A stretch of DNA of 64,000 bases from Winogradskyella sp. (GTDB lineage: Bacteria; Bacteroidota; Bacteroidia; Flavobacteriales; Flavobacteriaceae): positions 1 through 64,000 of the forward strand of contig NZ_JABSST010000004.1 in the NCBI RefSeq assembly GCF_013213975.1, read 5' to 3'. The notes below the pieces were generated by a model that worked only from the letters and a program-made list of their open reading frames with translations, was not told the DNA's origin and made no database searches. Positions 1 through 64,000 of the stretch are shown one piece after another. A program made the position numbers and the translations under genes. The first letter of the stretch is position 1. Every line of letters begins with the position of its first letter.

Positions 1-222
1 AATGTAGATTTAATTATTTTAATTGGCGCCTATGCGCAAAATTATTATTTAAAAGACAAGAAAACATTGACAGAGCGTGTTGGGGACTTTAAAACCTATC
101 TACCTAAATATTTTCCTATTCCTCATCCTTCACCAACAGATAGATTTTGGCGCGCAAAAAACCTTTGGTTTGAAGAATTGGTGGTGCCTGAGTTAAAAGA
201 CTACATTTCTAAAATAGTGTAA
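1..222 (+). CDS. C-terminal fragment of a uracil-DNA glycosylase family protein (5' truncated by window edge)
   Basis: Frame +1 reads NVDLIILIGAYAQNYYL...YFPIPHPSPTDRFWRAKNLWFEELVVPELKDYISKIV*; HPSP-type motif of UDG-like proteins. Confidence 0.7.
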   Translation, partial: NVDLIILIGAYAQNYYLKDKKTLTERVGDFKTYLPKYFPIPHPSPTDRFWRAKNLWFEELVVPELKDYISKIV

Positions 223-225
223 AAA

Positions 226-251
226 AAGCCTTACCATTTTTGGTAAGGCCT
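226..251 (-). terminator. Rho-independent terminator of the minus-strand CDS 274-876
   Basis: GCCTTACC-attttt-GGTAAGGC stem; followed on the minus strand by a T7 tract. Confidence 0.75.
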
Positions 252-273
252 TAACTCTTAAATGGATTTGAGA

Positions 274-876
274 TTAATATTTAGTGCCATCATGTTTACC
301 TTTTTCCCATCCGTGTTTTCCGAGATACTGGTCAGCACTTTCTACAGCTCCTGATTCTATATCAGTTCCCATAGAGTCGTTCCATCTGTTGAGGTATCCG
401 AAAAGTGAAATTACACCTAACATTTCTACAATTTCCCCTTCGTCCCAATGCTCATATAATCGTCTTTTAATATCTACATCTACAGCATTAGGCACTAATG
501 ATGCTGCTAAGCTAAAGTCTAAAGCTGCACGCTCTGCCTCAGAAAAAGCAGGATGTGTTCTGTATTCCCAAATATTATCGAGTTGTTCTTGTTCTGCGCC
601 ATAACGCTCGGCTGCTCTAATAGCGTGAGCCTGACAATATCGACAACCAGTAGAATTACTACTTACCCATGCAATCATGCGTTTCAAGGCCGAGGTTACG
701 CGACCTTCGTTGGCCATAACGGCTTTGTTTAGGTTTATAAATGCTTTACTAATTGCTGGTCGTCGTTGCATAGTCAAAACAGAATTTGGGCAAAATCCAA
801 GGGTTTCATTAAAGAATTCTGCCAATTCTTTTGTTTTTAAATCATGCTCTGGCGATAACGGAGTTACTAATGCCAT
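274..876 (-). CDS. Carboxymuconolactone decarboxylase / AhpD-like peroxidase-related protein
   Basis: 200 aa; GCRYCQAHAIRAAERYG CxxC(x)xH AhpD-like motif. Confidence 0.8.
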   Translation of the reverse strand: MALVTPLSPEHDLKTKELAEFFNETLGFCPNSVLTMQRRPAISKAFINLNKAVMANEGRVTSALKRMIAWVSSNSTGCRYCQAHAIRAAERYGAEQEQLDNIWEYRTHPAFSEAERAALDFSLAASLVPNAVDVDIKRRLYEHWDEGEIVEMLGVISLFGYLNRWNDSMGTDIESGAVESADQYLGKHGWEKGKHDGTKY

Positions 877-943
877 AGTTGTATTTTTAAGTCGTATTTT
901 TGATTGTACAAGATAGCAGTTCTAACATGTAATCTAAAACAAA

Positions 944-1372
944 ATGGCAGATAAAATTGTAACACATTGGCAAGGTAGTTTAACCTTTGAATCTGATAAT
1001 CCAAGTGGAAAATTAGTAATTATGGATACAGATGTTGAGGGTGAAGAACGTAAGGGATTATCTCCTAAAGCAATGATGTTATCATCATTAGCCGGTTGTT
1101 CTGCTCTGGATGTGATTTCAATCCTAGACAAGATGAATGAAGACATTGACGATTTTAAAATTGAAGTGTCTGGAGAACTAACAGATGAACATCCAAGATT
1201 TTACCATTCTGTGGTAGTTGATTATCATTTTTATGGCACAGATTTAAATAAGAAAAAATGTGAAAGAGCTGTTGATTTATCTGTAGAAAAGTACTGTGGT
1301 GTCATGGAGATGTTCAGGCAGTTTGCTAAAATAGAAACATCAATTCACTACCACAATGTGATGAAAAAATAG
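944..1372 (+). CDS. OsmC/Ohr family protein
   Basis: 142 aa; PKAMMLSSLAGCSALDVISIL and C-terminal SVEKYCGVMEM typical of the OsmC family. Confidence 0.85.
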   Translation: MADKIVTHWQGSLTFESDNPSGKLVIMDTDVEGEERKGLSPKAMMLSSLAGCSALDVISILDKMNEDIDDFKIEVSGELTDEHPRFYHSVVVDYHFYGTDLNKKKCERAVDLSVEKYCGVMEMFRQFAKIETSIHYHNVMKK

Positions 1373-1596
1373 GCTCCAAACAGTCAATGACTCTTGAATA
1401 TGATGACATGAGAATCTTTTTTCAAAGAAAATAGAATATTGGACATCATACAAAATAGACAACAAATAACTGTTAATCAGTTAGTTGTAAATTTTGTAGC
1501 CCATCTGAATTTACAAGTTAATTCTTCATAACACGACTCCGAGCTTGTTCAATAGGTAATTTTAACATTGCAACTAAGATTTTGCAAGCTTAAGTT

Positions 1597-3276
1597 ATGA
1601 GTCAATTGAATAAATACAGCAAAACAGTTACACAAGATCCAACACAGCCAGCTGCTCAGGCTATGCTTCATGCTATAGGATTAACCAAAGAGGATTTTTT
1701 TAAGCCAATTATCGGAATTGCAAGTACAGGTTATGAGGGCAATCCTTGTAATATGCACCTAAATGATTTAGCAAAACTTGTAAAAGAAGGCACAAAGAAT
1801 GAGGATATTGTTGGGTTAATATTTAATACCATTGGAGTTAGCGATGGTATTTCCATGGGAACACCGGGAATGCGTTACTCCTTACCGTCGCGAGATGTTA
1901 TTGCCGATTCAATGGAGACTGTAGTTCAAGCGATGAGTTATGATGGGCTTGTTACTGTTGTTGGTTGTGATAAAAATATGCCAGGTGCTCTAATGGCAAT
2001 GATTAGATTAAACCGTCCTTCTATTTTAGTGTATGGTGGTACCATAGATTCAGGATGTCATGAAGGTAAAAAGTTAGATGTTGTTTCTGCGTTTGAGGCT
2101 TGGGGAAGTAAAGTTGCAGGGACTATGGCCGAAGACGAGTATCAAAATATTGTTGAAAAAGCTTGTCCTGGGGCAGGTGCTTGTGGCGGAATGTATACCG
2201 CTAATACTATGGCATCTTCTATAGAAGCTTTAGGTATGGCATTGCCATATAATTCTTCAAACCCTGCATTAAGTAAAGAAAAAAAGGACGAGTCGGTTCG
2301 AGCTGGCGAAGCTATGCGCATCTTACTAGAAAAGGATATTAAACCCTCTGATATTATAACACGCAAGTCTCTCGAAAACGCAATAAGATTAGTTACAATT
2401 CTTGGTGGTTCTACCAATGCAGTTTTACATTTTCTTGCTATTGCAAGAGCAGCAAATATTGAATTTACTCTCAAAGATTTCCAAGATATTAGTGATAACA
2501 CTCCATTTTTAGCAGACCTTAAACCTAGTGGTAAATATTTAATGGAAGATGTACATGCTGTAGGTGGTATTCCAGCTGTAATGAAATATCTTTTAAAGAA
2601 AGGTTTACTTCATGGAGACTGTTTAACAGTAACAGGAAAAACTGTTGCTGAAAATTTATTAGATGTAAAAGATCTTACCAAAGGTCAGGATGTTATAAAG
2701 CCAATAGAAAACCCTATCAAAGTTTCAGGCCATTTGCGCATGCTGTACGGCAATTTAGCCACAGAAGGTAGTGTTGCTAAAATTACTGGAAAAGAAGGAT
2801 TAAGATTTAAAGGAAGAGCTAAGGTGTTTGAAGGAGAATATGCTGCAAATGATGGTATAAGAGATGGTAAGGTGGAAGAAGGGGATGTGGTAGTTATAAG
2901 GTATGAGGGGCCAAAAGGAGGCCCAGGAATGCCAGAAATGTTAAAACCTACTGCTGCCATTATGGGTGCAGGATTGGGCAAAGACGTGGCTTTAATTACG
3001 GATGGAAGATTCTCAGGAGGAACTCATGGTTTTGTTGTTGGGCATATTACTCCAGAGGCTCAAGAAGGTGGTAATATTGCTCTTGTTAAAGATGGTGATG
3101 TCATAATAATTGATGCAGAAACCAATTCAATTTCTGTTGAGGTTTCAGAAGAAGAATTACAAAGTAGAAGATTAGAATGGAAGGCGCCAGATTTAAAGTT
3201 TAATCGCGGTGTGCTTTATAAATATGCTAAAACAGTATCATCAGCTTCTATGGGCTGCGTTACTGATGAATTTTAA
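1597..3276 (+). CDS. ilvD: Dihydroxy-acid dehydratase
   Basis: 559 aa; full-length IlvD with [39 protein letters not shown]. Confidence 0.97.
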
Positions 3277-3288
3277 AATCAAAAGCTC

Positions 3289-5025
3289 ATGAAAGAAACA
3301 CAAATCGTACAAGGTCAGGTAGAAAAAACATCTACTACAGAACGTATTTCTGGAAGTGAAGCTATCGTAAAATGTCTTATTGAAGAAGGTGTTGATCTAC
3401 TTTATGGTTATCCAGGTGGAGCCATAATGCCAGTTTATGATGATCTTTATAAATACCAAGACAAGATTCATCATGTATTATGTCGTCACGAGCAAGGAGC
3501 AACACATTCGGCGCAAGGTTATGCACGAATTTCGGGAAAAGTTGGTGTGGCTATGGCTACCTCCGGACCAGGAGCAACTAATCTCATTACTGGAATTGCG
3601 GATGCTCAGATAGATTCAACTCCAATGGTTTGTATTACAGGTCAAGTGCCTTCCCATCTATTGGGAAGCGATGCCTTTCAAGAGACTGATATTGTGGGTA
3701 TTTCTACTCCAATTACAAAATGGAATCATCAGATTACTAAGGCTTCAGAAATTCCTGAAGTCATAGCAAAAGCATTTTATATTGCAAAGAGCGGTCGCCC
3801 AGGTCCAGTTTTAGTTGATATTACTAAGGATGCACAATTCGAAGAGTTTGATTTTAGATATGAAAAGTGCTCTGGAATTAGAAGTTATAAACCGGTACCT
3901 GAAACAGATAAGGAAGCTTTGAAAGTGGCTGCGGATTTTATAAATAATGCCAAAAAACCATTAGTTGTTTGGGGCCAAGGAGTCATTTTAGGAGAAGCTG
4001 AAGAGGAATTTAAAGCAGTTATTGAAAAGGCTGGAATACCTTCGGCTTGGACTATTTTAGGTGCTTCGGCCATACCAACATCTCATCCATTAAATGTTGG
4101 AATGGTTGGTATGCATGGTAATTATGCGCCTAATATTTTAACTAATGAATGTGACGTGCTTATAGCTATTGGTATGCGTTTCGACGATCGCGTTACAGGA
4201 AGTCTCAACACCTATGCGAAGCAAGCTAAGATTATTCATTTCGAAATTGATCCTGCAGAAGTAGATAAAAATGTAAAAACAGATGTTGCTGTTTTGGGCG
4301 ATGCAAAGGACAGTTTAAAGCAATTGCTTCCACTATTAAATCCTAATTCTCACATAGGCTGGCGCCAACGTTTCAAAGATCTCTACAAAATTGAATTTGA
4401 AAAAGTCATTAAAGCGGATTTACATCCAACTAAAGATGGCTTAACTATGGGTGAAGTTTTAAAAGAAATTAATGTACAGACTAAAGGTGAAGCGGCCATT
4501 GTAACCGATGTTGGACAACACCAAATGATAGCCTGTCGTTATGCAGAGTTTAATGAATCCAAAAGTAATATTACTTCTGGTGGCTTAGGAACTATGGGCT
4601 TTGGTTTACCAGCTGCTATTGGAGCTAAAATGGCGGCGCCAGATCGCGAGGTCATTTCAATTTCAGGTGATGGTGGCTATCAAATGACCATTCAAGAATT
4701 AGGTACCATTTTTCAAACAAAAGCAGCGGTTAAGGTTGTTGTACTTAACAACGACTTTTTGGGAATGGTAAGACAATGGCAACAGTTGTTTTTTGATAAA
4801 CGTTATGCATCCACTGAAATGGTGAACCCGGATTTTGTTGCTATTGCAAAGGGTTATCACTTAAATGCAAAACGCGTTACTAAAAGAGAGGAATTGGCAA
4901 GTGCAGTGGAAGAAATGATTGCAAGTAAGGAGCCTTACTTCTTGGAAGTTTGTGTTGAAAAAGAGGATAATGTATTTCCAATGATTCCATCTGGAGCATC
5001 AGTATCAGATATAAGATTAGAGTAG
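3289..5025 (+). CDS. ilvB: Acetolactate synthase large subunit
   Basis: 578 aa; ThDP enzyme, GYPGGAIMPVYD, HEQGATHSAQGYAR, GDGGYQMTIQELGT. Confidence 0.97.
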   Translation: MKETQIVQGQVEKTSTTERISGSEAIVKCLIEEGVDLLYGYPGGAIMPVYDDLYKYQDKIHHVLCRHEQGATHSAQGYARISGKVGVAMATSGPGATNLITGIADAQIDSTPMVCITGQVPSHLLGSDAFQETDIVGISTPITKWNHQITKASEIPEVIAKAFYIAKSGRPGPVLVDITKDAQFEEFDFRYEKCSGIRSYKPVPETDKEALKVAADFINNAKKPLVVWGQGVILGEAEEEFKAVIEKAGIPSAWTILGASAIPTSHPLNVGMVGMHGNYAPNILTNECDVLIAIGMRFDDRVTGSLNTYAKQAKIIHFEIDPAEVDKNVKTDVAVLGDAKDSLKQLLPLLNPNSHIGWRQRFKDLYKIEFEKVIKADLHPTKDGLTMGEVLKEINVQTKGEAAIVTDVGQHQMIACRYAEFNESKSNITSGGLGTMGFGLPAAIGAKMAAPDREVISISGDGGYQMTIQELGTIFQTKAAVKVVVLNNDFLGMVRQWQQLFFDKRYASTEMVNPDFVAIAKGYHLNAKRVTKREELASAVEEMIASKEPYFLEVCVEKEDNVFPMIPSGASVSDIRLE

Positions 5026-5112
5026 CCCATAATAGGCATTTGGCAAAATGAGCCTTGATAAAATGTTACATATATCGCAGTCGAAATGTGCATAGATTAT
5101 TAAAAAATTAGA

Positions 5113-5643
5113 ATGAGTACAGAAAAACAATATTTCACGGTTTCAGTATATACTGAAAATAACATTGGTTTGCTTAACCGGATTTCAGCAATTTTTCAAA
5201 GACGACACATTAATGTAGAAAGTTTAAATACTTCAGCTTCTGAAATTGAAGGCGTTTCAAAATTTACAATTCTTGTGCATGTTTCCGAATCGCAAATTAA
5301 GAAGATTATTGGGCAAATTGAAAAACAAGTTGAAGTTATAAAAGCCTACTACCATACAGAAGAAGAAACTATTTATCAAGAATCATGCATCTTTAAAATA
5401 AAGTCAGATCTGCTTTTTGAAGAGCGTCAGATTCAGAATATCATTAAAGAAAGTAATGCCAGGATAGTTACTGTTAACAAGGAATTTTTTGTTCTTGAAA
5501 AATCTGGAAGGCGACAAGAAATCGAATTATTATATAGAGAACTAAATGCTTTTGGAATTATGCAATTTACGCGTTCAGGACGTATTGCAGTAACCAAAGA
5601 TGAAATGAAAATATCACAAATGCTAGCCGCATTTCAACATTAA
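5113..5643 (+). CDS. ilvN: Acetolactate synthase small (regulatory, ACT) subunit
   Basis: 176 aa; FTVSVYTENNIGLLNRISAIFQRRHINVESL ACT domain; position after ilvB. Confidence 0.95.
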   Translation: MSTEKQYFTVSVYTENNIGLLNRISAIFQRRHINVESLNTSASEIEGVSKFTILVHVSESQIKKIIGQIEKQVEVIKAYYHTEEETIYQESCIFKIKSDLLFEERQIQNIIKESNARIVTVNKEFFVLEKSGRRQEIELLYRELNAFGIMQFTRSGRIAVTKDEMKISQMLAAFQH

Positions 5644-5655
5644 AAACAAATTAAA

Positions 5656-7164
5656 ATGTCGAATTATTTTAACACATTGTCATTAAGAGAACAATTAGAG
5701 CAATTAGGAAAATGCCGATTTATGGATGCTTCAGAATTTGAAGATGGGGTTAATGCTTTAAAAGGAAAGAAAATTGTTATTGTAGGTTGTGGAGCGCAAG
5801 GTTTAAATCAAGGTTTAAATATGAGAGACTCTGGCCTAGATATTTCCTATGCACTGCGTCAAGCCGCTATAGATGAACAACGTGCTTCTTATAAGAATGC
5901 CTCATCCAATGGATTCACCGTTGGCACATATGAAGAATTAGTTCCGGATGCTGATTTAGTATTAAACTTAACTCCAGATAAACAACATACAAATGTGATT
6001 AAGGCAGTAATGCCTTTAATGAAGAAAGGAGCGACATTAAGCTACTCTCATGGTTTCAATATTGTTGAGGAAGGTACTAAAATACGTGAAGATTTAACCG
6101 TTATAATGGTTGCGCCAAAGTGCCCAGGAACTGAAGTTAGAGAAGAGTATAAGCGTGGATTTGGGGTTCCTACATTAACCGCAGTACATCCAGAGAATGA
6201 TCCTGAAGGTAAAGGATGGGCACAAGCTAAAGCCTATGCTGTAGCAACTGGAGGTCATCGTGCAGGAGTATTAGAGTCCTCATTTATAGCAGAAGTAAAA
6301 TCTGATTTAATGGGTGAGCAAACCATTTTATGTGGATTATTACAAACTGGAGCCATTTTAAGTTTTGATAAAATGGTTGAAGATGGTATTGATCCAGGAT
6401 ATGCAGCTAAGCTAATACAATTCGGATGGGAAACCATTACAGAAGCCTTAAAGCATGGTGGTATAACCAATATGATGGATCGCCTATCAAATCCAGCAAA
6501 AATAAGAGCCTTTGAATTATCAGAAGAACTTAAAGGTATAATGCGTCCTTTATTTGAAAAACACATGGATGATATTATATCTGGTCATTTTTCAAAAACT
6601 ATGATGGAAGACTGGGCAAATGATGATATTAATTTATTATCCTGGAGAGCAGCAACTGGCGAAACTGCCTTTGAAAAAACTGCTCTGACTTCAGATCATA
6701 TTATTGAGCAAGAGTATTTTGACCATGGCGTATTATTAGTGGCTTTCGTGAAATCTGGAGTAGAGTTAGCTTTCGAAACTATGGTAAGTGCTGGTATTAT
6801 TGAAGACTCTGCATATTACGAATCCCTTCATGAATTACCATTAATCGCAAATACGATTGCGAGAAAGAAGCTATTTGAAATGAATCGCGTTATTTCGGAC
6901 ACTGCAGAATATGGGTGCTATTTATTTGATCATGCTTGTAAGCCTTTATTGGAAGACTTTATGAAATCTGTAGACACCTCTGTTATTGGTAAATCGTATA
7001 GCGCGTCACATGGAGTTGATAACCTTGAATTAATTGCTATTAATGAAGCGATTAGAAATCATCCAATCGAAGCAGTTGGGAAGCGCTTACGCAGTGCTAT
7101 GACAGCTATGAAAGAAATAAAAACAGAAGAAGTAAGTAGAGCAACACAAGAGGCGCTTGTCTAG
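5656..7164 (+). CDS. ilvC: Ketol-acid reductoisomerase (class II, long form)
   Basis: 502 aa; [43 protein letters not shown]. Confidence 0.97.
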
Positions 7165-7230
7165 GCGATATTTATTGTTAGTCTTTGTCAAAGACAAAAA
7201 ATGATCATTTCTTTTAATTAAGGACTGAAG

Positions 7231-8496
7231 ATGGAAAACACAACAACATATAGCCCTTCGCTACACGACGTTGAGAAAGCTGCAGAAAATCTAAGAGGCA
7301 TTGCTAAAGTAACGCCACTCTCTAGAAATGTGCGTTACTCAAAGCATTTTAATTCTAATATCTTTTTTAAACGTGAAGACTTACAAGACGTAAGGTCTTA
7401 TAAAATTCGAGGAGCATATAACAAGATTTCATCTTTGGAGCCTAACCAAATAGAAAACGAAATTGTTTGTGCTAGTGCGGGTAATCATGCACAAGGAGTG
7501 GCCCTATCCTGCAAACTTTTAAAAATTAAGGGTACCATTTTTATGCCTTCACCAACACCTAGTCAAAAAATTGAACAGGTAAAGATGTTTGGCGAAGCGT
7601 TTGTCACTGTTGTTTTAGTTGGTGATACGTTTGATGATGCTTATGAAGCTGCAATAAAAGAATGTGAACGATTAAATAAAACATTTATTCACCCCTTTAA
7701 TGACGAAAAAGTTATTGAAGGACAAGCTACTGTTGGATTAGAAATCATTGATCAGGCAGCATCGCATCCTATTCATTATGTGTTTGTGCCAATAGGTGGT
7801 GGTGGGTTATCAGCAGGTTTGTCCACAATTTTTAAATTGCTTTCACCAGAGACTAAAATCATTGGAGTAGAACCAAAAGGAGCGCCATCAATGTCAATCT
7901 CAATTCAAAATGATCGCAATACAACATTAAAGGCCATAGAGAATTTCGTAGATGGGGCGGCAGTTAAACGCGTTGGTGATATTAACTTTAATATTTGTAA
8001 GTCAACCTTAGATGACGTTGTGATAGTTGATGAAGGTAAAATTTGCCAAACCATTTTAGACCTTTATAATAAAGACGCCATTGTTCTAGAACCAGCAGGC
8101 GCCTTAAGTCTTTCGGCTTTGGAACAATATAAAGAAGAGATTGAAGGAAAGAATGTTGTATGTGTTGTTAGTGGTAGTAATAACGACATAACGCGAACGG
8201 CAGAGATTAAAGAGCGTGCTTTATTGTATGCCAATTTAAAGCACTACTTTATAATAAAGTTTCCTCAGCGCGCAGGAGCGCTTAGAGAGTTTGTCTCTAC
8301 TATTTTAGGACCTGAAGACGATATCACTCATTTTGAATATACTAAGAAGGTGAATAGAGAGAATGATGTTGCAGTAGTTGGTTTGCAACTAAAATCACCA
8401 GAAGATTTACAGCCCTTGATCACTAAGATGAAGTTGCATAATTTTTTCGGAGATTATCTCAATAACAAGCCAGATTTATTTCAGTTTCTAGTATGA
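7231..8496 (+). CDS. ilvA: Threonine dehydratase (biosynthetic)
   Basis: 421 aa; FKREDLQDVRSYKIRGAYN, CASAGNHAQGVA, PIGGGGLSAG; C-terminal ACT-like regulatory region. Confidence 0.95.
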   Translation: MENTTTYSPSLHDVEKAAENLRGIAKVTPLSRNVRYSKHFNSNIFFKREDLQDVRSYKIRGAYNKISSLEPNQIENEIVCASAGNHAQGVALSCKLLKIKGTIFMPSPTPSQKIEQVKMFGEAFVTVVLVGDTFDDAYEAAIKECERLNKTFIHPFNDEKVIEGQATVGLEIIDQAASHPIHYVFVPIGGGGLSAGLSTIFKLLSPETKIIGVEPKGAPSMSISIQNDRNTTLKAIENFVDGAAVKRVGDINFNICKSTLDDVVIVDEGKICQTILDLYNKDAIVLEPAGALSLSALEQYKEEIEGKNVVCVVSGSNNDITRTAEIKERALLYANLKHYFIIKFPQRAGALREFVSTILGPEDDITHFEYTKKVNRENDVAVVGLQLKSPEDLQPLITKMKLHNFFGDYLNNKPDLFQFLV

Positions 8497-8567
8497 TAAT
8501 GAGGTTTTTAAGGAAAATTCATTTGAATAATCATTGAAAAATGAGTCGAGAGAAAATAAATCATTTA

Positions 8568-8595
8568 TTGGTTTTGTTAAGTAAATATATTTTTG
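8568..8595 (+). promoter_or_regulatory. Putative Bacteroidetes-type promoter of the thr operon
   Basis: TTG (8568-8570), 17-nt spacer, TATTTTTG (8588-8595), which matches TAnnTTTG. Confidence 0.55.
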
Positions 8596-8610
8596 AACAT
8601 TTGTACTTGA

Positions 8611-8661
8611 ATGAGATATATTATAAACATAATGACAACAATGATTACCATGATTCCCTGA
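8611..8661 (+). CDS. thr operon leader peptide MRYIINIMTTMITMIP (alternative inner start 8632, MTTMITMIP)
   Basis: ATG AGA TAT ATT ATA AAC ATA ATG ACA ACA ATG ATT ACC ATG ATT CCC TGA; 5 Ile, 3 Thr and 4 Met in 16 codons, directly upstream of an attenuator and thrA. Confidence 0.75.
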   Translation: MRYIINIMTTMITMIP

Positions 8662-8662
8662 C

Positions 8663-8724
8663 GGAAGGTGATATTGTTATACCCATATATTAAACCTTCC
8701 TAAAATTTTTAGGAAGGTTTTTTT
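8663..8724 (+). terminator. Attenuator of thrABC: antiterminator arm GGAAGGT (8663-8669) and terminator hairpin (8692-8724)
   Basis: AAACCTTCCT...AGGAAGGTTT followed by a T tract; the upstream GGAAGGT is the exact reverse complement of ACCTTCC in the terminator 5' arm. Confidence 0.8.
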
Positions 8725-8761
8725 ATGGACTAGATTCAAAGGTCCAAGAAAATTGAACTAT

Positions 8762-11209
8762 ATGAAAGTACTAAAATTTGGAGGCACATCCGTTGCTAAT
8801 GCAGAAAACATATCTAAGGTTATTACGATCCTTAAATCAGAATCGAAAAAGCAAAAACTTGCCGTTGTTGTTTCGGCATTAGGCGGCACAACAGATATGC
8901 TTATTAAAGCAGGTGAGTTAGCGACTCAAAAAGATAAAGATTACATAAAGGTGTTTCAAAATATTTCTGAAAGACACCATAAGACTGTTGAAGGCTTAAT
9001 TAAAGGACCTAGAAAAAGAACAGTTTTTAAGCAGATCGATGACATGCTAAATGATTTAAAGCAGATACTTCAAGGTATTTATTTAATCAATGAATTTTCC
9101 GACAAATCTCGCGATAAAATCTTAAGTTTCGGTGAATTGTTGTCTTCATACATTATATCAGAAGCATTAGTACAAATAGAAAAAAAATCTACATTAAAGG
9201 ATAGTCGAGACTTAATCATTACCGATTCTAATTACACCAATGCTAATGTCATCAGTAAAATAACCTCTGAAAATATTTCTTCATTTTTCAATAAAAACAA
9301 AGAACGAATAGTTGTTTTACCTGGCTTTGTTTCTAGCAATAAAGCTGGTGATACAACAACACTTGGGCGAGGCGGATCTGATTATACAGCTGCATTGGTT
9401 GCTGCAGCAATTAAATCATCTACATTAGAGGTTTGGACTGATGTAAGTGGTATGTACACTGCTAATCCTAAATTGGTTAAGCAAGCGTTTGCAATAGAAG
9501 AGATTTCTTATCAGGAAGCTATGGAATTATCACATTTTGGCGCCAAGGTATTGTATCCTCCTACGGTTCAGCCTGCATTACAAAGGAGTATTCCGATTTA
9601 TATAAAAAACACTTTTGAGCCAAAGGCAAAAGGGACTTTAATAACTAAAAAACCAAAATCCAAGAATGGTCCTGTTAAAGGAATAAGCCATATCGAAGAT
9701 ATAGCCTTATTAACTCTTGAAGGAAATGGCATGGTAGGAATTCCTGGATTCTCTAAGCGGTTATTTTCTGCGCTCTCAAGACATGAGATCAACGTGGTTT
9801 TAATTACACAAGCATCTTCAGAACATTCTATCTGCGTTGGAGTGTATAGCAAAGACGCTAAGCAGGCTAAAAGCATCGTGGATGATGAATTTGCTTATGA
9901 GATTTCATTGAAGCGTATTCAACCACTACTTATTGAAGACGAATTGGCTATTGTTGCTGTGGTCGGTGATAAGATGAAGAGTCATCAAGGTATTAGTGGG
10001 CGACTATTTAGTTCCCTTGGTCAAAATAATGTAAACGTAAGAGCAATTGCCCAAGGAGCATCTGAGCGTAATATATCAGCAGTAATTGCACATAAAGACA
10101 TTAAGAAGGCATTGAATACTTTGCATAATCGATTTTTTGAAAAACAAGTAAAAACACTAAACTTATTTGTTGTTGGTGTTGGCAATGTAGGTGCTATTTT
10201 ACTAGATCAAATAAAGCAACAGCAAGACTACTTATCTAAAAATCTGTTGTTAAACATTAAAGTAGTTGGCATAAGTAATTCTAGAAAAATGATCTTCAAT
10301 GAAGAAGGCATTGCATTATCAACTTGGACAGAACAGATTAAAAAAGGAAAAGCTAGGACACATAAATCGTTTTTTGAAGCGGTTAAAGCTCAAAATCTAA
10401 GTAATAGTATTTTTATTGATGTTACCGCTAATGAAGACGTTGCAAAAACCTATAAAGATTATTTAAAAGAAAGTATTGCAGTTATAGCATGTAATAAAAT
10501 TGCCTGTTCCTCAAAATATTCAGATTATCAAGAACTAAAGGAATTGTCAAGAAAGTACAATGCTTCATTCTTATTTGAAACAAATGTTGGCGCCGGATTG
10601 CCAATAATTTATACTTTGAATAACTTGATAAACTCAGGTGATACTGTAACGTCTATTCAAGCTGTTTTATCAGGAAGTTTGAATTTTATTTTCAATAATT
10701 TTAATGAAGAACGAACTTTTTATGATGTAGTTAAACAGGCGCAAGATGAAGGATATACAGAGCCGGACCCTAGGATTGATCTTAGTGGTGTTGATGTTGC
10801 AAGAAAGATACTAATTCTAGCCAGAGAAGCTGGATTTAAATTAGATCTCAAAGACATTAAGAATGAAGCGTTTTTACCTAAATCAAGTTTAAAAGCAGAT
10901 TCTGTGGCAGATTTTTATAAAACTTTAAAGTCTGAAGCTACGCATTTTGAAAGCCTTTATCAAAATGCAAAAGCAGAAGACTGTCAATTAAAGTATGTTG
11001 CTGAATTTAATAATGGAACCGCTAAAGTTGGACTAAAGGCAGTTGATAAAGAGCATCCATTTTATAATTTAAAGGGAAAAGATAATATTGTGCTTTTTTA
11101 TACCCATCGTTACCCAGAGCAACCGCTAATTATAAAAGGAGCTGGAGCTGGAGCTCAAGTTACAGCTTCAGGTTTATTTGCTGATATTATAACCCTTGGA
11201 CGAAATTAA
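8762..11209 (+). CDS. thrA: Bifunctional aspartokinase/homoserine dehydrogenase I (ORF track opens at TTG 8753; ATG at 8762 preferred)
   Basis: MKVLKFGGTSVANAENI aspartokinase N-terminus, tandem ACT domains, C-terminal homoserine dehydrogenase (VVGVGNVGAILLDQI, ETNVGAGLPII). Confidence 0.96.
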   Translation: MKVLKFGGTSVANAENISKVITILKSESKKQKLAVVVSALGGTTDMLIKAGELATQKDKDYIKVFQNISERHHKTVEGLIKGPRKRTVFKQIDDMLNDLKQILQGIYLINEFSDKSRDKILSFGELLSSYIISEALVQIEKKSTLKDSRDLIITDSNYTNANVISKITSENISSFFNKNKERIVVLPGFVSSNKAGDTTTLGRGGSDYTAALVAAAIKSSTLEVWTDVSGMYTANPKLVKQAFAIEEISYQEAMELSHFGAKVLYPPTVQPALQRSIPIYIKNTFEPKAKGTLITKKPKSKNGPVKGISHIEDIALLTLEGNGMVGIPGFSKRLFSALSRHEINVVLITQASSEHSICVGVYSKDAKQAKSIVDDEFAYEISLKRIQPLLIEDELAIVAVVGDKMKSHQGISGRLFSSLGQNNVNVRAIAQGASERNISAVIAHKDIKKALNTLHNRFFEKQVKTLNLFVVGVGNVGAILLDQIKQQQDYLSKNLLLNIKVVGISNSRKMIFNEEGIALSTWTEQIKKGKARTHKSFFEAVKAQNLSNSIFIDVTANEDVAKTYKDYLKESIAVIACNKIACSSKYSDYQELKELSRKYNASFLFETNVGAGLPIIYTLNNLINSGDTVTSIQAVLSGSLNFIFNNFNEERTFYDVVKQAQDEGYTEPDPRIDLSGVDVARKILILAREAGFKLDLKDIKNEAFLPKSSLKADSVADFYKTLKSEATHFESLYQNAKAEDCQLKYVAEFNNGTAKVGLKAVDKEHPFYNLKGKDNIVLFYTHRYPEQPLIIKGAGAGAQVTASGLFADIITLGRN

Positions 11210-11214
11210 TATAC

Positions 11215-12135
11215 ATGAAAAGTATTAAAGTTTTTGCGCCTGCAACAGTAGCCAATGTGTCCTGTGGATTTGATGCTATGGGCTTTGCCTTGGAAAGCCT
11301 TGGTGATCAAATGGTGTTTACACAAACAGAAGACAACGGTGTTAAGATATCAAAAATTGAAGGAGCAAATTTACCCTATGACGTGGATAAAAATGTTGTA
11401 GGTGTAGTTGCGAAACAAATGCTAGAGGATTCTAATGCTAACTTTGGGTTAGACATACAGATATTTAAAAATTTCAAACCAGGTAGCGGATTAGGAAGTA
11501 GTGCTGCAAGTGCCTCTGGAACTGCATTTGCGGTCAATACACTATTAGATAATAAATACAATAAATTAGAATTAACACAATTTGCGATGCAAGGTGAAGT
11601 CACTGCTTGTGGCTCTGCCATAGCAGATAATGTTGCCGCATGTTTGTATGGTGGTTTTATTTTGGTTAGAAGTTATAATCCTTTAGATATTGTTTCTATA
11701 CCAACACCAGGAGAATTGATAGCTACAGTCATACATCCTCAGATTGAAATAAAAACAGCAGATTCACGCCAGGTTGTACCTGAAACAATTCCTGTAAAAA
11801 CAGCAGTTGCACAATGGGCTAATGTAGGTGGTTTAATAAGTGGCTTACACACCAAAGACTTTAATTTAATAGGTCGGTCATTGGTTGATTATGTAGCAGA
11901 GCCAAAACGAAAAGAACTCATCCCACATTTTGATAAGGTTAAACAAAGCGCATTGAATTCCGGTGTTTTAGGCGTTGGTATTTCTGGATCGGGACCAACA
12001 ATATTTGCGTTAAGTAAAGGTAAAAATATTGCGCATAAAGTGGCGAAGGCAATGGATGAGGTATATGTAAATTCTGGTATTGGCTATAATATATATGTGT
12101 CGCGAATAAGTAATAAAGGGGTTCACTTAGTATGA
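11215..12135 (+). CDS. thrB: Homoserine kinase
   Basis: 306 aa GHMP kinase; PGSGLGSSAASASG. Confidence 0.96.
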   Translation: MKSIKVFAPATVANVSCGFDAMGFALESLGDQMVFTQTEDNGVKISKIEGANLPYDVDKNVVGVVAKQMLEDSNANFGLDIQIFKNFKPGSGLGSSAASASGTAFAVNTLLDNKYNKLELTQFAMQGEVTACGSAIADNVAACLYGGFILVRSYNPLDIVSIPTPGELIATVIHPQIEIKTADSRQVVPETIPVKTAVAQWANVGGLISGLHTKDFNLIGRSLVDYVAEPKRKELIPHFDKVKQSALNSGVLGVGISGSGPTIFALSKGKNIAHKVAKAMDEVYVNSGIGYNIYVSRISNKGVHLV

Positions 12136-13430
12136 AGTATTTTAGTTTAAATCATGACGCGCCTGAAGTATCATTTCAAGAGGCTGTAATAAAAGGATTG
12201 GCACCAGATAAAGGCCTTTATTTCCCTAAGTCAATTAATCAACTTCCTAAGTCGTTTTTTGATAACATTGAGTCCTTAGATGATGTCTCTATAGCTTATG
12301 AAGCTATTAAACAATTTGTTGGTGATGAAATTCCACAAACAGATTTAAAAGACATATTAGAAGATGTTCTAAGTTTTGACTTTCCTGTTGTAGAACTTAA
12401 TGATTCCATATCGGCTTTAGAATTATACCATGGGCCAACCATGGCATTTAAGGATGTAGGAGCTCGATTTATGGCAAGATGTCTAGGTTATTTTAATGGG
12501 CAAAAAGAGACGAAAGAGAATGTAACAGTATTAGTAGCTACTTCAGGTGATACAGGTGGTGCAGTGGCGAGTGGATTTTTAGGCGTAAATGGTGTTGAGG
12601 TTGTTATCCTTTATCCAAGTGGTAAAGTAAGTGACATACAAGAAAAGCAATTAACTACCCTTGGTCAAAATATTACCGCCTTAGAAGTCGAGGGTGTTTT
12701 TGACGACTGTCAGGCTATGGTAAAGCGTGCTTTTTTAGACAAGGATTTTCATAATAAGCGAAAGTTAACATCAGCTAATTCTATAAATATAGCAAGGTGG
12801 CTTCCTCAAATGTTTTACTACTTTTTTGCTTATAAGGCTTTAAAACATAAGGGTAAGGATTTGGTGTTTTCTGTACCTAGCGGTAATTACGGGAATATTT
12901 GTGCAGGTATGATGGCTCAAAAACTAGGGCTACCAATCCAACATTTTGTTACGGGCACGAATGCAAATGATGTGATACCACAATATTTAAAAACAGGTAA
13001 TTACACTACTAAATCATCTGTTGCTACAATTTCAAATGCTATGGATGTTGGTGCACCTAGTAACTTTATTCGTATTAAAGAATTACATGACGGCAGTTTT
13101 GAGTTATTAAAAAAGAATTTATCCGGTTATAGTTATTCTGATGTTGAAACTCTAGAAGCGATCAATTATTTAAAAGAGCGTAGTGATTATGTAGCAGATC
13201 CACATGGTGCCATTGGTTATTTGGCATTAAAGGATTATTTAGCAGGAAACCGCAATGTTCAAGGTGTCTTTTTAGAAACAGCCCATCCCATCAAGTTTTT
13301 ACCTGTTATGCCAAATTCTATTGCAGATAAATTAGAAATACCAACTCAAATAAAATCAATTTTGTATCTTAAAAAGCGCAGCATTCAAATACATGACTAT
13401 GAACAGCTAAAGGACTATTTGCTCCCTTAA
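12132..13430 (+). CDS. thrC: Threonine synthase
   Basis: 432 aa; [28 protein letters not shown]; overlaps thrB stop. Confidence 0.96.
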
Positions 13431-13441
13431 AAGAACTTTTT

Positions 13442-15028
13442 ATGAAACACAATTGTATCCCTCAACAATTTCAAATCAACGAACTGATTCATCAATCGAC
13501 GTATTTACTTAATGGCGAATTAATAGAGTGGAGTGGTGAAACAACAGATATATATTCGACAATTTCTTCAACAGAAGATTACAAACCAACCTTATTAGGA
13601 AGTATTCCTACTTTAACAGAAACGGAGGCGTTACAAGCCTTAGATGCGGCTTCTGAAGCCTATGGGAAAGGACAAGGATTATGGCCAACTATGAAAGTTT
13701 TAGATCGTGTAGAATGTATGTTAAAGTTCGTTGAACAGATGAAAACCAAGCGCGAAGAAGTTGTAAAATTATTAATGTGGGAAATTGGTAAAAATTTACC
13801 AGATTCTCAAAAAGAATTTGATAGAACAGTCCAATATATTTACGACACTATTGAAGATTATAAGCAGTTAGATCGGGATAGCGCGAAGTTTCATAAGCAA
13901 AGTGGTGTCCATGCACATATAAGACGCGGTCCGCTAGGAGTAGTATTGTGTTTGGGGCCTTATAATTATCCTTTAAACGAAACCTTTGCACTTTTAATTC
14001 CCGCTTTAATAATGGGAAATACAACGATATTTAAACCTGCAAAATTCGGGGTATTATTATTATCACCACTTTTAGAGGCGTTTCAAAATAGCTTCCCCAA
14101 AGGTGTGGTTAATATTCTTTACGGCAGAGGCAGAACTGTTGCTACTCCAATAATGAAGGATGGCAGAGTTGATGTTTTGGCTTTGATTGGTAATAGTAAG
14201 TCTGCAAACGCATTGCAAGATCATCACCCAAAAAGTAACAGGCTAAGGATGGTTCTAGGATTAGAAGCTAAAAATCCTGCTATTGTTTTAAAGGATGCGG
14301 ATTTGGATTTAGCTATAGCTGAGTGTATTGCAGGAACAACCTCTTTTAATGGACAACGTTGTACGGCATTAAAAGTATTATATGTCCACGAGGATGTTGT
14401 TGATGAATTTAACAGGCGATTCTCAAATGCTGTTGACGCTTTGAAATTTGGTAATCCTTGGGATAAGGATGTTAAACTGACTCCGTTACCAGAGCCAGAT
14501 AAACCTGTTTATATTCAAGAATTAATTGATGATGCTAAGATAAAGGGTGCAAGTATATTAAATTCTAGAGGTGGTGAAACCACTGATAATTATATATTCC
14601 CGGCTATCTTATATCCTGTGACTAAGGATATGCGCGTATATGAAGAAGAGCAATTTGGTCCCGTAATACCCGTAATTCCTTTCTCTAAAATCGGCGAGCC
14701 TTTAGATGATATGGCTGCTTCTAATTATGGGCAACAAGTTAGTTTGTTTGGGAAAGACACTAGAACATTAGCGCCATTAATTGATACTTTAGTTAATTTG
14801 GTTTGTAGAGTAAATCTTAATAGTTCATGCCAAAGAGGCCCTGATGTTTATCCATTTACTGGACGTAAGGATTCAGCAGTAGCAACTTTGAGTGTTCATG
14901 ATGCGCTTCGTTCTTTTTCAATTAGAACGTTTGTAGCTTCGAAAGACAACGATTATAATAATGCGATTTTAAAGGAACTACTTGATTCTAACGCTTCAAA
15001 TTTTGTAAGTACTGATTACTTATTGTAG
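13442..15028 (+). CDS. gapN: Aldehyde dehydrogenase family, probable non-phosphorylating NADP-dependent glyceraldehyde-3-phosphate dehydrogenase
   Basis: 528 aa; [60 protein letters not shown]. Confidence 0.8.
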
Positions 15029-15041
15029 TTAATTAGTTAGA

Positions 15042-15090
15042 TATTCATAAAATAGCTTTGGTTATTTTATGAATATCATAATAATTTTTA
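15042..15090 (+). terminator. Long AT-rich hairpin, probable gapN/thr operon terminator
   Basis: Perfect 15-bp inverted repeat GATATTCATAAAATA-gctttggt-TATTTTATGAATATC followed by a T run. Confidence 0.6.
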
Positions 15091-15144
15091 ATTGTAAATT
15101 AATTAGGAAGTCCGTTAAAAATATATTTCTACCTTTACACCCAG

Positions 15145-15328
15145 AATTAAACCATAAAAGCAGATAGCTTGTTAGTATTAACCTTCATATTTATTTTTAG
15201 CACTGTTGTTCTTCGCAATAACAGCAGAAGGTTACGTCCTATTTTCCGTCGCCCGTAAGGGTATGTATTTATTTTGGAACCTAGGTGAGTCCGGTTCCCT
15301 TTTCAAAACATTTCAAAACACATTTTAA
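15145..15328 (+). ncRNA. Structured 5' leader of the arg operon (putative cis-regulatory RNA) with embedded uORF
   Basis: Nested stems TAACCTTC/GAAGGTTA (15179-15186/15227-15234), CTGTTGTT/AATAACAG (15203-15210/15217-15224), GNRA-capped CCC-GTAA-GGG (15252-15261), GGAACC/GGTTCC (15276-15281/15293-15298); TACCTTTA -7-like element near 15130. Confidence 0.5.
15263..15328 (+). CDS. Putative uORF/leader peptide MYLFWNLGESGSLFKTFQNTF upstream of the arg operon
   Basis: ATG preceded by AAGGGT, 21 codons, TAA 19 nt before the start of the next CDS; overlaps the GGAACC/GGTTCC hairpin. Confidence 0.35.
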   Translation: MYLFWNLGESGSLFKTFQNTF

Positions 15329-15346
15329 CACTAAAACACAATTGCA

Positions 15347-15970
15347 ATGAAAATTGTTATTGCTGATAAGTCACATACGGTATATGCAGATATAATTTGC
15401 AAAACCATTGAAGATGCTGCGCAAGTAAGAGGTACTGGTATTGCTAAGCGCCAGCCAACATATATCATATCTAAAATTGAAAATGGGAATGCTGTGATAG
15501 CACTAAAAGACAACAAATTTGCCGGTTTCTGTTATATCGAATCGTGGAGTCATGGAAAGTTTGTAGCCAATTCAGGATTAATTGTTCATCCTGATTTTAG
15601 AAATCAAGGTTTAGCTAAGCAAATTAAGACTGTCATTTTTGAACATTCAAGGACTAAATTTCCTAACGCCAAAGTCTTTAGTATAACTACAGGATTAGCA
15701 GTAATGAAGATGAATAGTAATTTGGGTTATAAGCCTGTTACTTTCTCTGAGCTTACTGATGATCAATCATTTTGGAATGGTTGCCAGACTTGCAAAAATT
15801 ACGATGTACTTCAACGTACTGAGCAAAAGATGTGTCTGTGTACAGGAATGTTGTACGATCCAAGCAAGAAAAAAGGTAAAGAAAGTTCAAATCATAAATA
15901 TGATAAAAAAGTATGGACGAGATTAAAAAGCATCAAGCAATCTCGATTCCTTAAAAAGGATAAGACATGA
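15347..15970 (+). CDS. GNAT acyltransferase heading the arg operon; candidate N-acetyl-/N-succinylglutamate synthase
   Basis: 207 aa; GLIVHPDFRNQGLAKQIKTVIFE acyl-CoA site; overlaps argG start; no other argA or argJ in the arg cluster. Confidence 0.7.
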   Translation: MKIVIADKSHTVYADIICKTIEDAAQVRGTGIAKRQPTYIISKIENGNAVIALKDNKFAGFCYIESWSHGKFVANSGLIVHPDFRNQGLAKQIKTVIFEHSRTKFPNAKVFSITTGLAVMKMNSNLGYKPVTFSELTDDQSFWNGCQTCKNYDVLQRTEQKMCLCTGMLYDPSKKKGKESSNHKYDKKVWTRLKSIKQSRFLKKDKT

Positions 15971-17148
15971 AAAATAGATTAGTTATAGCCTATAGTGGTG
16001 GATTAGACACCTCTTATTGTGCATTGAGTTTGAGTAAAGCTGGTTATGATGTGCATGCTGTTAGTGTTAATACAGGAGGTTTTACAAAAGAAGAAATCAA
16101 AAGCATTGAAACTAATGCCTATAAAATGGGTGTATCTACCTACAAGAATATAGACGCCATTAGTTCATATTATAATAAGGTAATTAAACACCTCATTTAT
16201 GGTAATGTTCTCAAAAACAATACCTATCCATTATCCGTGAGTGCAGAACGAATAATTCAAGCCATTGAAATTGTAAAATATGCGAATGACATTGATGCTA
16301 AATTTATAGCTCATGGCAGTACTGGAGCTGGGAATGATCAAGTAAGGTTTGATATGATTTTCCAAACTTTAGCGCCAGATATTGAAATTATAACACCAAT
16401 AAGAGATGGTAAATTAAGCAGACAGGAAGAGATTGATTATCTCAAAGCAAATGGTGTTGATTTGCAATGGGAAAAGGCTAAGTACTCCGTTAATCAAGGG
16501 CTTTGGGGAACCAGTGTTGGAGGAGAAGAAACGCTAACTTCTAAAAATCCTTTACCTGAGTATGCATATCCATCTCAATTAGAAAACTACGAAACACAAA
16601 ATATTGAGCTTCATTTTAAAGAAGGTGAATTGGTTGGAGTTGATGAATTTAAGTCTGAACCTCAGCATTGTATAGCGTATTTAAATAAAGTGGCTTCCAA
16701 ATTTGCCATTGGTAGAGATATTCATGTTGGTGATACCATTGTTGGGATTAAAGGACGTGTAGGTTTTGAAGCAGCTGCAGCTTTAATTACTATTAAAGCG
16801 CATCATTTATTAGAAAAGCATACCCTAACAAAATGGCAACTACAGCATAAGGAGTACTTATCTAGTTTTTATGGAATGCATTTGCATGAAGGACAATATT
16901 TAGATCCTGTTATGCGAGATATAGAAGCTTTCCTAAAGAACAGTCAATCCAAGGTTTCTGGAAGTGTTTTTGTTTCCTTAAAGGCGTATCATTTTTCCTT
17001 GGATGGTATAGCCTCACCTAATGATTTAATGAATGCCAAATTTGGAAGTTATGGTGAAGACAATAAAGGCTGGACCGCAGATGAGGTCAAAGGATTTATC
17101 AAAATTAATGGTAATCAAAATAGAATCTATCACCACGTAAATTCATAG
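15967..17148 (+). CDS. argG: Argininosuccinate synthase
   Basis: 393 aa; VIAYSGGLDTSYCAL, AHGSTGAGNDQVRFD, YSVNQGLWGTSVGG. Confidence 0.96.
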   Translation: MKNRLVIAYSGGLDTSYCALSLSKAGYDVHAVSVNTGGFTKEEIKSIETNAYKMGVSTYKNIDAISSYYNKVIKHLIYGNVLKNNTYPLSVSAERIIQAIEIVKYANDIDAKFIAHGSTGAGNDQVRFDMIFQTLAPDIEIITPIRDGKLSRQEEIDYLKANGVDLQWEKAKYSVNQGLWGTSVGGEETLTSKNPLPEYAYPSQLENYETQNIELHFKEGELVGVDEFKSEPQHCIAYLNKVASKFAIGRDIHVGDTIVGIKGRVGFEAAAALITIKAHHLLEKHTLTKWQLQHKEYLSSFYGMHLHEGQYLDPVMRDIEAFLKNSQSKVSGSVFVSLKAYHFSLDGIASPNDLMNAKFGSYGEDNKGWTADEVKGFIKINGNQNRIYHHVNS

Positions 17149-17150
17149 TA

Positions 17151-18128
17151 ATGATAAAGGTAGGAATTATAGGAGGAGCAGGATATACCGCTGGAGAATT
17201 GATCAGACTTTTGTTAAATCATAATCAGGTTTCAATTGATTTCGTTTTTAGCACATCTAATGCTGGTAATAAAGTTTCTAAAGTGCATCAGGATTTGATT
17301 GGATCAACTGAAATTGGTTTTACTAGCGAAATTAATTCGAATGTAGATGTTCTCTTTTTGTGCTTGGGTCACGGAAATTCCAAAGCATTTTTAGAGCAAA
17401 ATAGCTTTTCTGGTCATACTAAAGTCATTGATTTAAGTAATGATTTTAGACTGGAGCCTAGCCAGACATTTGAGAATAAATCCTTTGTTTATGGTTTACC
17501 AGAATTTCAAAAAGAGCGAATTAAAACCTCAAATTTTGTGGCAAACCCTGGGTGTTTTGCTACAGCTATTCAATTGGCAGTTTTACCGCTCGCCAATGCT
17601 GAGTTATTAACCAATGATATTCATATTAATGCAGTTACTGGTGCAACAGGCGCAGGAACTTCTTTGTCTAAAACAACACATTTTACATGGCGCGACAATA
17701 ACTTTTCCTATTACAAGCCTTTTACACATCAACATTTGGGTGAAATAGAACAAACCATAAATGGGCTTCAAAATAGCTTTCAGTCTAACGTACATTTTAT
17801 TCCTAATCGCGGTAATTTTTCAAGAGGCATTTTTGCAACGGTATATACAGATTATGAAGGTACAATAGATGATGCTACCCAGTTGTATCAAGACTATTAT
17901 AAGGATGCAGCCTTTACTTTTATTTCAGAAGAGGCAGTGCATTTAAAACAGGTAGTGAATACTAACAAGTGTATCATTCATTTACATAAGCATAATGAAA
18001 AGCTATTAATCACAAGTATAATAGATAACCTACTAAAAGGAGCTTCAGGTCAAGCTGTACAGAATATGAACTTGATGCTTGGATTTAATGAAACTGAAGG
18101 ATTAAACCTAAAAGCCAACTTCTTCTAA
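17151..18128 (+). CDS. argC: N-acetyl-gamma-glutamyl-phosphate reductase
   Basis: 325 aa; VGIIGGAGYTAGELIRLLLNH, NPGCFATAIQLAV. Confidence 0.96.
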   Translation: MIKVGIIGGAGYTAGELIRLLLNHNQVSIDFVFSTSNAGNKVSKVHQDLIGSTEIGFTSEINSNVDVLFLCLGHGNSKAFLEQNSFSGHTKVIDLSNDFRLEPSQTFENKSFVYGLPEFQKERIKTSNFVANPGCFATAIQLAVLPLANAELLTNDIHINAVTGATGAGTSLSKTTHFTWRDNNFSYYKPFTHQHLGEIEQTINGLQNSFQSNVHFIPNRGNFSRGIFATVYTDYEGTIDDATQLYQDYYKDAAFTFISEEAVHLKQVVNTNKCIIHLHKHNEKLLITSIIDNLLKGASGQAVQNMNLMLGFNETEGLNLKANFF

Positions 18129-18139
18129 AACCATAGATT

Positions 18140-18940
18140 ATGAAAATTGCAATTATAGGAACAGGAAACTTAGGAAAATCTATAGCAAAAGGCTTGATAA
18201 CTACCGACGCTATAACCTCACTTTATCTTACCAAAAGAAATTTGAGTGATATACAAAGTTTTAAAGGGTATAAAAATGTCTTTTTAACTTCAGACAATAT
18301 AGAGGCCGTTAAGCATTCAGATATTTTAATTTTTGCTGTTCAACCTGCTCATTTTGAAGAAATTCTTCAAACGATAAATCCGTATTTAACGGAGAAGCAT
18401 GTTTTAATATCCACAATAACCGGATTTACCATTTCAAAAATTGAAGCTGAGGTTGGTGAGCAGAATTTTATTATCAGAGCTATGCCAAATACGGCTATTG
18501 CAGTTGGTAAATCCATGACCTGTTTATGTGCTAATGCAAATGGTGAAAAGCGCATTAAAATAGCGGCGGCTATTTTTAACAGACTTGGGCACTCATTGAC
18601 TATTCCAGAATCACAAATGCAAGCCGCAACGGTTGTTTGCGCAAGTGGTATTGCCTTTTGGATGCGTTTGATTAGAGCCACAACACAAGCGGCGATTCAG
18701 CTTGGTTTTGATGCCAAGGAAGCCCAAGAATTGGCGATGCACACGAGTGAAGGAGCTGCTAACTTATTAATTACAACTGGGAATCATCCTGAAGAAGAGA
18801 TTGATAAAGTTACAACACCAATGGGTTGCACCATTGAAGGTTTGAATGAGATGGAACACAAGGGCTTGAGCTCTTCCTTAATTCAAGGTATGGTAACATC
18901 ATTCAAAAAGATTAATACAATAAAAGAAGAACAGATATGA
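18140..18940 (+). CDS. proC: Pyrroline-5-carboxylate reductase
   Basis: 266 aa; IIGTGNLGKSIAKGL, RAMPNTAIAVGKSMT. Confidence 0.93.
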   Translation: MKIAIIGTGNLGKSIAKGLITTDAITSLYLTKRNLSDIQSFKGYKNVFLTSDNIEAVKHSDILIFAVQPAHFEEILQTINPYLTEKHVLISTITGFTISKIEAEVGEQNFIIRAMPNTAIAVGKSMTCLCANANGEKRIKIAAAIFNRLGHSLTIPESQMQAATVVCASGIAFWMRLIRATTQAAIQLGFDAKEAQELAMHTSEGAANLLITTGNHPEEEIDKVTTPMGCTIEGLNEMEHKGLSSSLIQGMVTSFKKINTIKEEQI

Positions 18941-20064
18941 GTTTATTTAATGTATATCCGTTGTATGATGTAACTCCAGTTAAGGCCAAAGATGTCTATA
19001 TATATGACGACCAGGGACAATCGTATCTCGATCTTTATGGCGGTCATGCGGTTATTTCTATCGGGCATTCACATCCAAAATATGTCACTGCCATTACTAA
19101 TCAATTGGAACAATTAGGGTTTTACAGTAATTCTATAGTTAATCCTTTGCAGATAGAATTAGCTAATAAACTGAAAGTCGTTTCAGGATGTAATGACTAT
19201 GAATTATTTTTATGTAATTCTGGTGCAGAAGCTAATGAGAATGCATTGAAATTAGCGTCATTCCATACGCAAAAGTCAAAAGTTTTAGCGTTTAAAAATG
19301 GATTCCATGGTAGAACATCGGCAGCAGTTGCAGCAACGGATAACAGAAAAATTATATCTCCTTTGAATGCACAACAAAAGGTTGATTTCGTCGACCTAGG
19401 AGATTTAGAATCTGTAGAAGCTATCCTTAAACAGAACCAAACTTGTGCTATAATAGTTGAATGTATTCAAGGCGTTGGTGGATTAGATCAGAGTACTACA
19501 GCATTTTATCAAGGTTTAGAGCAATTATGTAAGACTTACAACACTTTATTAATTGCAGACGAAGTGCAATCTGGTTTTGGTAGAACTGGTGAATTCTTCG
19601 CCTTTCAAAAGCACAAGATCACTCCAGACATCATCTCAATAGCTAAAGGCATGGGTAATGGATTCCCTGTTGGCGGTATATTGATTTACTCTGAGATAAA
19701 AGCGTCATTCGGATTATTGGGAACAACTTTTGGAGGGAATCATTTAGCCTGTGCTGCAACTTTATCAGTATTGGAGGTTTTAGACCAACAACAATTAATG
19801 AATAATGCCACAGATATATCTGAATATTTTATGGAGCAGGCTAAGAAGCTTCCAAAACTTAAAGCTATAAAAGGGAGAGGTTTAATGTTAGGCTTAGAGT
19901 TCGATTTTCCGATTTCTGAATTACGAAAAACGCTCATTTTTAAACATCACATTTTTACAGGGAGCTCGAAGAACCCAAACCTTATTCGAATTTTACCGCC
20001 CTTAACGGTAAAGAAAAGCCATATAGATATGCTTATTGAAGCATTGCATTCAGAATTAAAATAA
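18937..20064 (+). CDS. argD: Acetylornithine (or succinylornithine) aminotransferase
   Basis: 375 aa class III aminotransferase; LYGGHAVISIGHSHP, LIADEVQSGFGRTGEFFAF. Confidence 0.95.
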   Translation: MSLFNVYPLYDVTPVKAKDVYIYDDQGQSYLDLYGGHAVISIGHSHPKYVTAITNQLEQLGFYSNSIVNPLQIELANKLKVVSGCNDYELFLCNSGAEANENALKLASFHTQKSKVLAFKNGFHGRTSAAVAATDNRKIISPLNAQQKVDFVDLGDLESVEAILKQNQTCAIIVECIQGVGGLDQSTTAFYQGLEQLCKTYNTLLIADEVQSGFGRTGEFFAFQKHKITPDIISIAKGMGNGFPVGGILIYSEIKASFGLLGTTFGGNHLACAATLSVLEVLDQQQLMNNATDISEYFMEQAKKLPKLKAIKGRGLMLGLEFDFPISELRKTLIFKHHIFTGSSKNPNLIRILPPLTVKKSHIDMLIEALHSELK

Positions 20065-20065
20065 T

Positions 20066-21001
20066 ATGAAACATTATACATCTATTTACGATATAGAAAA
20101 TCTACAGCAATGTATTGCTGACGCTAAGGCTCTTAAAAAAGATCCCTATGCTTTTGATGATTTAGGAAAGCATAAAACTTTGGTCATGCTCTTTTTCAAT
20201 TCAAGTTTGAGAACACGTTTAAGTACAGAAAAAGCAGCAAAGCATTTAGGTATGGATGTCATGGTTTTAAACATTGACAATGCCTGGAATTTAGAATTTG
20301 AAGATGGCACAATTATGAATCTCGATACTTCTGAACATATTAAAGAGGCAGCACAAGTGATCTCACAGTATGCAGACATTATTGCGGTCAGAGCATTCCC
20401 AACGTTGAAGGATAAGGACAAAGATGAATCTGAGCTTATACTCAGTAGTTTTAAATCTTATGCCACAGTTCCTATTGTAAATATGGAAAGTTCAACAGCA
20501 CATCCATTACAGGCATTAGCAGATGCCATTACAATTTCTGAATTAACTGAAGTTAAGAAACCTAAAGTTGTGCTCTCTTGGGCACCACATCCCAAAGCCT
20601 TACCACAGGCTGTAGCAAATTCATTTGTAAAGATGATGCAACAACTAGATATAGAGTTTGAAATTACGCATCCAGAAGGGTATGAGCTAAACCCTGAAAT
20701 TGTTAAGGATAGTAAAGTGAACTACAATCAAAACGAAGCTTTAAAGCATGCCGATTTTGTATATGTCAAGAATTGGAGCAGTTACAGCGATTATGGGAAG
20801 ATACTGACTGAAGATGCTGATTGGATGATGACTAAAGCTAAGTTAGGAGATGCCAAGTTTATGCACTGTTTGCCAGTAAGACGAAATGTTGTGGTAGAAG
20901 ATGCCGTTTTAGATAGTGCACAATCTGTGGTTATTGAGCAAGCTAACAATAGAACATATGCTGCGCAGATTGTATTAAAAAATATTTTAGAGAACCTTTA
21001 A
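20066..21001 (+). CDS. argF': N-acyl(acetyl/succinyl)ornithine carbamoyltransferase
   Basis: 311 aa; SSLRTRLSTEKAAKHLGMDV, AHPLQALADAITI, FMHCLPVRRNVVVEDAV; resembles the AOTCase/SOTCase branch. Confidence 0.9.
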   Translation: MKHYTSIYDIENLQQCIADAKALKKDPYAFDDLGKHKTLVMLFFNSSLRTRLSTEKAAKHLGMDVMVLNIDNAWNLEFEDGTIMNLDTSEHIKEAAQVISQYADIIAVRAFPTLKDKDKDESELILSSFKSYATVPIVNMESSTAHPLQALADAITISELTEVKKPKVVLSWAPHPKALPQAVANSFVKMMQQLDIEFEITHPEGYELNPEIVKDSKVNYNQNEALKHADFVYVKNWSSYSDYGKILTEDADWMMTKAKLGDAKFMHCLPVRRNVVVEDAVLDSAQSVVIEQANNRTYAAQIVLKNILENL

Positions 21002-21002
21002 A

Positions 21003-21779
21003 ATGCAAACACTAAAAATCATAAAAATAGGTGGGAACATCATTGACGATCAAAAAGCATTATCTGACTTTTTAAAACAATTGGCAACACTAGAAGGTCC
21101 TAAAATTCTAGTACACGGTGGAGGTAAGTTGGCTTCCAAAATGACAGAGCGGTTAGAAGTGCCAGTTAAAATGCATAATGGCAGACGTATTACAGATGCA
21201 GAAACCCTAGATATTGTAACAATGGTGTACGCAGGAAAAATAAATAAAACAATCGTAGCACAGTTACAAGCCAATCAATGTAATGCTATTGGATTAACCG
21301 GATCTGATGGTAATACTATTATTACTGAAAAAAGAGCAATCAATCAGATAGATTTTGGGTTTGTTGGAGATGTTAAGGCTGTGAATACGGATAGTCTAGA
21401 CTTACTAATAGATAACAAAATTACCCCTGTTTTTTGCGCTATAACTCATGATAAAAAAGGACAACTACTTAATACCAATGCAGACACAATTGCTTCTGAA
21501 TTAGCCATTGCATTTTCCAAAAATTTCAGAACGGAATTGTATTACTGTTTTGAAAAAAATGGCGTTTTAAAGGACGTTTCAGATAATGATTCTGTAATTG
21601 AAACTATAGATGCTAAGTACTATCAAAAACTAATTGAAGAGCATATAATAGCTGATGGCATGTTGCCTAAGCTCACCAATTGTTTTAATGCTATTGAAAA
21701 AAATGTGAGTAAGGTTTGTGTTGGCAAGCCTAGTATGCTATTTCAATCAGATTCAATTTATACAACACTTATAAAATGA
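21003..21779 (+). CDS. argB: N-acetyl(succinyl)glutamate kinase
   Basis: 258 aa amino acid kinase; IKIGGNIIDD, LVHGGGKLAS, GLTGSDGNTI. Confidence 0.94.
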   Translation: MQTLKIIKIGGNIIDDQKALSDFLKQLATLEGPKILVHGGGKLASKMTERLEVPVKMHNGRRITDAETLDIVTMVYAGKINKTIVAQLQANQCNAIGLTGSDGNTIITEKRAINQIDFGFVGDVKAVNTDSLDLLIDNKITPVFCAITHDKKGQLLNTNADTIASELAIAFSKNFRTELYYCFEKNGVLKDVSDNDSVIETIDAKYYQKLIEEHIIADGMLPKLTNCFNAIEKNVSKVCVGKPSMLFQSDSIYTTLIK

Positions 21780-22837
21780 TAAAGACATTAACCAAAGATG
21801 CTATTGCCTTATTGAAGCAATTAATTGAGACTCCATCGTTTTCATCACAAGAAGGTGATACAGCGGTATTGATTGAGCAGTGGTTTATAAATCATAAGAT
21901 TCCATTTAAAAGGCAAGCACATAACGTTTGGACTTTCAATAAATACTTCGATGACAGTAAACCGACACTTCTTTTAAATTCCCATCATGACACGGTTAAA
22001 CCAAACAACGGTTATACTAAAGATCCGTTTCAAGCTATAGTAGAAGGGGATAAATTATATGGCTTAGGAAGTAATGATGCTGGAGGATGTTTGGTGTCGC
22101 TACTAGCAACTTTTACATATTTCTATGAAAATAGAAACCTCAACTATAATCTTGTTATTGTGGCTTCAGCAGAAGAGGAAAGTAGTGGTCCAAATGGATT
22201 AAACAGTATGTTACCTGTGATTCCAAAAATTGATGTTGCCATTGTTGGTGAACCGACCTTAATGCAGCTTGCTGTTGCAGAAAAGGGCTTGGTGGTTTTT
22301 GACGCCAAAGTAAAAGGTACTGCAAGTCATGCAGCACATCCAAATGACGATAATGCCATTTATAATACCATCGATGTATTAAAGTGGTTTCAAGAGTTTA
22401 AGTTCGATAAAAAGTCACTTGTTCTTGGAGATGTTAAAATGACTGTCACTCAAATCAATGCTGGCAAACAGCATAATGCCGTACCGTCAGAGGTTGATTT
22501 GGTTGTTGATGTTCGTGTTAATGATAGGTATAGTAATGCCGAGATTGCTGAGATACTTAAGCAGAAGTCTCCTTGTACTAGCATTGAAGCGCGAAGTTTG
22601 AGATTAAATTCATCGGCAATTCCGATTCATCATGAGTTGGTGAAAGCTGGAATAAAATTAGGTAGAGAGACTTATGGGTCACCTACCTTGTCCGATCAAG
22701 CCGTATTAAGCTGTCCATCTCTGAAATTAGGTCCAGGTGATAGCACACGTTCTCATACAGCAGACGAGTATATTTATATATCGGAAATTGAAGAAGGTAT
22801 AGATATCTATATAAAAATGTTAAATCAGGTATTATGA
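21776..22837 (+). CDS. argE: M20 family N-acylornithine/N-acylcitrulline deacylase
   Basis: 353 aa; LLNSHHDTVKP, GLGSNDAGGCLVS, ASAEEESSGPNG. Confidence 0.9.
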   Translation: MIKTLTKDAIALLKQLIETPSFSSQEGDTAVLIEQWFINHKIPFKRQAHNVWTFNKYFDDSKPTLLLNSHHDTVKPNNGYTKDPFQAIVEGDKLYGLGSNDAGGCLVSLLATFTYFYENRNLNYNLVIVASAEEESSGPNGLNSMLPVIPKIDVAIVGEPTLMQLAVAEKGLVVFDAKVKGTASHAAHPNDDNAIYNTIDVLKWFQEFKFDKKSLVLGDVKMTVTQINAGKQHNAVPSEVDLVVDVRVNDRYSNAEIAEILKQKSPCTSIEARSLRLNSSAIPIHHELVKAGIKLGRETYGSPTLSDQAVLSCPSLKLGPGDSTRSHTADEYIYISEIEEGIDIYIKMLNQVL

Positions 22838-24108
22838 AACTCTGGGAAAAAGGATTTACAATCGATAGAAAAATAGAACAATTTACTGTTGGCAATGATA
22901 GGGAAATTGATCTGCATATCGCCAAATATGATGTACAAGCATCTTTGGCACATGCTGTTATGTTAGAGTCTATAGGAATTTTAAACTCTAAAGAACTCGA
23001 ACAATTGAAAAATGGCTTAGAAGGAATTTCAAATGCAATCGAAAACGGTGAATTTATAATAGAAGACACCTTTGAGGATGTGCATTCTAAAATCGAATAC
23101 GAACTCACAAAAACTTTGGGAGATGTTGGTAAAAAAATTCACACAGCACGTTCCAGAAACGATCAAGTTTTAGTGGCTTTACAGTTGTATTATAAAAATA
23201 GTTTAAAGGAGATTAATAAAAGAGTCAAAGAGCTATTTGATACACTATTAAACTTGGCGGCTACACATAAAGATGCAGTATTGCCTGGCTATACGCACTT
23301 ACAAGTTGCCATGCCATCGTCTTTTGGACTTTGGTTTTCTTCTTATGCTGAACTTTTGATTGATGATGTGCATGTATTAAATGCCGTTGAAAAAATTGTA
23401 GATCAAAATCCCTTAGGATCGGCAGCAGGATATGGAAGTTCATTCCCAATTGATAGAAATTTAACCACTAAAGAACTTCAATTTTCAACCTTAAAGTATA
23501 ATGTTGTCGCAGCACAATTAAGTCGAGGAAAAAGTGAACGATCTATCGCTAGCGCTTTAGGTGGTTTAGCAAACACTCTGGCGCGTTTTGCAATGGATAT
23601 TTGCTTGTATATGAGCCAGAATTTTGGGTTTATTAGTTTTCCAGACGAACTCACAACAGGAAGTAGTATTATGCCACATAAGAAGAATCCTGATGTCTTT
23701 GAATTGATTAGAGGAAAATGCAATAAGATTCAAGCTTTACATACTGAAATGCTACTCATTACCAACAATTTACCTAGTGGTTACCATAGAGATTTTCAAT
23801 TGCTTAAAGAGCATATGATTAGTGCCTTTGAAGACCTTAAGAACATTTTGGATATTTTTAATTATGCAATTCAACAAATCATAGTTAAGGATGTAGACTT
23901 AACAGATGAAAAATATAAATATCTTTTTACTGTTGACAGTATTAATAACCTTGTGGTAGAAGGCATGTCCTTTAGACAGGCTTATCAAGAGATTGGTAGC
24001 CAAGTACAAAACGATACTTATAAGCCAGATTTAGGTAAACCACATACACATATTGGCAGTATGGGTAATTTATGTTTAGATGAAATACGAGCTAAGTATC
24101 CAAAATAA
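22834..24108 (+). CDS. argH: Argininosuccinate lyase
   Basis: 424 aa; THTARSRNDQV-type motif (IHTARSRNDQVLVAL), TTGSSIMPHKKNPDVFE. Confidence 0.96.
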   Translation: MKLWEKGFTIDRKIEQFTVGNDREIDLHIAKYDVQASLAHAVMLESIGILNSKELEQLKNGLEGISNAIENGEFIIEDTFEDVHSKIEYELTKTLGDVGKKIHTARSRNDQVLVALQLYYKNSLKEINKRVKELFDTLLNLAATHKDAVLPGYTHLQVAMPSSFGLWFSSYAELLIDDVHVLNAVEKIVDQNPLGSAAGYGSSFPIDRNLTTKELQFSTLKYNVVAAQLSRGKSERSIASALGGLANTLARFAMDICLYMSQNFGFISFPDELTTGSSIMPHKKNPDVFELIRGKCNKIQALHTEMLLITNNLPSGYHRDFQLLKEHMISAFEDLKNILDIFNYAIQQIIVKDVDLTDEKYKYLFTVDSINNLVVEGMSFRQAYQEIGSQVQNDTYKPDLGKPHTHIGSMGNLCLDEIRAKYPK

Positions 24109-24133
24109 AAAGCATCCGAAAGGATGCTTTTTT
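24107..24133 (+). terminator. Rho-independent terminator of the arg operon
   Basis: AGCATCC-GAAA-GGATGCT plus TTTTTT. Confidence 0.85.
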
Positions 24134-24187
24134 GACCTACTAGAATTTATAGCCCTTACCCTAAAACAAAGACTAGTAGTACATTAT

Positions 24188-25654
24188 TTAGACACGTGGT
24201 AAATCGCTGTCATCTTTTAAAGGCAGATGAGATTCACCCATTAAATAGGCATCTACATGATGTGCAGCTTGGCGACCTTCTGAAATGGCCCAAACAATTA
24301 AGGATTGTCCACGACGCATATCTCCTGCAGCAAAAATACCTGGTACGTTTGTGGCATAATCTTTAGTTGTTGCTTGGATGTTAGTTCTAAAATCCATTTC
24401 TAACCCAAATTGTTCAGCTAAGGTGGTTTCTGATCCTGTAAAACCAAGCGCCAGTAAGGCCAAATCGCATTTCCATTCCTTTTCGGTGCCCTCAATTTCT
24501 TTAAGTTGTGGTCGTTCACCTTTGGTGAATAACCATTCAACTTCAACTGTTTTTAAACCTTTTAGATGGCCTTTACCATCGCCTAAAAATTCTTTGGTAG
24601 AAATACTAAAAAAGCGTTCTACACCTTCTTTGTGAGAAGAACTTGTTCTCAATTTCATTGGCCAATAAGGCCATGGTTGATGTGTAGGACGTCCTTCAGT
24701 AGGTTTGCTTAGAATTTCAAAATTAGTTACGGATTTAGCACCATGACGGTTAGAAGTCCCTATACAATCACTTCCAGTATCACCTCCACCAATCACAACT
24801 ACATCCTTACCTTCTGCTGAAATAATAGACTCGAAATCAGTTAAACCATCTACATATTGGTTGTTTAATTTCAAGAAGTCCATGGCTTGTATAACACCTT
24901 TTAAATCAGATCCTGGAATCGGGATACTGCGTCTTACAGTGGCACCACCACAAAGTACAATAGCATCATACTCATCCTTTAGTCTGTTAGCGTCGACATT
25001 CCCTCCAACATGAGCATTTGTCTTAAATACAATACCTTCTTCTTCTAAAATCTTAAGACGTCTATCGATGACATGTTTTTCCATTTTAAAATCAGGAATA
25101 CCATAGCGTAATAAGCCTCCAATCTTTTCATCACGTTCAAAAACAGTAACATTATGGCCAGCTCTGTTTAATTGTTGTGCTGCTGCTAATCCAGAAGGTC
25201 CAGAACCTACTACAGCCACTGATTTTCCGGTTCTTACTTTAGGTGGATTTGCAGCAATCCAACCTTCTTTGAAAGCTGTTTCGACAATATTTTTTTCAAT
25301 ATTCTCAATGGTCACAGGATCTTCATTAATACCTAAAACGCATGCTTCTTCACATGGTGCTGGACATAATCTGCCTGTGAATTCAGGGAAATTATTGGTT
25401 TTATGTAAAATTTCTGCGGCCTCTTTCCATTTTCCTTTATACACCTTATCATTAAAATCAGGAATTAAATTCCCAAGCGGACAACCACTATGGCAAAACG
25501 GAATACCGCAATCCATACAACGTGCTCCTTGATTTTTAAGCCCTTCTTCTTTTAGCGGAATCATAAATTCCTTATAGTCTTTTATGCGTTTTTCTGGAGC
25601 AATATAGCTTTCGTTTTCTCTCTCAAATTCTAAAAATCCTGTTACCTTTCCCAT
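24188..25654 (-). CDS. gltD: Glutamate synthase small subunit
   Basis: 488 aa; CMDCGIPFCHSGCPLGN, VVGSGPSGLAAAQQL, CPAPCEEACVLG. Confidence 0.96.
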   Translation of the reverse strand: MGKVTGFLEFERENESYIAPEKRIKDYKEFMIPLKEEGLKNQGARCMDCGIPFCHSGCPLGNLIPDFNDKVYKGKWKEAAEILHKTNNFPEFTGRLCPAPCEEACVLGINEDPVTIENIEKNIVETAFKEGWIAANPPKVRTGKSVAVVGSGPSGLAAAQQLNRAGHNVTVFERDEKIGGLLRYGIPDFKMEKHVIDRRLKILEEEGIVFKTNAHVGGNVDANRLKDEYDAIVLCGGATVRRSIPIPGSDLKGVIQAMDFLKLNNQYVDGLTDFESIISAEGKDVVVIGGGDTGSDCIGTSNRHGAKSVTNFEILSKPTEGRPTHQPWPYWPMKLRTSSSHKEGVERFFSISTKEFLGDGKGHLKGLKTVEVEWLFTKGERPQLKEIEGTEKEWKCDLALLALGFTGSETTLAEQFGLEMDFRTNIQATTKDYATNVPGIFAAGDMRRGQSLIVWAISEGRQAAHHVDAYLMGESHLPLKDDSDLPRV

Positions 25655-25657
25655 GAC

Positions 25658-28600
25658 TTAAGCTGTTTGTAATTGTTCTTCTTTCTCTAATCTTAATAAA
25701 GCTTGCTTATACTCTTCTGGAAGTATTTTTTTGAATTTTGGAAGTGTATTTTTCCAATCATCTAAAAGACGTCTAGCCAAAGGACTACCTGTCGCTAAAA
25801 AGTGGTTTTCAACCAACTGTTCTAGTTGAACTTGATCCTCTACTGTGCTAACCGGATCAATATTTAATTCAGAGGAATTGCAAAAAGATTCAAAAGTGTT
25901 ATCACTATCTAGAACGTAAGCTATACCTCCACTCATACCGGCTCCAAAATTGCGACCTACAGACCCCAAGATCACAGCAACACCGCCTGTCATGTATTCA
26001 CAACCATGATCTCCAATACCTTCTACTACTGCTTTGGCTCCTGAATTACGAACGCAAAAACGTTCACCGGCCTTACCGTTTATATAAACTTCTCCACTGG
26101 TTGCACCATATAATGTTACATTACCTGTAATGATATTTTCCTCAGGTACAATCGTACATTCTTTAGGTACTTTAATGATCAACTTACCTCCAGATAAACC
26201 TTTTCCTAGATAATCATTGGTATTACCATGAACAGTCATACTTACGCCTTTAGTAGTAAAGGCTCCAAAACTTTGACCGGCAGATCCTGTAAAGTCAATA
26301 TTAATAGTGTCTTCTGGTAAGCCATTAGCACCATATATTTTAGAGATTTCATTGCTCACAATCGCACCCACCGCACGGTCTATATTGGTGATAGGTAACT
26401 CTAAATCTGTGCGCTGTCTTCTAAACAAAGCCTGGTGTGCTTGACGTATTATTTTAAAATCTAAATGCGTTTCTAGATTATGATCTTGTGTATCAGTATT
26501 GTAAAGTTTTACATCTTCTGAAACCTCTACTTTGTGCAGTATTGGTGTTAGATCAATACCAGAAGCCTTGTAATGTTCAATGGCTTTATTTCGGTTTAAT
26601 TTCTGAACCTGACCTACCATTTCATTCACTGTTCGGAAACCAAGTTTAGCCATGATTTCACGCAACTCTTGTGCTACAAAATACATGTAGTTAACAACAT
26701 GCTCTGGCTTGCCTTTAAATTTCTTTCTAAGTTCAGGATTCTGCGTTGCAATACCTACAGGACATGTATTTAAATGGCACACACGCATCATAATACATCC
26801 TGATGCCACAAGAGGAGCAGTAGCAAAACCAAATTCTTCAGCACCCAGTAAACAGGCGATGGCTACATCGCGACCGGTCTTTAATTGACCATCACATTCT
26901 AAAACTATTCGGTTACGTAGGTCATTCATAACCAAGGTTTGTTGTGCTTCTGCTATACCTAATTCCCAAGGTAAACCAGCATGACGCAAAGATGTTAAAG
27001 GAGACGCTCCTGTTCCACCGTCAAAGCCAGAAATAAGAATGACATCTGCTTTGGCTTTTGCAACACCAGCAGCAACAGTTCCAACACCAACTTCTGATAC
27101 TAATTTTACATTAATACGTGCTGCTCTATTTGCAGATTTAGCATCATATATTAATTGTGATAAATCTTCAATAGAGTAAATATCGTGATGTGGTGGCGGC
27201 GAAATAAGTCCTACATAGGGAGTTGAATTTCTCGTTTTCGCAATTTCACGATTAACTTTTGGGCCAGGCAATTGACCACCTTCTCCAGGTTTTGCTCCTT
27301 GTGCAATTTTTATTTGAATTTCGTTAGCATTGGTCAGGTAATTTGAAGTGACTCCAAATCGACCCGATGCAATCTGCTTTATAGCAGAGTTTCTCCAGTC
27401 TCCTTGAGAACTTTTATAGAAGCGTTCTTGATCCTCACCGCCTTCTCCAGAATTGGATTTACCACCAATTCTATTCATGGCTACGGCTAAATTCTCATGC
27501 GCTTCTTTACTAATAGACCCATAAGACATAGCTCCAGTTTTAAAGCGCTTTACAATTTCTGTCCATGGCTCAACTTCATCAAGAGGAATTGGGTCAAATT
27601 GATCAAACTCAAAGAGACCTCTGATGGTCATTAAATGTTTAGATTGATCATTAACGAGTTGAGAGTATTCTTTATAAGTCGTAGCTTTATTTGTGCGAAC
27701 TGCCTCTTGGAGTTTTGCTACAGTAAGCGGATTGAACATATGTTTTTCCTGACCTCGACGCCAACGGTAATCTCCACCAACTTGGATATCAATATGTGTG
27801 TCGTCCTTTTGAAATGCTTTACGATGACGTTTTACAATTTCTTGTTCAATTTCTCTTAAGCCAACACCTTGAATTCGTGTTGGTGTATTAGGAAAATACT
27901 TCTGAACAGTTGCTGTATTTATTCCAATACATTCAAACAATTGAGAGGCGCGATACGAATTTAAGGTTGAGATACCAATCTTATTCATCACCTTTAAAAT
28001 ACCCTTTCCAATGGCCTTATTGTAGTTTTTAATTGCTGTTAAATATTCTAAATCAGTGACGTCCTTGCTGTTAATTTGTTCCTGAACAATCTCGTTAACG
28101 ATGTAAGGGTTAATTGCGCTTGCGCCAAAACCAAATAATAATGCAAAGTGATGAACCTCGCGTGGTTCTGCCGATTCGATGATGATGCTTACCTGTGAGC
28201 GTTTTCCTAATTTATGTAGCGCGTGATTAACATAAGAGCAAGCTAATAACGCTGGAATAGGTGCTTGATTTTCATTAACATAACGGTCAGACAAAATAAT
28301 GATATTAGTACCATCGTCAATGGCTTTTGAAGCTTGCGCAATAAGATTCTCAAGAGCAACTTCTAATTCATTTAGACCTTTACTAACTTCATACAGCATT
28401 GAAATTGAAGTGACCTGAAAATCTGGATTAGAGTCAAAATTTCTGATCTTGTCTAAATCATGTTTAGAAATGACAGGATTTTGAATTTTCAGTTTCTTAC
28501 AATGAGTTGCATTGATATCAAATAGGTTAACATCACTTCCAAGGGTTAAACTAATATCAGTAATCAATTCTTCTCTAATACCATCTAATGGTGGATTTGT

Positions 28601-30160
28601 AACCTGAGCAAAGAGCTGTTTAAAATAATTGTAGACTAATTGTGGACGTTCAGATAATACCGCAATTGGCGCATCGCTACCCATGGATCCAATAGGTTCT
28701 TTACCTAGTTGCGCCATTGGTCTGATGATGGTATTTAAATCCTCTCGGGTGTAACCAAAGACTATTTCTCGCTTTTTTAAATCTATTTCATCATATAATA
28801 TTGGCCCTTTCTTCGCAGAAATATCCTTTAAGTGAACTAAGTTTTTATTGAGCCACTGTCTATAAGGGTATTTAGATGCTATTTCTTCTTTTATTTCCTC
28901 ATCATTTACAATTCTTCCCTTATTCATGTCTACCAAGAACATCTTCCCTGGTTCTAGCCTTCCATGAAATTCAACGTTCTCTGGTTTAATATCAACTACA
29001 CCTGTTTCTGAGGACATGATAACATTTCCACTTTTTGTAACGGTATAGCGCGATGGACGTAGACCGTTTCTATCCAGAACTGCTCCGATGTAATTACCAT
29101 CTGTGAATGGTATAGAAGCTGGGCCATCCCATGGTTCCATTAAGCAAGAATTATACTCGTAGAATGCGCGTTTAGCATCAGACATATTTGGGTTTTTTTC
29201 CCAAGCTTCTGGAACAAGCATCATCATTGCTTCTGGCAAAGAACGCCCTGTCATTAAGAGTAATTCTACAACCATGTCTAAGGTTGCTGAATCCGACTTA
29301 CCTTTTAAAATGGTCGGTATAACTCTTTTAATGTCATCACCAAACGCCTCACTCCGCATAATTTCTTCGCGTGAAAACATTCGAGAGACATTTCCTCTAA
29401 GGGTGTTAATCTCACCATTATGACATATGTATCTGAATGGTTGAGCCAAATCCCACGTTGGGAAGGTGTTGGTTGAGAAACGTTGGTGTACAAGTGCTAA
29501 CCTGGTATCTAATGCCGAATTAAAGAGATCTAGATAATATTCGTTGATGTGCTCTGGCTTTAATAATCCCTTATAAATGATAATTTTTGTTGACAAACTA
29601 GGAACATAAAAGACTTTAGATTCTGAAAGTTTAGAATTATAAATAGTGTGTTCTGTAATTTTACGTGCAGCAAAAAGTTTTAAATTAAACGCTTTGTCGG
29701 TTTGTTCTGGGTGAGACTTGCCAATGAATATTTGTTTAACAAACGGTTCTGTAGATTTGGCAATTTCACCGAGAATTTTACTGTTTACAGGAACATCTCT
29801 CCAGCCAAATAATTTTAGTCCTTGATTAGCGATTTCTTTTTCAAAAACATCAATACAAAATTGACGTTGATTTTCTTTTCTTGGTAAGAACACATTACTT
29901 ACTGCGTATTGCCCTGGTTTCGGCAACTCGAATTCGCAAAAAATCTTAAAAAACTTATGTGGAATATCAATTAAAATTCCAGCACCATCTCCAGTAACAC
30001 CATCCGAACTAACTGCACCACGATGTTCTAATTTCACTAAAATTTCTAACGCTTTGTGTATGATATCATTTGAACGTTTTCCAGTAAGGCTACAAATAAA
30101 ACCAGCACCACAATTATCATGTTCAAATTCGGGCAAATAAAGACCTTGTTTCTTCAGCAT
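25658..30160 (-). CDS. gltB: Glutamate synthase large subunit
   Basis: 1500 aa; NCGAGFICS amidotransferase N-terminus, FMN domain, GXGXG C-terminal repeats. Confidence 0.97.
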   Translation of the reverse strand: MLKKQGLYLPEFEHDNCGAGFICSLTGKRSNDIIHKALEILVKLEHRGAVSSDGVTGDGAGILIDIPHKFFKIFCEFELPKPGQYAVSNVFLPRKENQRQFCIDVFEKEIANQGLKLFGWRDVPVNSKILGEIAKSTEPFVKQIFIGKSHPEQTDKAFNLKLFAARKITEHTIYNSKLSESKVFYVPSLSTKIIIYKGLLKPEHINEYYLDLFNSALDTRLALVHQRFSTNTFPTWDLAQPFRYICHNGEINTLRGNVSRMFSREEIMRSEAFGDDIKRVIPTILKGKSDSATLDMVVELLLMTGRSLPEAMMMLVPEAWEKNPNMSDAKRAFYEYNSCLMEPWDGPASIPFTDGNYIGAVLDRNGLRPSRYTVTKSGNVIMSSETGVVDIKPENVEFHGRLEPGKMFLVDMNKGRIVNDEEIKEEIASKYPYRQWLNKNLVHLKDISAKKGPILYDEIDLKKREIVFGYTREDLNTIIRPMAQLGKEPIGSMGSDAPIAVLSERPQLVYNYFKQLFAQVTNPPLDGIREELITDISLTLGSDVNLFDINATHCKKLKIQNPVISKHDLDKIRNFDSNPDFQVTSISMLYEVSKGLNELEVALENLIAQASKAIDDGTNIIILSDRYVNENQAPIPALLACSYVNHALHKLGKRSQVSIIIESAEPREVHHFALLFGFGASAINPYIVNEIVQEQINSKDVTDLEYLTAIKNYNKAIGKGILKVMNKIGISTLNSYRASQLFECIGINTATVQKYFPNTPTRIQGVGLREIEQEIVKRHRKAFQKDDTHIDIQVGGDYRWRRGQEKHMFNPLTVAKLQEAVRTNKATTYKEYSQLVNDQSKHLMTIRGLFEFDQFDPIPLDEVEPWTEIVKRFKTGAMSYGSISKEAHENLAVAMNRIGGKSNSGEGGEDQERFYKSSQGDWRNSAIKQIASGRFGVTSNYLTNANEIQIKIAQGAKPGEGGQLPGPKVNREIAKTRNSTPYVGLISPPPHHDIYSIEDLSQLIYDAKSANRAARINVKLVSEVGVGTVAAGVAKAKADVILISGFDGGTGASPLTSLRHAGLPWELGIAEAQQTLVMNDLRNRIVLECDGQLKTGRDVAIACLLGAEEFGFATAPLVASGCIMMRVCHLNTCPVGIATQNPELRKKFKGKPEHVVNYMYFVAQELREIMAKLGFRTVNEMVGQVQKLNRNKAIEHYKASGIDLTPILHKVEVSEDVKLYNTDTQDHNLETHLDFKIIRQAHQALFRRQRTDLELPITNIDRAVGAIVSNEISKIYGANGLPEDTINIDFTGSAGQSFGAFTTKGVSMTVHGNTNDYLGKGLSGGKLIIKVPKECTIVPEENIITGNVTLYGATSGEVYINGKAGERFCVRNSGAKAVVEGIGDHGCEYMTGGVAVILGSVGRNFGAGMSGGIAYVLDSDNTFESFCNSSELNIDPVSTVEDQVQLEQLVENHFLATGSPLARRLLDDWKNTLPKFKKILPEEYKQALLRLEKEEQLQTA

Positions 30161-30355
30161 ATCTCAAAAATTTCGCAAGTATTCTACTCCTATTATTAGC
30201 TCTAAGATAGACGCAAGAATTTGATTAAAAAAAAAGTCAATTCACTTTTCTCATATCCATAATTAAGTGATTTGTAAATGAAAAAATGGAAATTAAATGG
30301 ACGAAAAATGCAAAATTCATAATGAGATTAATCTATAAATAGACTTAAAAAATTA

Positions 30356-30369
30356 CGAAAACGTTTTCG
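30356..30369. promoter_or_regulatory. 14-bp perfect palindrome CGAAAACGTTTTCG, candidate operator in the gltB/porin divergent intergenic region
   Basis: Perfect dyad with central CG step, resembling LacI-family operators. Confidence 0.45.
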
Positions 30370-30562
30370 AAAAATTCATTTTAATAAGAATAATTTAATG
30401 AAAATGATAAAAATATGAATTTTATTCATTTTTTAAATTATTAAATTTTAAAAAAAATCATTATAAAAAATTATACCTCAAAATAAAATGGGTGTAAAAT
30501 GAGAAAATAATAAAAATAGTCTAATATACCCCCTTTTTTTAGGGGTATTAAATAAAATAAAA

Positions 30563-30570
30563 TAGTTTTG
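30563..30570 (+). promoter_or_regulatory. Putative -7 element (TAGTTTTG) of the porin-amt transcript
   Basis: Exact TAnnTTTG match 33 nt before the porin ATG. Confidence 0.5.
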
Positions 30571-30602
30571 ACCATTGACTAACGTTTAAAACAGATTGAA
30601 TT

Positions 30603-31631
30603 ATGAAAAAAATGTTTACCTTATGTATGTTCTCTTTAGCATTTGGATTATTTGCACAGGAAGAAGAGACAGAAGAAAAAAAGTCATTTAGTTTTAGTGG
30701 AAGTATTGACGCTTATTATAGGGCTAACTTAACTGCTCCAAATGATGAAGATGCTATTGCCCCAGGATCGTCTTTTGCCAATTTGCCAGGTTTCTCTCTT
30801 GGTATGGCTAATATTATTGCTTCTTATGAAGGAGAGAAGATTGGATTTGTTGCTGATTTAGTCTTTGGTCCTAGAGGAACAGACGCCATTTTTGCCTCAC
30901 CAATGTATTCTGCAACAGGGAACATTGTAAATCAATTATACGCCTACTGGAATGTAAATGAAAGTGTAACCTTAACCTTTGGTAATTTCAATACGTTCTT
31001 GGGTTATGAGGTTATTTCACCTGTAGCTAACTTTAATTATAGTACATCTTATCTTTTCTCTTATGGTCCTTTTAGTCATACAGGGTTAAAAGCAGACTTT
31101 GCTTTATCAGATGATTTAAGCTTAATGGTTGGTGTTTTTAATGACACGGATTTAACTGAATTTAATCCAACAGGTGATTATGCTGCTGGTGCCCAATTAG
31201 GTTACAAAGACCAGTATTTGAACTTATTATATGATCCATCATTTTTTGAAATTGATTTTACCGGGGGATTCAACCTTTCTGATGAATTCTTTTTAGGGAT
31301 TAACGCGGCTTATTTAAGTTTAGAAGATGATGCAGGTGGATTTATGGGTGCGGCTTTATATCCTCAGTACACTGTTTCCGATACGTCTGCAATAGGTTTA
31401 AGAGTGGAGTACTTTGCTGAAGATGAAAATTTTGGTGCTATTGGTTCTGGAGTTGCAGATACTAGTGTTATTGCTGCAACATTAACAGGAAGTTTTACAA
31501 TTGAAGATGATTTAATCATCAAGCCAGAAATACGACTGGATAGTGCCTCCGATGATGCGTTTATAGATAATGATTTAGCTGCAACAAAGAGTTTGGGTTC
31601 TTTCTTGATAGCTGCTGTCTATAAGTTCTAG
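30603..31631 (+). CDS. Outer-membrane beta-barrel (porin-like) protein upstream of amt
   Basis: 342 aa; signal peptide MKKMFTLCMFSLAFGLFAQ, amphipathic strands, terminal aromatic (AVYKF). Confidence 0.8.
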   Translation: MKKMFTLCMFSLAFGLFAQEEETEEKKSFSFSGSIDAYYRANLTAPNDEDAIAPGSSFANLPGFSLGMANIIASYEGEKIGFVADLVFGPRGTDAIFASPMYSATGNIVNQLYAYWNVNESVTLTFGNFNTFLGYEVISPVANFNYSTSYLFSYGPFSHTGLKADFALSDDLSLMVGVFNDTDLTEFNPTGDYAAGAQLGYKDQYLNLLYDPSFFEIDFTGGFNLSDEFFLGINAAYLSLEDDAGGFMGAALYPQYTVSDTSAIGLRVEYFAEDENFGAIGSGVADTSVIAATLTGSFTIEDDLIIKPEIRLDSASDDAFIDNDLAATKSLGSFLIAAVYKF

Positions 31632-31666
31632 TACTACAAAAATTTAACTAACAAAAACAAATAATT

Positions 31667-32977
31667 ATGACTGACAACTTTTTAATGATATTGCCAAAAT
31701 TTATGGCGATTCAAGAAGCTGTTCCAGCGACAACAAAGGACATTGAAGATGCTGTATCGGCAATCAACGGTGACTTAGGGATGCTTTGGATGCTTCTTTC
31801 GGGAATCTTAGTATTTTTTATGCAAGCAGGGTTTACCCTTGTTGAATCTGGGATGACACGATCAAAAAATGCGGTAAATATCGCAATGAAAAACTTACTT
31901 GATATTTGTGTTGGATCACTAACGTATTGGTTAGTAGGGTATTCTTTAATGTATGGTGACACTTCTAACGGATGGTTCTTCTGGAGTGGTTTATTTCAAG
32001 GTGAAGGTGCGGATTTATTTTTCCAAACAATGTTTGCTGCAACAGCTGCAACAATTGTATCTGGTGCCATAGCTGGTAGAACAAAATATTCTACTTATGT
32101 TATTTTCTCTGTAGTAATGACTGCTTTAATTTATCCTATTTCAGGTGGGTGGCAATGGCAAGGCGAAGGCTGGTTAACAGAATTAGGTTTCATTGACTTT
32201 GCTGGATCTTCAATTGTTCATTCTGTAGGTGGATGGGCTGCTTTAGTTGCTGCTATTTTGGTAGGACCGCGAATTGGAAAATTTGTTGATGGAAAAGTAT
32301 TACCAATACCTGGACATAATCAAATCTTAGCGACTTTAGGTGTATTCATTCTTTGGTTAGGCTGGTTTGGATTTAACGGTGGATCTCAATTAGCTTGGGG
32401 AGGTGCAGATGCCATTGGAGCCTCAAATGTAGTGTTAATTACAAATATCGCAGCTGCAGCTGGTGGTTTAGGGGCATTAATTACTACTTGGATTTGGTAC
32501 GGAAAACCACATTTAGCGCAAACTTTAAACGGTGCTTTAGCTGGATTAGTGAGTATTACTGCTGGATGTGGAAATATGTCTTCTCAAGGTGCTTTCTTAG
32601 CCGGTTTATTAGGTGGAATTTTAGTTGTATTCTCTATCGAATTTATTGAGAAGAAATTAAAAATAGATGATGCTATTGGTGCCGTTTCTGTACACGGAGT
32701 AGTAGGTGTATGGGGAACTGTAGTTATTGGATTATGGGGAATTGACGGTGACACAGGTATTGGTTTATTCAATGGAGGTGGTATTACGCAACTTGGCGTA
32801 CAGGCTTTAGGTGCTTTAGCATATGCTGTTTGGGCTGTTGCTTTATCATGGATCGTTTTATTTACCTTAAAGAAAACAATTGGATTGCGTGTAAGTAAAG
32901 AAGTTGAAGAAAAAGGATTAGATTTGGCTGAACATGGAACTATTGCTTACCCCGGTAAGAGAGATAGAGGAGAATAG
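31667..32977 (+). CDS. amtB: Ammonium transporter
   Basis: 436 aa; Amt signature regions GGWAALVAAILVGPR, LGWFGFNGGSQLA, DDAIGAVSVHGVVGVWGT. Confidence 0.95.
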   Translation: MTDNFLMILPKFMAIQEAVPATTKDIEDAVSAINGDLGMLWMLLSGILVFFMQAGFTLVESGMTRSKNAVNIAMKNLLDICVGSLTYWLVGYSLMYGDTSNGWFFWSGLFQGEGADLFFQTMFAATAATIVSGAIAGRTKYSTYVIFSVVMTALIYPISGGWQWQGEGWLTELGFIDFAGSSIVHSVGGWAALVAAILVGPRIGKFVDGKVLPIPGHNQILATLGVFILWLGWFGFNGGSQLAWGGADAIGASNVVLITNIAAAAGGLGALITTWIWYGKPHLAQTLNGALAGLVSITAGCGNMSSQGAFLAGLLGGILVVFSIEFIEKKLKIDDAIGAVSVHGVVGVWGTVVIGLWGIDGDTGIGLFNGGGITQLGVQALGALAYAVWAVALSWIVLFTLKKTIGLRVSKEVEEKGLDLAEHGTIAYPGKRDRGE

Positions 32978-33042
32978 ATTTTATATAAAATAATGAAACT
33001 TTACAAAGATTTTAAAATTGATCATATCATTTAGTTTTGTTA

Positions 33043-33075
33043 GCAAAACCCTCGGAATAAACTTTCGAGGGTTTG
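33043..33075 (+). terminator. Terminator after amt
   Basis: AAACCCTCG-loop-CGAGGGTTT inverted repeat. Confidence 0.7.
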
Positions 33076-33187
33076 CATTTTAAATTATCAATAAAACTTG
33101 TATTATATCAATTAGACATTGTAAATCTTTAAATCTACCAGATTGATTCTTTATTCTAATTAATATTTCAGTTAATGCAATAAACAT

Positions 33188-33490
33188 ATGAAAAAGATAG
33201 AAGCAATAATTAAACAGCCTAAGTTTCCAGAAGTTAAATCTGCATTACATGATGTTGGGGTTAAGTTTTTCTCTTACTGGGAAGTTAATGCGGTATTAGA
33301 TGAAAATGATACGTTTAAAAAATTGTATCTATCCATTTTGGTTAATGATGATTTTGAAGAAGTTACTATAAAAGCAATTCTTCAATCTGCATTCACTGGG
33401 GACGATGGTGATGGGAGGATTTTTATTTCCTCAATAGATGAAATATATAAAATTCGAACTAAGGAAAAAGGATCAAGAACTTTAAGATAA
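33188..33490 (+). CDS. PII-like signalling protein with truncated T-loop
   Basis: 100 aa; MKKIEAIIKQPKFPEVKSALHDVGVK start, B-loop TGDDGDGRIF and C-loop IRTKEKG conserved; T-loop (GRQKG...YRGAEY) absent. Confidence 0.8.
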   Translation: MKKIEAIIKQPKFPEVKSALHDVGVKFFSYWEVNAVLDENDTFKKLYLSILVNDDFEEVTIKAILQSAFTGDDGDGRIFISSIDEIYKIRTKEKGSRTLR

Positions 33491-33588
33491 TAGTCTTGTT
33501 TTATCAAATTTAGGCGTTTGATAAAGACACTATAAAGAGACTCAACAATATTGTTTTTAGCTATTAGCTAAATTCATTTTTGTTAGTT

Positions 33589-33625
33589 AAACCCTCTAAG
33601 GTGATTTGATTTAGAGGGTTTTCTT
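33589..33625 (+). terminator. Terminator after the PII-like gene
   Basis: AAACCCTCTAA / TTAGAGGGTTT stem with T-rich tail. Confidence 0.75.
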
Positions 33626-33663
33626 TGCATTAGTAAGAGAATTAAATTTTTTAATCTGAAAAT

Positions 33664-33700
33664 TAAAAAAGACCCATTCAATATTAAAACTAAATGGGCC
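33664..33700 (-). terminator. Terminator of ppc
   Basis: GACCCATT...AATGGGCC dyad with A6 on + (T6 on the minus strand). Confidence 0.6.
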
Positions 33701-33722
33701 TCAGTAAAAGTATTTTTTATTA

Positions 33723-36305
33723 CTACGCAGAATTACGGCTTGCATTAATGTTACCAAATAATGACCGTGTTACCATATTAGCATAAATCTTCATTTCTTC
33801 ATTGTCTGGTTTAATCCCAGCTTTTTCCATATCCTGAATCTTTTTCAAGGCATATTGTTGAATCGTTAATAAGGGTAGAACAATGGATTCTCTAACGTTA
33901 ATTGATGCTTTACCTGCAGGTTCTTCTTGCATTAATTCAGAATAACCAGTCAATTTAAGAATAAGGCGTTTAGAGGTTTCATATTCATCATAAATAATCT
34001 TCCAGAAGTCTCCGTATTCTTCATCATCTGCCATATATCTTGTTAAATCAAAAAAGGATTTAGATAGAGACATCATACTGTTTTCAATAAGTGTTTTAAA
34101 GAAATCAGATGTTTTAAATAAGATCTTTACCTTTTCAAATTCTCCATGGTCTTCATAGTACTTTAAGGCAGAACCTACACCAAAAAATCCAGGGACATTT
34201 TGTTTTAGTTGACTCCAAGATCCAACAAAAGGAATAGCTCTTAAATCTGAGAATACTAATCCATCAGATTTTCCACGTTTAGAGGGTCTACTACCAATAT
34301 TAGTTTTAGCGTAATACTTTAAAGTACTCATATGCTCTAAATACGGTATAAACTTTGGATGTGCTTTAAAATCTGAATACACCTTATAACTCCGTTCAGC
34401 TAAGTCAGTCATAACAACTCTGTTTTCAGGCGTCATACTTAGATCTGTATCACTGATACTATTGTAAATACCAGAACTTATTAATTGTTCTAAGTTGTAT
34501 TGTGAGGAATCTAAAGTTCCAAAGTTTGAACTAATCGTTTGTCCTTGAATAGTCAATTGTACTTCTTCATCTTCGATGGTTGGACCTAATGAGGCATAAA
34601 AGTTATGCGTTTTTCCACCTCCACGAGCAGGTGGTCCACCACGTCCATCAAAAAAGATGACTTTAATGCCATACTTTCTCGAAATCGCTGTTAAATTTTC
34701 TTTAGCTCTATAAATGGCCCAATTTGCCATTAAATAACCTCCATCTTTAGTACCGTCACTAAAGCCAAGCATAATGGTTTGTTTATTACCTCTAGATTTC
34801 AAATGTGCAGCATATTCTGGATTTGTATATAGCTCTTCCATAACCGTAGGTGCATTTTGTAAATCTGTTACAGTTTCAAAAAGAGGACCAATATCTACAG
34901 TTAGTTCATCTTGAAATGCCACTAATTTTAGCATGGCATACAATTGCATTACATTTAAAGTAGTTTGGTTGTTACTTATGATATAACGATTGGCAGCTTT
35001 CTCGCCATTATTCCCTTGAATGATCTTTATCACTTTCATGGTTTTTAAGGCTTTAAGGGTCTCTTCATCTTTAATTATAGATAAATCGACTTCACCCTTT
35101 ACCTTAGAAAGTATTTTAATTTGTTCCTTTTCAGATAAATCATGATAGTTTTCTGGAAAGACAGAACTACCGTTTTCTATTAAGGCATTAACCATATCAT
35201 TAAAAAACTGGGCGTGTTTTCTACTGTCTTGTCGGATGTCTAGATTAGCAAAGTGAAACCCAAATAAGTGAATTTTATTAAGCAAGCTATTGACTTCGGA
35301 GACATAAAGTGACTGGTGCTTATTGATTAGTAAATCCTTAATGACTTTCATTTCTGAGATGAAATGTTCAATAGTTAAATTAGATTCTTTATTGGTTATG
35401 ATTTTCCAGAGTTCTGTCTCCAATGCAACTATGCGTTCCTCTACACCAACAAATGTTAATTTTCGTCTTAAACGGCGTGCGTCTCTGTAATAGTTTTTTA
35501 TGACAGTTGAATGCAATCGTTCAGCAACACTAAGTGTTATCTCTGGTGTTACAAATGGATTGCCGTCGCGATCTCCTCCTGGCCAGAATCCAATATTGAT
35601 AATATCATTTTCAATTTCCTTGCCTTCGAAGATATTTTCTTGGATATAATCGTAAATTTTCCCAAAAGATTTATAAAAGACATTTTCTAAATACCATATT
35701 AAACTAACCGCCTCGTCATATGGAGTTGGTTTTTTATGTTTAAAGAATGGTGTCTTGCCTAATTGTGCTAATAAATTATTTATTCTTAACAGATCATTTT
35801 CTTGAATGGCCTCTGTTAAATCTGTAATAATACCCAAAACTGATCCTGGATAAAACTGAGTGGGATGTGCTGTTAAAACAATTCTTACTTTAAACTCCTC
35901 TAAGTATTTTTTAAGAGTATCCAATTTACCCTCCTTTGCGACAGACTCTTTTAAACTTCTTAGGGTGCCAATACCATCCATATTATTCACCACAGGGAAG
36001 GCAGCATCTTCAATAGCATCAAACAAAACTACTTGACGCTCGATATACTGTATAAACCTAAAAAGTAAATTAATACGGCTCTTTGGGGATCGTCTTGCCT
36101 GGTACTTCTTAAAAAATGTATCTACTATTGTAGTTGGGTCTTCTTGATTGGAAAATCCGTTTTTACAAGTTTCATGAAACAAGGGTAGTAAAACACCTGT
36201 TTTAGTAATTGTATCGAAAGGAAGTGTCATAAATATACTGTTATATATCTGATATTTAGACAATACACTTTGATTGAATCTTGTAAGTTTAGGTTGTGTT
36301 GGCAT
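33723..36305 (-). CDS. ppc: Phosphoenolpyruvate carboxylase
   Basis: 860 aa; VLTAHPTQF, GFWPGGDRDGNPFVT, FFDGRGGPPARGGG. Confidence 0.95.
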   Translation of the reverse strand: MPTQPKLTRFNQSVLSKYQIYNSIFMTLPFDTITKTGVLLPLFHETCKNGFSNQEDPTTIVDTFFKKYQARRSPKSRINLLFRFIQYIERQVVLFDAIEDAAFPVVNNMDGIGTLRSLKESVAKEGKLDTLKKYLEEFKVRIVLTAHPTQFYPGSVLGIITDLTEAIQENDLLRINNLLAQLGKTPFFKHKKPTPYDEAVSLIWYLENVFYKSFGKIYDYIQENIFEGKEIENDIINIGFWPGGDRDGNPFVTPEITLSVAERLHSTVIKNYYRDARRLRRKLTFVGVEERIVALETELWKIITNKESNLTIEHFISEMKVIKDLLINKHQSLYVSEVNSLLNKIHLFGFHFANLDIRQDSRKHAQFFNDMVNALIENGSSVFPENYHDLSEKEQIKILSKVKGEVDLSIIKDEETLKALKTMKVIKIIQGNNGEKAANRYIISNNQTTLNVMQLYAMLKLVAFQDELTVDIGPLFETVTDLQNAPTVMEELYTNPEYAAHLKSRGNKQTIMLGFSDGTKDGGYLMANWAIYRAKENLTAISRKYGIKVIFFDGRGGPPARGGGKTHNFYASLGPTIEDEEVQLTIQGQTISSNFGTLDSSQYNLEQLISSGIYNSISDTDLSMTPENRVVMTDLAERSYKVYSDFKAHPKFIPYLEHMSTLKYYAKTNIGSRPSKRGKSDGLVFSDLRAIPFVGSWSQLKQNVPGFFGVGSALKYYEDHGEFEKVKILFKTSDFFKTLIENSMMSLSKSFFDLTRYMADDEEYGDFWKIIYDEYETSKRLILKLTGYSELMQEEPAGKASINVRESIVLPLLTIQQYALKKIQDMEKAGIKPDNEEMKIYANMVTRSLFGNINASRNSA

Positions 36306-36311
36306 TTTAAT

Positions 36312-37430
36312 TTATATGATAGTTGATTGACCGAGATGAATATTGGTAAAGTTCATGTTACTGTCATTTGGATTATTGATAAAATCTTCAATAAACTCTC
36401 CAACTTTACTTGTTGTTACATTATCGTGATTGTCGTTAATATCTGGTGTTGAAATACCTAGTTTTAAAGATTTTTCAACAGCTTTATTAATTAATTGCGC
36501 TTCTAAAAACAATTCAAAATGCTCTAGAAGCATAGCAGCAGACAGAATAGAAGCAATAGGATTTGCTATGCCTTTACCAGTAGCTTGAGGATATGATCCG
36601 TGAATAGGTTCGAACATTGCATATGTCTCTCCAACTGAAGCAGAGGCTAATAATCCAATAGATCCACCAATAACACTAGCCTCGTCACTAATAATATCAC
36701 CAAACATATTTTCAGTTAAAATAACATCAAATTGCTTTGGGTTTAGAATCATTTGCATCGCTGCATTATCAACAAATAAGAAGTCTAATTCTACATCTTG
36801 GTATTGCTGCGCAATTTCACCAACAACTTTTCTCCAGAGCCTTGAGCTCTCTAAAACGTTTGCTTTGTCAACCAAGGTAACTTTACCCTTTCTGTTTTGA
36901 GCGGCTTGAAAAGCTAAGTGTGTTATGCGTTCAATTTCTTCACGCGAATAGAGACATAAATCTGAGGCAACGTTTCCATTTTCACTTAAATGTTTATCAC
37001 CGAAGTAAATACCACCCGTAAGTTCTCTATAAATTGAAATATCAGTCCCCTTAATAATATGTTCTTTTAAAGGAGATTTATCCAGCAGCGTTTCATAAGC
37101 TTTCACTGGTCTTATATTGGCAAATAAGCCTAATTCTTTTCTTAGTTTAAGTAGCCCTTGTTCCGGACGTATTTTAGCGCTTGGATCATTATCATATTTT
37201 GGATGACCAATAGAGCCAAATAAAATCGCATCAGACGTTTTGCACAATTCAAGGGTTTCATCGGGTAATGGATTATTGTATTTATCAATAGCTATAGCTC
37301 CAACATCTGCTTTTTTAAATGTAAAGCTATGATTAAATTCAGAGGCTATAGCCTTAAGTGCTTTTACTGCTTGATCAGTCACTTCTGGACCGATGCCATC
37401 ACCTGGTAATACTGCTATATTTAACTTCAT
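36312..37430 (-). CDS. leuB: 3-isopropylmalate dehydrogenase
   Basis: 372 aa; VLPGDGIGPEV, TENMFGDIISDEASVIGGSIGLLASAS. Confidence 0.96.
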   Translation of the reverse strand: MKLNIAVLPGDGIGPEVTDQAVKALKAIASEFNHSFTFKKADVGAIAIDKYNNPLPDETLELCKTSDAILFGSIGHPKYDNDPSAKIRPEQGLLKLRKELGLFANIRPVKAYETLLDKSPLKEHIIKGTDISIYRELTGGIYFGDKHLSENGNVASDLCLYSREEIERITHLAFQAAQNRKGKVTLVDKANVLESSRLWRKVVGEIAQQYQDVELDFLFVDNAAMQMILNPKQFDVILTENMFGDIISDEASVIGGSIGLLASASVGETYAMFEPIHGSYPQATGKGIANPIASILSAAMLLEHFELFLEAQLINKAVEKSLKLGISTPDINDNHDNVTTSKVGEFIEDFINNPNDSNMNFTNIHLGQSTII

Positions 37431-37439
37431 ATCTAAGGC

Positions 37440-38030
37440 TTAATAAATTTTGTTAGCTTCAAAAGCTTCAATTAACTTTTTATTATTAATTAGGTAGTCA
37501 ATATCATCATACCCATTTATCATACAGGTTTTTTTGTAAGGATCAATAGCAAACATTTCTGAGAGATCACTTCCTTCAATTGCAATGGTTTGTTGTTCTA
37601 GATTTACCTTCACTAAGGTCTCTGGATGGGATGTTACGTCTTGTAATAAGTGTTCTAAAAACTCCTTTGAAACCTGAACTGGCAATAAACCATTATTAAG
37701 TGCATTGCCTTTAAATATGTCCGCAAAGAAGCTTGAAACTACTACTTTGAATCCATATCCACCAATAGCCCATGCAGCATGTTCTCTACTAGAGCCACAA
37801 CCAAAGTTATCTCCAGCAATTAAAATGCTTCCGCTGTAGACTTTATTGTTTAAAATAAATGATTCGTTTATTGATCCATCTTTATGAAACCTCCAATCTC
37901 TAAATACATTATCGCCAAATCCTTTTTTATCTGTCGCCTTTAAAAAGCGCGCAGGTATAATTTGGTCTGTATCAACATTCTCTATATTTAACGGAATGGC
38001 TGTAGATGTTAATGTCCTGAACTTTTCCAT
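37440..38030 (-). CDS. leuD: 3-isopropylmalate dehydratase small subunit
   Basis: 196 aa; [16 protein letters not shown]. Confidence 0.96.
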
Positions 38031-39415
38031 TAATTTAAGTGTTTTGTGATATCTATTATTTTTCCTTCAACTGCAGTAGCAGCTGCTACAAGTGGGCTCG
38101 CTAAAATGGTGCGAGAACCTTGTCCTTGTCGTCCTTCAAAATTTCGATTAGAAGTTGAGACACAATACTCACCTTGAGGTATTTTGTCATCATTCATTGC
38201 TAAACAGGCAGAGCAGCCAGGTTGACGAAGCTCAAAACCAGCTTCTGTAAAAATATCTTTTAATCCTTCATCTATAATTTGAGTTTCAACTTGTTTACTA
38301 CCCGGTACAAGCCAGGCGGTAACGTTGTCAGCTTTTTTCTTTCCTTTAATAAAGTTTGCAGCTACCCTAAAATCTTCAATTCTTGAGTTGGTACAACTTC
38401 CTATAAAAACGTAATTAATAGGCTTATTTATCAGGCTCTCTCCTGCTTCAAAATCCATATAAGCCAATGACTTTTTAAAAGATGGATTTTCTTCAACAGG
38501 AATGGTGTCAGAGATTTTAATTCCCATACCAGGGTTAGTACCGTAGGTTACCATTGGTTCTATATCGGCAGCATCAAAATGATATTCTTTGTCAAAGACG
38601 GCCCCTTCATCTGTTGGAAGTGTTTTCCAATAGGCGACCTTCTTTTCAAAAGCTTCACCTTTTGGTGCAAATTCTCGGTTTTTAATATAATTAAACGTAG
38701 TTTGGTCAGGTGCTATCATGCCTCCACGCGCACCCATTTCTATGCTCATATTACAGACAGTCATTCGACCCTCCATACTCATTTCTTCGAAAACATTTCC
38801 TGCGTATTCACAGAAATAACCTGTTCCTGAGTTTGTGCCGAGCTTTGAAATGATGTAAAGGATAACATCTTTAGGAAGCACTCCCTTTTTTAGTTTACCA
38901 TTTACAGTTACTCTTAAACTTTTTGGTTTAGTCAATAACAAACATTGACTTGCAAATACCTGAGCAACTTGGCTGGTTCCAATACCAAAAGCAATTGTTC
39001 CAAAAGCACCGTGAGTAGAGGTGTGACTATCACCACATACCATAGTAATACCGGGTTGCGTAATGCCAAGTTCTGGGGCCATAACATGGACAATACCATT
39101 ATACTTATGGCCTAACTCATATAAGGTTATATTGTTCTTTTTGCAGTTAATTGAAAGTTGCTCTAACTGATGACGCGACAGGGCGTCTTTAACCGGTTGA
39201 TCCTGATTTAAAGTCGGTGTATTGTGGTCTGCAGTAGCAACAATTTGATTTGGTCTAAAAATAGGAATTCCGCGATTTTCTAATTCGTTGAAAGCTTGCG
39301 GACTTGTTACTTCATGGATTAAGTGTTTGTCGATGTATAAAATCTGTGGACCATTTTCTATACTATCGACAACATGAGAATCCCATACTTTGTCAAATAG
39401 TGTTTTTTTACTCAT
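38030..39415 (-). CDS. leuC: 3-isopropylmalate dehydratase large subunit
   Basis: 461 aa; [32 protein letters not shown]. Confidence 0.96.
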
Positions 39416-39421
39416 CTAAGC

Positions 39422-40591
39422 TCAAATAATTTCCTGATATACTTTGCTTGTTTCAATGATTTGATGAATATCATCATTATTAATTTCTTTCTTCTTATCG
39501 GCAAATATTAAAAAGTTAGCATAAACTTCATCAAGTTGCAATTTAGTTAATTCATAACCTATTTTTTTAGCACGGTAAGCTAATGCAGCTCTCCCACTTC
39601 TTGCAGTAAGAATTATAGCAGACTCAGTAACACCGACATCTTTAGGGTCTATTATTTCGTAAGTTTCTCTATTTTTTATGACACCATCTTGATGGATTCC
39701 TGAGCTATGTGCAAATGCGTTTGCACCTACTATAGCTTTATTTGGCTGTGTATAAATTCCCATGCTATCACTTACTAACTGACTCATACCATAAAGCATT
39801 GAGGTATTTACATTGGTATCTAAATTGAGGTAAGGATGCTGTTTTAAAATCATCACAACTTCTTCTAGAGCAGTGTTACCTGCGCGTTCTCCAATACCGT
39901 TAATAGTACATTCTATTTGCCTTGCACCGTTAATAATACCTTCTATAGAATTAGCAGTTGCTAAACCTAAATCGTTATGGCAATGACATGATAAAATGGC
40001 TTTTTCTATGCCTTTTACATTTTCTTTTAAATACTTAATCTTAGCGCCATATTCGCTTGGTAAGCAATAGCCTGTGGTATCTGGAATATTAAGCACTGTG
40101 GCACCAGCCTTAATGGCAACCTCACACACTCTAGCTAAATATTCATTATCAGTTCTACCGGCATCTTCCGCATAAAACTCTACATCTTCAACAAAAGACT
40201 TTGCATACTTTACTGCTGCAAAAGCACGTTCTAAAATATCTTCTTTTGTTGTTTTGAATTTATGTAAAATATGAGAATCTGATGTACCTATTCCAGTATG
40301 AATTCTAGGTTTCTTAGCATACTTTAGAGCTTCAGCGGCCACTTTTATGTCATTTTCTACAGATCGGGTTAATCCACACACGGTAGCATTTTTTACGATT
40401 TTTGAAATAGACTCTACAGATTTAAAATCACCTGGACTCGACACAGGAAAACCAGCTTCGATAACATCTACACCTAAAATGTCTAGTTGCTCTGCAATTA
40501 ATACTTTTCGTTGAGTATCAAGTTTACAACCAGGCACTTGTTCACCATCGCGAAGCGTAGTATCGAATATTTGAATAGCGTTATTTGACAT
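39422..40591 (-). CDS. leuA: 2-isopropylmalate synthase
   Basis: 389 aa; [44 protein letters not shown]. Confidence 0.95.
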
Positions 40592-40735
40592 TTAACAAAA
40601 TAAAGATTAGTATTGTCTAACGAAGTTAGGGTATGGTTTTTTCAATTTTTTGGACCCTCCGATAGATTTTACGATGTTCAAAACCAAAAACATACATTAA
40701 AAACCTCACAGTCAAATACTTAATAGATATTTCCG

Positions 40736-42298
40736 TTGACAACTAAGGACCAAAAAGACAACTTATTTTCACTCGTTAAATCACTGACCAAATCAGAGAA
40801 AAGACAGTTTAAACTTTATGTTGGTCGCTTGGGTGTAAATGCTAATTCAAAATTTCTTAATCTCTTTAATCTTCTCGATAAAGCAAAGACTTATAATGAG
40901 CAAGCAATTTTACAAAGCAAAATCATAAAAAAGCAGCAATTGGCAAATGTAAAAGCGCATTTGTATAAACAGATTTTAATTAGCCTTAAGCTTAATCCCT
41001 CGCATCAGAATATAAGATCTCAAATTAGGGAACAACTCGACTTTGCATCTATATTATACCATAAGGGATTATACAAACAAAGCCTAAAAATTTTAGACAA
41101 AGCAAAGGAGTTGGCTATAGCCAATGAAGAGAAAAATATGGCTTTCGAAATTGTTGAATTGGAGAAAATTATTGAGTCACAGTATATCACAAGAAGTATC
41201 AGTACTAGAGCTGATGAATTGGCAATTCAAGCTCGAGATTTAAGTGCTCAAAATGTCATTGCAAGTAAACTTTCTAATCTTTCCCTACAGCTGTATAGCA
41301 TTATTCTTAAAACAGGGTATGTTAAAAATGAAAAAGAAGGAAAGGTTATTAAGGAATACTTCAACGATAGACTTCCTAAGTTAAACAATAAAAAAATTGG
41401 TTTTAGAGAGAAGCTTTGGTATTATAAAGCCCATTTATGGTATAATTTTTTACTGCAGGATTTTTTGAATTGCTATAGATATGCTTCAAAATGGGTAGAT
41501 CTTTTCTATCAATATCCAAACATGATCAATTTAAATCCTGTGTTTTTCTTAAAAGGGAATAACTATTTACTTGAGTCAATTTTCTTCCTAAAGAGCAAGG
41601 ATAAGTTTGTTAAGAAACTCAATGAGTTAAATGCTACGGTTTCAGATTCTAATTTTATAAAGGATGAAAATGTAGCTGCACTCATTTTTCTTTACACAAA
41701 CTTCCATAGCATAAATCAACATTTTATTGATGGTAGTTTTGATGAAGGGTTAGCTTTAATACCTGATATTGAAAAGCAACTTTCAAAATATGAAAGTCGA
41801 ATTGATCCGCATCATAAAATGATTTTCTATTACAAATTTGCGAGTCTTTATTTTGGAGCTGGATATAATAAAAAGTCCATCGAATACTTAGGTAAGATAA
41901 TTTCTAACAAGTCCCTATCTATGCGTGAAGACCTACTTTGTTTTTCGAGAGTCCTCAATCTGGTTGCTCATTATGAAGCAGGATTAGATTATCATCTGGA
42001 AGCATTACTCCGCAGCACGTATAAGTTTTTGATTAAAATGAATGACTTGTACGAAGTGCAAAAGGAAATGATAAAGTTTATCCGCGGGCTGCAAGATATC
42101 TATCCGCAAGACCTGAAAAAGGCATTTAAAGCGCTGCTAGATCAATTAAAAGTTTATGAAGATCATCCGTACGAACGACGAGCATTCCTATATTTAGATA
42201 TTATTTCATGGTTAGAAAGTAAGATCGAAAATTGCACGGTTCAAAAAATAATTCAGAAAAAATACATCTTGTCTCAAAATAATGCTAGAAAACTATAG
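40736..42298 (+). CDS. Uncharacterised helical-repeat (TPR-like) protein, probable TTG start
   Basis: 520 aa Lys/Leu-rich helical ORF, full-length intergenic fit between leuA and recJ; opens at TTG 40736. Confidence 0.7.
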   Translation: MTTKDQKDNLFSLVKSLTKSEKRQFKLYVGRLGVNANSKFLNLFNLLDKAKTYNEQAILQSKIIKKQQLANVKAHLYKQILISLKLNPSHQNIRSQIREQLDFASILYHKGLYKQSLKILDKAKELAIANEEKNMAFEIVELEKIIESQYITRSISTRADELAIQARDLSAQNVIASKLSNLSLQLYSIILKTGYVKNEKEGKVIKEYFNDRLPKLNNKKIGFREKLWYYKAHLWYNFLLQDFLNCYRYASKWVDLFYQYPNMINLNPVFFLKGNNYLLESIFFLKSKDKFVKKLNELNATVSDSNFIKDENVAALIFLYTNFHSINQHFIDGSFDEGLALIPDIEKQLSKYESRIDPHHKMIFYYKFASLYFGAGYNKKSIEYLGKIISNKSLSMREDLLCFSRVLNLVAHYEAGLDYHLEALLRSTYKFLIKMNDLYEVQKEMIKFIRGLQDIYPQDLKKAFKALLDQLKVYEDHPYERRAFLYLDIISWLESKIENCTVQKIIQKKYILSQNNARKL

Positions 42299-42300
42299 AT

Positions 42301-43992
42301 ATGCGTTGGACGCTGAAACCTAAACCTGAGATTTCAAAAATTGAAGCTTTAAAAAAAGCACTTCAAGTAGATGATACTGTGGCCATGCTTTTGTTACAAC
42401 GTGGTATTGAAACTTATGAAGCTGCAAAAACATTTTTTAGACCAAGTTTTAATGATTTACACGATCCTTTTTTAATGAGGGATATGGATATGGCTGTTAA
42501 TAGAATCGAAAAGGCCATAGAATTAAAAGAAAATATCTTGGTTTATGGTGATTATGATGTCGATGGATCTACTGCTGTTGCTTTAGTGTCTTCATATTTA
42601 AAGACAAGGGTAAAATCTGTCGCAACATATGTTCCAGATCGTTATGATGAAGGGTATGGTGTTTCTTTTAAAGGAATAGACTTTGCTGATGATAATGACT
42701 TTAGTTTAATTATCGCCTTAGATTGTGGTGTTAAAGCAATTGAAAAAGTGACCTATGCTAAAGACAAGGGTATTGATTTTATTATTTGCGATCATCACAG
42801 ACCAGGTGATACATTGCCTGAAGCGGTTGCCGTATTAGACCCTAAAAGGAATGATTGTGACTACCCCTATAAAGAACTATGTGGTTGTGGAGTTGGTTTT
42901 AAACTAATTACAGCCTTAGCAGTGAAACAAGGTCAAACAGCTGAAGATTTAGTAGAATATTTAGATTTAGTAGCCACTGCTATAGGTGCAGATATCGTAC
43001 CAATAACGGGCGAGAATAGAGCATTGACATATTTTGGGTTACAGGTTATTAATTCTAATCCTAGGCCTGGCATTAAGGCTATTATTACTGAGATTAAGAA
43101 AGAAGAGTTATCCATTATAGATGTGGTCTTCATAATAGCACCGCGCATAAATGCTGCCGGCAGAATGAAACATGGTAATCATGCTGTGACTCTTTTAACG
43201 GAGCAAGATTTTAATCTTGCTGCAGAATATGCATTGGATATAGACCAATTTAATACGGATAGACGTGAAACGGATCGGATTATAACAGAAGAAGCCTTAC
43301 TTCAAATTAAAGAAAATAAAGAGCAAAAAGGGTTTACAACGGTCGTATACAACAAAGACTGGCATAAGGGTGTTATAGGCATTGTTGCCTCTAGATTAAC
43401 TGAAACCTACTATAGACCCACATTAGTTTTTACAAAAAGCGGTGACAAATTGGCTGCATCAGCACGTTCAGTTAAGGGTTTTGATGTATATAATGCGCTT
43501 GAAGCTTGTAGTGATTTTATCGTTCAATTTGGCGGACATAAATATGCGGCAGGATTGACAATATTGCCAGAAAATTATGACGCATTTAAAGCAAAATTTG
43601 AAGGTGTTGTCAAGGAAACAATAGATAAAAAACTGTTGACTCCAGAACTTAAAATTGACTTAACTATTGGATTACAGCAAATAGATCACAAACTTTATAG
43701 AATAATTCGTCAATTTGCTCCTTTTGGCCCAGGAAATATGACTCCTGTGTTTATGACTCAAGGAGTTACAGATACTGGATGGGGAAAATGCGTTGGTGAA
43801 GACGATAAACATATTAGATTTACAGCAACACAATCGTTCAATGATAAGCTTGTTGCAATAGGATTTGGTTTAGGGGATAAAATAGATCTTATTAGAAACA
43901 GAAAGCCTTTTGATATTGCCTATACGATTGATGAAAATCAATGGAATGGTTCTGTAAGTTTACAATTAAAATTAAAAGACATTAAAGCATAA
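42301..43992 (+). CDS. recJ: Single-stranded-DNA-specific exonuclease RecJ
   Basis: 563 aa; YGDYDVDGSTAVAL, DCGVKA, DHH, GRMKHGNHAV. Confidence 0.95.
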   Translation: MRWTLKPKPEISKIEALKKALQVDDTVAMLLLQRGIETYEAAKTFFRPSFNDLHDPFLMRDMDMAVNRIEKAIELKENILVYGDYDVDGSTAVALVSSYLKTRVKSVATYVPDRYDEGYGVSFKGIDFADDNDFSLIIALDCGVKAIEKVTYAKDKGIDFIICDHHRPGDTLPEAVAVLDPKRNDCDYPYKELCGCGVGFKLITALAVKQGQTAEDLVEYLDLVATAIGADIVPITGENRALTYFGLQVINSNPRPGIKAIITEIKKEELSIIDVVFIIAPRINAAGRMKHGNHAVTLLTEQDFNLAAEYALDIDQFNTDRRETDRIITEEALLQIKENKEQKGFTTVVYNKDWHKGVIGIVASRLTETYYRPTLVFTKSGDKLAASARSVKGFDVYNALEACSDFIVQFGGHKYAAGLTILPENYDAFKAKFEGVVKETIDKKLLTPELKIDLTIGLQQIDHKLYRIIRQFAPFGPGNMTPVFMTQGVTDTGWGKCVGEDDKHIRFTATQSFNDKLVAIGFGLGDKIDLIRNRKPFDIAYTIDENQWNGSVSLQLKLKDIKA

Positions 43993-43996
43993 TTAC

Positions 43997-45253
43997 TTGG
44001 CAAAAGTAGATCCATACGCAGCATTACGGTTTAAAGAATTTAATATCTTTTTACTATTACGTTTTGCATTGGTTTCTGCATGGTCCATGCAATTTTTAGT
44101 AATTGAATGGCAAGTCTATGATCTTACTAATGATAAATTGAGTTTGGCGATTATTGGTGCTTGTGAATTTCTACCAGCGTTTTTTTTAGCTCCTTTTGCA
44201 GGGCATATTGTGGATCAAAAAGAGAAGCGAAATTTATTTGCTATATGTATAGCATTATTTTCCTTGATTAGCTTTGGTCTATTTTGGTTAACCTCTGAAA
44301 CGATTGAATCGTCTTGGGAAACGAACACTATTTTATTCAGTATATACGGTTTGGTGTTCTTTGGTGGTGTTCTAAGATCCTTTTTCGGACCAACTATTTT
44401 TTCATTGATTGCCCTATTGGTTCCCAAAAAAATATATCCTAATGCTGCAACCTGGAGTAGCAGCACTTGGAAGGGTGCAGCGGTTTTAGGGTCGTTATCT
44501 AGTGGTTTTTTAATTGCTTGGATTGGTGTACATTCTACATTAGGTGTAGTCTTTTTGTTGGTAATGTTTGCGCTGGTATTAGTTTTTTTCATAAAGAAAA
44601 AGTCGATCTTAAACAAGGAGATCAAAGAATCCGTTAAAGAGAGTTTAATAACAGGTGTAAGCTTTGTATTTAATGATAAGGTTATTTTAGGTGCTTTGAC
44701 TTTAGATATGATTGCTGTACTATTTGGTGGCGCAGTGGCGATTTTTACAGTATTTGCTAAAGATATTTTTGAAAATGGACCTAGAGGACTAAGTATTTTA
44801 AATGCATCACTCTCCTTGGGTAGTATTTTAACAATGTTAGCAACGACTTATATACCAATAACCAAAAATACAGGAAAGAAACTATTAGTGGCAGTGTTTG
44901 GTTTTGGTCTTTGCATGATTGTTTTTGGGGCATCTAAATTATTCTGGCTTAGTGTGGTAGCAATATTTATAGCTGGTGTTTTTGATGGTATTTCTATGGT
45001 GGTTCGCCAAACCATACTGCAATTAAAAACTCCAGATGAAATGCGTGGACGTGTAGGTGCTGTAAATTCAATGTTTGTTGGATCTTCTAATGAACTTGGA
45101 GCTGTTGAAAGTGGTGTAGCGGCAAAGATATTTGGTGCTCCGCTTGCTGTTATGCTTGGTGGAACAGTAACATTAATCGTAGTACTAATTATTGGTGCAA
45201 AAAATAAATCTTTACGAGAGCTGGACTTACAGCAAGATGTTGAAGCGAATTAA
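43997..45253 (+). CDS. MFS transporter (enterobactin-exporter-like), probable TTG start
   Basis: 418 aa, multi-TM; LAPFAGHIVDQKEKRN MFS loop motif. Confidence 0.85.
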   Translation: MAKVDPYAALRFKEFNIFLLLRFALVSAWSMQFLVIEWQVYDLTNDKLSLAIIGACEFLPAFFLAPFAGHIVDQKEKRNLFAICIALFSLISFGLFWLTSETIESSWETNTILFSIYGLVFFGGVLRSFFGPTIFSLIALLVPKKIYPNAATWSSSTWKGAAVLGSLSSGFLIAWIGVHSTLGVVFLLVMFALVLVFFIKKKSILNKEIKESVKESLITGVSFVFNDKVILGALTLDMIAVLFGGAVAIFTVFAKDIFENGPRGLSILNASLSLGSILTMLATTYIPITKNTGKKLLVAVFGFGLCMIVFGASKLFWLSVVAIFIAGVFDGISMVVRQTILQLKTPDEMRGRVGAVNSMFVGSSNELGAVESGVAAKIFGAPLAVMLGGTVTLIVVLIIGAKNKSLRELDLQQDVEAN

Positions 45254-45271
45254 GCGGAAGCAAAAGAGTGA

Positions 45272-46066
45272 TTAATTTTTCTTTAACTCTAAAACTTTTC
45301 CATCAAAAACTCCATAGGTATAGTATTGAATCCAATCTCCTAAGTTAATGTAGTTTGATTTTTCATTTAGGGTAATTTCTAAAGGGAGATGTCTATGACC
45401 AAAAACAAAATAATCGCGATGTTTTTCACAGAGTTTCTTTTTACTGTATATGGCTAGCCATTCATTTTCCTCTCCTAAAAATTTGGCATCATCATCACCA
45501 GATATCAGTTTATTTTTTACAGATAAATATTGAGCAATTTTAACACCTATATCTGGATGCAGCCATCTAAAAAGCCACTTAAAGAATGGATTTGTAAATA
45601 CCTTTTTCATTCGCTTATAGCCTTTGTCTCCAGGACCAAGGCCATCTCCATGACCTATAAAGAATGAGGCATTGCCAATAGTAAAATCTTGAGGTTTGAA
45701 AAACACAGGAATCCCTAGCTCCTTTTCAAAATAACCATTCATCCATAAATCGTGATTTCCAACAAAATAATAGACAGGAATTCCTGAATCTACAATTTCA
45801 GCAAGTTTACCTAAAGTACGCGTAAATCCTTTTGGAACGACAGTTTTATATTCGAACCAAAAATCGAACAAATCACCGATAAGAAATATGGCAGCGGCAT
45901 CGTCTTTAATGGCGTCTAACCAAGCCACAAACTTTTTTTCACGTGGTAGAGATTCTTTAGGAGTTGGTGCGCCTAAATGATTATCTGAGGCAAAGTATAC
46001 TTTTTTGCCTTCAGACAAAACTATGTGGTGATTACTATTCATTATCAGACGCATACCATTCTGCAA
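45272..46066 (-). CDS. lpxH: UDP-2,3-diacylglucosamine diphosphatase (LpxH-like metallophosphoesterase)
   Basis: ASDNHLG, LIGDLFDFWFEY, GNHDLW, GHRHLP metallophosphoesterase motifs; true start probably an internal Met (MNSNHHIVLSEG). Confidence 0.85.
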   Translation of the reverse strand: MQNGMRLIMNSNHHIVLSEGKKVYFASDNHLGAPTPKESLPREKKFVAWLDAIKDDAAAIFLIGDLFDFWFEYKTVVPKGFTRTLGKLAEIVDSGIPVYYFVGNHDLWMNGYFEKELGIPVFFKPQDFTIGNASFFIGHGDGLGPGDKGYKRMKKVFTNPFFKWLFRWLHPDIGVKIAQYLSVKNKLISGDDDAKFLGEENEWLAIYSKKKLCEKHRDYFVFGHRHLPLEITLNEKSNYINLGDWIQYYTYGVFDGKVLELKKN

Positions 46067-46487
46067 AGCTGGTAGCGGTTTCTTGGAGTTTTATAGAATG
46101 AAGTTTTATATTTTCTGGTAATCGACTTTTAATCTTTGCAGCAAAGTCTATTACCATCATTTCAGTTGTTGGTTGATAATTCGTTAAAATAATATTATGG
46201 CCCTGCTCCTTTAGATCATTAGCCAAATCTATATGTGGTGTGTTTTTATTAAAGATCATTGTATGATCAAATACATCTACAATTTCTTCTTTAACAATCT
46301 TTTTTAAATCTCCAAAATCAATTACCATTCCAAATTTAACATTTGCAGTATCTGTAATTGGAACACCTATCACTGTAACAAACAAATGATAACTATGGCC
46401 GTGAAGGTTTTTACATTTACCGTCGTACCCATAAAGTGCATGACCAGCTTCAAAAGAAAATTGCTTTGTAATTCTTATGTTACTCAT
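46035..46487 (-). CDS. queD: 6-pyruvoyltetrahydropterin synthase / 6-carboxytetrahydropterin synthase family
   Basis: 150 aa; FEAGHALYGYDGKCKNLHGHSY, DFGDLKKIVKE, FDHTMIFN. Confidence 0.88.
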   Translation of the reverse strand: MSNIRITKQFSFEAGHALYGYDGKCKNLHGHSYHLFVTVIGVPITDTANVKFGMVIDFGDLKKIVKEEIVDVFDHTMIFNKNTPHIDLANDLKEQGHNIILTNYQPTTEMMVIDFAAKIKSRLPENIKLHSIKLQETATSFAEWYASDNE

Positions 46488-46585
46488 TATCGTCTTTTGT
46501 TTCGATTATAGAAATAGACAACAACAAGGACTACACCTAGAATAAGAAACAATCCGTTACCTCCTAGAAAATTTAAAACATCCAT
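46487..46585 (-). CDS. Small single-TM protein MDVLNFLGGNGLFLILGVVLVVVYFYNRNKRR, stop overlaps queD start (TAATG)
   Basis: 32-aa ORF read manually; hydrophobic helix followed by Arg/Lys tail; TAATG junction with queD. Confidence 0.55.
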   Translation of the reverse strand: MDVLNFLGGNGLFLILGVVLVVVYFYNRNKRR

Positions 46586-46586
46586 C

Positions 46587-46673
46587 TTATTCGTCTTTTA
46601 TTCTGTTTTTATAATATCTCAATATTACGTGAGCAAAGATTACCAAAACCACAAAGGGCAATAACATACCCAT
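46587..46673 (-). CDS. Small single-TM protein MGMLLPFVVLVIFAHVILRYYKNRIKDE
   Basis: 28-aa ORF, 1-nt gap to the next micro-ORF; hydrophobic helix then charged tail. Confidence 0.45.
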   Translation of the reverse strand: MGMLLPFVVLVIFAHVILRYYKNRIKDE

Positions 46674-46817
46674 AGATATTCCAATACTCTAACTATTATT
46701 AGGAGCTTCCGTAAGCTTTTCTTTGCTATGAACTTATTGAAATAATTTAATCAATGCAAACATGGCGCAAATGTAATACGTATTTACTTGATCACTAAAT
46801 TTTTTGCGCGCTCAAAT

Positions 46818-48152
46818 TTAAGTCTTTTGTACAAGTGGTTTAAAAGTTTTTCTGAATTTTATGATTAGTGGCAATCCACGGGCTACAATCCAAAGTGTAA
46901 ATGCAATGAAAATTCCAATGAGCTTATAACTAAAATAATCCATTACATAAATTACAGGAATAAACACCAATAAGGTTGAAAATAGTAGCACATTTCTGAG
47001 ATATTCCATTTTACCTAGGCCTTTAAAGACTCCGTCAAATATGAAGGCCAAAGCACATAAAGGTTGCATCAATAAAATTATCCAAAAAACCTTATAAAAC
47101 TCTTTGAGTACAGTTTTATCGTCTGTAAATATTTGACCAATTGGGAAATACAGGATCGCCCCCAAAAATCCAATAATTATACCTACAAAGATTCCATATT
47201 TAATAAGTTTTTTGCTCAGATCTATTAGTAATTCATACTTCTTTGCACCAAGTAGTTTTCCTGAAAGAATATTACCTGCACTAGCGTACCCATCTATTAA
47301 AAAAGCCCCTAAAAACCATAGATTAATAGCTATAGTATAGGCAGCAATGTAGGTTGCACCATACTTTGTTGCAAAGCTAGTTCCAAAATACAAAGCAATA
47401 TTTAAGGCAATTGTCCTTATGAATAAATTCATAATCATTAAAATAAAGCGCTTTATCTCCGGATTAAATGGAAACTTAACTAATAAAGGAATATTTGTTT
47501 TTTTAATGATGAAATATGCAGCGATAAAGGCCATAATTATTTGTGCAACTACACTAGCATATGCTGCTCCTTGAATATGCATAGCAGGAATAATGTCCGG
47601 AATACCATACACAAAAATGATATCTAAAACTATATTAGCTAAAGCACCTGTAATAGCTATGAGCATTGGATGATAAGTGTTTTGAAGACCTCTAAAGGTT
47701 CCAAATACAGCTATAGTAAAAAGTGTAAATGGAAATCCAAATACTCTAATTTGGTAATAGTCCACACTGTAAGTTAAAATTACACCTGATGCATTATATA
47801 GTTTAAAAATCTGCGATGAAAAAGGATAAGTTACCAGAATAATAATAATACTTAGTGAGGTAATTAGAAAAATTGCTTGTGCAGGTAGATTTTTAACTTC
47901 ACTTAATTTATCAGCTCCTAAATATTGCGATACAATCGAAGAGATGGCACTACGTGTTTGACCCAAAACCCAAATTAGCATTGACATAAATGTGGTTACG
48001 ATACCAACAGCAGCCAAAGATGCTGTGGCATTATAATCCATATTACCAATTATTGCTGCATCAGTTAGAGACAATATAGGTTCAGATACACCAGAGATTA
48101 AGGCTGGTATAGCCAGGTTATTAATTTGTTTTAAAGTAATTGTTGTACTCAA
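46818..48152 (-). CDS. MATE family efflux transporter
   Basis: 444 aa, 12 TM; MATE-like N-terminus LAIPALISGVSEPILSLTDAAIIG. Confidence 0.92.
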   Translation of the reverse strand: MSTTITLKQINNLAIPALISGVSEPILSLTDAAIIGNMDYNATASLAAVGIVTTFMSMLIWVLGQTRSAISSIVSQYLGADKLSEVKNLPAQAIFLITSLSIIIILVTYPFSSQIFKLYNASGVILTYSVDYYQIRVFGFPFTLFTIAVFGTFRGLQNTYHPMLIAITGALANIVLDIIFVYGIPDIIPAMHIQGAAYASVVAQIIMAFIAAYFIIKKTNIPLLVKFPFNPEIKRFILMIMNLFIRTIALNIALYFGTSFATKYGATYIAAYTIAINLWFLGAFLIDGYASAGNILSGKLLGAKKYELLIDLSKKLIKYGIFVGIIIGFLGAILYFPIGQIFTDDKTVLKEFYKVFWIILLMQPLCALAFIFDGVFKGLGKMEYLRNVLLFSTLLVFIPVIYVMDYFSYKLIGIFIAFTLWIVARGLPLIIKFRKTFKPLVQKT

Positions 48153-48649
48153 AGGACTAATTCATAGCAATGAAAAGGGAATTCACTTTGTTTCGGAAAA
48201 TAAATATCACCCAATCGTTTATAGCCGCGAAGTTCGTAAAACTTTTGATTTCTTTTGTTCTGTGAAAAGGTGTCTAATCGTATAGAGTTATAGTAATTTT
48301 CTAGAGCGTAGTTTTCGGCAAAACTCATGAGCTGTTGTGCATGACCAGAGCCCTGAAACTTTGGGTGAACCGCTAAGCGATGGATGTAGATATTATTGTC
48401 ATTTTGGGTTAACCATTTAACAGGTATGTATTCCTTGTCCATGTACGTTGAAATCACGATGGTACCTATTAATGTTTCATCTTTAATTAAAACATAGAGC
48501 TCAGCACGTTTTACATCATTAACAAAGGCTTTAGGGTTTGGGTAATGTTCATTCCATTGATAAATGTCATTGGTAATCATTGCTTTAGCACAAGCCTTAA
48601 TCATTACCATGATGGCGTCTATATCTTTCAAATTACCTTTTCGAATCAT
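48149..48649 (-). CDS. GNAT family N-acetyltransferase
   Basis: 166 aa; IHRLAVHPKFQGSGHAQQLMSFAENYA. Confidence 0.9.
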   Translation of the reverse strand: MIRKGNLKDIDAIMVMIKACAKAMITNDIYQWNEHYPNPKAFVNDVKRAELYVLIKDETLIGTIVISTYMDKEYIPVKWLTQNDNNIYIHRLAVHPKFQGSGHAQQLMSFAENYALENYYNSIRLDTFSQNKRNQKFYELRGYKRLGDIYFPKQSEFPFHCYELVL

Positions 48650-48683
48650 TTATAATGTGTACTTTTGTTTCAAATTTATAGAG

Positions 48684-49481
48684 ATGAAAACAATATTAGT
48701 TCCTGTTGGGTCGTCAAATAATGCAAAGTCCCATTTGCAGTATGCTGTGGATTTTGCAAAAGCATTTGGGGCTAAATTATATGTAGTTCAAATATATAAT
48801 GTTTATACCAAAGCAGGAACAATGATTAAAGTAGATCATATTATTGAGCGTGAATCTAAAAAGTTTTTAGATAATCATGTAGCCTCTATAGATACTAAAG
48901 GTGTTGACCTTATTACGAAAACTTTTAAGGGTAAACTTGTTGATACCATAGAGAAAGTGTCTCATGCTTTGGATGTGGACCTTATTATTCTTGAGCCAAG
49001 AACAAATTCTGTAAAAGACGACGTGTATTTGGGTAAAACGTCAGGGAAGATAATAAAGCGTACTCAGATTCCTGCTCTCATAGTCCCTGAAGGGTCCACT
49101 TACAGGCCGATAGTTAAAATTTTAATCGCTTTAAAATCTGCTATTATTAAAAGGGAAGGTGTCTTGAGACCCTTAACTGCAATTAAGGATCATTTTAAGG
49201 CTGTTGTTAATATTCTCTTGGTTAAGACGAAGCAATATATTGAGGAAGATTTTGAACTTAATGACGAGTTACAGAGCATCATTACGAATACTACAATTGC
49301 AGAATGCCCAACAACCTTTCATGCTGTTTTAGAGCACTATAAAAATCATAGTCCAGATTTATTATGTGTTGTTAGACGTAAACGAGGATTCTTCTCTAAA
49401 CTTTGGGAAGAAGACGTGATTTTAAAGAAGGATTTCCACAGCTCAACAATTCCTGTTTTAGTTTTAAGTGGTTTAAAATAA
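48684..49481 (+). CDS. Universal stress protein family (ORF track opens at 48564; ATG 48684 preferred)
   Basis: MKTILVPVGSSNNAKSHLQYAVDFAKAFGAKLYVVQIY; USP N-terminal pattern. Confidence 0.82.
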   Translation: MKTILVPVGSSNNAKSHLQYAVDFAKAFGAKLYVVQIYNVYTKAGTMIKVDHIIERESKKFLDNHVASIDTKGVDLITKTFKGKLVDTIEKVSHALDVDLIILEPRTNSVKDDVYLGKTSGKIIKRTQIPALIVPEGSTYRPIVKILIALKSAIIKREGVLRPLTAIKDHFKAVVNILLVKTKQYIEEDFELNDELQSIITNTTIAECPTTFHAVLEHYKNHSPDLLCVVRRKRGFFSKLWEEDVILKKDFHSSTIPVLVLSGLK

Positions 49482-49483
49482 TT

Positions 49484-49557
49484 GGGGCATTAGCTCAGCT
49501 GGCTAGAGCGCTACGCTGGCAGCGTAGAGGTCATCGGTTCGAATCCGATATGCTCCA
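49484..49557 (+). tRNA. tRNA-Ala (anticodon GGC)
   Basis: GGGGCAT...ATGCTCC acceptor, AGCTCAGCTGG D-arm, CTACG-CTGGCAG-CGTAG anticodon arm, GGTTCGAATCC T-arm; CCA not encoded. Confidence 0.97.
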
Positions 49558-49568
49558 CTTTAATAGAA

Positions 49569-49595
49569 ATACCTAAGTCTACACTTAGGTATTTT
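49569..49595 (+). terminator. Terminator after tRNA-Ala
   Basis: AATACCTAAGT-ctac-ACTTAGGTATT + T run. Confidence 0.8.
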
Positions 49596-50434
49596 TATTT
49601 AACGAAAGTTATTATAGATTCAACAACTATATCCAGTTCTGAGGACAATTGGTTTGAAGTCCAAGGATGTTTTACATTAAAAACATGATCTGCTCCGTCG
49701 ATTATTACAAGCTTACTATTGGGATTCCATTGATGTAAAGCATAGGCTTCGTCCATAGAAATCGATGTATCATTATCACCATGAATAATTAAGTGTGGTA
49801 TATCCAATCGTTTTTCAGCAGATGCTATGTGAAACCGTTCTTTATTTGCTATAAAATCTTCATAGAACTGATAATAATGAGGCATTTGTTGTTTGGTTCT
49901 TCCATTAATAACATATTTTACCCCTTTAGCTTTCCATTCGTCAAGGTCACTAGTTGTTACTGTGCGCTTCTCAAAATCAGAAACACTAGCTAAGGTTATT
50001 AATTTGGTGACCCTATTATCTTCTGAGGCCTTTAATATTGTTATCCCACCACCTCTACTGTGCCCTATTAAAGTAATCTGAGAACAATCAATTTTAGGAT
50101 GAGTTATAAAATGCGCTATAACCCAAGAAATAACATCATTTAAATCATCTAGCTCTATAGAATAATTGTTATTTCCAAAGGCTTCAAGATCTGGAAAATC
50201 TATGGGATTTTCAATAGTACCTCCATTGTGTGAAAAGTTGAATTTGACAAAACAATTTCCAGCTTCAGCAATTTTTTTACCCATTAAATCCCAAGCTCCC
50301 CAATCTTTAAATCCCTTATAACCATGACAAAATAGAACTATGGGCTGATTCGGCACGTCTTCTTTATAAAATGTATCAACTAGTATGGATTTCTTTCCTT
50401 TACGATTAAGGATACTATTTTTATTAATAATCAT
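49595..50434 (-). CDS. Alpha/beta hydrolase (dienelactone hydrolase-like)
   Basis: 279 aa; LIGHSRGGGITIL nucleophile elbow, GDNDTSI, GADHVF. Confidence 0.88.
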   Translation of the reverse strand: MIINKNSILNRKGKKSILVDTFYKEDVPNQPIVLFCHGYKGFKDWGAWDLMGKKIAEAGNCFVKFNFSHNGGTIENPIDFPDLEAFGNNNYSIELDDLNDVISWVIAHFITHPKIDCSQITLIGHSRGGGITILKASEDNRVTKLITLASVSDFEKRTVTTSDLDEWKAKGVKYVINGRTKQQMPHYYQFYEDFIANKERFHIASAEKRLDIPHLIIHGDNDTSISMDEAYALHQWNPNSKLVIIDGADHVFNVKHPWTSNQLSSELDIVVESIITFVK

Positions 50435-50436
50435 GA

Positions 50437-53193
50437 TTAGCGTTCTTTTTCGGTAAAGTCAATATTCGGATCCAATATTTCTAAGATAAGTTGCTTTAAC
50501 TCAACTTCAAAAGCCTTAATTGTATCAATGGAAAGTGTTTGATCTTTTTTCTTGCTGTAGGTTGAGGGTTTTGTTCCAAATTTCAGAAAACCCGAATTAA
50601 GATTTTTAAATGAAATAATTCCTGCTTCAATGGGTAATTCTATCTTACTATTGACATACATCATATACGCATAGCAGAGTATCTGAAACGATTTACTGTA
50701 TTTATCGTAGTCAGTTGTGATATCTTCCCAATTGATTATTTCGACTTTATTTTGTTCTACCTTTCCTGACTTATAATCAATAACCCTAGTTACGCCATTT
50801 AACTGATCAATGCGGTCTACTTTTCCTTTTAAGACAATTGGGAAGTTAATATTTTTAATTTTAATAGGGATAGATTCATCAACTTCAATAGCTAAAATTT
50901 TAATGGTATTTCCTGAGTTAAGGGATTTTATTTCTAGGTCTAAAAAGTTATGAATGTACCGTTGGGCAATCTCAAAAACGATGAGGTTTTTTCCTTTTGA
51001 AAAATCTCCTTCCCTATATAAAAGTTTAAAGTGTTTATAAACGGTACTTCTAACCTTAGATTTAAACGCTTTAAGTAAAGCTATAGTTAAAAAATGGCCT
51101 TCCACGGGTTTATATAAATCCTCCAAGGTGTTATGAATAATCGAGCCTAGCGTATTTGCTGCAATATTTTCTTCAACACCTTCAAACTCTTTAACACCCA
51201 GTACTTTGTCATAATAAAAGTCTATAGGATTTCGAATGTAGTTTGTTAAAGACGACGGTGAAAATCCTTTAGCAGCAATAGTCTTAAGTTGCTCTAAGGC
51301 AGTTTGATTTTTCGACACTTGCTTTAGTTTATGTTCAATTATAGGGACTTTAGGCGCTGCAATAACCTGTTCAATTGTATGTATGCCTTCAATTTCTAAC
51401 TGTGTAATAAATCTACTTTTTTCACCTCCTTTAAGTGCATTAATTTCTGTATTATAAAGTATATAAATATTTTTAGCACGCTGAAGGAGTCGAAAAAAAT
51501 GGTAGGTGTAGACAGCGTCTTTTTCTTTATATGTTGGCAATCCATTTTGTAACTTAACGTCATAAGGGATAAAGGAATTATTAGTTTTACCTGAAGGAAG
51601 TATGCCTTCATTAACCGAACTAATTATTACGGTTTCAAAATCTAATACTCGCGATTCTAACATTCCCATTATTTGTAACCCATCAAGAGGTTCACCTTGA
51701 AAGTCTAAAGTTTCTGAAGTTAATAATTCGTTGAATAGACCTTCTAATATTTTAATAGACTTTAATTGTTGCTTGTATTTAGAGCTAAGTTCTGTTAACT
51801 GATTAAATAATTTATAAAATCTAAATAAATATTCTAACTCCAAATTACTCTTCTCCTGATTTAGCTTTGTTTTTATACGCTTAATTAGTTTTAAACATTG
51901 ATTAAGAGCAAATTTGGGATTGTCGGTCCAGGATTCAAATAACTCATGCAAGAAATTGAAATGAATATCATCAACTAGTGATTTTAATTGGTCTAGATTT
52001 AAATAGGTAAAGTTATATTTTTGAATACTTGTAATAATGTGTTTAGCCCCATTGCCTGAGTTTGACTCAAAGAGTCTATAGATTGAAGGGTGAGAAAGTA
52101 AATCGACAACATCTTCATGATAATATTGAGCAGTATTGTGTCGATGAATATGGAAAAGTAAATTAAATAATGATGCAAGAGGTACAAACTTTAATGGTAA
52201 TCCCATTGTTACATTAACTTGACTGATACTTTTAGGAATAGAATTTAAAACAGGCACTAAAAGATTTTCCTCTCCTAAAACCACAGCTACTTTTGATAGG
52301 TCTGAACGTTCTTCCTTTAAACCCTTAAGTATATGGCCAATATACTTGGCTTGCCCAACTAATTTGGGTATGCCAATAGTCTGAATCTTTTTCTTATTTG
52401 AATAGTGCGAGGTAATCCAATTGAAAGGGTTAGTATTAAAATATTTCCACTGTGATCGGTGCTGTCTTGCAAAATGTCCGGCATCATGAATAACGTCATT
52501 TACGAACGTCTGATCGATGTCCCAATAGATATGAGCAATATCACTTTGAAGCAAGCCTTGGATAATCTGAGACTCGGATTTATTTAAAGCATTAAATCCA
52601 AGAAATATGTGTTTTCTATTAGAATTAGTTTCGATGTAATACTCAAGGTTGTTTGCAGCCTCCCTATAGATTAGTCCTTGATAGCCTTCTTTGTTACCAA
52701 TTAATTCTTCTGTAAATGCGTTGTAGTAGTTTCCTAATTGCTTCCAGAATTTTAAATGCGATTTAATTAAGTTAGTTTGGTTAGATTCTAAGGACCAGTG
52801 GTCCAATTCTTTTATAGCTCCTAAATAATTGAATATATCAGTTTGATTTACCAGATATCTGTCAATCTCGTTAAAGTCTTGCAGTAATATCTGAGCCCAT
52901 TTTATAAAAGAGTCAAAGGGTTCTATTTCTAAATTATCAGTATGAGTAGAATAAGTTGTATATAGTCTAAATAATAGTTCTGAATTATGAAGCGCCTTAA
53001 GTCCTGATAGGTCTTCTACCAACTCTTCAATACTGAGAATTGTTGGGGATAAAATAGGAGACTTTAGAACAGAAGCTAGCTTATGTTTTAAGAATATTTT
53101 TGCCCGTTTACTTGGCAGAATAAAGCATAAATCTTGGAGTGGTAGTCCTTTTTTTTGGAGATCGTATAATACCTGCTTTATAAAACTTTCCAT
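50437..53193 (-). CDS. AddB/RecB-like PD-(D/E)XK exonuclease protein
   Basis: 918 aa; inactivated-helicase-like N-terminus (LCFILPSKRAKIFLKHKL), C-terminal GSIIHNTLEDLY...VDRIDQLNGVTRVIDYKSG nuclease motif. Confidence 0.82.
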   Translation of the reverse strand: MESFIKQVLYDLQKKGLPLQDLCFILPSKRAKIFLKHKLASVLKSPILSPTILSIEELVEDLSGLKALHNSELLFRLYTTYSTHTDNLEIEPFDSFIKWAQILLQDFNEIDRYLVNQTDIFNYLGAIKELDHWSLESNQTNLIKSHLKFWKQLGNYYNAFTEELIGNKEGYQGLIYREAANNLEYYIETNSNRKHIFLGFNALNKSESQIIQGLLQSDIAHIYWDIDQTFVNDVIHDAGHFARQHRSQWKYFNTNPFNWITSHYSNKKKIQTIGIPKLVGQAKYIGHILKGLKEERSDLSKVAVVLGEENLLVPVLNSIPKSISQVNVTMGLPLKFVPLASLFNLLFHIHRHNTAQYYHEDVVDLLSHPSIYRLFESNSGNGAKHIITSIQKYNFTYLNLDQLKSLVDDIHFNFLHELFESWTDNPKFALNQCLKLIKRIKTKLNQEKSNLELEYLFRFYKLFNQLTELSSKYKQQLKSIKILEGLFNELLTSETLDFQGEPLDGLQIMGMLESRVLDFETVIISSVNEGILPSGKTNNSFIPYDVKLQNGLPTYKEKDAVYTYHFFRLLQRAKNIYILYNTEINALKGGEKSRFITQLEIEGIHTIEQVIAAPKVPIIEHKLKQVSKNQTALEQLKTIAAKGFSPSSLTNYIRNPIDFYYDKVLGVKEFEGVEENIAANTLGSIIHNTLEDLYKPVEGHFLTIALLKAFKSKVRSTVYKHFKLLYREGDFSKGKNLIVFEIAQRYIHNFLDLEIKSLNSGNTIKILAIEVDESIPIKIKNINFPIVLKGKVDRIDQLNGVTRVIDYKSGKVEQNKVEIINWEDITTDYDKYSKSFQILCYAYMMYVNSKIELPIEAGIISFKNLNSGFLKFGTKPSTYSKKKDQTLSIDTIKAFEVELKQLILEILDPNIDFTEKER

Positions 53194-53207
53194 TTTATAA
53201 AAATAAA

Positions 53208-53234
53208 AAACGCCCCGAAATACGGGACGTTTTT
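53208..53234 (-). terminator. Terminator of the ompA-family gene
   Basis: AAAAAACG..CCG/CGG..CGTTTTT inverted repeat. Confidence 0.65.
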
Positions 53235-53257
53235 AGTCAATTTATATAAATGTTTAT

Positions 53258-54664
53258 TTAATTCTGCGGATTTAATAGAATTACTTCAACACGTCTGTTG
53301 CTTTTTCTTCCATCTCTTGTTTTATTGTCTGCAATTGGCTTTTCTTCACCATACCCTTTTGATTCTAATCGGTCTGCAGCAATTCCATTAGCAATTAAAT
53401 AATCTCTAACTGCATTAGCTCTTCTTTCAGATAACAACTGGTTTGTTTTCTTAGAACCTACACTATCTGTATGACCGTCTATAGAGAATCTAGACTTTGG
53501 ATATTCCTTAAGAATTGCAATGATATTATCAACTACTTGCTCAGACTCACCCTTAATTGAAGATTTACCTGTGTTAAATAAAATAGTCTTAGCGTAATCG
53601 TTTAATGTTTTCATAACGGCTGGGCTAGGTGCTTGTCTTGGACATCCATCTAATTCAGCTTCACCAGCTTCGTTAGGACATTTATCATCTTTATCTAAAA
53701 CACCGTCTCCATCAGTATCTGGCCAAGGGCAACCACTATTGGCAGCAGGTCCAGCCTCGTTAGGACAGTTATCATCAACGTCAGCAACACCGTCACCGTC
53801 TGCATCTGGACAACCCATTAAAGATTTCAGACCAGCTACAGTAGGACACTTATCGTCGTTATCTATAACTCCATCACCATCGCTATCTGGGCATCCATTA
53901 AATTCAGCTAAACCAGCAGTATTAGGACAGTCATCTTTAGAATCTTGGATACCATCGTTGTCAGAATCCGGACATCCGTTGAAAATTTCTAAACCAGCTT
54001 CTTCTGGACAAGCATCGTCTTGGTCATAAATACCATCGTTATCCGTATCAACACCACCAAATTTAAATGTAACACCTAACGAATGTTGGAAATGCTTAGG
54101 CAGATAATCCTCGAAAGCATGTTTATATCTTGTATTGAAATCAACACCTAATTTTTTAGTGATCCAATATTTGATACCTAATGTACCATTGAATGTACCT
54201 GCGCCGATATCATCTAACCAGGTATAACCACCACCGATACCTAAATAAGGATCAATTTTATTAGAATTAATAGCATTCATGAAACTATATGAAATTGTAC
54301 CGTCAAGAGCATAATAAGTTAAATCACCAACTGTGTTTGTGCCAGCTTCAGATCCGTCAGGATTTAAATTTGTACCAAACTTGTCTATTTTATTAACAGA
54401 ACCAGTAGCAGTAAAAATAAAACCATCGCTGAGATATCTTGAAAGAGAGATAGTAGAAAGTGATGGATAGATATTCCAATGATCTTCTACATTAAAAAAT
54501 TCGTCAAAATATTCTCCTTGAGGTGCATCCTCCCCAACAGGATATGGGTCGACTGCATTGACACCGATAGAAACAGCCCATGGATTGTTCTTGTCTTGAC
54601 CATGCGTAGTGCTGAAACTCATAAGAAGCACTGCGACAAAAAGTAATCTGCTAAGATTTTTCAT
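53258..54664 (-). CDS. OmpA family protein with thrombospondin type-3 repeats
   Basis: 468 aa; signal peptide, beta-barrel, repeated D-x-D-G-D-G-V-x-D-x-x-D-x-C-P, C-terminal [29 protein letters not shown]. Confidence 0.93.
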
Positions 54665-54789
54665 ATTCTAATTAATTTAATTTTTTAAGTGTTAATTGTT
54701 AGCAAATGTAAGTTGTTAAATGTTATTAACAAAGACAAATATATAAAAATATTGTTATAACGCCCTATAATAGTGACTTTCTAAGGTTT

Positions 54790-55983
54790 TTATATCAATT
54801 GTAGTTTTTTACCAACTTTAACAAATGCATTAATGGCTTTGTCCAATTGGTCTTTACTATGAGCTGCAGATAATTGTACTCGAATTCTCGCTTTTTCTTT
54901 AGGAACTACAGGATAGAAAAACCCTATCACGTAGACACCTTCATCAAGTAGCATCTTAGCCATAGTTTGAGATAGCTTTGCATCATATAACATTACAGGA
55001 ACAATCGCTGAATCTCCATCAATTATATCAAACCCAGCCTCTCTCATACCTTTCTTAAAATATTTGGTATTCCAATCAACTTTGTCTCTCAGTGAGGTAT
55101 CGTTTTTGAGCATATCAAAAACCTTAATACTGGCACCTACTATTGCAGGTGCTAAAGAATTTGAAAACAAGTATGGTCTCGATCTTTGACGTAAAATTTC
55201 AATAATTTCTTTTTTAGCAGTTGTGTAACCTCCCATAGCACCTCCCATGGCCTTGCCAAGAGTACCCGTAATAATATCAATTCTTCCAAGTACACCTTTT
55301 TCTTCTAAAGTTCCAATACCCGTTTCACCTATAAATCCAGTAGCGTGACATTCGTCTATCATGACTAAGGCATCATATTTATCTGCCAAATCACAAATTT
55401 TATCTAATGGGGCAACAAGACCATCCATTGAAAAAACACCATCTGTAACTATGATTTTAAATCTAGCACCATTTTCATTCGCTGCAATGAGCTGTTTTTC
55501 TAAGTCGGCCATATCATTATTTCGGTAACGATACCTGGCGGCTTTACAAAGTCTAACACCATCAATTATGGAAGCATGATTAAGTGCGTCTGAAATTATA
55601 GCATCTTCTTTAGTAAGTAAGGGTTCAAAAACTCCCCCATTAGCGTCAAAAGCTGCCGCATAAAGAATTGTATCTTCGGTGCCATAAAAATCAGCGATTT
55701 TTTGCTCCAGTTCTTTGTGGATATCCTGTGTGCCACAAATAAAACGAACGGATGACATGCCAAAGCCATGGGAGTCTAAAGTGTTTTTTGCGGCTTTAAT
55801 AACCTCAGGATGAGAGGATAAGCCAAGATAGTTGTTAGCGCAGAAATTTAATACCTTTTCTCCAGTATTTAATGTAATTTCTGCATCTTGAGGTGATGTT
55901 ATAATGCGCTCCTCTTTAAAAAGTCCAGCCTCTTTTATAGCTTCTATTTCTTGTTGTAAATGCGATTTTATATTGCCGTACAT
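54790..55983 (-). CDS. kbl: Glycine C-acetyltransferase (2-amino-3-ketobutyrate CoA ligase)
   Basis: 397 aa; [42 protein letters not shown]. Confidence 0.93.
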
Positions 55984-56024
55984 AGTTATGGTGTTAATTA
56001 TTTGGTAAAGATACCATCAATAAG

Positions 56025-59000
56025 TTAGACTTCAATGACCTTAATAGTATCATTTATATAAACCAAATATTTATGAGTAACCTTTAAGTCCATCATACTT
56101 ATAACAGTAGAATATTCGTCTAACTGTGATTCATGTGATGATTTTGGGATCCCGGTCTTATAGTCAATAATTATGGCATTATCGTTTATAATATTTAAAC
56201 GGTCAGGTCTAAAAAGTAAACCAGAATCGGTAATGATATCTCGTTCGTTATACACTTCAGAACCTTGAACATAATATGTTTGCAGCATTGGATGGTTAAT
56301 AACCTCTAACACTAACTTTTGTAAATTTTCTTTTTCATCATAAACAATTTCACCTGAACTGATCAAGTCATTAAAGGCAAAATCTAAGTCTTCCTGGTAT
56401 TTAATTTTTGAAAGAATTAAATGTACTTTATTGCCTCGTTCTATTGCTATTTCTTGCTTTGTATCCCATAACTGACCTGATTTAGTTATGATATTTAAAT
56501 TATGGTCTTCTTTTGGTATAGATAAAAGTGGCAACTCTTTAGGTATAAAATCCTCTTGTTCGGCTTTAGATGGTTTGGATTCTGGTTCACCAAAATTATA
56601 GCTAAGTCTTTGGTCAGACCATTGATCTAGACTTTGCAAATAAGAGATTAACATTCCGGAATAGGTGTTGTCTTTTACATTGCCTTTTGAGTCAAAGTCC
56701 TTTTTTGATATTATGTGAAGTTCATCCTCAGGTCTCGTTAATGCCACATACAAGAGATTTATATTATCCAATTCTAATTGAGATTGGTGTTCTCTAAAAA
56801 TACGTTCTCCAATTTCTCCGAATTGAACGACGTCTTTACTGTAATTGAGCAGTAAAATCTCAAAATCATTGAATTTTTCTCTTTCTATGGGAAACCAAAT
56901 CTTTGGCTCGAGTTCTTTATAGATGTTAAGGTCTGCAAACGGAAAAATAACAACTGGGAATTCTAAACCCTTACTTTTATGAATAGTCATAATTTCTACA
57001 GCATTTAAATTCTGCGATGAGATAATGCTTAGACTATCTTTTTTAGTGTCAAAAAATTTCAAAAAAGAACTTAGATCTGCATTTTGTTTTTGGGTGAATT
57101 CTAAAATAAAATCTAGATAAAATTGAATGTAAGCATCAGACTCTTTATTGAGTTTAAATGACCTTATAAGTTCTTCAACGAGATCATATAGAGGCAAACT
57201 AATAAGTTGTGTTTTATTTATAAACACATTCAAGGACTCTAATCCTTCAAAGAATTTGTCTGTATTTGAATCTAAATGGCTTGTAAAAAATGCATGTTTA
57301 TCCTTTATATCGTTTAGTTCAGCTAATGCAGAAAGGATTTCAATCTTTAGGTTATCATTATCTTCTTGAACTAATAATTTCAGCGTTGTATCTAATAGGT
57401 TTACTTTTGGAGAGTTTGAAACAAGTAATGTTTCAGAAGAGGTTATTTTTAGATTTTTTTGACTCAGGTAATCTGCGATAGCAACACCTTCTTTACGCTT
57501 TCTTACAAGAATACAAATATCATTAAGTTCATATCCTCTGCTTAAGCAATTAATAATTGTTTCATAAGCCTTCTCACAATATAATAATGCCTCATCATCA
57601 TCAACTGTAGCATCTATGAAATCTAGATTAACATAGCCATTAGTATTACGAATAGCATTTTGCTCTCCATTTTCATAGAGATCAGCATAATTACCATCAG
57701 AAAAGTAATTTTGACTCAAAAATTTAAAGAAGCTATTATTGAACTTAATAATTTGTTTTGCACTTCTATAATTTGAGTTCAATGAAATAACGTCTGGTGC
57801 TATTTGAAATGGATTAGATGACCTATTGTATAGGCCAATAAACTGTTCTGCTTCTCCACCGCGCCATCTATAAATGGCTTGTTTTGCATCTCCAACTAGC
57901 ATAGCTGTTCCATTTGACGCAGATAATGTGTTGTCGAAAAGAGGAATAAGATTTTCCCATTGTAACCTTGAAGTATCCTGAAATTCATCAACAAAATAGT
58001 GCTTAAATTTTTCACCTAAACGTTCATAAATAAAAGGTGTAGGTTGATTTTTAATTTCTTTACTTATTATTTTATTAAATTCTGAAATAAGCATTTTATT
58101 TTGCTCTTCTTTTAAAGTGTTAAGTTCCTTTGTTATAGAATTTAAAACTGAAAGAGGGATGACATTTTTATAAAATCCTTTCTTCAATTTTAACTCAAAC
58201 ACTAAATTTCTCGAAGATTGAAATAGTTTGGATAATTGAGGTTGAATACTGTCAATAGTTTCAGCGATGGTTTCTGTAACTCGCTTTGGATAAAGCGTAT
58301 TGTTATTTAACAGATCATTTTGCCAACTCGCTTCAAAATTTAGTTTGAAGTTTTTTTCTTTTAGTTGTTTAAAATGATTAGGCAAAGACTTTCTGTTAAA
58401 GTCATTAAATTGTAAACCGCACTCTTCAATTAAGGTTAATGCATTTAATCCGATTATACTAATGTTTTTCTCCAACGAATTGATGGAACTAAATAGAACA
58501 TCTTTTAAATTATTAAAGTCATTTAGGGTTTTGGTTTTTAAATTGTCAATAGCTTCAATATCATTTTCACTCACCAAAAGCTTTGCAATTTTGTTAAAAT
58601 CATAACTAATGTCCCAGCTTTTATCTTCATCTGTTTTATCAAATGCAAAATCGATTAGGCTTTTGGTTAAAGCTTCGTCATCACCAGCTTTAGAAATGAG
58701 TTTATCTACAGCTTCATTTAATAAACGATTTTGATCTAGTTCTACCTCAAAATTCACCGGTAGGTTTAGATCATGAGCAAAGGTTCTTATAATTCGATGT
58801 GTAAAACCGTCAATTGTGGAAATATCAAAAGCACCGTAGTTATGGATGATATGTTTTAAGATGTGCTTTGATTTATTTTTTAGGTGTGTAGGCTTAATGG
58901 ATAATTCTTGACAAATGTCTATGAACATTGTATGTGGTTCTGTAAGATTTTTGTCGCTGGAGAATTGCCGAAGCATATCTATAATTCTTGTTTTCATTTC

Positions 59001-59156
59001 ACCAACAGCCTTATTGGTAAAAGTAATTGCCAATATGGATTTAAATTGATCATAGTTTTGTGCTTTGACCAAAATTTTAATGTAAGACTTGGCAAGGTTG
59101 TAGGTTTTACCACTTCCGGCTGATGCATTGTAAATTTTGAATGAAGAATCTCCCAA
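56025..59156 (-). CDS. UvrD/RecB-type helicase-nuclease (AddA-like)
   Basis: 1043 aa; ASAGSGKTYNLA Walker A, VDEFQDTSRLQW, GDAKQAIYRWRGG, C-terminal RPDRLNIINDNAIIIDYKTG nuclease. Confidence 0.92.
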   Translation of the reverse strand: MGDSSFKIYNASAGSGKTYNLAKSYIKILVKAQNYDQFKSILAITFTNKAVGEMKTRIIDMLRQFSSDKNLTEPHTMFIDICQELSIKPTHLKNKSKHILKHIIHNYGAFDISTIDGFTHRIIRTFAHDLNLPVNFEVELDQNRLLNEAVDKLISKAGDDEALTKSLIDFAFDKTDEDKSWDISYDFNKIAKLLVSENDIEAIDNLKTKTLNDFNNLKDVLFSSINSLEKNISIIGLNALTLIEECGLQFNDFNRKSLPNHFKQLKEKNFKLNFEASWQNDLLNNNTLYPKRVTETIAETIDSIQPQLSKLFQSSRNLVFELKLKKGFYKNVIPLSVLNSITKELNTLKEEQNKMLISEFNKIISKEIKNQPTPFIYERLGEKFKHYFVDEFQDTSRLQWENLIPLFDNTLSASNGTAMLVGDAKQAIYRWRGGEAEQFIGLYNRSSNPFQIAPDVISLNSNYRSAKQIIKFNNSFFKFLSQNYFSDGNYADLYENGEQNAIRNTNGYVNLDFIDATVDDDEALLYCEKAYETIINCLSRGYELNDICILVRKRKEGVAIADYLSQKNLKITSSETLLVSNSPKVNLLDTTLKLLVQEDNDNLKIEILSALAELNDIKDKHAFFTSHLDSNTDKFFEGLESLNVFINKTQLISLPLYDLVEELIRSFKLNKESDAYIQFYLDFILEFTQKQNADLSSFLKFFDTKKDSLSIISSQNLNAVEIMTIHKSKGLEFPVVIFPFADLNIYKELEPKIWFPIEREKFNDFEILLLNYSKDVVQFGEIGERIFREHQSQLELDNINLLYVALTRPEDELHIISKKDFDSKGNVKDNTYSGMLISYLQSLDQWSDQRLSYNFGEPESKPSKAEQEDFIPKELPLLSIPKEDHNLNIITKSGQLWDTKQEIAIERGNKVHLILSKIKYQEDLDFAFNDLISSGEIVYDEKENLQKLVLEVINHPMLQTYYVQGSEVYNERDIITDSGLLFRPDRLNIINDNAIIIDYKTGIPKSSHESQLDEYSTVISMMDLKVTHKYLVYINDTIKVIEV

Positions 59157-59268
59157 AAGATAAATTTTATACCAAAATAGGGAATCTTAATAATTTATTT
59201 AGAACATCTTATTATCAAAACCGTAAATTTGTTAAAATAGAAATACTAACATTTAAAACATAAATATT

Positions 59269-59877
59269 ATGGCTTTTGAATTACCAAAATTAAACTATGC
59301 ATATGACGCTTTAGTACCACATATTGATGCAAGAACAATGGAGATACACCATTCTAAGCATCATAACGGGTATACAACAAAATTAAATGCGGCAATTGAA
59401 GGAACCAATTTAGAAGGTAAATCAATTGAAGACATTCTAACTAATCTAGACATGAGTAATTCAGGAGTTAGAAATAACGGGGGTGGATTTTATAACCATT
59501 CTTTATTTTGGGATGTGCTTAACCCAGAAGATAGAGGATATCTTTCAGGTGAGTTAAAAGATGCTATTGAAGCTGAGTTTGGATCTAAAGATGCTTTTAT
59601 TGAAGCATTCTCAAAAGCTGCGGCTACACAGTTTGGATCAGGTTGGGCTTGGTTATGTGTTCATAAAGGAGGTAAGGTTGAGGTGTGTTCAACACCAAAC
59701 CAAGATAATCCATTAATGCCAGGCGTATCTTGTGGGGGTACTCCAATTTTAGGGTTAGATGTGTGGGAGCACGCCTATTACTTAAATTACCAAAATAGAA
59801 GACCAGATTATATTGAGGCGTTTTTCAAGGTCATTAATTGGAATGAAGTAGAGCGGAGATATGCTCAAGCAAAATAA
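59269..59877 (+). CDS. sodA: Superoxide dismutase (Fe/Mn)
   Basis: 202 aa; [39 protein letters not shown]. Confidence 0.95.
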
Positions 59878-59898
59878 GTATCAAAAAATAGAAAAGAA

Positions 59899-59928
59899 AA
59901 ATCCAAGTCCATATGGCTTGGATTTTTT
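59899..59928 (+). terminator. Terminator of sod
   Basis: AATCCAAG-tccatatgg-CTTGGATT + T6. Confidence 0.85.
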
Positions 59929-59942
59929 AATGTTTTTAAATG

Positions 59943-60014
59943 AAAAAAGGTGAACAGAGAGTTCACCTTTTTTGCCCCAAATCTACCATAAACTTAACCT
60001 ACTTATGTTATGGT
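59943..60014 (-). ncRNA. Putative small RNA, copy 1 (~72 nt) ending in a Rho-independent terminator
   Basis: Minus strand: TATATTTG -7 box (60026-60019), 4 nt, ACCATAACATAAGTAGGTTAAGTTTATGGTAGATTTGGGGCAAAAAAGGTGAAC-tctct-GTTCACCTTTTTT; near-identical to 60177-60248. Confidence 0.6.
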
Positions 60015-60176
60015 GAGTCAAATATAGGAGGACCTATATTTAATATTTTAATTTATTGGATAAACGACCTATATATTAGTCTAAGCGAAGAATCCTCTGG
60101 CATTAGAAATCTTTTGAAAATAAAATCGATTAGTGAATAGAAGCTTTACATAAAGTATTACTTTAATATGGTGCAT

Positions 60177-60248
60177 AAAAAAAGGTGAACAGAGTTCACC
60201 TTTTTTTGCCCCAAATCTACCATGAACTTAACCTACTTATGTTATGGT
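60177..60248 (-). ncRNA. Putative small RNA, copy 2 (~72 nt), tandem paralogue of copy 1
   Basis: Minus strand: TACATTGG -7-like box (60260-60253), 4 nt, ACCATAACATAAGTAGGTTAAGTTCATGGTAGATTTGGGGCAAAAAAAGGTGAAC-tct-GTTCACCTTTTTTT. Confidence 0.6.
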
Positions 60249-60360
60249 ATCACCAATGTAAATTTTATTTGTTAAAACAGTACATTATATTAGATGAAAT
60301 GCATGATTCTTAGGTGAAGTACGTAATTTTTCGGATTAACCGTAAATCAATTGTGATTAT

Positions 60361-62259
60361 TTAGTAAGCACGTTCTTTATTCCCTTCAAAGAAATTAATA
60401 AATGCTCTATTAACTACCCTATTACCGCCGTCAGTTGGATAATTGCCTGTAAAATACCAATCTCCTAAATTTTTTGGACAGGCTTTGTGGAGGTTCTCAA
60501 CTGGCTGAAAAATTATTTTAACTTCTGCGTTGACATCTTTATCACTGAGCAATTCCGAAATCTTAGCCGAGATTTGTTCGTCTGTAAAGTTGTTGTAAAT
60601 TTCTTTAACATAATTAAGGACGTTCTTATCTTTAAGATTTACTTGCTTAATACATTTTTTATAAACCTCTTCAACAATATGATATTGATTGTTATCCTTA
60701 AGAAGTTCAAGAGCGGCTCTAAAAGCAACTAAACTTTCAAGATTGGCCATGTCAATACCATAGCAGTCAGGATAACGAATTTGAGGAGCAGACGAAACAA
60801 CAATAATTTTCTTTGGATTCAAACGATCCATCATTTTTATGATACTTTTTTTCAAGGTCGTACCTCTTACAATACTATCGTCAATAATAACAAGATTGTC
60901 CGTGGGCTTAATAACACCATAGGTAACATCATAAACATGAGCTACTAAATCATCTCGACTACTATCTTCAGTAATAAAAGTTCTTAATTTAACGTCTTTA
61001 ATAGCAATTTTTTCAATACGTGGTCTTTCAGACAAAATCTCCTCAACTTTCTGAGCTGATAAAGCACGTTGACCTTTGAGGATGGCTTGTGTCTTTTTTT
61101 GATTTAGGTGCTCCTCAACCGTATCTATCATTCCAAAGAAAGAGGTTTCAGCAGTGTTTGGTATATAAGAAAACACGGTATTTTTTGTATCAAAGGCAAT
61201 GGCATCTAAAACCTTTGGCATTAATAGTCTCCCTAGTTCTTTACGTTCCTCATAAATTTCGGCATCACTACCGCGCGAAAAATAAATACGCTCAAATGAA
61301 CACGCTTTTCGTTCAAGAGGTTCCAGAATTTGTTTGATCTGTGTTGTACCATTCTTTTTAGTAATGATTGCATGACCAGGATTTAATTCAATAACTTCGT
61401 CAAACGGAACATCAAACACTGTCTGAATCACTGGTCGTTCAGACGCTACAACAACAACTTCATCATCTTTATAATAATAGGCTGGACGTATACCTGCAGG
61501 ATCTCTTAATACGAAGGAATCACCATGACCCAATAAACCAGCCATGGCATAACCGCCATCCCAGTTTTTTGCCGCACGACGTAAGATTTTACCAACTTTT
61601 AAACGCTCAGCAATTAAAGGTGAGCATTCACTTTTACTGTAGCCTTCTTTCTTAAGATCTTTATATATTTTACCTACAGCATCATCTAAAAAATGACCAA
61701 TTTTTTCCATCACTGTAATTGTATCAGCCTTTTCTTTTGGGTGTTGGCCAAGATCCACAAGATTGTTAAATAACTCATTAACATTAGTCATGTTAAAGTT
61801 ACCTGCAACAATTAAATTACGATGCATCCAATTATTTTGCCTTAAAAATGGATGAACACTTTCCACACTATTTTTACCAAACGTACCATAACGTACATGA
61901 CCAAGAAGTAATTCTCCTATATATGGGATGTTCTTTTTTTGAAGCGTAACATCATTTTTATATTCTGGATTTTGATTCATTTCCAAATTAATACGATGGT
62001 TAATTTGAGAGAAAATGTCTTGAATTGGTTGTTGCTCTACCGATCTTACTCGACTGATATAACGTTCCCCAGGGTTAGTATCCAATTTTATGCTTGCAAA
62101 TCCAGCTCCGTCTTGGCCGCGGTTGTGCTGCTTTTCCATCATCAAATACATTTTGTTGACTCCGTAGAAAGCACTGCCGTACTTTTCTTTGTAATATTCC
62201 AATGGTTTTAGAAGCCTAATAAGTGCTATTCCGCATTCATGTTTTAAAGCATCACTCAT
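60361..62259 (-). CDS. Amidophosphoribosyltransferase-like protein (long Bacteroidetes PurF-type form)
   Basis: 632 aa; class II glutaminase ECGIALI with Cys9, GHVRYGT, PRPP loop VIIDDSIVRGTT. Confidence 0.88.
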   Translation of the reverse strand: MSDALKHECGIALIRLLKPLEYYKEKYGSAFYGVNKMYLMMEKQHNRGQDGAGFASIKLDTNPGERYISRVRSVEQQPIQDIFSQINHRINLEMNQNPEYKNDVTLQKKNIPYIGELLLGHVRYGTFGKNSVESVHPFLRQNNWMHRNLIVAGNFNMTNVNELFNNLVDLGQHPKEKADTITVMEKIGHFLDDAVGKIYKDLKKEGYSKSECSPLIAERLKVGKILRRAAKNWDGGYAMAGLLGHGDSFVLRDPAGIRPAYYYKDDEVVVVASERPVIQTVFDVPFDEVIELNPGHAIITKKNGTTQIKQILEPLERKACSFERIYFSRGSDAEIYEERKELGRLLMPKVLDAIAFDTKNTVFSYIPNTAETSFFGMIDTVEEHLNQKKTQAILKGQRALSAQKVEEILSERPRIEKIAIKDVKLRTFITEDSSRDDLVAHVYDVTYGVIKPTDNLVIIDDSIVRGTTLKKSIIKMMDRLNPKKIIVVSSAPQIRYPDCYGIDMANLESLVAFRAALELLKDNNQYHIVEEVYKKCIKQVNLKDKNVLNYVKEIYNNFTDEQISAKISELLSDKDVNAEVKIIFQPVENLHKACPKNLGDWYFTGNYPTDGGNRVVNRAFINFFEGNKERAY

Positions 62260-62270
62260 ATTGTGTAATA

Positions 62271-62299
62271 AAAAAACGCGCTCAATTTTGAGCGCGCTG
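62271..62299 (-). terminator. Terminator of the PfkB gene
   Basis: Minus strand GCGCGCTCAAAATTGAGCGCG followed by T7. Confidence 0.85.
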
Positions 62300-62302
62300 G
62301 TT

Positions 62303-63229
62303 TTATGTTAATTCTATATCAAATTGTGTTAGACTTTTAAATTGGTCTAAGCGTTTATGTATTTCTGTTTTAGATAAATTTTCCATACGTTCGGTACCAA
62401 ACTTTTCAACACAAAACGAGGCTAAGGTTGATCCATAGATAACAGCAGTCTTCATATTTTCAAAAGAATAATCTCCAGTTTTTGCCAAATAACCTGCAAA
62501 GCCACCTGCAAATGTATCACCAGCACCTGTTGGATCAAATACTTCCTTTAAAGGTAGAGCAGGTGCATAAAAAACATTATCCTCTTGAAAAAGTAATGCG
62601 CCATGTTCCCCTTTTTTAATCACCACATATTTTGGGCCCATTTCATGGATTTTCTTTGCTGCAACCACTAGGGAATATTCACCTGTTAATTGTCTCGCTT
62701 CTTCATCATTAATAGTAATGACATCAATATGTTTAATGGTATTATGTAAGTCTTCAAGTGCGCAATCCATCCAGAAATTCATAGTGTCAAGCACTACCAA
62801 TTTTGGCTTAGATGTCATTTGATTTAAAACACTCATCTGCGTTAATGGATGCAGATTTCCTAGCATCACCACGTCAGCATTTTGATAATCCCTCGGAACT
62901 TTAGGTTCAAAATCAGCAAGAACATTAAGTTCTGTTGCTAAAGTATCTCTAGAATTCATGTCATTATGATACTTCCCACTCCAAAAAAAGGTTTTACCAT
63001 CTTTAACGATTTCTATACCTGAAATATCAATATTTTTATTGGCAAGGAGATCTAAATAATCTTGTGGAAAATCACCACCTACCACAGATACAACAGTAGA
63101 ATCTACATTAAAATTGGAGGCTGCTAAACCAATGAATGTTCCCGCTCCACCAAGAATTTTATCGGTTTTACCAAAAGGCGTTTCAATGGCATCAAATGCA
63201 ACGGTACCTACAATTACTAATTTACCCAT
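62303..63229 (-). CDS. PfkB family carbohydrate/nucleoside kinase
   Basis: 308 aa; GGAGTFIGLAASNF and DPTGAGDTFAGGFAGYLA signatures. Confidence 0.92.
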   Translation of the reverse strand: MGKLVIVGTVAFDAIETPFGKTDKILGGAGTFIGLAASNFNVDSTVVSVVGGDFPQDYLDLLANKNIDISGIEIVKDGKTFFWSGKYHNDMNSRDTLATELNVLADFEPKVPRDYQNADVVMLGNLHPLTQMSVLNQMTSKPKLVVLDTMNFWMDCALEDLHNTIKHIDVITINDEEARQLTGEYSLVVAAKKIHEMGPKYVVIKKGEHGALLFQEDNVFYAPALPLKEVFDPTGAGDTFAGGFAGYLAKTGDYSFENMKTAVIYGSTLASFCVEKFGTERMENLSKTEIHKRLDQFKSLTQFDIELT

Positions 63230-63310
63230 TAAAAAAAGTTTAAATTAAGGTGTAAAAGTACATAAAATATATTCCTCATAAAACACGAAAAAGTGACAAA
63301 ACGGTCCTTG

Positions 63311-63952
63311 CTACTTTCTTCCAAAATCAGCAGGAATTTCTCCCCAAGCTTTTGTTTCCCACTTAACAATTATAGTATTATAATCATTAGAGTTGAGCCA
63401 TTTTACTGCTCGGTCAACCAATTCAAATAGGGTTTTATTTGTTTCTGTGCGTTCGAGTTTCGAATTACATGTTTTTTTGCGAACCCAACTTATAGCCGTT
63501 TTAGAATCTGTATAAATAATGCGATTGCTACGTTTTTGTTTTAGAAATGCTAAACCATGCACAATAGCTAAAAACTCACCAATGTTGTTTGTGCCTTGTT
63601 CAAAGGGGCCTTGGAGAAACAATTGTGTTTTTGTTTTTGTGTCTACTCCACGATATTCCATCTTACCGGGATTACCACTTGAAGCAGCATCCACCGAAAT
63701 TGAGTTGAAATTGGGTTTACCAATTTTTTTGAGCTGCTCTTCCGAGAGTTCACTTTTAAAAGTCTTGGATTTTCCTATGTAGTCTTTAGCCCCTTCTTTA
63801 AAGGCCTTTTTTGCGGCATCAAAAGATGTGAAGGATTTGTATTTTGCGCCTTTAAAATCTTTAATCTGTGATTTGCAATCATCCCAAGATTCAAAGATCC
63901 CGGGTTTATGTCCTTTCCAAACAACGTAATATTTGGATTTCTTCTTAGCCAT
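63311..63952 (-). CDS. rnhA: Ribonuclease H I with N-terminal viroplasmin (caulimovirus-type) domain
   Basis: 213 aa; KYYVVWKGHKPGIFESWDDCKSQIKDFKGAKYKSF plus RNase H domain (VDAASSGNPG, YTDSKTAISWV). Confidence 0.93.
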   Translation of the reverse strand: MAKKKSKYYVVWKGHKPGIFESWDDCKSQIKDFKGAKYKSFTSFDAAKKAFKEGAKDYIGKSKTFKSELSEEQLKKIGKPNFNSISVDAASSGNPGKMEYRGVDTKTKTQLFLQGPFEQGTNNIGEFLAIVHGLAFLKQKRSNRIIYTDSKTAISWVRKKTCNSKLERTETNKTLFELVDRAVKWLNSNDYNTIIVKWETKAWGEIPADFGRK

Positions 63953-64000
63953 TTAACAGTTTTTCAACGACAATAGGAAAGTGATTCATTTCTAATTCAT

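Follow-up and report, generated by a model that had tools for sequence, protein, structure and literature searches.

A tandem small RNA family of the Flavobacteriaceae with a LytTR-like operator and complementarity to translation start sites

The intergenic region between sod and a purF-like gene of Winogradskyella sp. contains two tandem small RNA (sRNA) genes, which are members of an undescribed sRNA family of the Flavobacteriaceae. According to the model that we favor, and which we hold to be reasonably likely but not secured, the family comprises trans-acting sRNAs activated by a LytTR-type regulator, pairing with the start sites of mRNAs and forming an incoherent feed-forward loop with them; no expression or binding data exist for it. 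Flavobacteriaceae probably use these sRNAs to restrain their own regulon, the expression and the direction of the regulation being inferred.

To our knowledge, post-transcriptional control in Bacteroidota beyond Bacteroides is an almost blank field, and as far as we know, Bacteroidota do not possess classical Shine-Dalgarno signals. Here, an sRNA that has hardly changed across a large environmental family comes together with a predicted activator type, a defined operator, seeds and, in these very genomes, a concrete target, so that strains available in culture allow its function to be tested immediately. The analysis also brought to light an unannotated near-universal mini-protein and suggests regulons with a common leader that is read by a co-induced sRNA.

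Tandem sRNA genes between sod and purF

The window, i.e., the whole analyzed stretch of 64,000 nucleotides, was found to harbor two near-identical copies of approximately 72 nt on the minus strand (93% identity, 162 nt apart; Table 1), as described in the initial annotation. Sequence and folding agreed with the terminator loops of 5 and 3 nt given there. Both copies folded better than shuffled sequences (z -3.7 for copy 1 and -3.4 for copy 2). The ORF at positions 59940-60140 of the plus strand is the antisense of copy 1.

Table 1. Features of the sRNA locus and of the mini-protein gene
Feature	Position	Strand	Remarks
sRNA copy 1 (sod-proximal, T type at nt 25)	59943-60014	minus	~72 nt, ACCATAAC...terminator; orthologues at 58/58 syntenic loci
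sRNA copy 2 (purF-proximal, C type at nt 25)	60177-60248	minus	~72 nt
Copy 1 intrinsic terminator	59943-59973	minus	stem GGTGAAC/GTTCACC and T run; fold and covariation
Copy 2 intrinsic terminator	60177-60207	minus	fold and covariation
Copy 1 -7 box, TATATTTG	60019-60026	minus	position-specific conservation, 264 copies
Copy 2 -7 box, TACATTGG	60253-60260	minus	position-specific conservation, 264 copies
Copy 1 direct-repeat operator, two units 20 bp apart, LytTR-like	60055-60092	minus	composite PWM 31.8, best in window
Copy 2 direct-repeat operator, contains GCATTTCATC	60289-60326	minus	composite PWM 26.2, second in window
Predicted seed 1, copy 1, CATAAGTAGGTT	59996-60007	minus	complement of AACCTACTT-ATG
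Predicted seed 1, copy 2, CATAAGTAGGTT	60230-60241	minus	
Predicted seed 2, copy 1, linker AGATTTGGGGC	59974-59984	minus	complement of GCCCCAAATCT in target leaders
Predicted seed 2, copy 2, linker AGATTTGGGGC	60208-60218	minus	
sod, Fe/Mn superoxide dismutase, conserved flank	59269-59877	plus	PF00081, PF02777; synteny
purF-like glutamine amidotransferase, 632 aa, conserved flank	60361-62259	minus, as sRNAs	PF13537, PF13522; synteny
Mini-protein gene of the own genome (L080)	G000:C137:8284-8409	plus	unannotated

BLASTN searches with copy 2 yielded matches in all 36 genomes of the same genus and in 203 of 251 genomes of the Flavobacteriaceae, corresponding to 193 of 237 genera (about 80% of those sampled), while 23 genomes from other families of the same order gave none. 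Genera harboring the sRNA include Winogradskyella, Flavobacterium, Aquimarina, Algibacter, Kordia, Lacinutrix, Formosa, Tamlana, Salegentibacter, Christiangramia, Dokdonia and Ulvibacter. With a covariance model applied to 297 genomes of the phylum, strong matches were likewise confined to the Flavobacteriaceae. Three of the four weak matches outside the family (L143-L145) were inspected and rejected as being terminators only; the fourth (G323) was not among them. Within the window, an 18-nt core of the sRNA had two exact matches as compared to 0.16 expected with up to three mismatches. This count and the recurrence in the family indicate that the pair did not arise by chance.

Usually, two to six tandem copies per genome reside between purF and sod. 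At least two copies were present at all of the first 58 loci, and purF and/or sod flanked the array at 132 of 141 further loci. In Flavobacterium orientale (L293), the copies are not located there but directly 3' of an operon encoding a TPR histidine kinase, a PAS kinase and a response regulator, and the start of the first gene of this operon also has favorable pairing energies with the sRNA (-35 to -37 kcal/mol). A metagenome-assembled genome labelled Lentimicrobium (L245) contains the sRNA with recB-sod-purF synteny and is probably a misbinned Flavobacteriaceae contig.

Across 45 copies from approximately 30 genera, nucleotides 1 to 41 varied only at nt 25, which is either C or T, and by a single change at nt 10. 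More divergent clades exhibited slight variation at the 5'-end and one inserted A; divergent forms are ACATTAGTAGG in genus g148 (probably Flavobacterium) and GGTAAGATTTGGGG in a group referred to as the GGTAAG clade. The terminator stem covaried at five pairs with double changes, a covariation score that none of 500 shuffles reached. The proposed 5' hairpin was only partly supported, as its stem is present and thermodynamically plausible, but significant covariation was not found in it. The idea that a duplicated sRNA gene family and not terminators alone is present at this site was strengthened by the fact that in relatives the sequence outside the terminator hairpin is not only conserved but the most conserved part, even though transcripts have not been demonstrated. 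Of the criteria for an intergenic trans-acting sRNA, an own promoter, an intrinsic terminator and conservation beyond it were fulfilled. Rfam scans of the sRNA at six loci revealed no family at the gathering score and only sub-threshold matches, mostly to the terminator. A literature search with the literal sRNA sequence retrieved unrelated papers only. Expression of the family is inferred, and a comparison with the sequences of the Rfp transcripts was not made.

In most genera, nt 25 (window positions 60224 and 59990) splits the paralogues into a purF-proximal C type and a sod-proximal T type. Target sites carry G or A opposite this nucleotide. Judged from these bases, a preference of the paralogues for different targets is possible.

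Promoters and the direct-repeat operator

In both copies the -7 box is positioned 4 nt from the ACC start, as had been noted before, and this distance was kept in 264 non-redundant copies, in which TAnnTTnG consistently occupies positions -11 to -4. A -33 element was not seen across these 264 promoters. The DNA between the copies, initially regarded as unrelated, is not quite so. Both promoters contain the direct repeat TGCATTTCATC / GCCGTTCGTC at 20-bp spacing, which had been missed, as had the constant position between purF and sod and the targets. After the two sRNA promoters, the next-best operator PWM score in the window was 11.6.

In the set of non-redundant copies, the operator unit TG(C/T)(A/C)(G/T)TT(C/T)(A/G)TC(T)AA is situated at -54 to -38 of the sRNA genes, with a second unit 20-21 bp further upstream in 226 of 262 copies (score 8.1 versus -2.7 for shuffled sequences). 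Variants of the unit contain GCATTTCAT and CCGTTCGTC, which are sites known for two LytTR regulators, YpdB and AlgR, respectively. The AlgR site is CCGTTCGTC (PMC4064291), and the direct repeat of YpdB is GGCATTTCAT (PMC4847170). LytTR sites consist of two repeats of 9-11 nt separated by spacers of 11-13 nt; the sRNA operator, with units of approximately 10 nt, a spacer of 10-11 nt and a period of 20-21 bp, lies at the short edge compared to most of them. Thirteen LytTR genes exist in the own genome. From the likeness of the sites we infer that the operator is most likely bound by a response regulator of the LytTR family, for which there are no binding data. Which LytTR protein is involved, if any, was not identified.

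Predicted targets and mode of action

Apart from the sRNA genes, BLASTN with the sRNA disclosed only one other significant match in the own genome (C137:8254-8284), and this match is antisense to the sRNA instead of being a further copy. It reads TTGCCCCAAATCTATCATAAACTTAACTT-ATG, straight into an unannotated ORF of 42 aa. Orthologues of this mini-protein (approximately 41 aa, a predicted single helix with the consensus MxxAxNLPEPTxxESK...LTKKxFML) occur in most genera (including L081-L109 and L303-L331); there was no match in Pfam and none above the cut-off in NCBIfam. In the best model, the gene of this helical protein would be the main conserved target, a prediction made from complementarity in the absence of expression data. 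At all 39 examined loci, the duplex of its leader and first codons with the sRNA had an energy between -34 and -53 kcal/mol, while 157 other ORF starts gave a median of -18 and a best value of -31.8 kcal/mol (background medians were -16 to -18 overall; energies calculated without intramolecular competition). At L090 and L108, the complementarity extends across the CCTAC block beside the start codon. One to three complementary sites were found per gene, the extra ones residing in the upstream leader and in the codons for Asn-Leu-Pro...Pro-Thr. The Leu of Asn-Leu-Pro is encoded by CTA in 51 of 54 mini-genes, although CTA makes up only 9.5% of the Leu codons of long ORFs at these loci. This bias is a sign of selection on the RNA.

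The PWM, for which only sRNA promoters had served as training set, detected an operator in all 54 mini-gene promoters (15-27 bits), whereas the maxima for shuffled sequences and other ORFs were 12.6 and 9.4, respectively. The distance from this operator to the -7-like box is 10 bp, i.e., one helical turn, shorter than in the sRNA genes. Directly upstream of the mini-gene direct repeat, a conserved block, AAATGTTAAA, was observed (L062-L109).

The GGGGC linker, which the initial annotation suggested as a seed, is one of two probable seeds, the other being the GUAGG loop region. Target leaders of Winogradskyella have the form TCCCAAA...AACCTACTT-ATG, and the antiparallel order is correct: CCCAAA at the 5' side of the mRNA faces the linker UUUGGGG, and AACCUACUUAUG faces the loop CAUAAGUAGGUU. 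The exact word AACCTACTTATG had ten non-sRNA matches in eight Winogradskyella genomes, of which eight were located at gene starts with an operator-like site upstream. These starts belong to only four gene families (three 56-aa membrane proteins, three CAP-domain lipoproteins, a 126-aa lipoprotein and a LamG-like secreted protein). Five of them reached operator scores of 17-25 and the CAP genes 6.5-9.9, with the 95th percentile of other ORFs at 5.9; overall, scores of CAP lipoprotein genes were modest (3.3-9.9). The gapped leader CCCAAA-N-CTACTTATG, searched in 12 genomes of ten genera, gave non-sRNA matches exceeding the three of the reversed control. They were found at the starts of genes for CAP, MAM/LamG-type secreted and Fer4_19 proteins, one ParA-like and one other secreted protein. 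A scan of the own genome for the operator pattern resulted in 21 matches, among them eight high-scoring intergenic non-sRNA sites upstream of secreted, small-membrane and other genes. One of these genes encodes the 56-aa membrane protein, whose leader in the own genome is AAAAACCTACTT-ATG without the CCCAAA part. The assignment of regulon members is not based on a whole-genome target ranking.

Some single sites may be added. Genes for Fer4_19 proteins (PF06902) of 76-78 aa possess a CCCAAA...CTACTT-ATG leader in several genera (L411, L426, L442), and direct repeats with a 21-bp period are present at L411 and L426. In the own genome, a strong operator match and a -7 box precede a uvrA-like gene (L368, G000:C76:10276, plus strand). 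At L452 +15872 (Flavobacterium G468), a lipoprotein gene resembling GldK of the gliding/T9SS machinery has an operator of 17.2 bits, hinting that the regulon reaches T9SS.

In the proposed mechanism, a LytTR-type regulator would switch on the regulon and the sRNAs via their common operator, each sRNA copy having its own activator-dependent promoter composed of the direct repeat with a 20-21-bp period and the Bacteroidota -7 box. The RNA of approximately 72 nt would expose a G-rich seed in the loop (CAUAAGUAGGUU) and another in the linker (AGAUUUGGGGC), and target mRNAs may pair with these in antiparallel order through their short leader and their AUG (5'-CCCAAA...AACCUACUU-AUG). Such a duplex would block translation initiation and damp the output of the regulon, and the tandem copies would raise the sRNA dose. 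An incoherent feed-forward loop, the dynamics of which are inferred, is suggested by the sRNA operator in front of the mini-gene and of the Winogradskyella lipoprotein and secreted-protein genes. As the start codon lies within the duplex, repression was assumed, but activation is not excluded. We are evenly divided on the broader proposal that the activator operator co-evolved throughout the family with a shared mRNA leader and with an array of sRNAs directed against start codons, the sRNA being the near-complement of the regulon leader and the near-universal 41-aa protein its tightest partner.

Owing to its tandem complementary sites, the mini-protein mRNA might also act as a sponge. As its main function, such a decoy would titrate the sRNA and free the other regulon mRNAs. 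Two to three AAATYTAYC sites lie between -90 and +45 in 41 of 54 mini-genes, whereas the loci around them contain 0.05 such sites per 135-nt segment; besides, the mini-gene is co-regulated with the sRNA, judged from its operator, and its mRNA pairs more strongly than the other targets. However, the protein is conserved across the family, even in the clade without the long antisense, and one complementary site is placed exactly on the AUG. A predominant sponge function is unlikely in our opinion. We give still less credit to the assumption that the RNA, similarly to RsmY/Z, mainly binds an RNA-binding protein, so that its invariance would reflect protein recognition and the mRNA complementarity would be secondary. 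The invariance over 41 nt indeed exceeds the needs of most seed regions, and FopS of Bacteroides binds RbpB (PMC11697453), but the codon-level selection in the target coding sequence and the co-regulated complementary leaders point to base-pairing. A type I toxin-antitoxin-like pair, in which the 41-aa protein is the toxin and the sRNA its trans-encoded antisense antitoxin, appears very improbable. The protein is small and helical, and the near-perfect long antisense at its start codon fulfills the criterion of an antisense to a small-protein mRNA, but both partners are nearly universal, the chromosomal position of the sRNA is fixed, operator and seed match also occur on other mRNAs, and a long hydrophobic membrane segment is not evident in the protein sequence. 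That the copies merely terminate purF and sod, perhaps in both directions, or act as attenuators can hardly be upheld, since, despite strong hairpins with A and T tracts between convergent genes, the 41 nt upstream of the hairpin are conserved best and have their own -7 box and operator, two to six copies occur in tandem, and sod is followed by a separate hairpin of its own (about 59903-59930).

Related systems and divergent clades

Regulation by start-site pairing, the reading that we prefer, has its closest analogue, though not a demonstrated homologue, in FopS/GibS of Bacteroides (RF04319, BTncRNA_FopS), a multicopy sRNA of approximately 65-70 nt in which a terminator follows a seed left unpaired at the 5' side (PMC11697453). 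Its seed places CAU opposite the target AUG, the targets being translation initiation regions of envelope proteins (PMC11697453). Multiple copies, a single-stranded seed with a terminator, predicted start-site pairing and envelope targets are common to both, and there is local similarity between UUCAUGGUA(UU)AGAUUUAAGG and UUCAUGGUAGAUUUGGGG. This likeness concerns the way of working and not membership, which was rejected at 21.0 bits versus a gathering score of 56. The flavobacterial sRNA differs by its tandem arrangement at one fixed locus, its 5' hairpin, two putative seeds and a LytTR-like operator in common with its targets.

LhrC1-5 of Listeria are multicopy sRNAs under control of the two-component system LisRK that repress the translation of envelope proteins (PMC4132741). 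With these and the CiaR-controlled csRNAs of Streptococcus, the proposed system shares multicopy sRNAs, a two-component regulator and envelope-protein repression. In contrast to them, the predicted targets of the flavobacterial sRNA carry its operator and one target is near-perfectly antisense; a sequence relation is not claimed. LytTR-type factors are known to drive regulatory RNAs in Firmicutes (AgrA-RNAIII, FasA-FasX and VirR-VR-RNA), as predicted here, but these are single RNAs and not tandem short RNAs having an operator in common with their targets. In Flavobacterium psychrophilum, RNA-seq transcripts were listed as Rfp1-89 (PMC9723704). Among them, Rfp18 is the sRNA of the Flavobacteriaceae for which a deletion phenotype has been published; it is predicted to pair with mRNAs of secreted proteins, and its pairing is described as involving a third stem-loop (PMC9723704). 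Unlike Rfp18, the tandem sRNA has one hairpin and a terminator but no third stem-loop.

Target sets seem to change in some clades. In the GGTAAG clade, the orthologous mini-protein is diverged (MEAQINH...LTKKLFML, L344-L363), and its gene lacks the long antisense, pairing only moderately (-25 to -35). A compensatory match to the inserted A was ruled out for this gene, as CCCCAAATCTTACC is absent there and the orthologue match is shorter and weaker. With regard to a compensatory T/A change in Flavobacterium, neither a CTACTnATG start nor a compensating target was present in the sample, which covered 17% of one genome. The weak pairing and this empty sample mean that the target set either differs between clades or was not sampled. 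Near-seed matches at L112, L113 and L115 were discarded, as they do not resemble start-codon sites. Besides the sRNAs, CCCCAAATCTTACC was found only in other repeat-like elements and at scattered sites. The repeat-like elements, which gave no Rfam match, occur in genera with the GGTAAG-type sRNA. They are intergenic (L147, L149, L176, L177, L183 and L184), show the pattern CCCCAAATCTTACC...GCGCAxGG..CCTGT...AAGCGT and include the exact complement of the sRNA linker.
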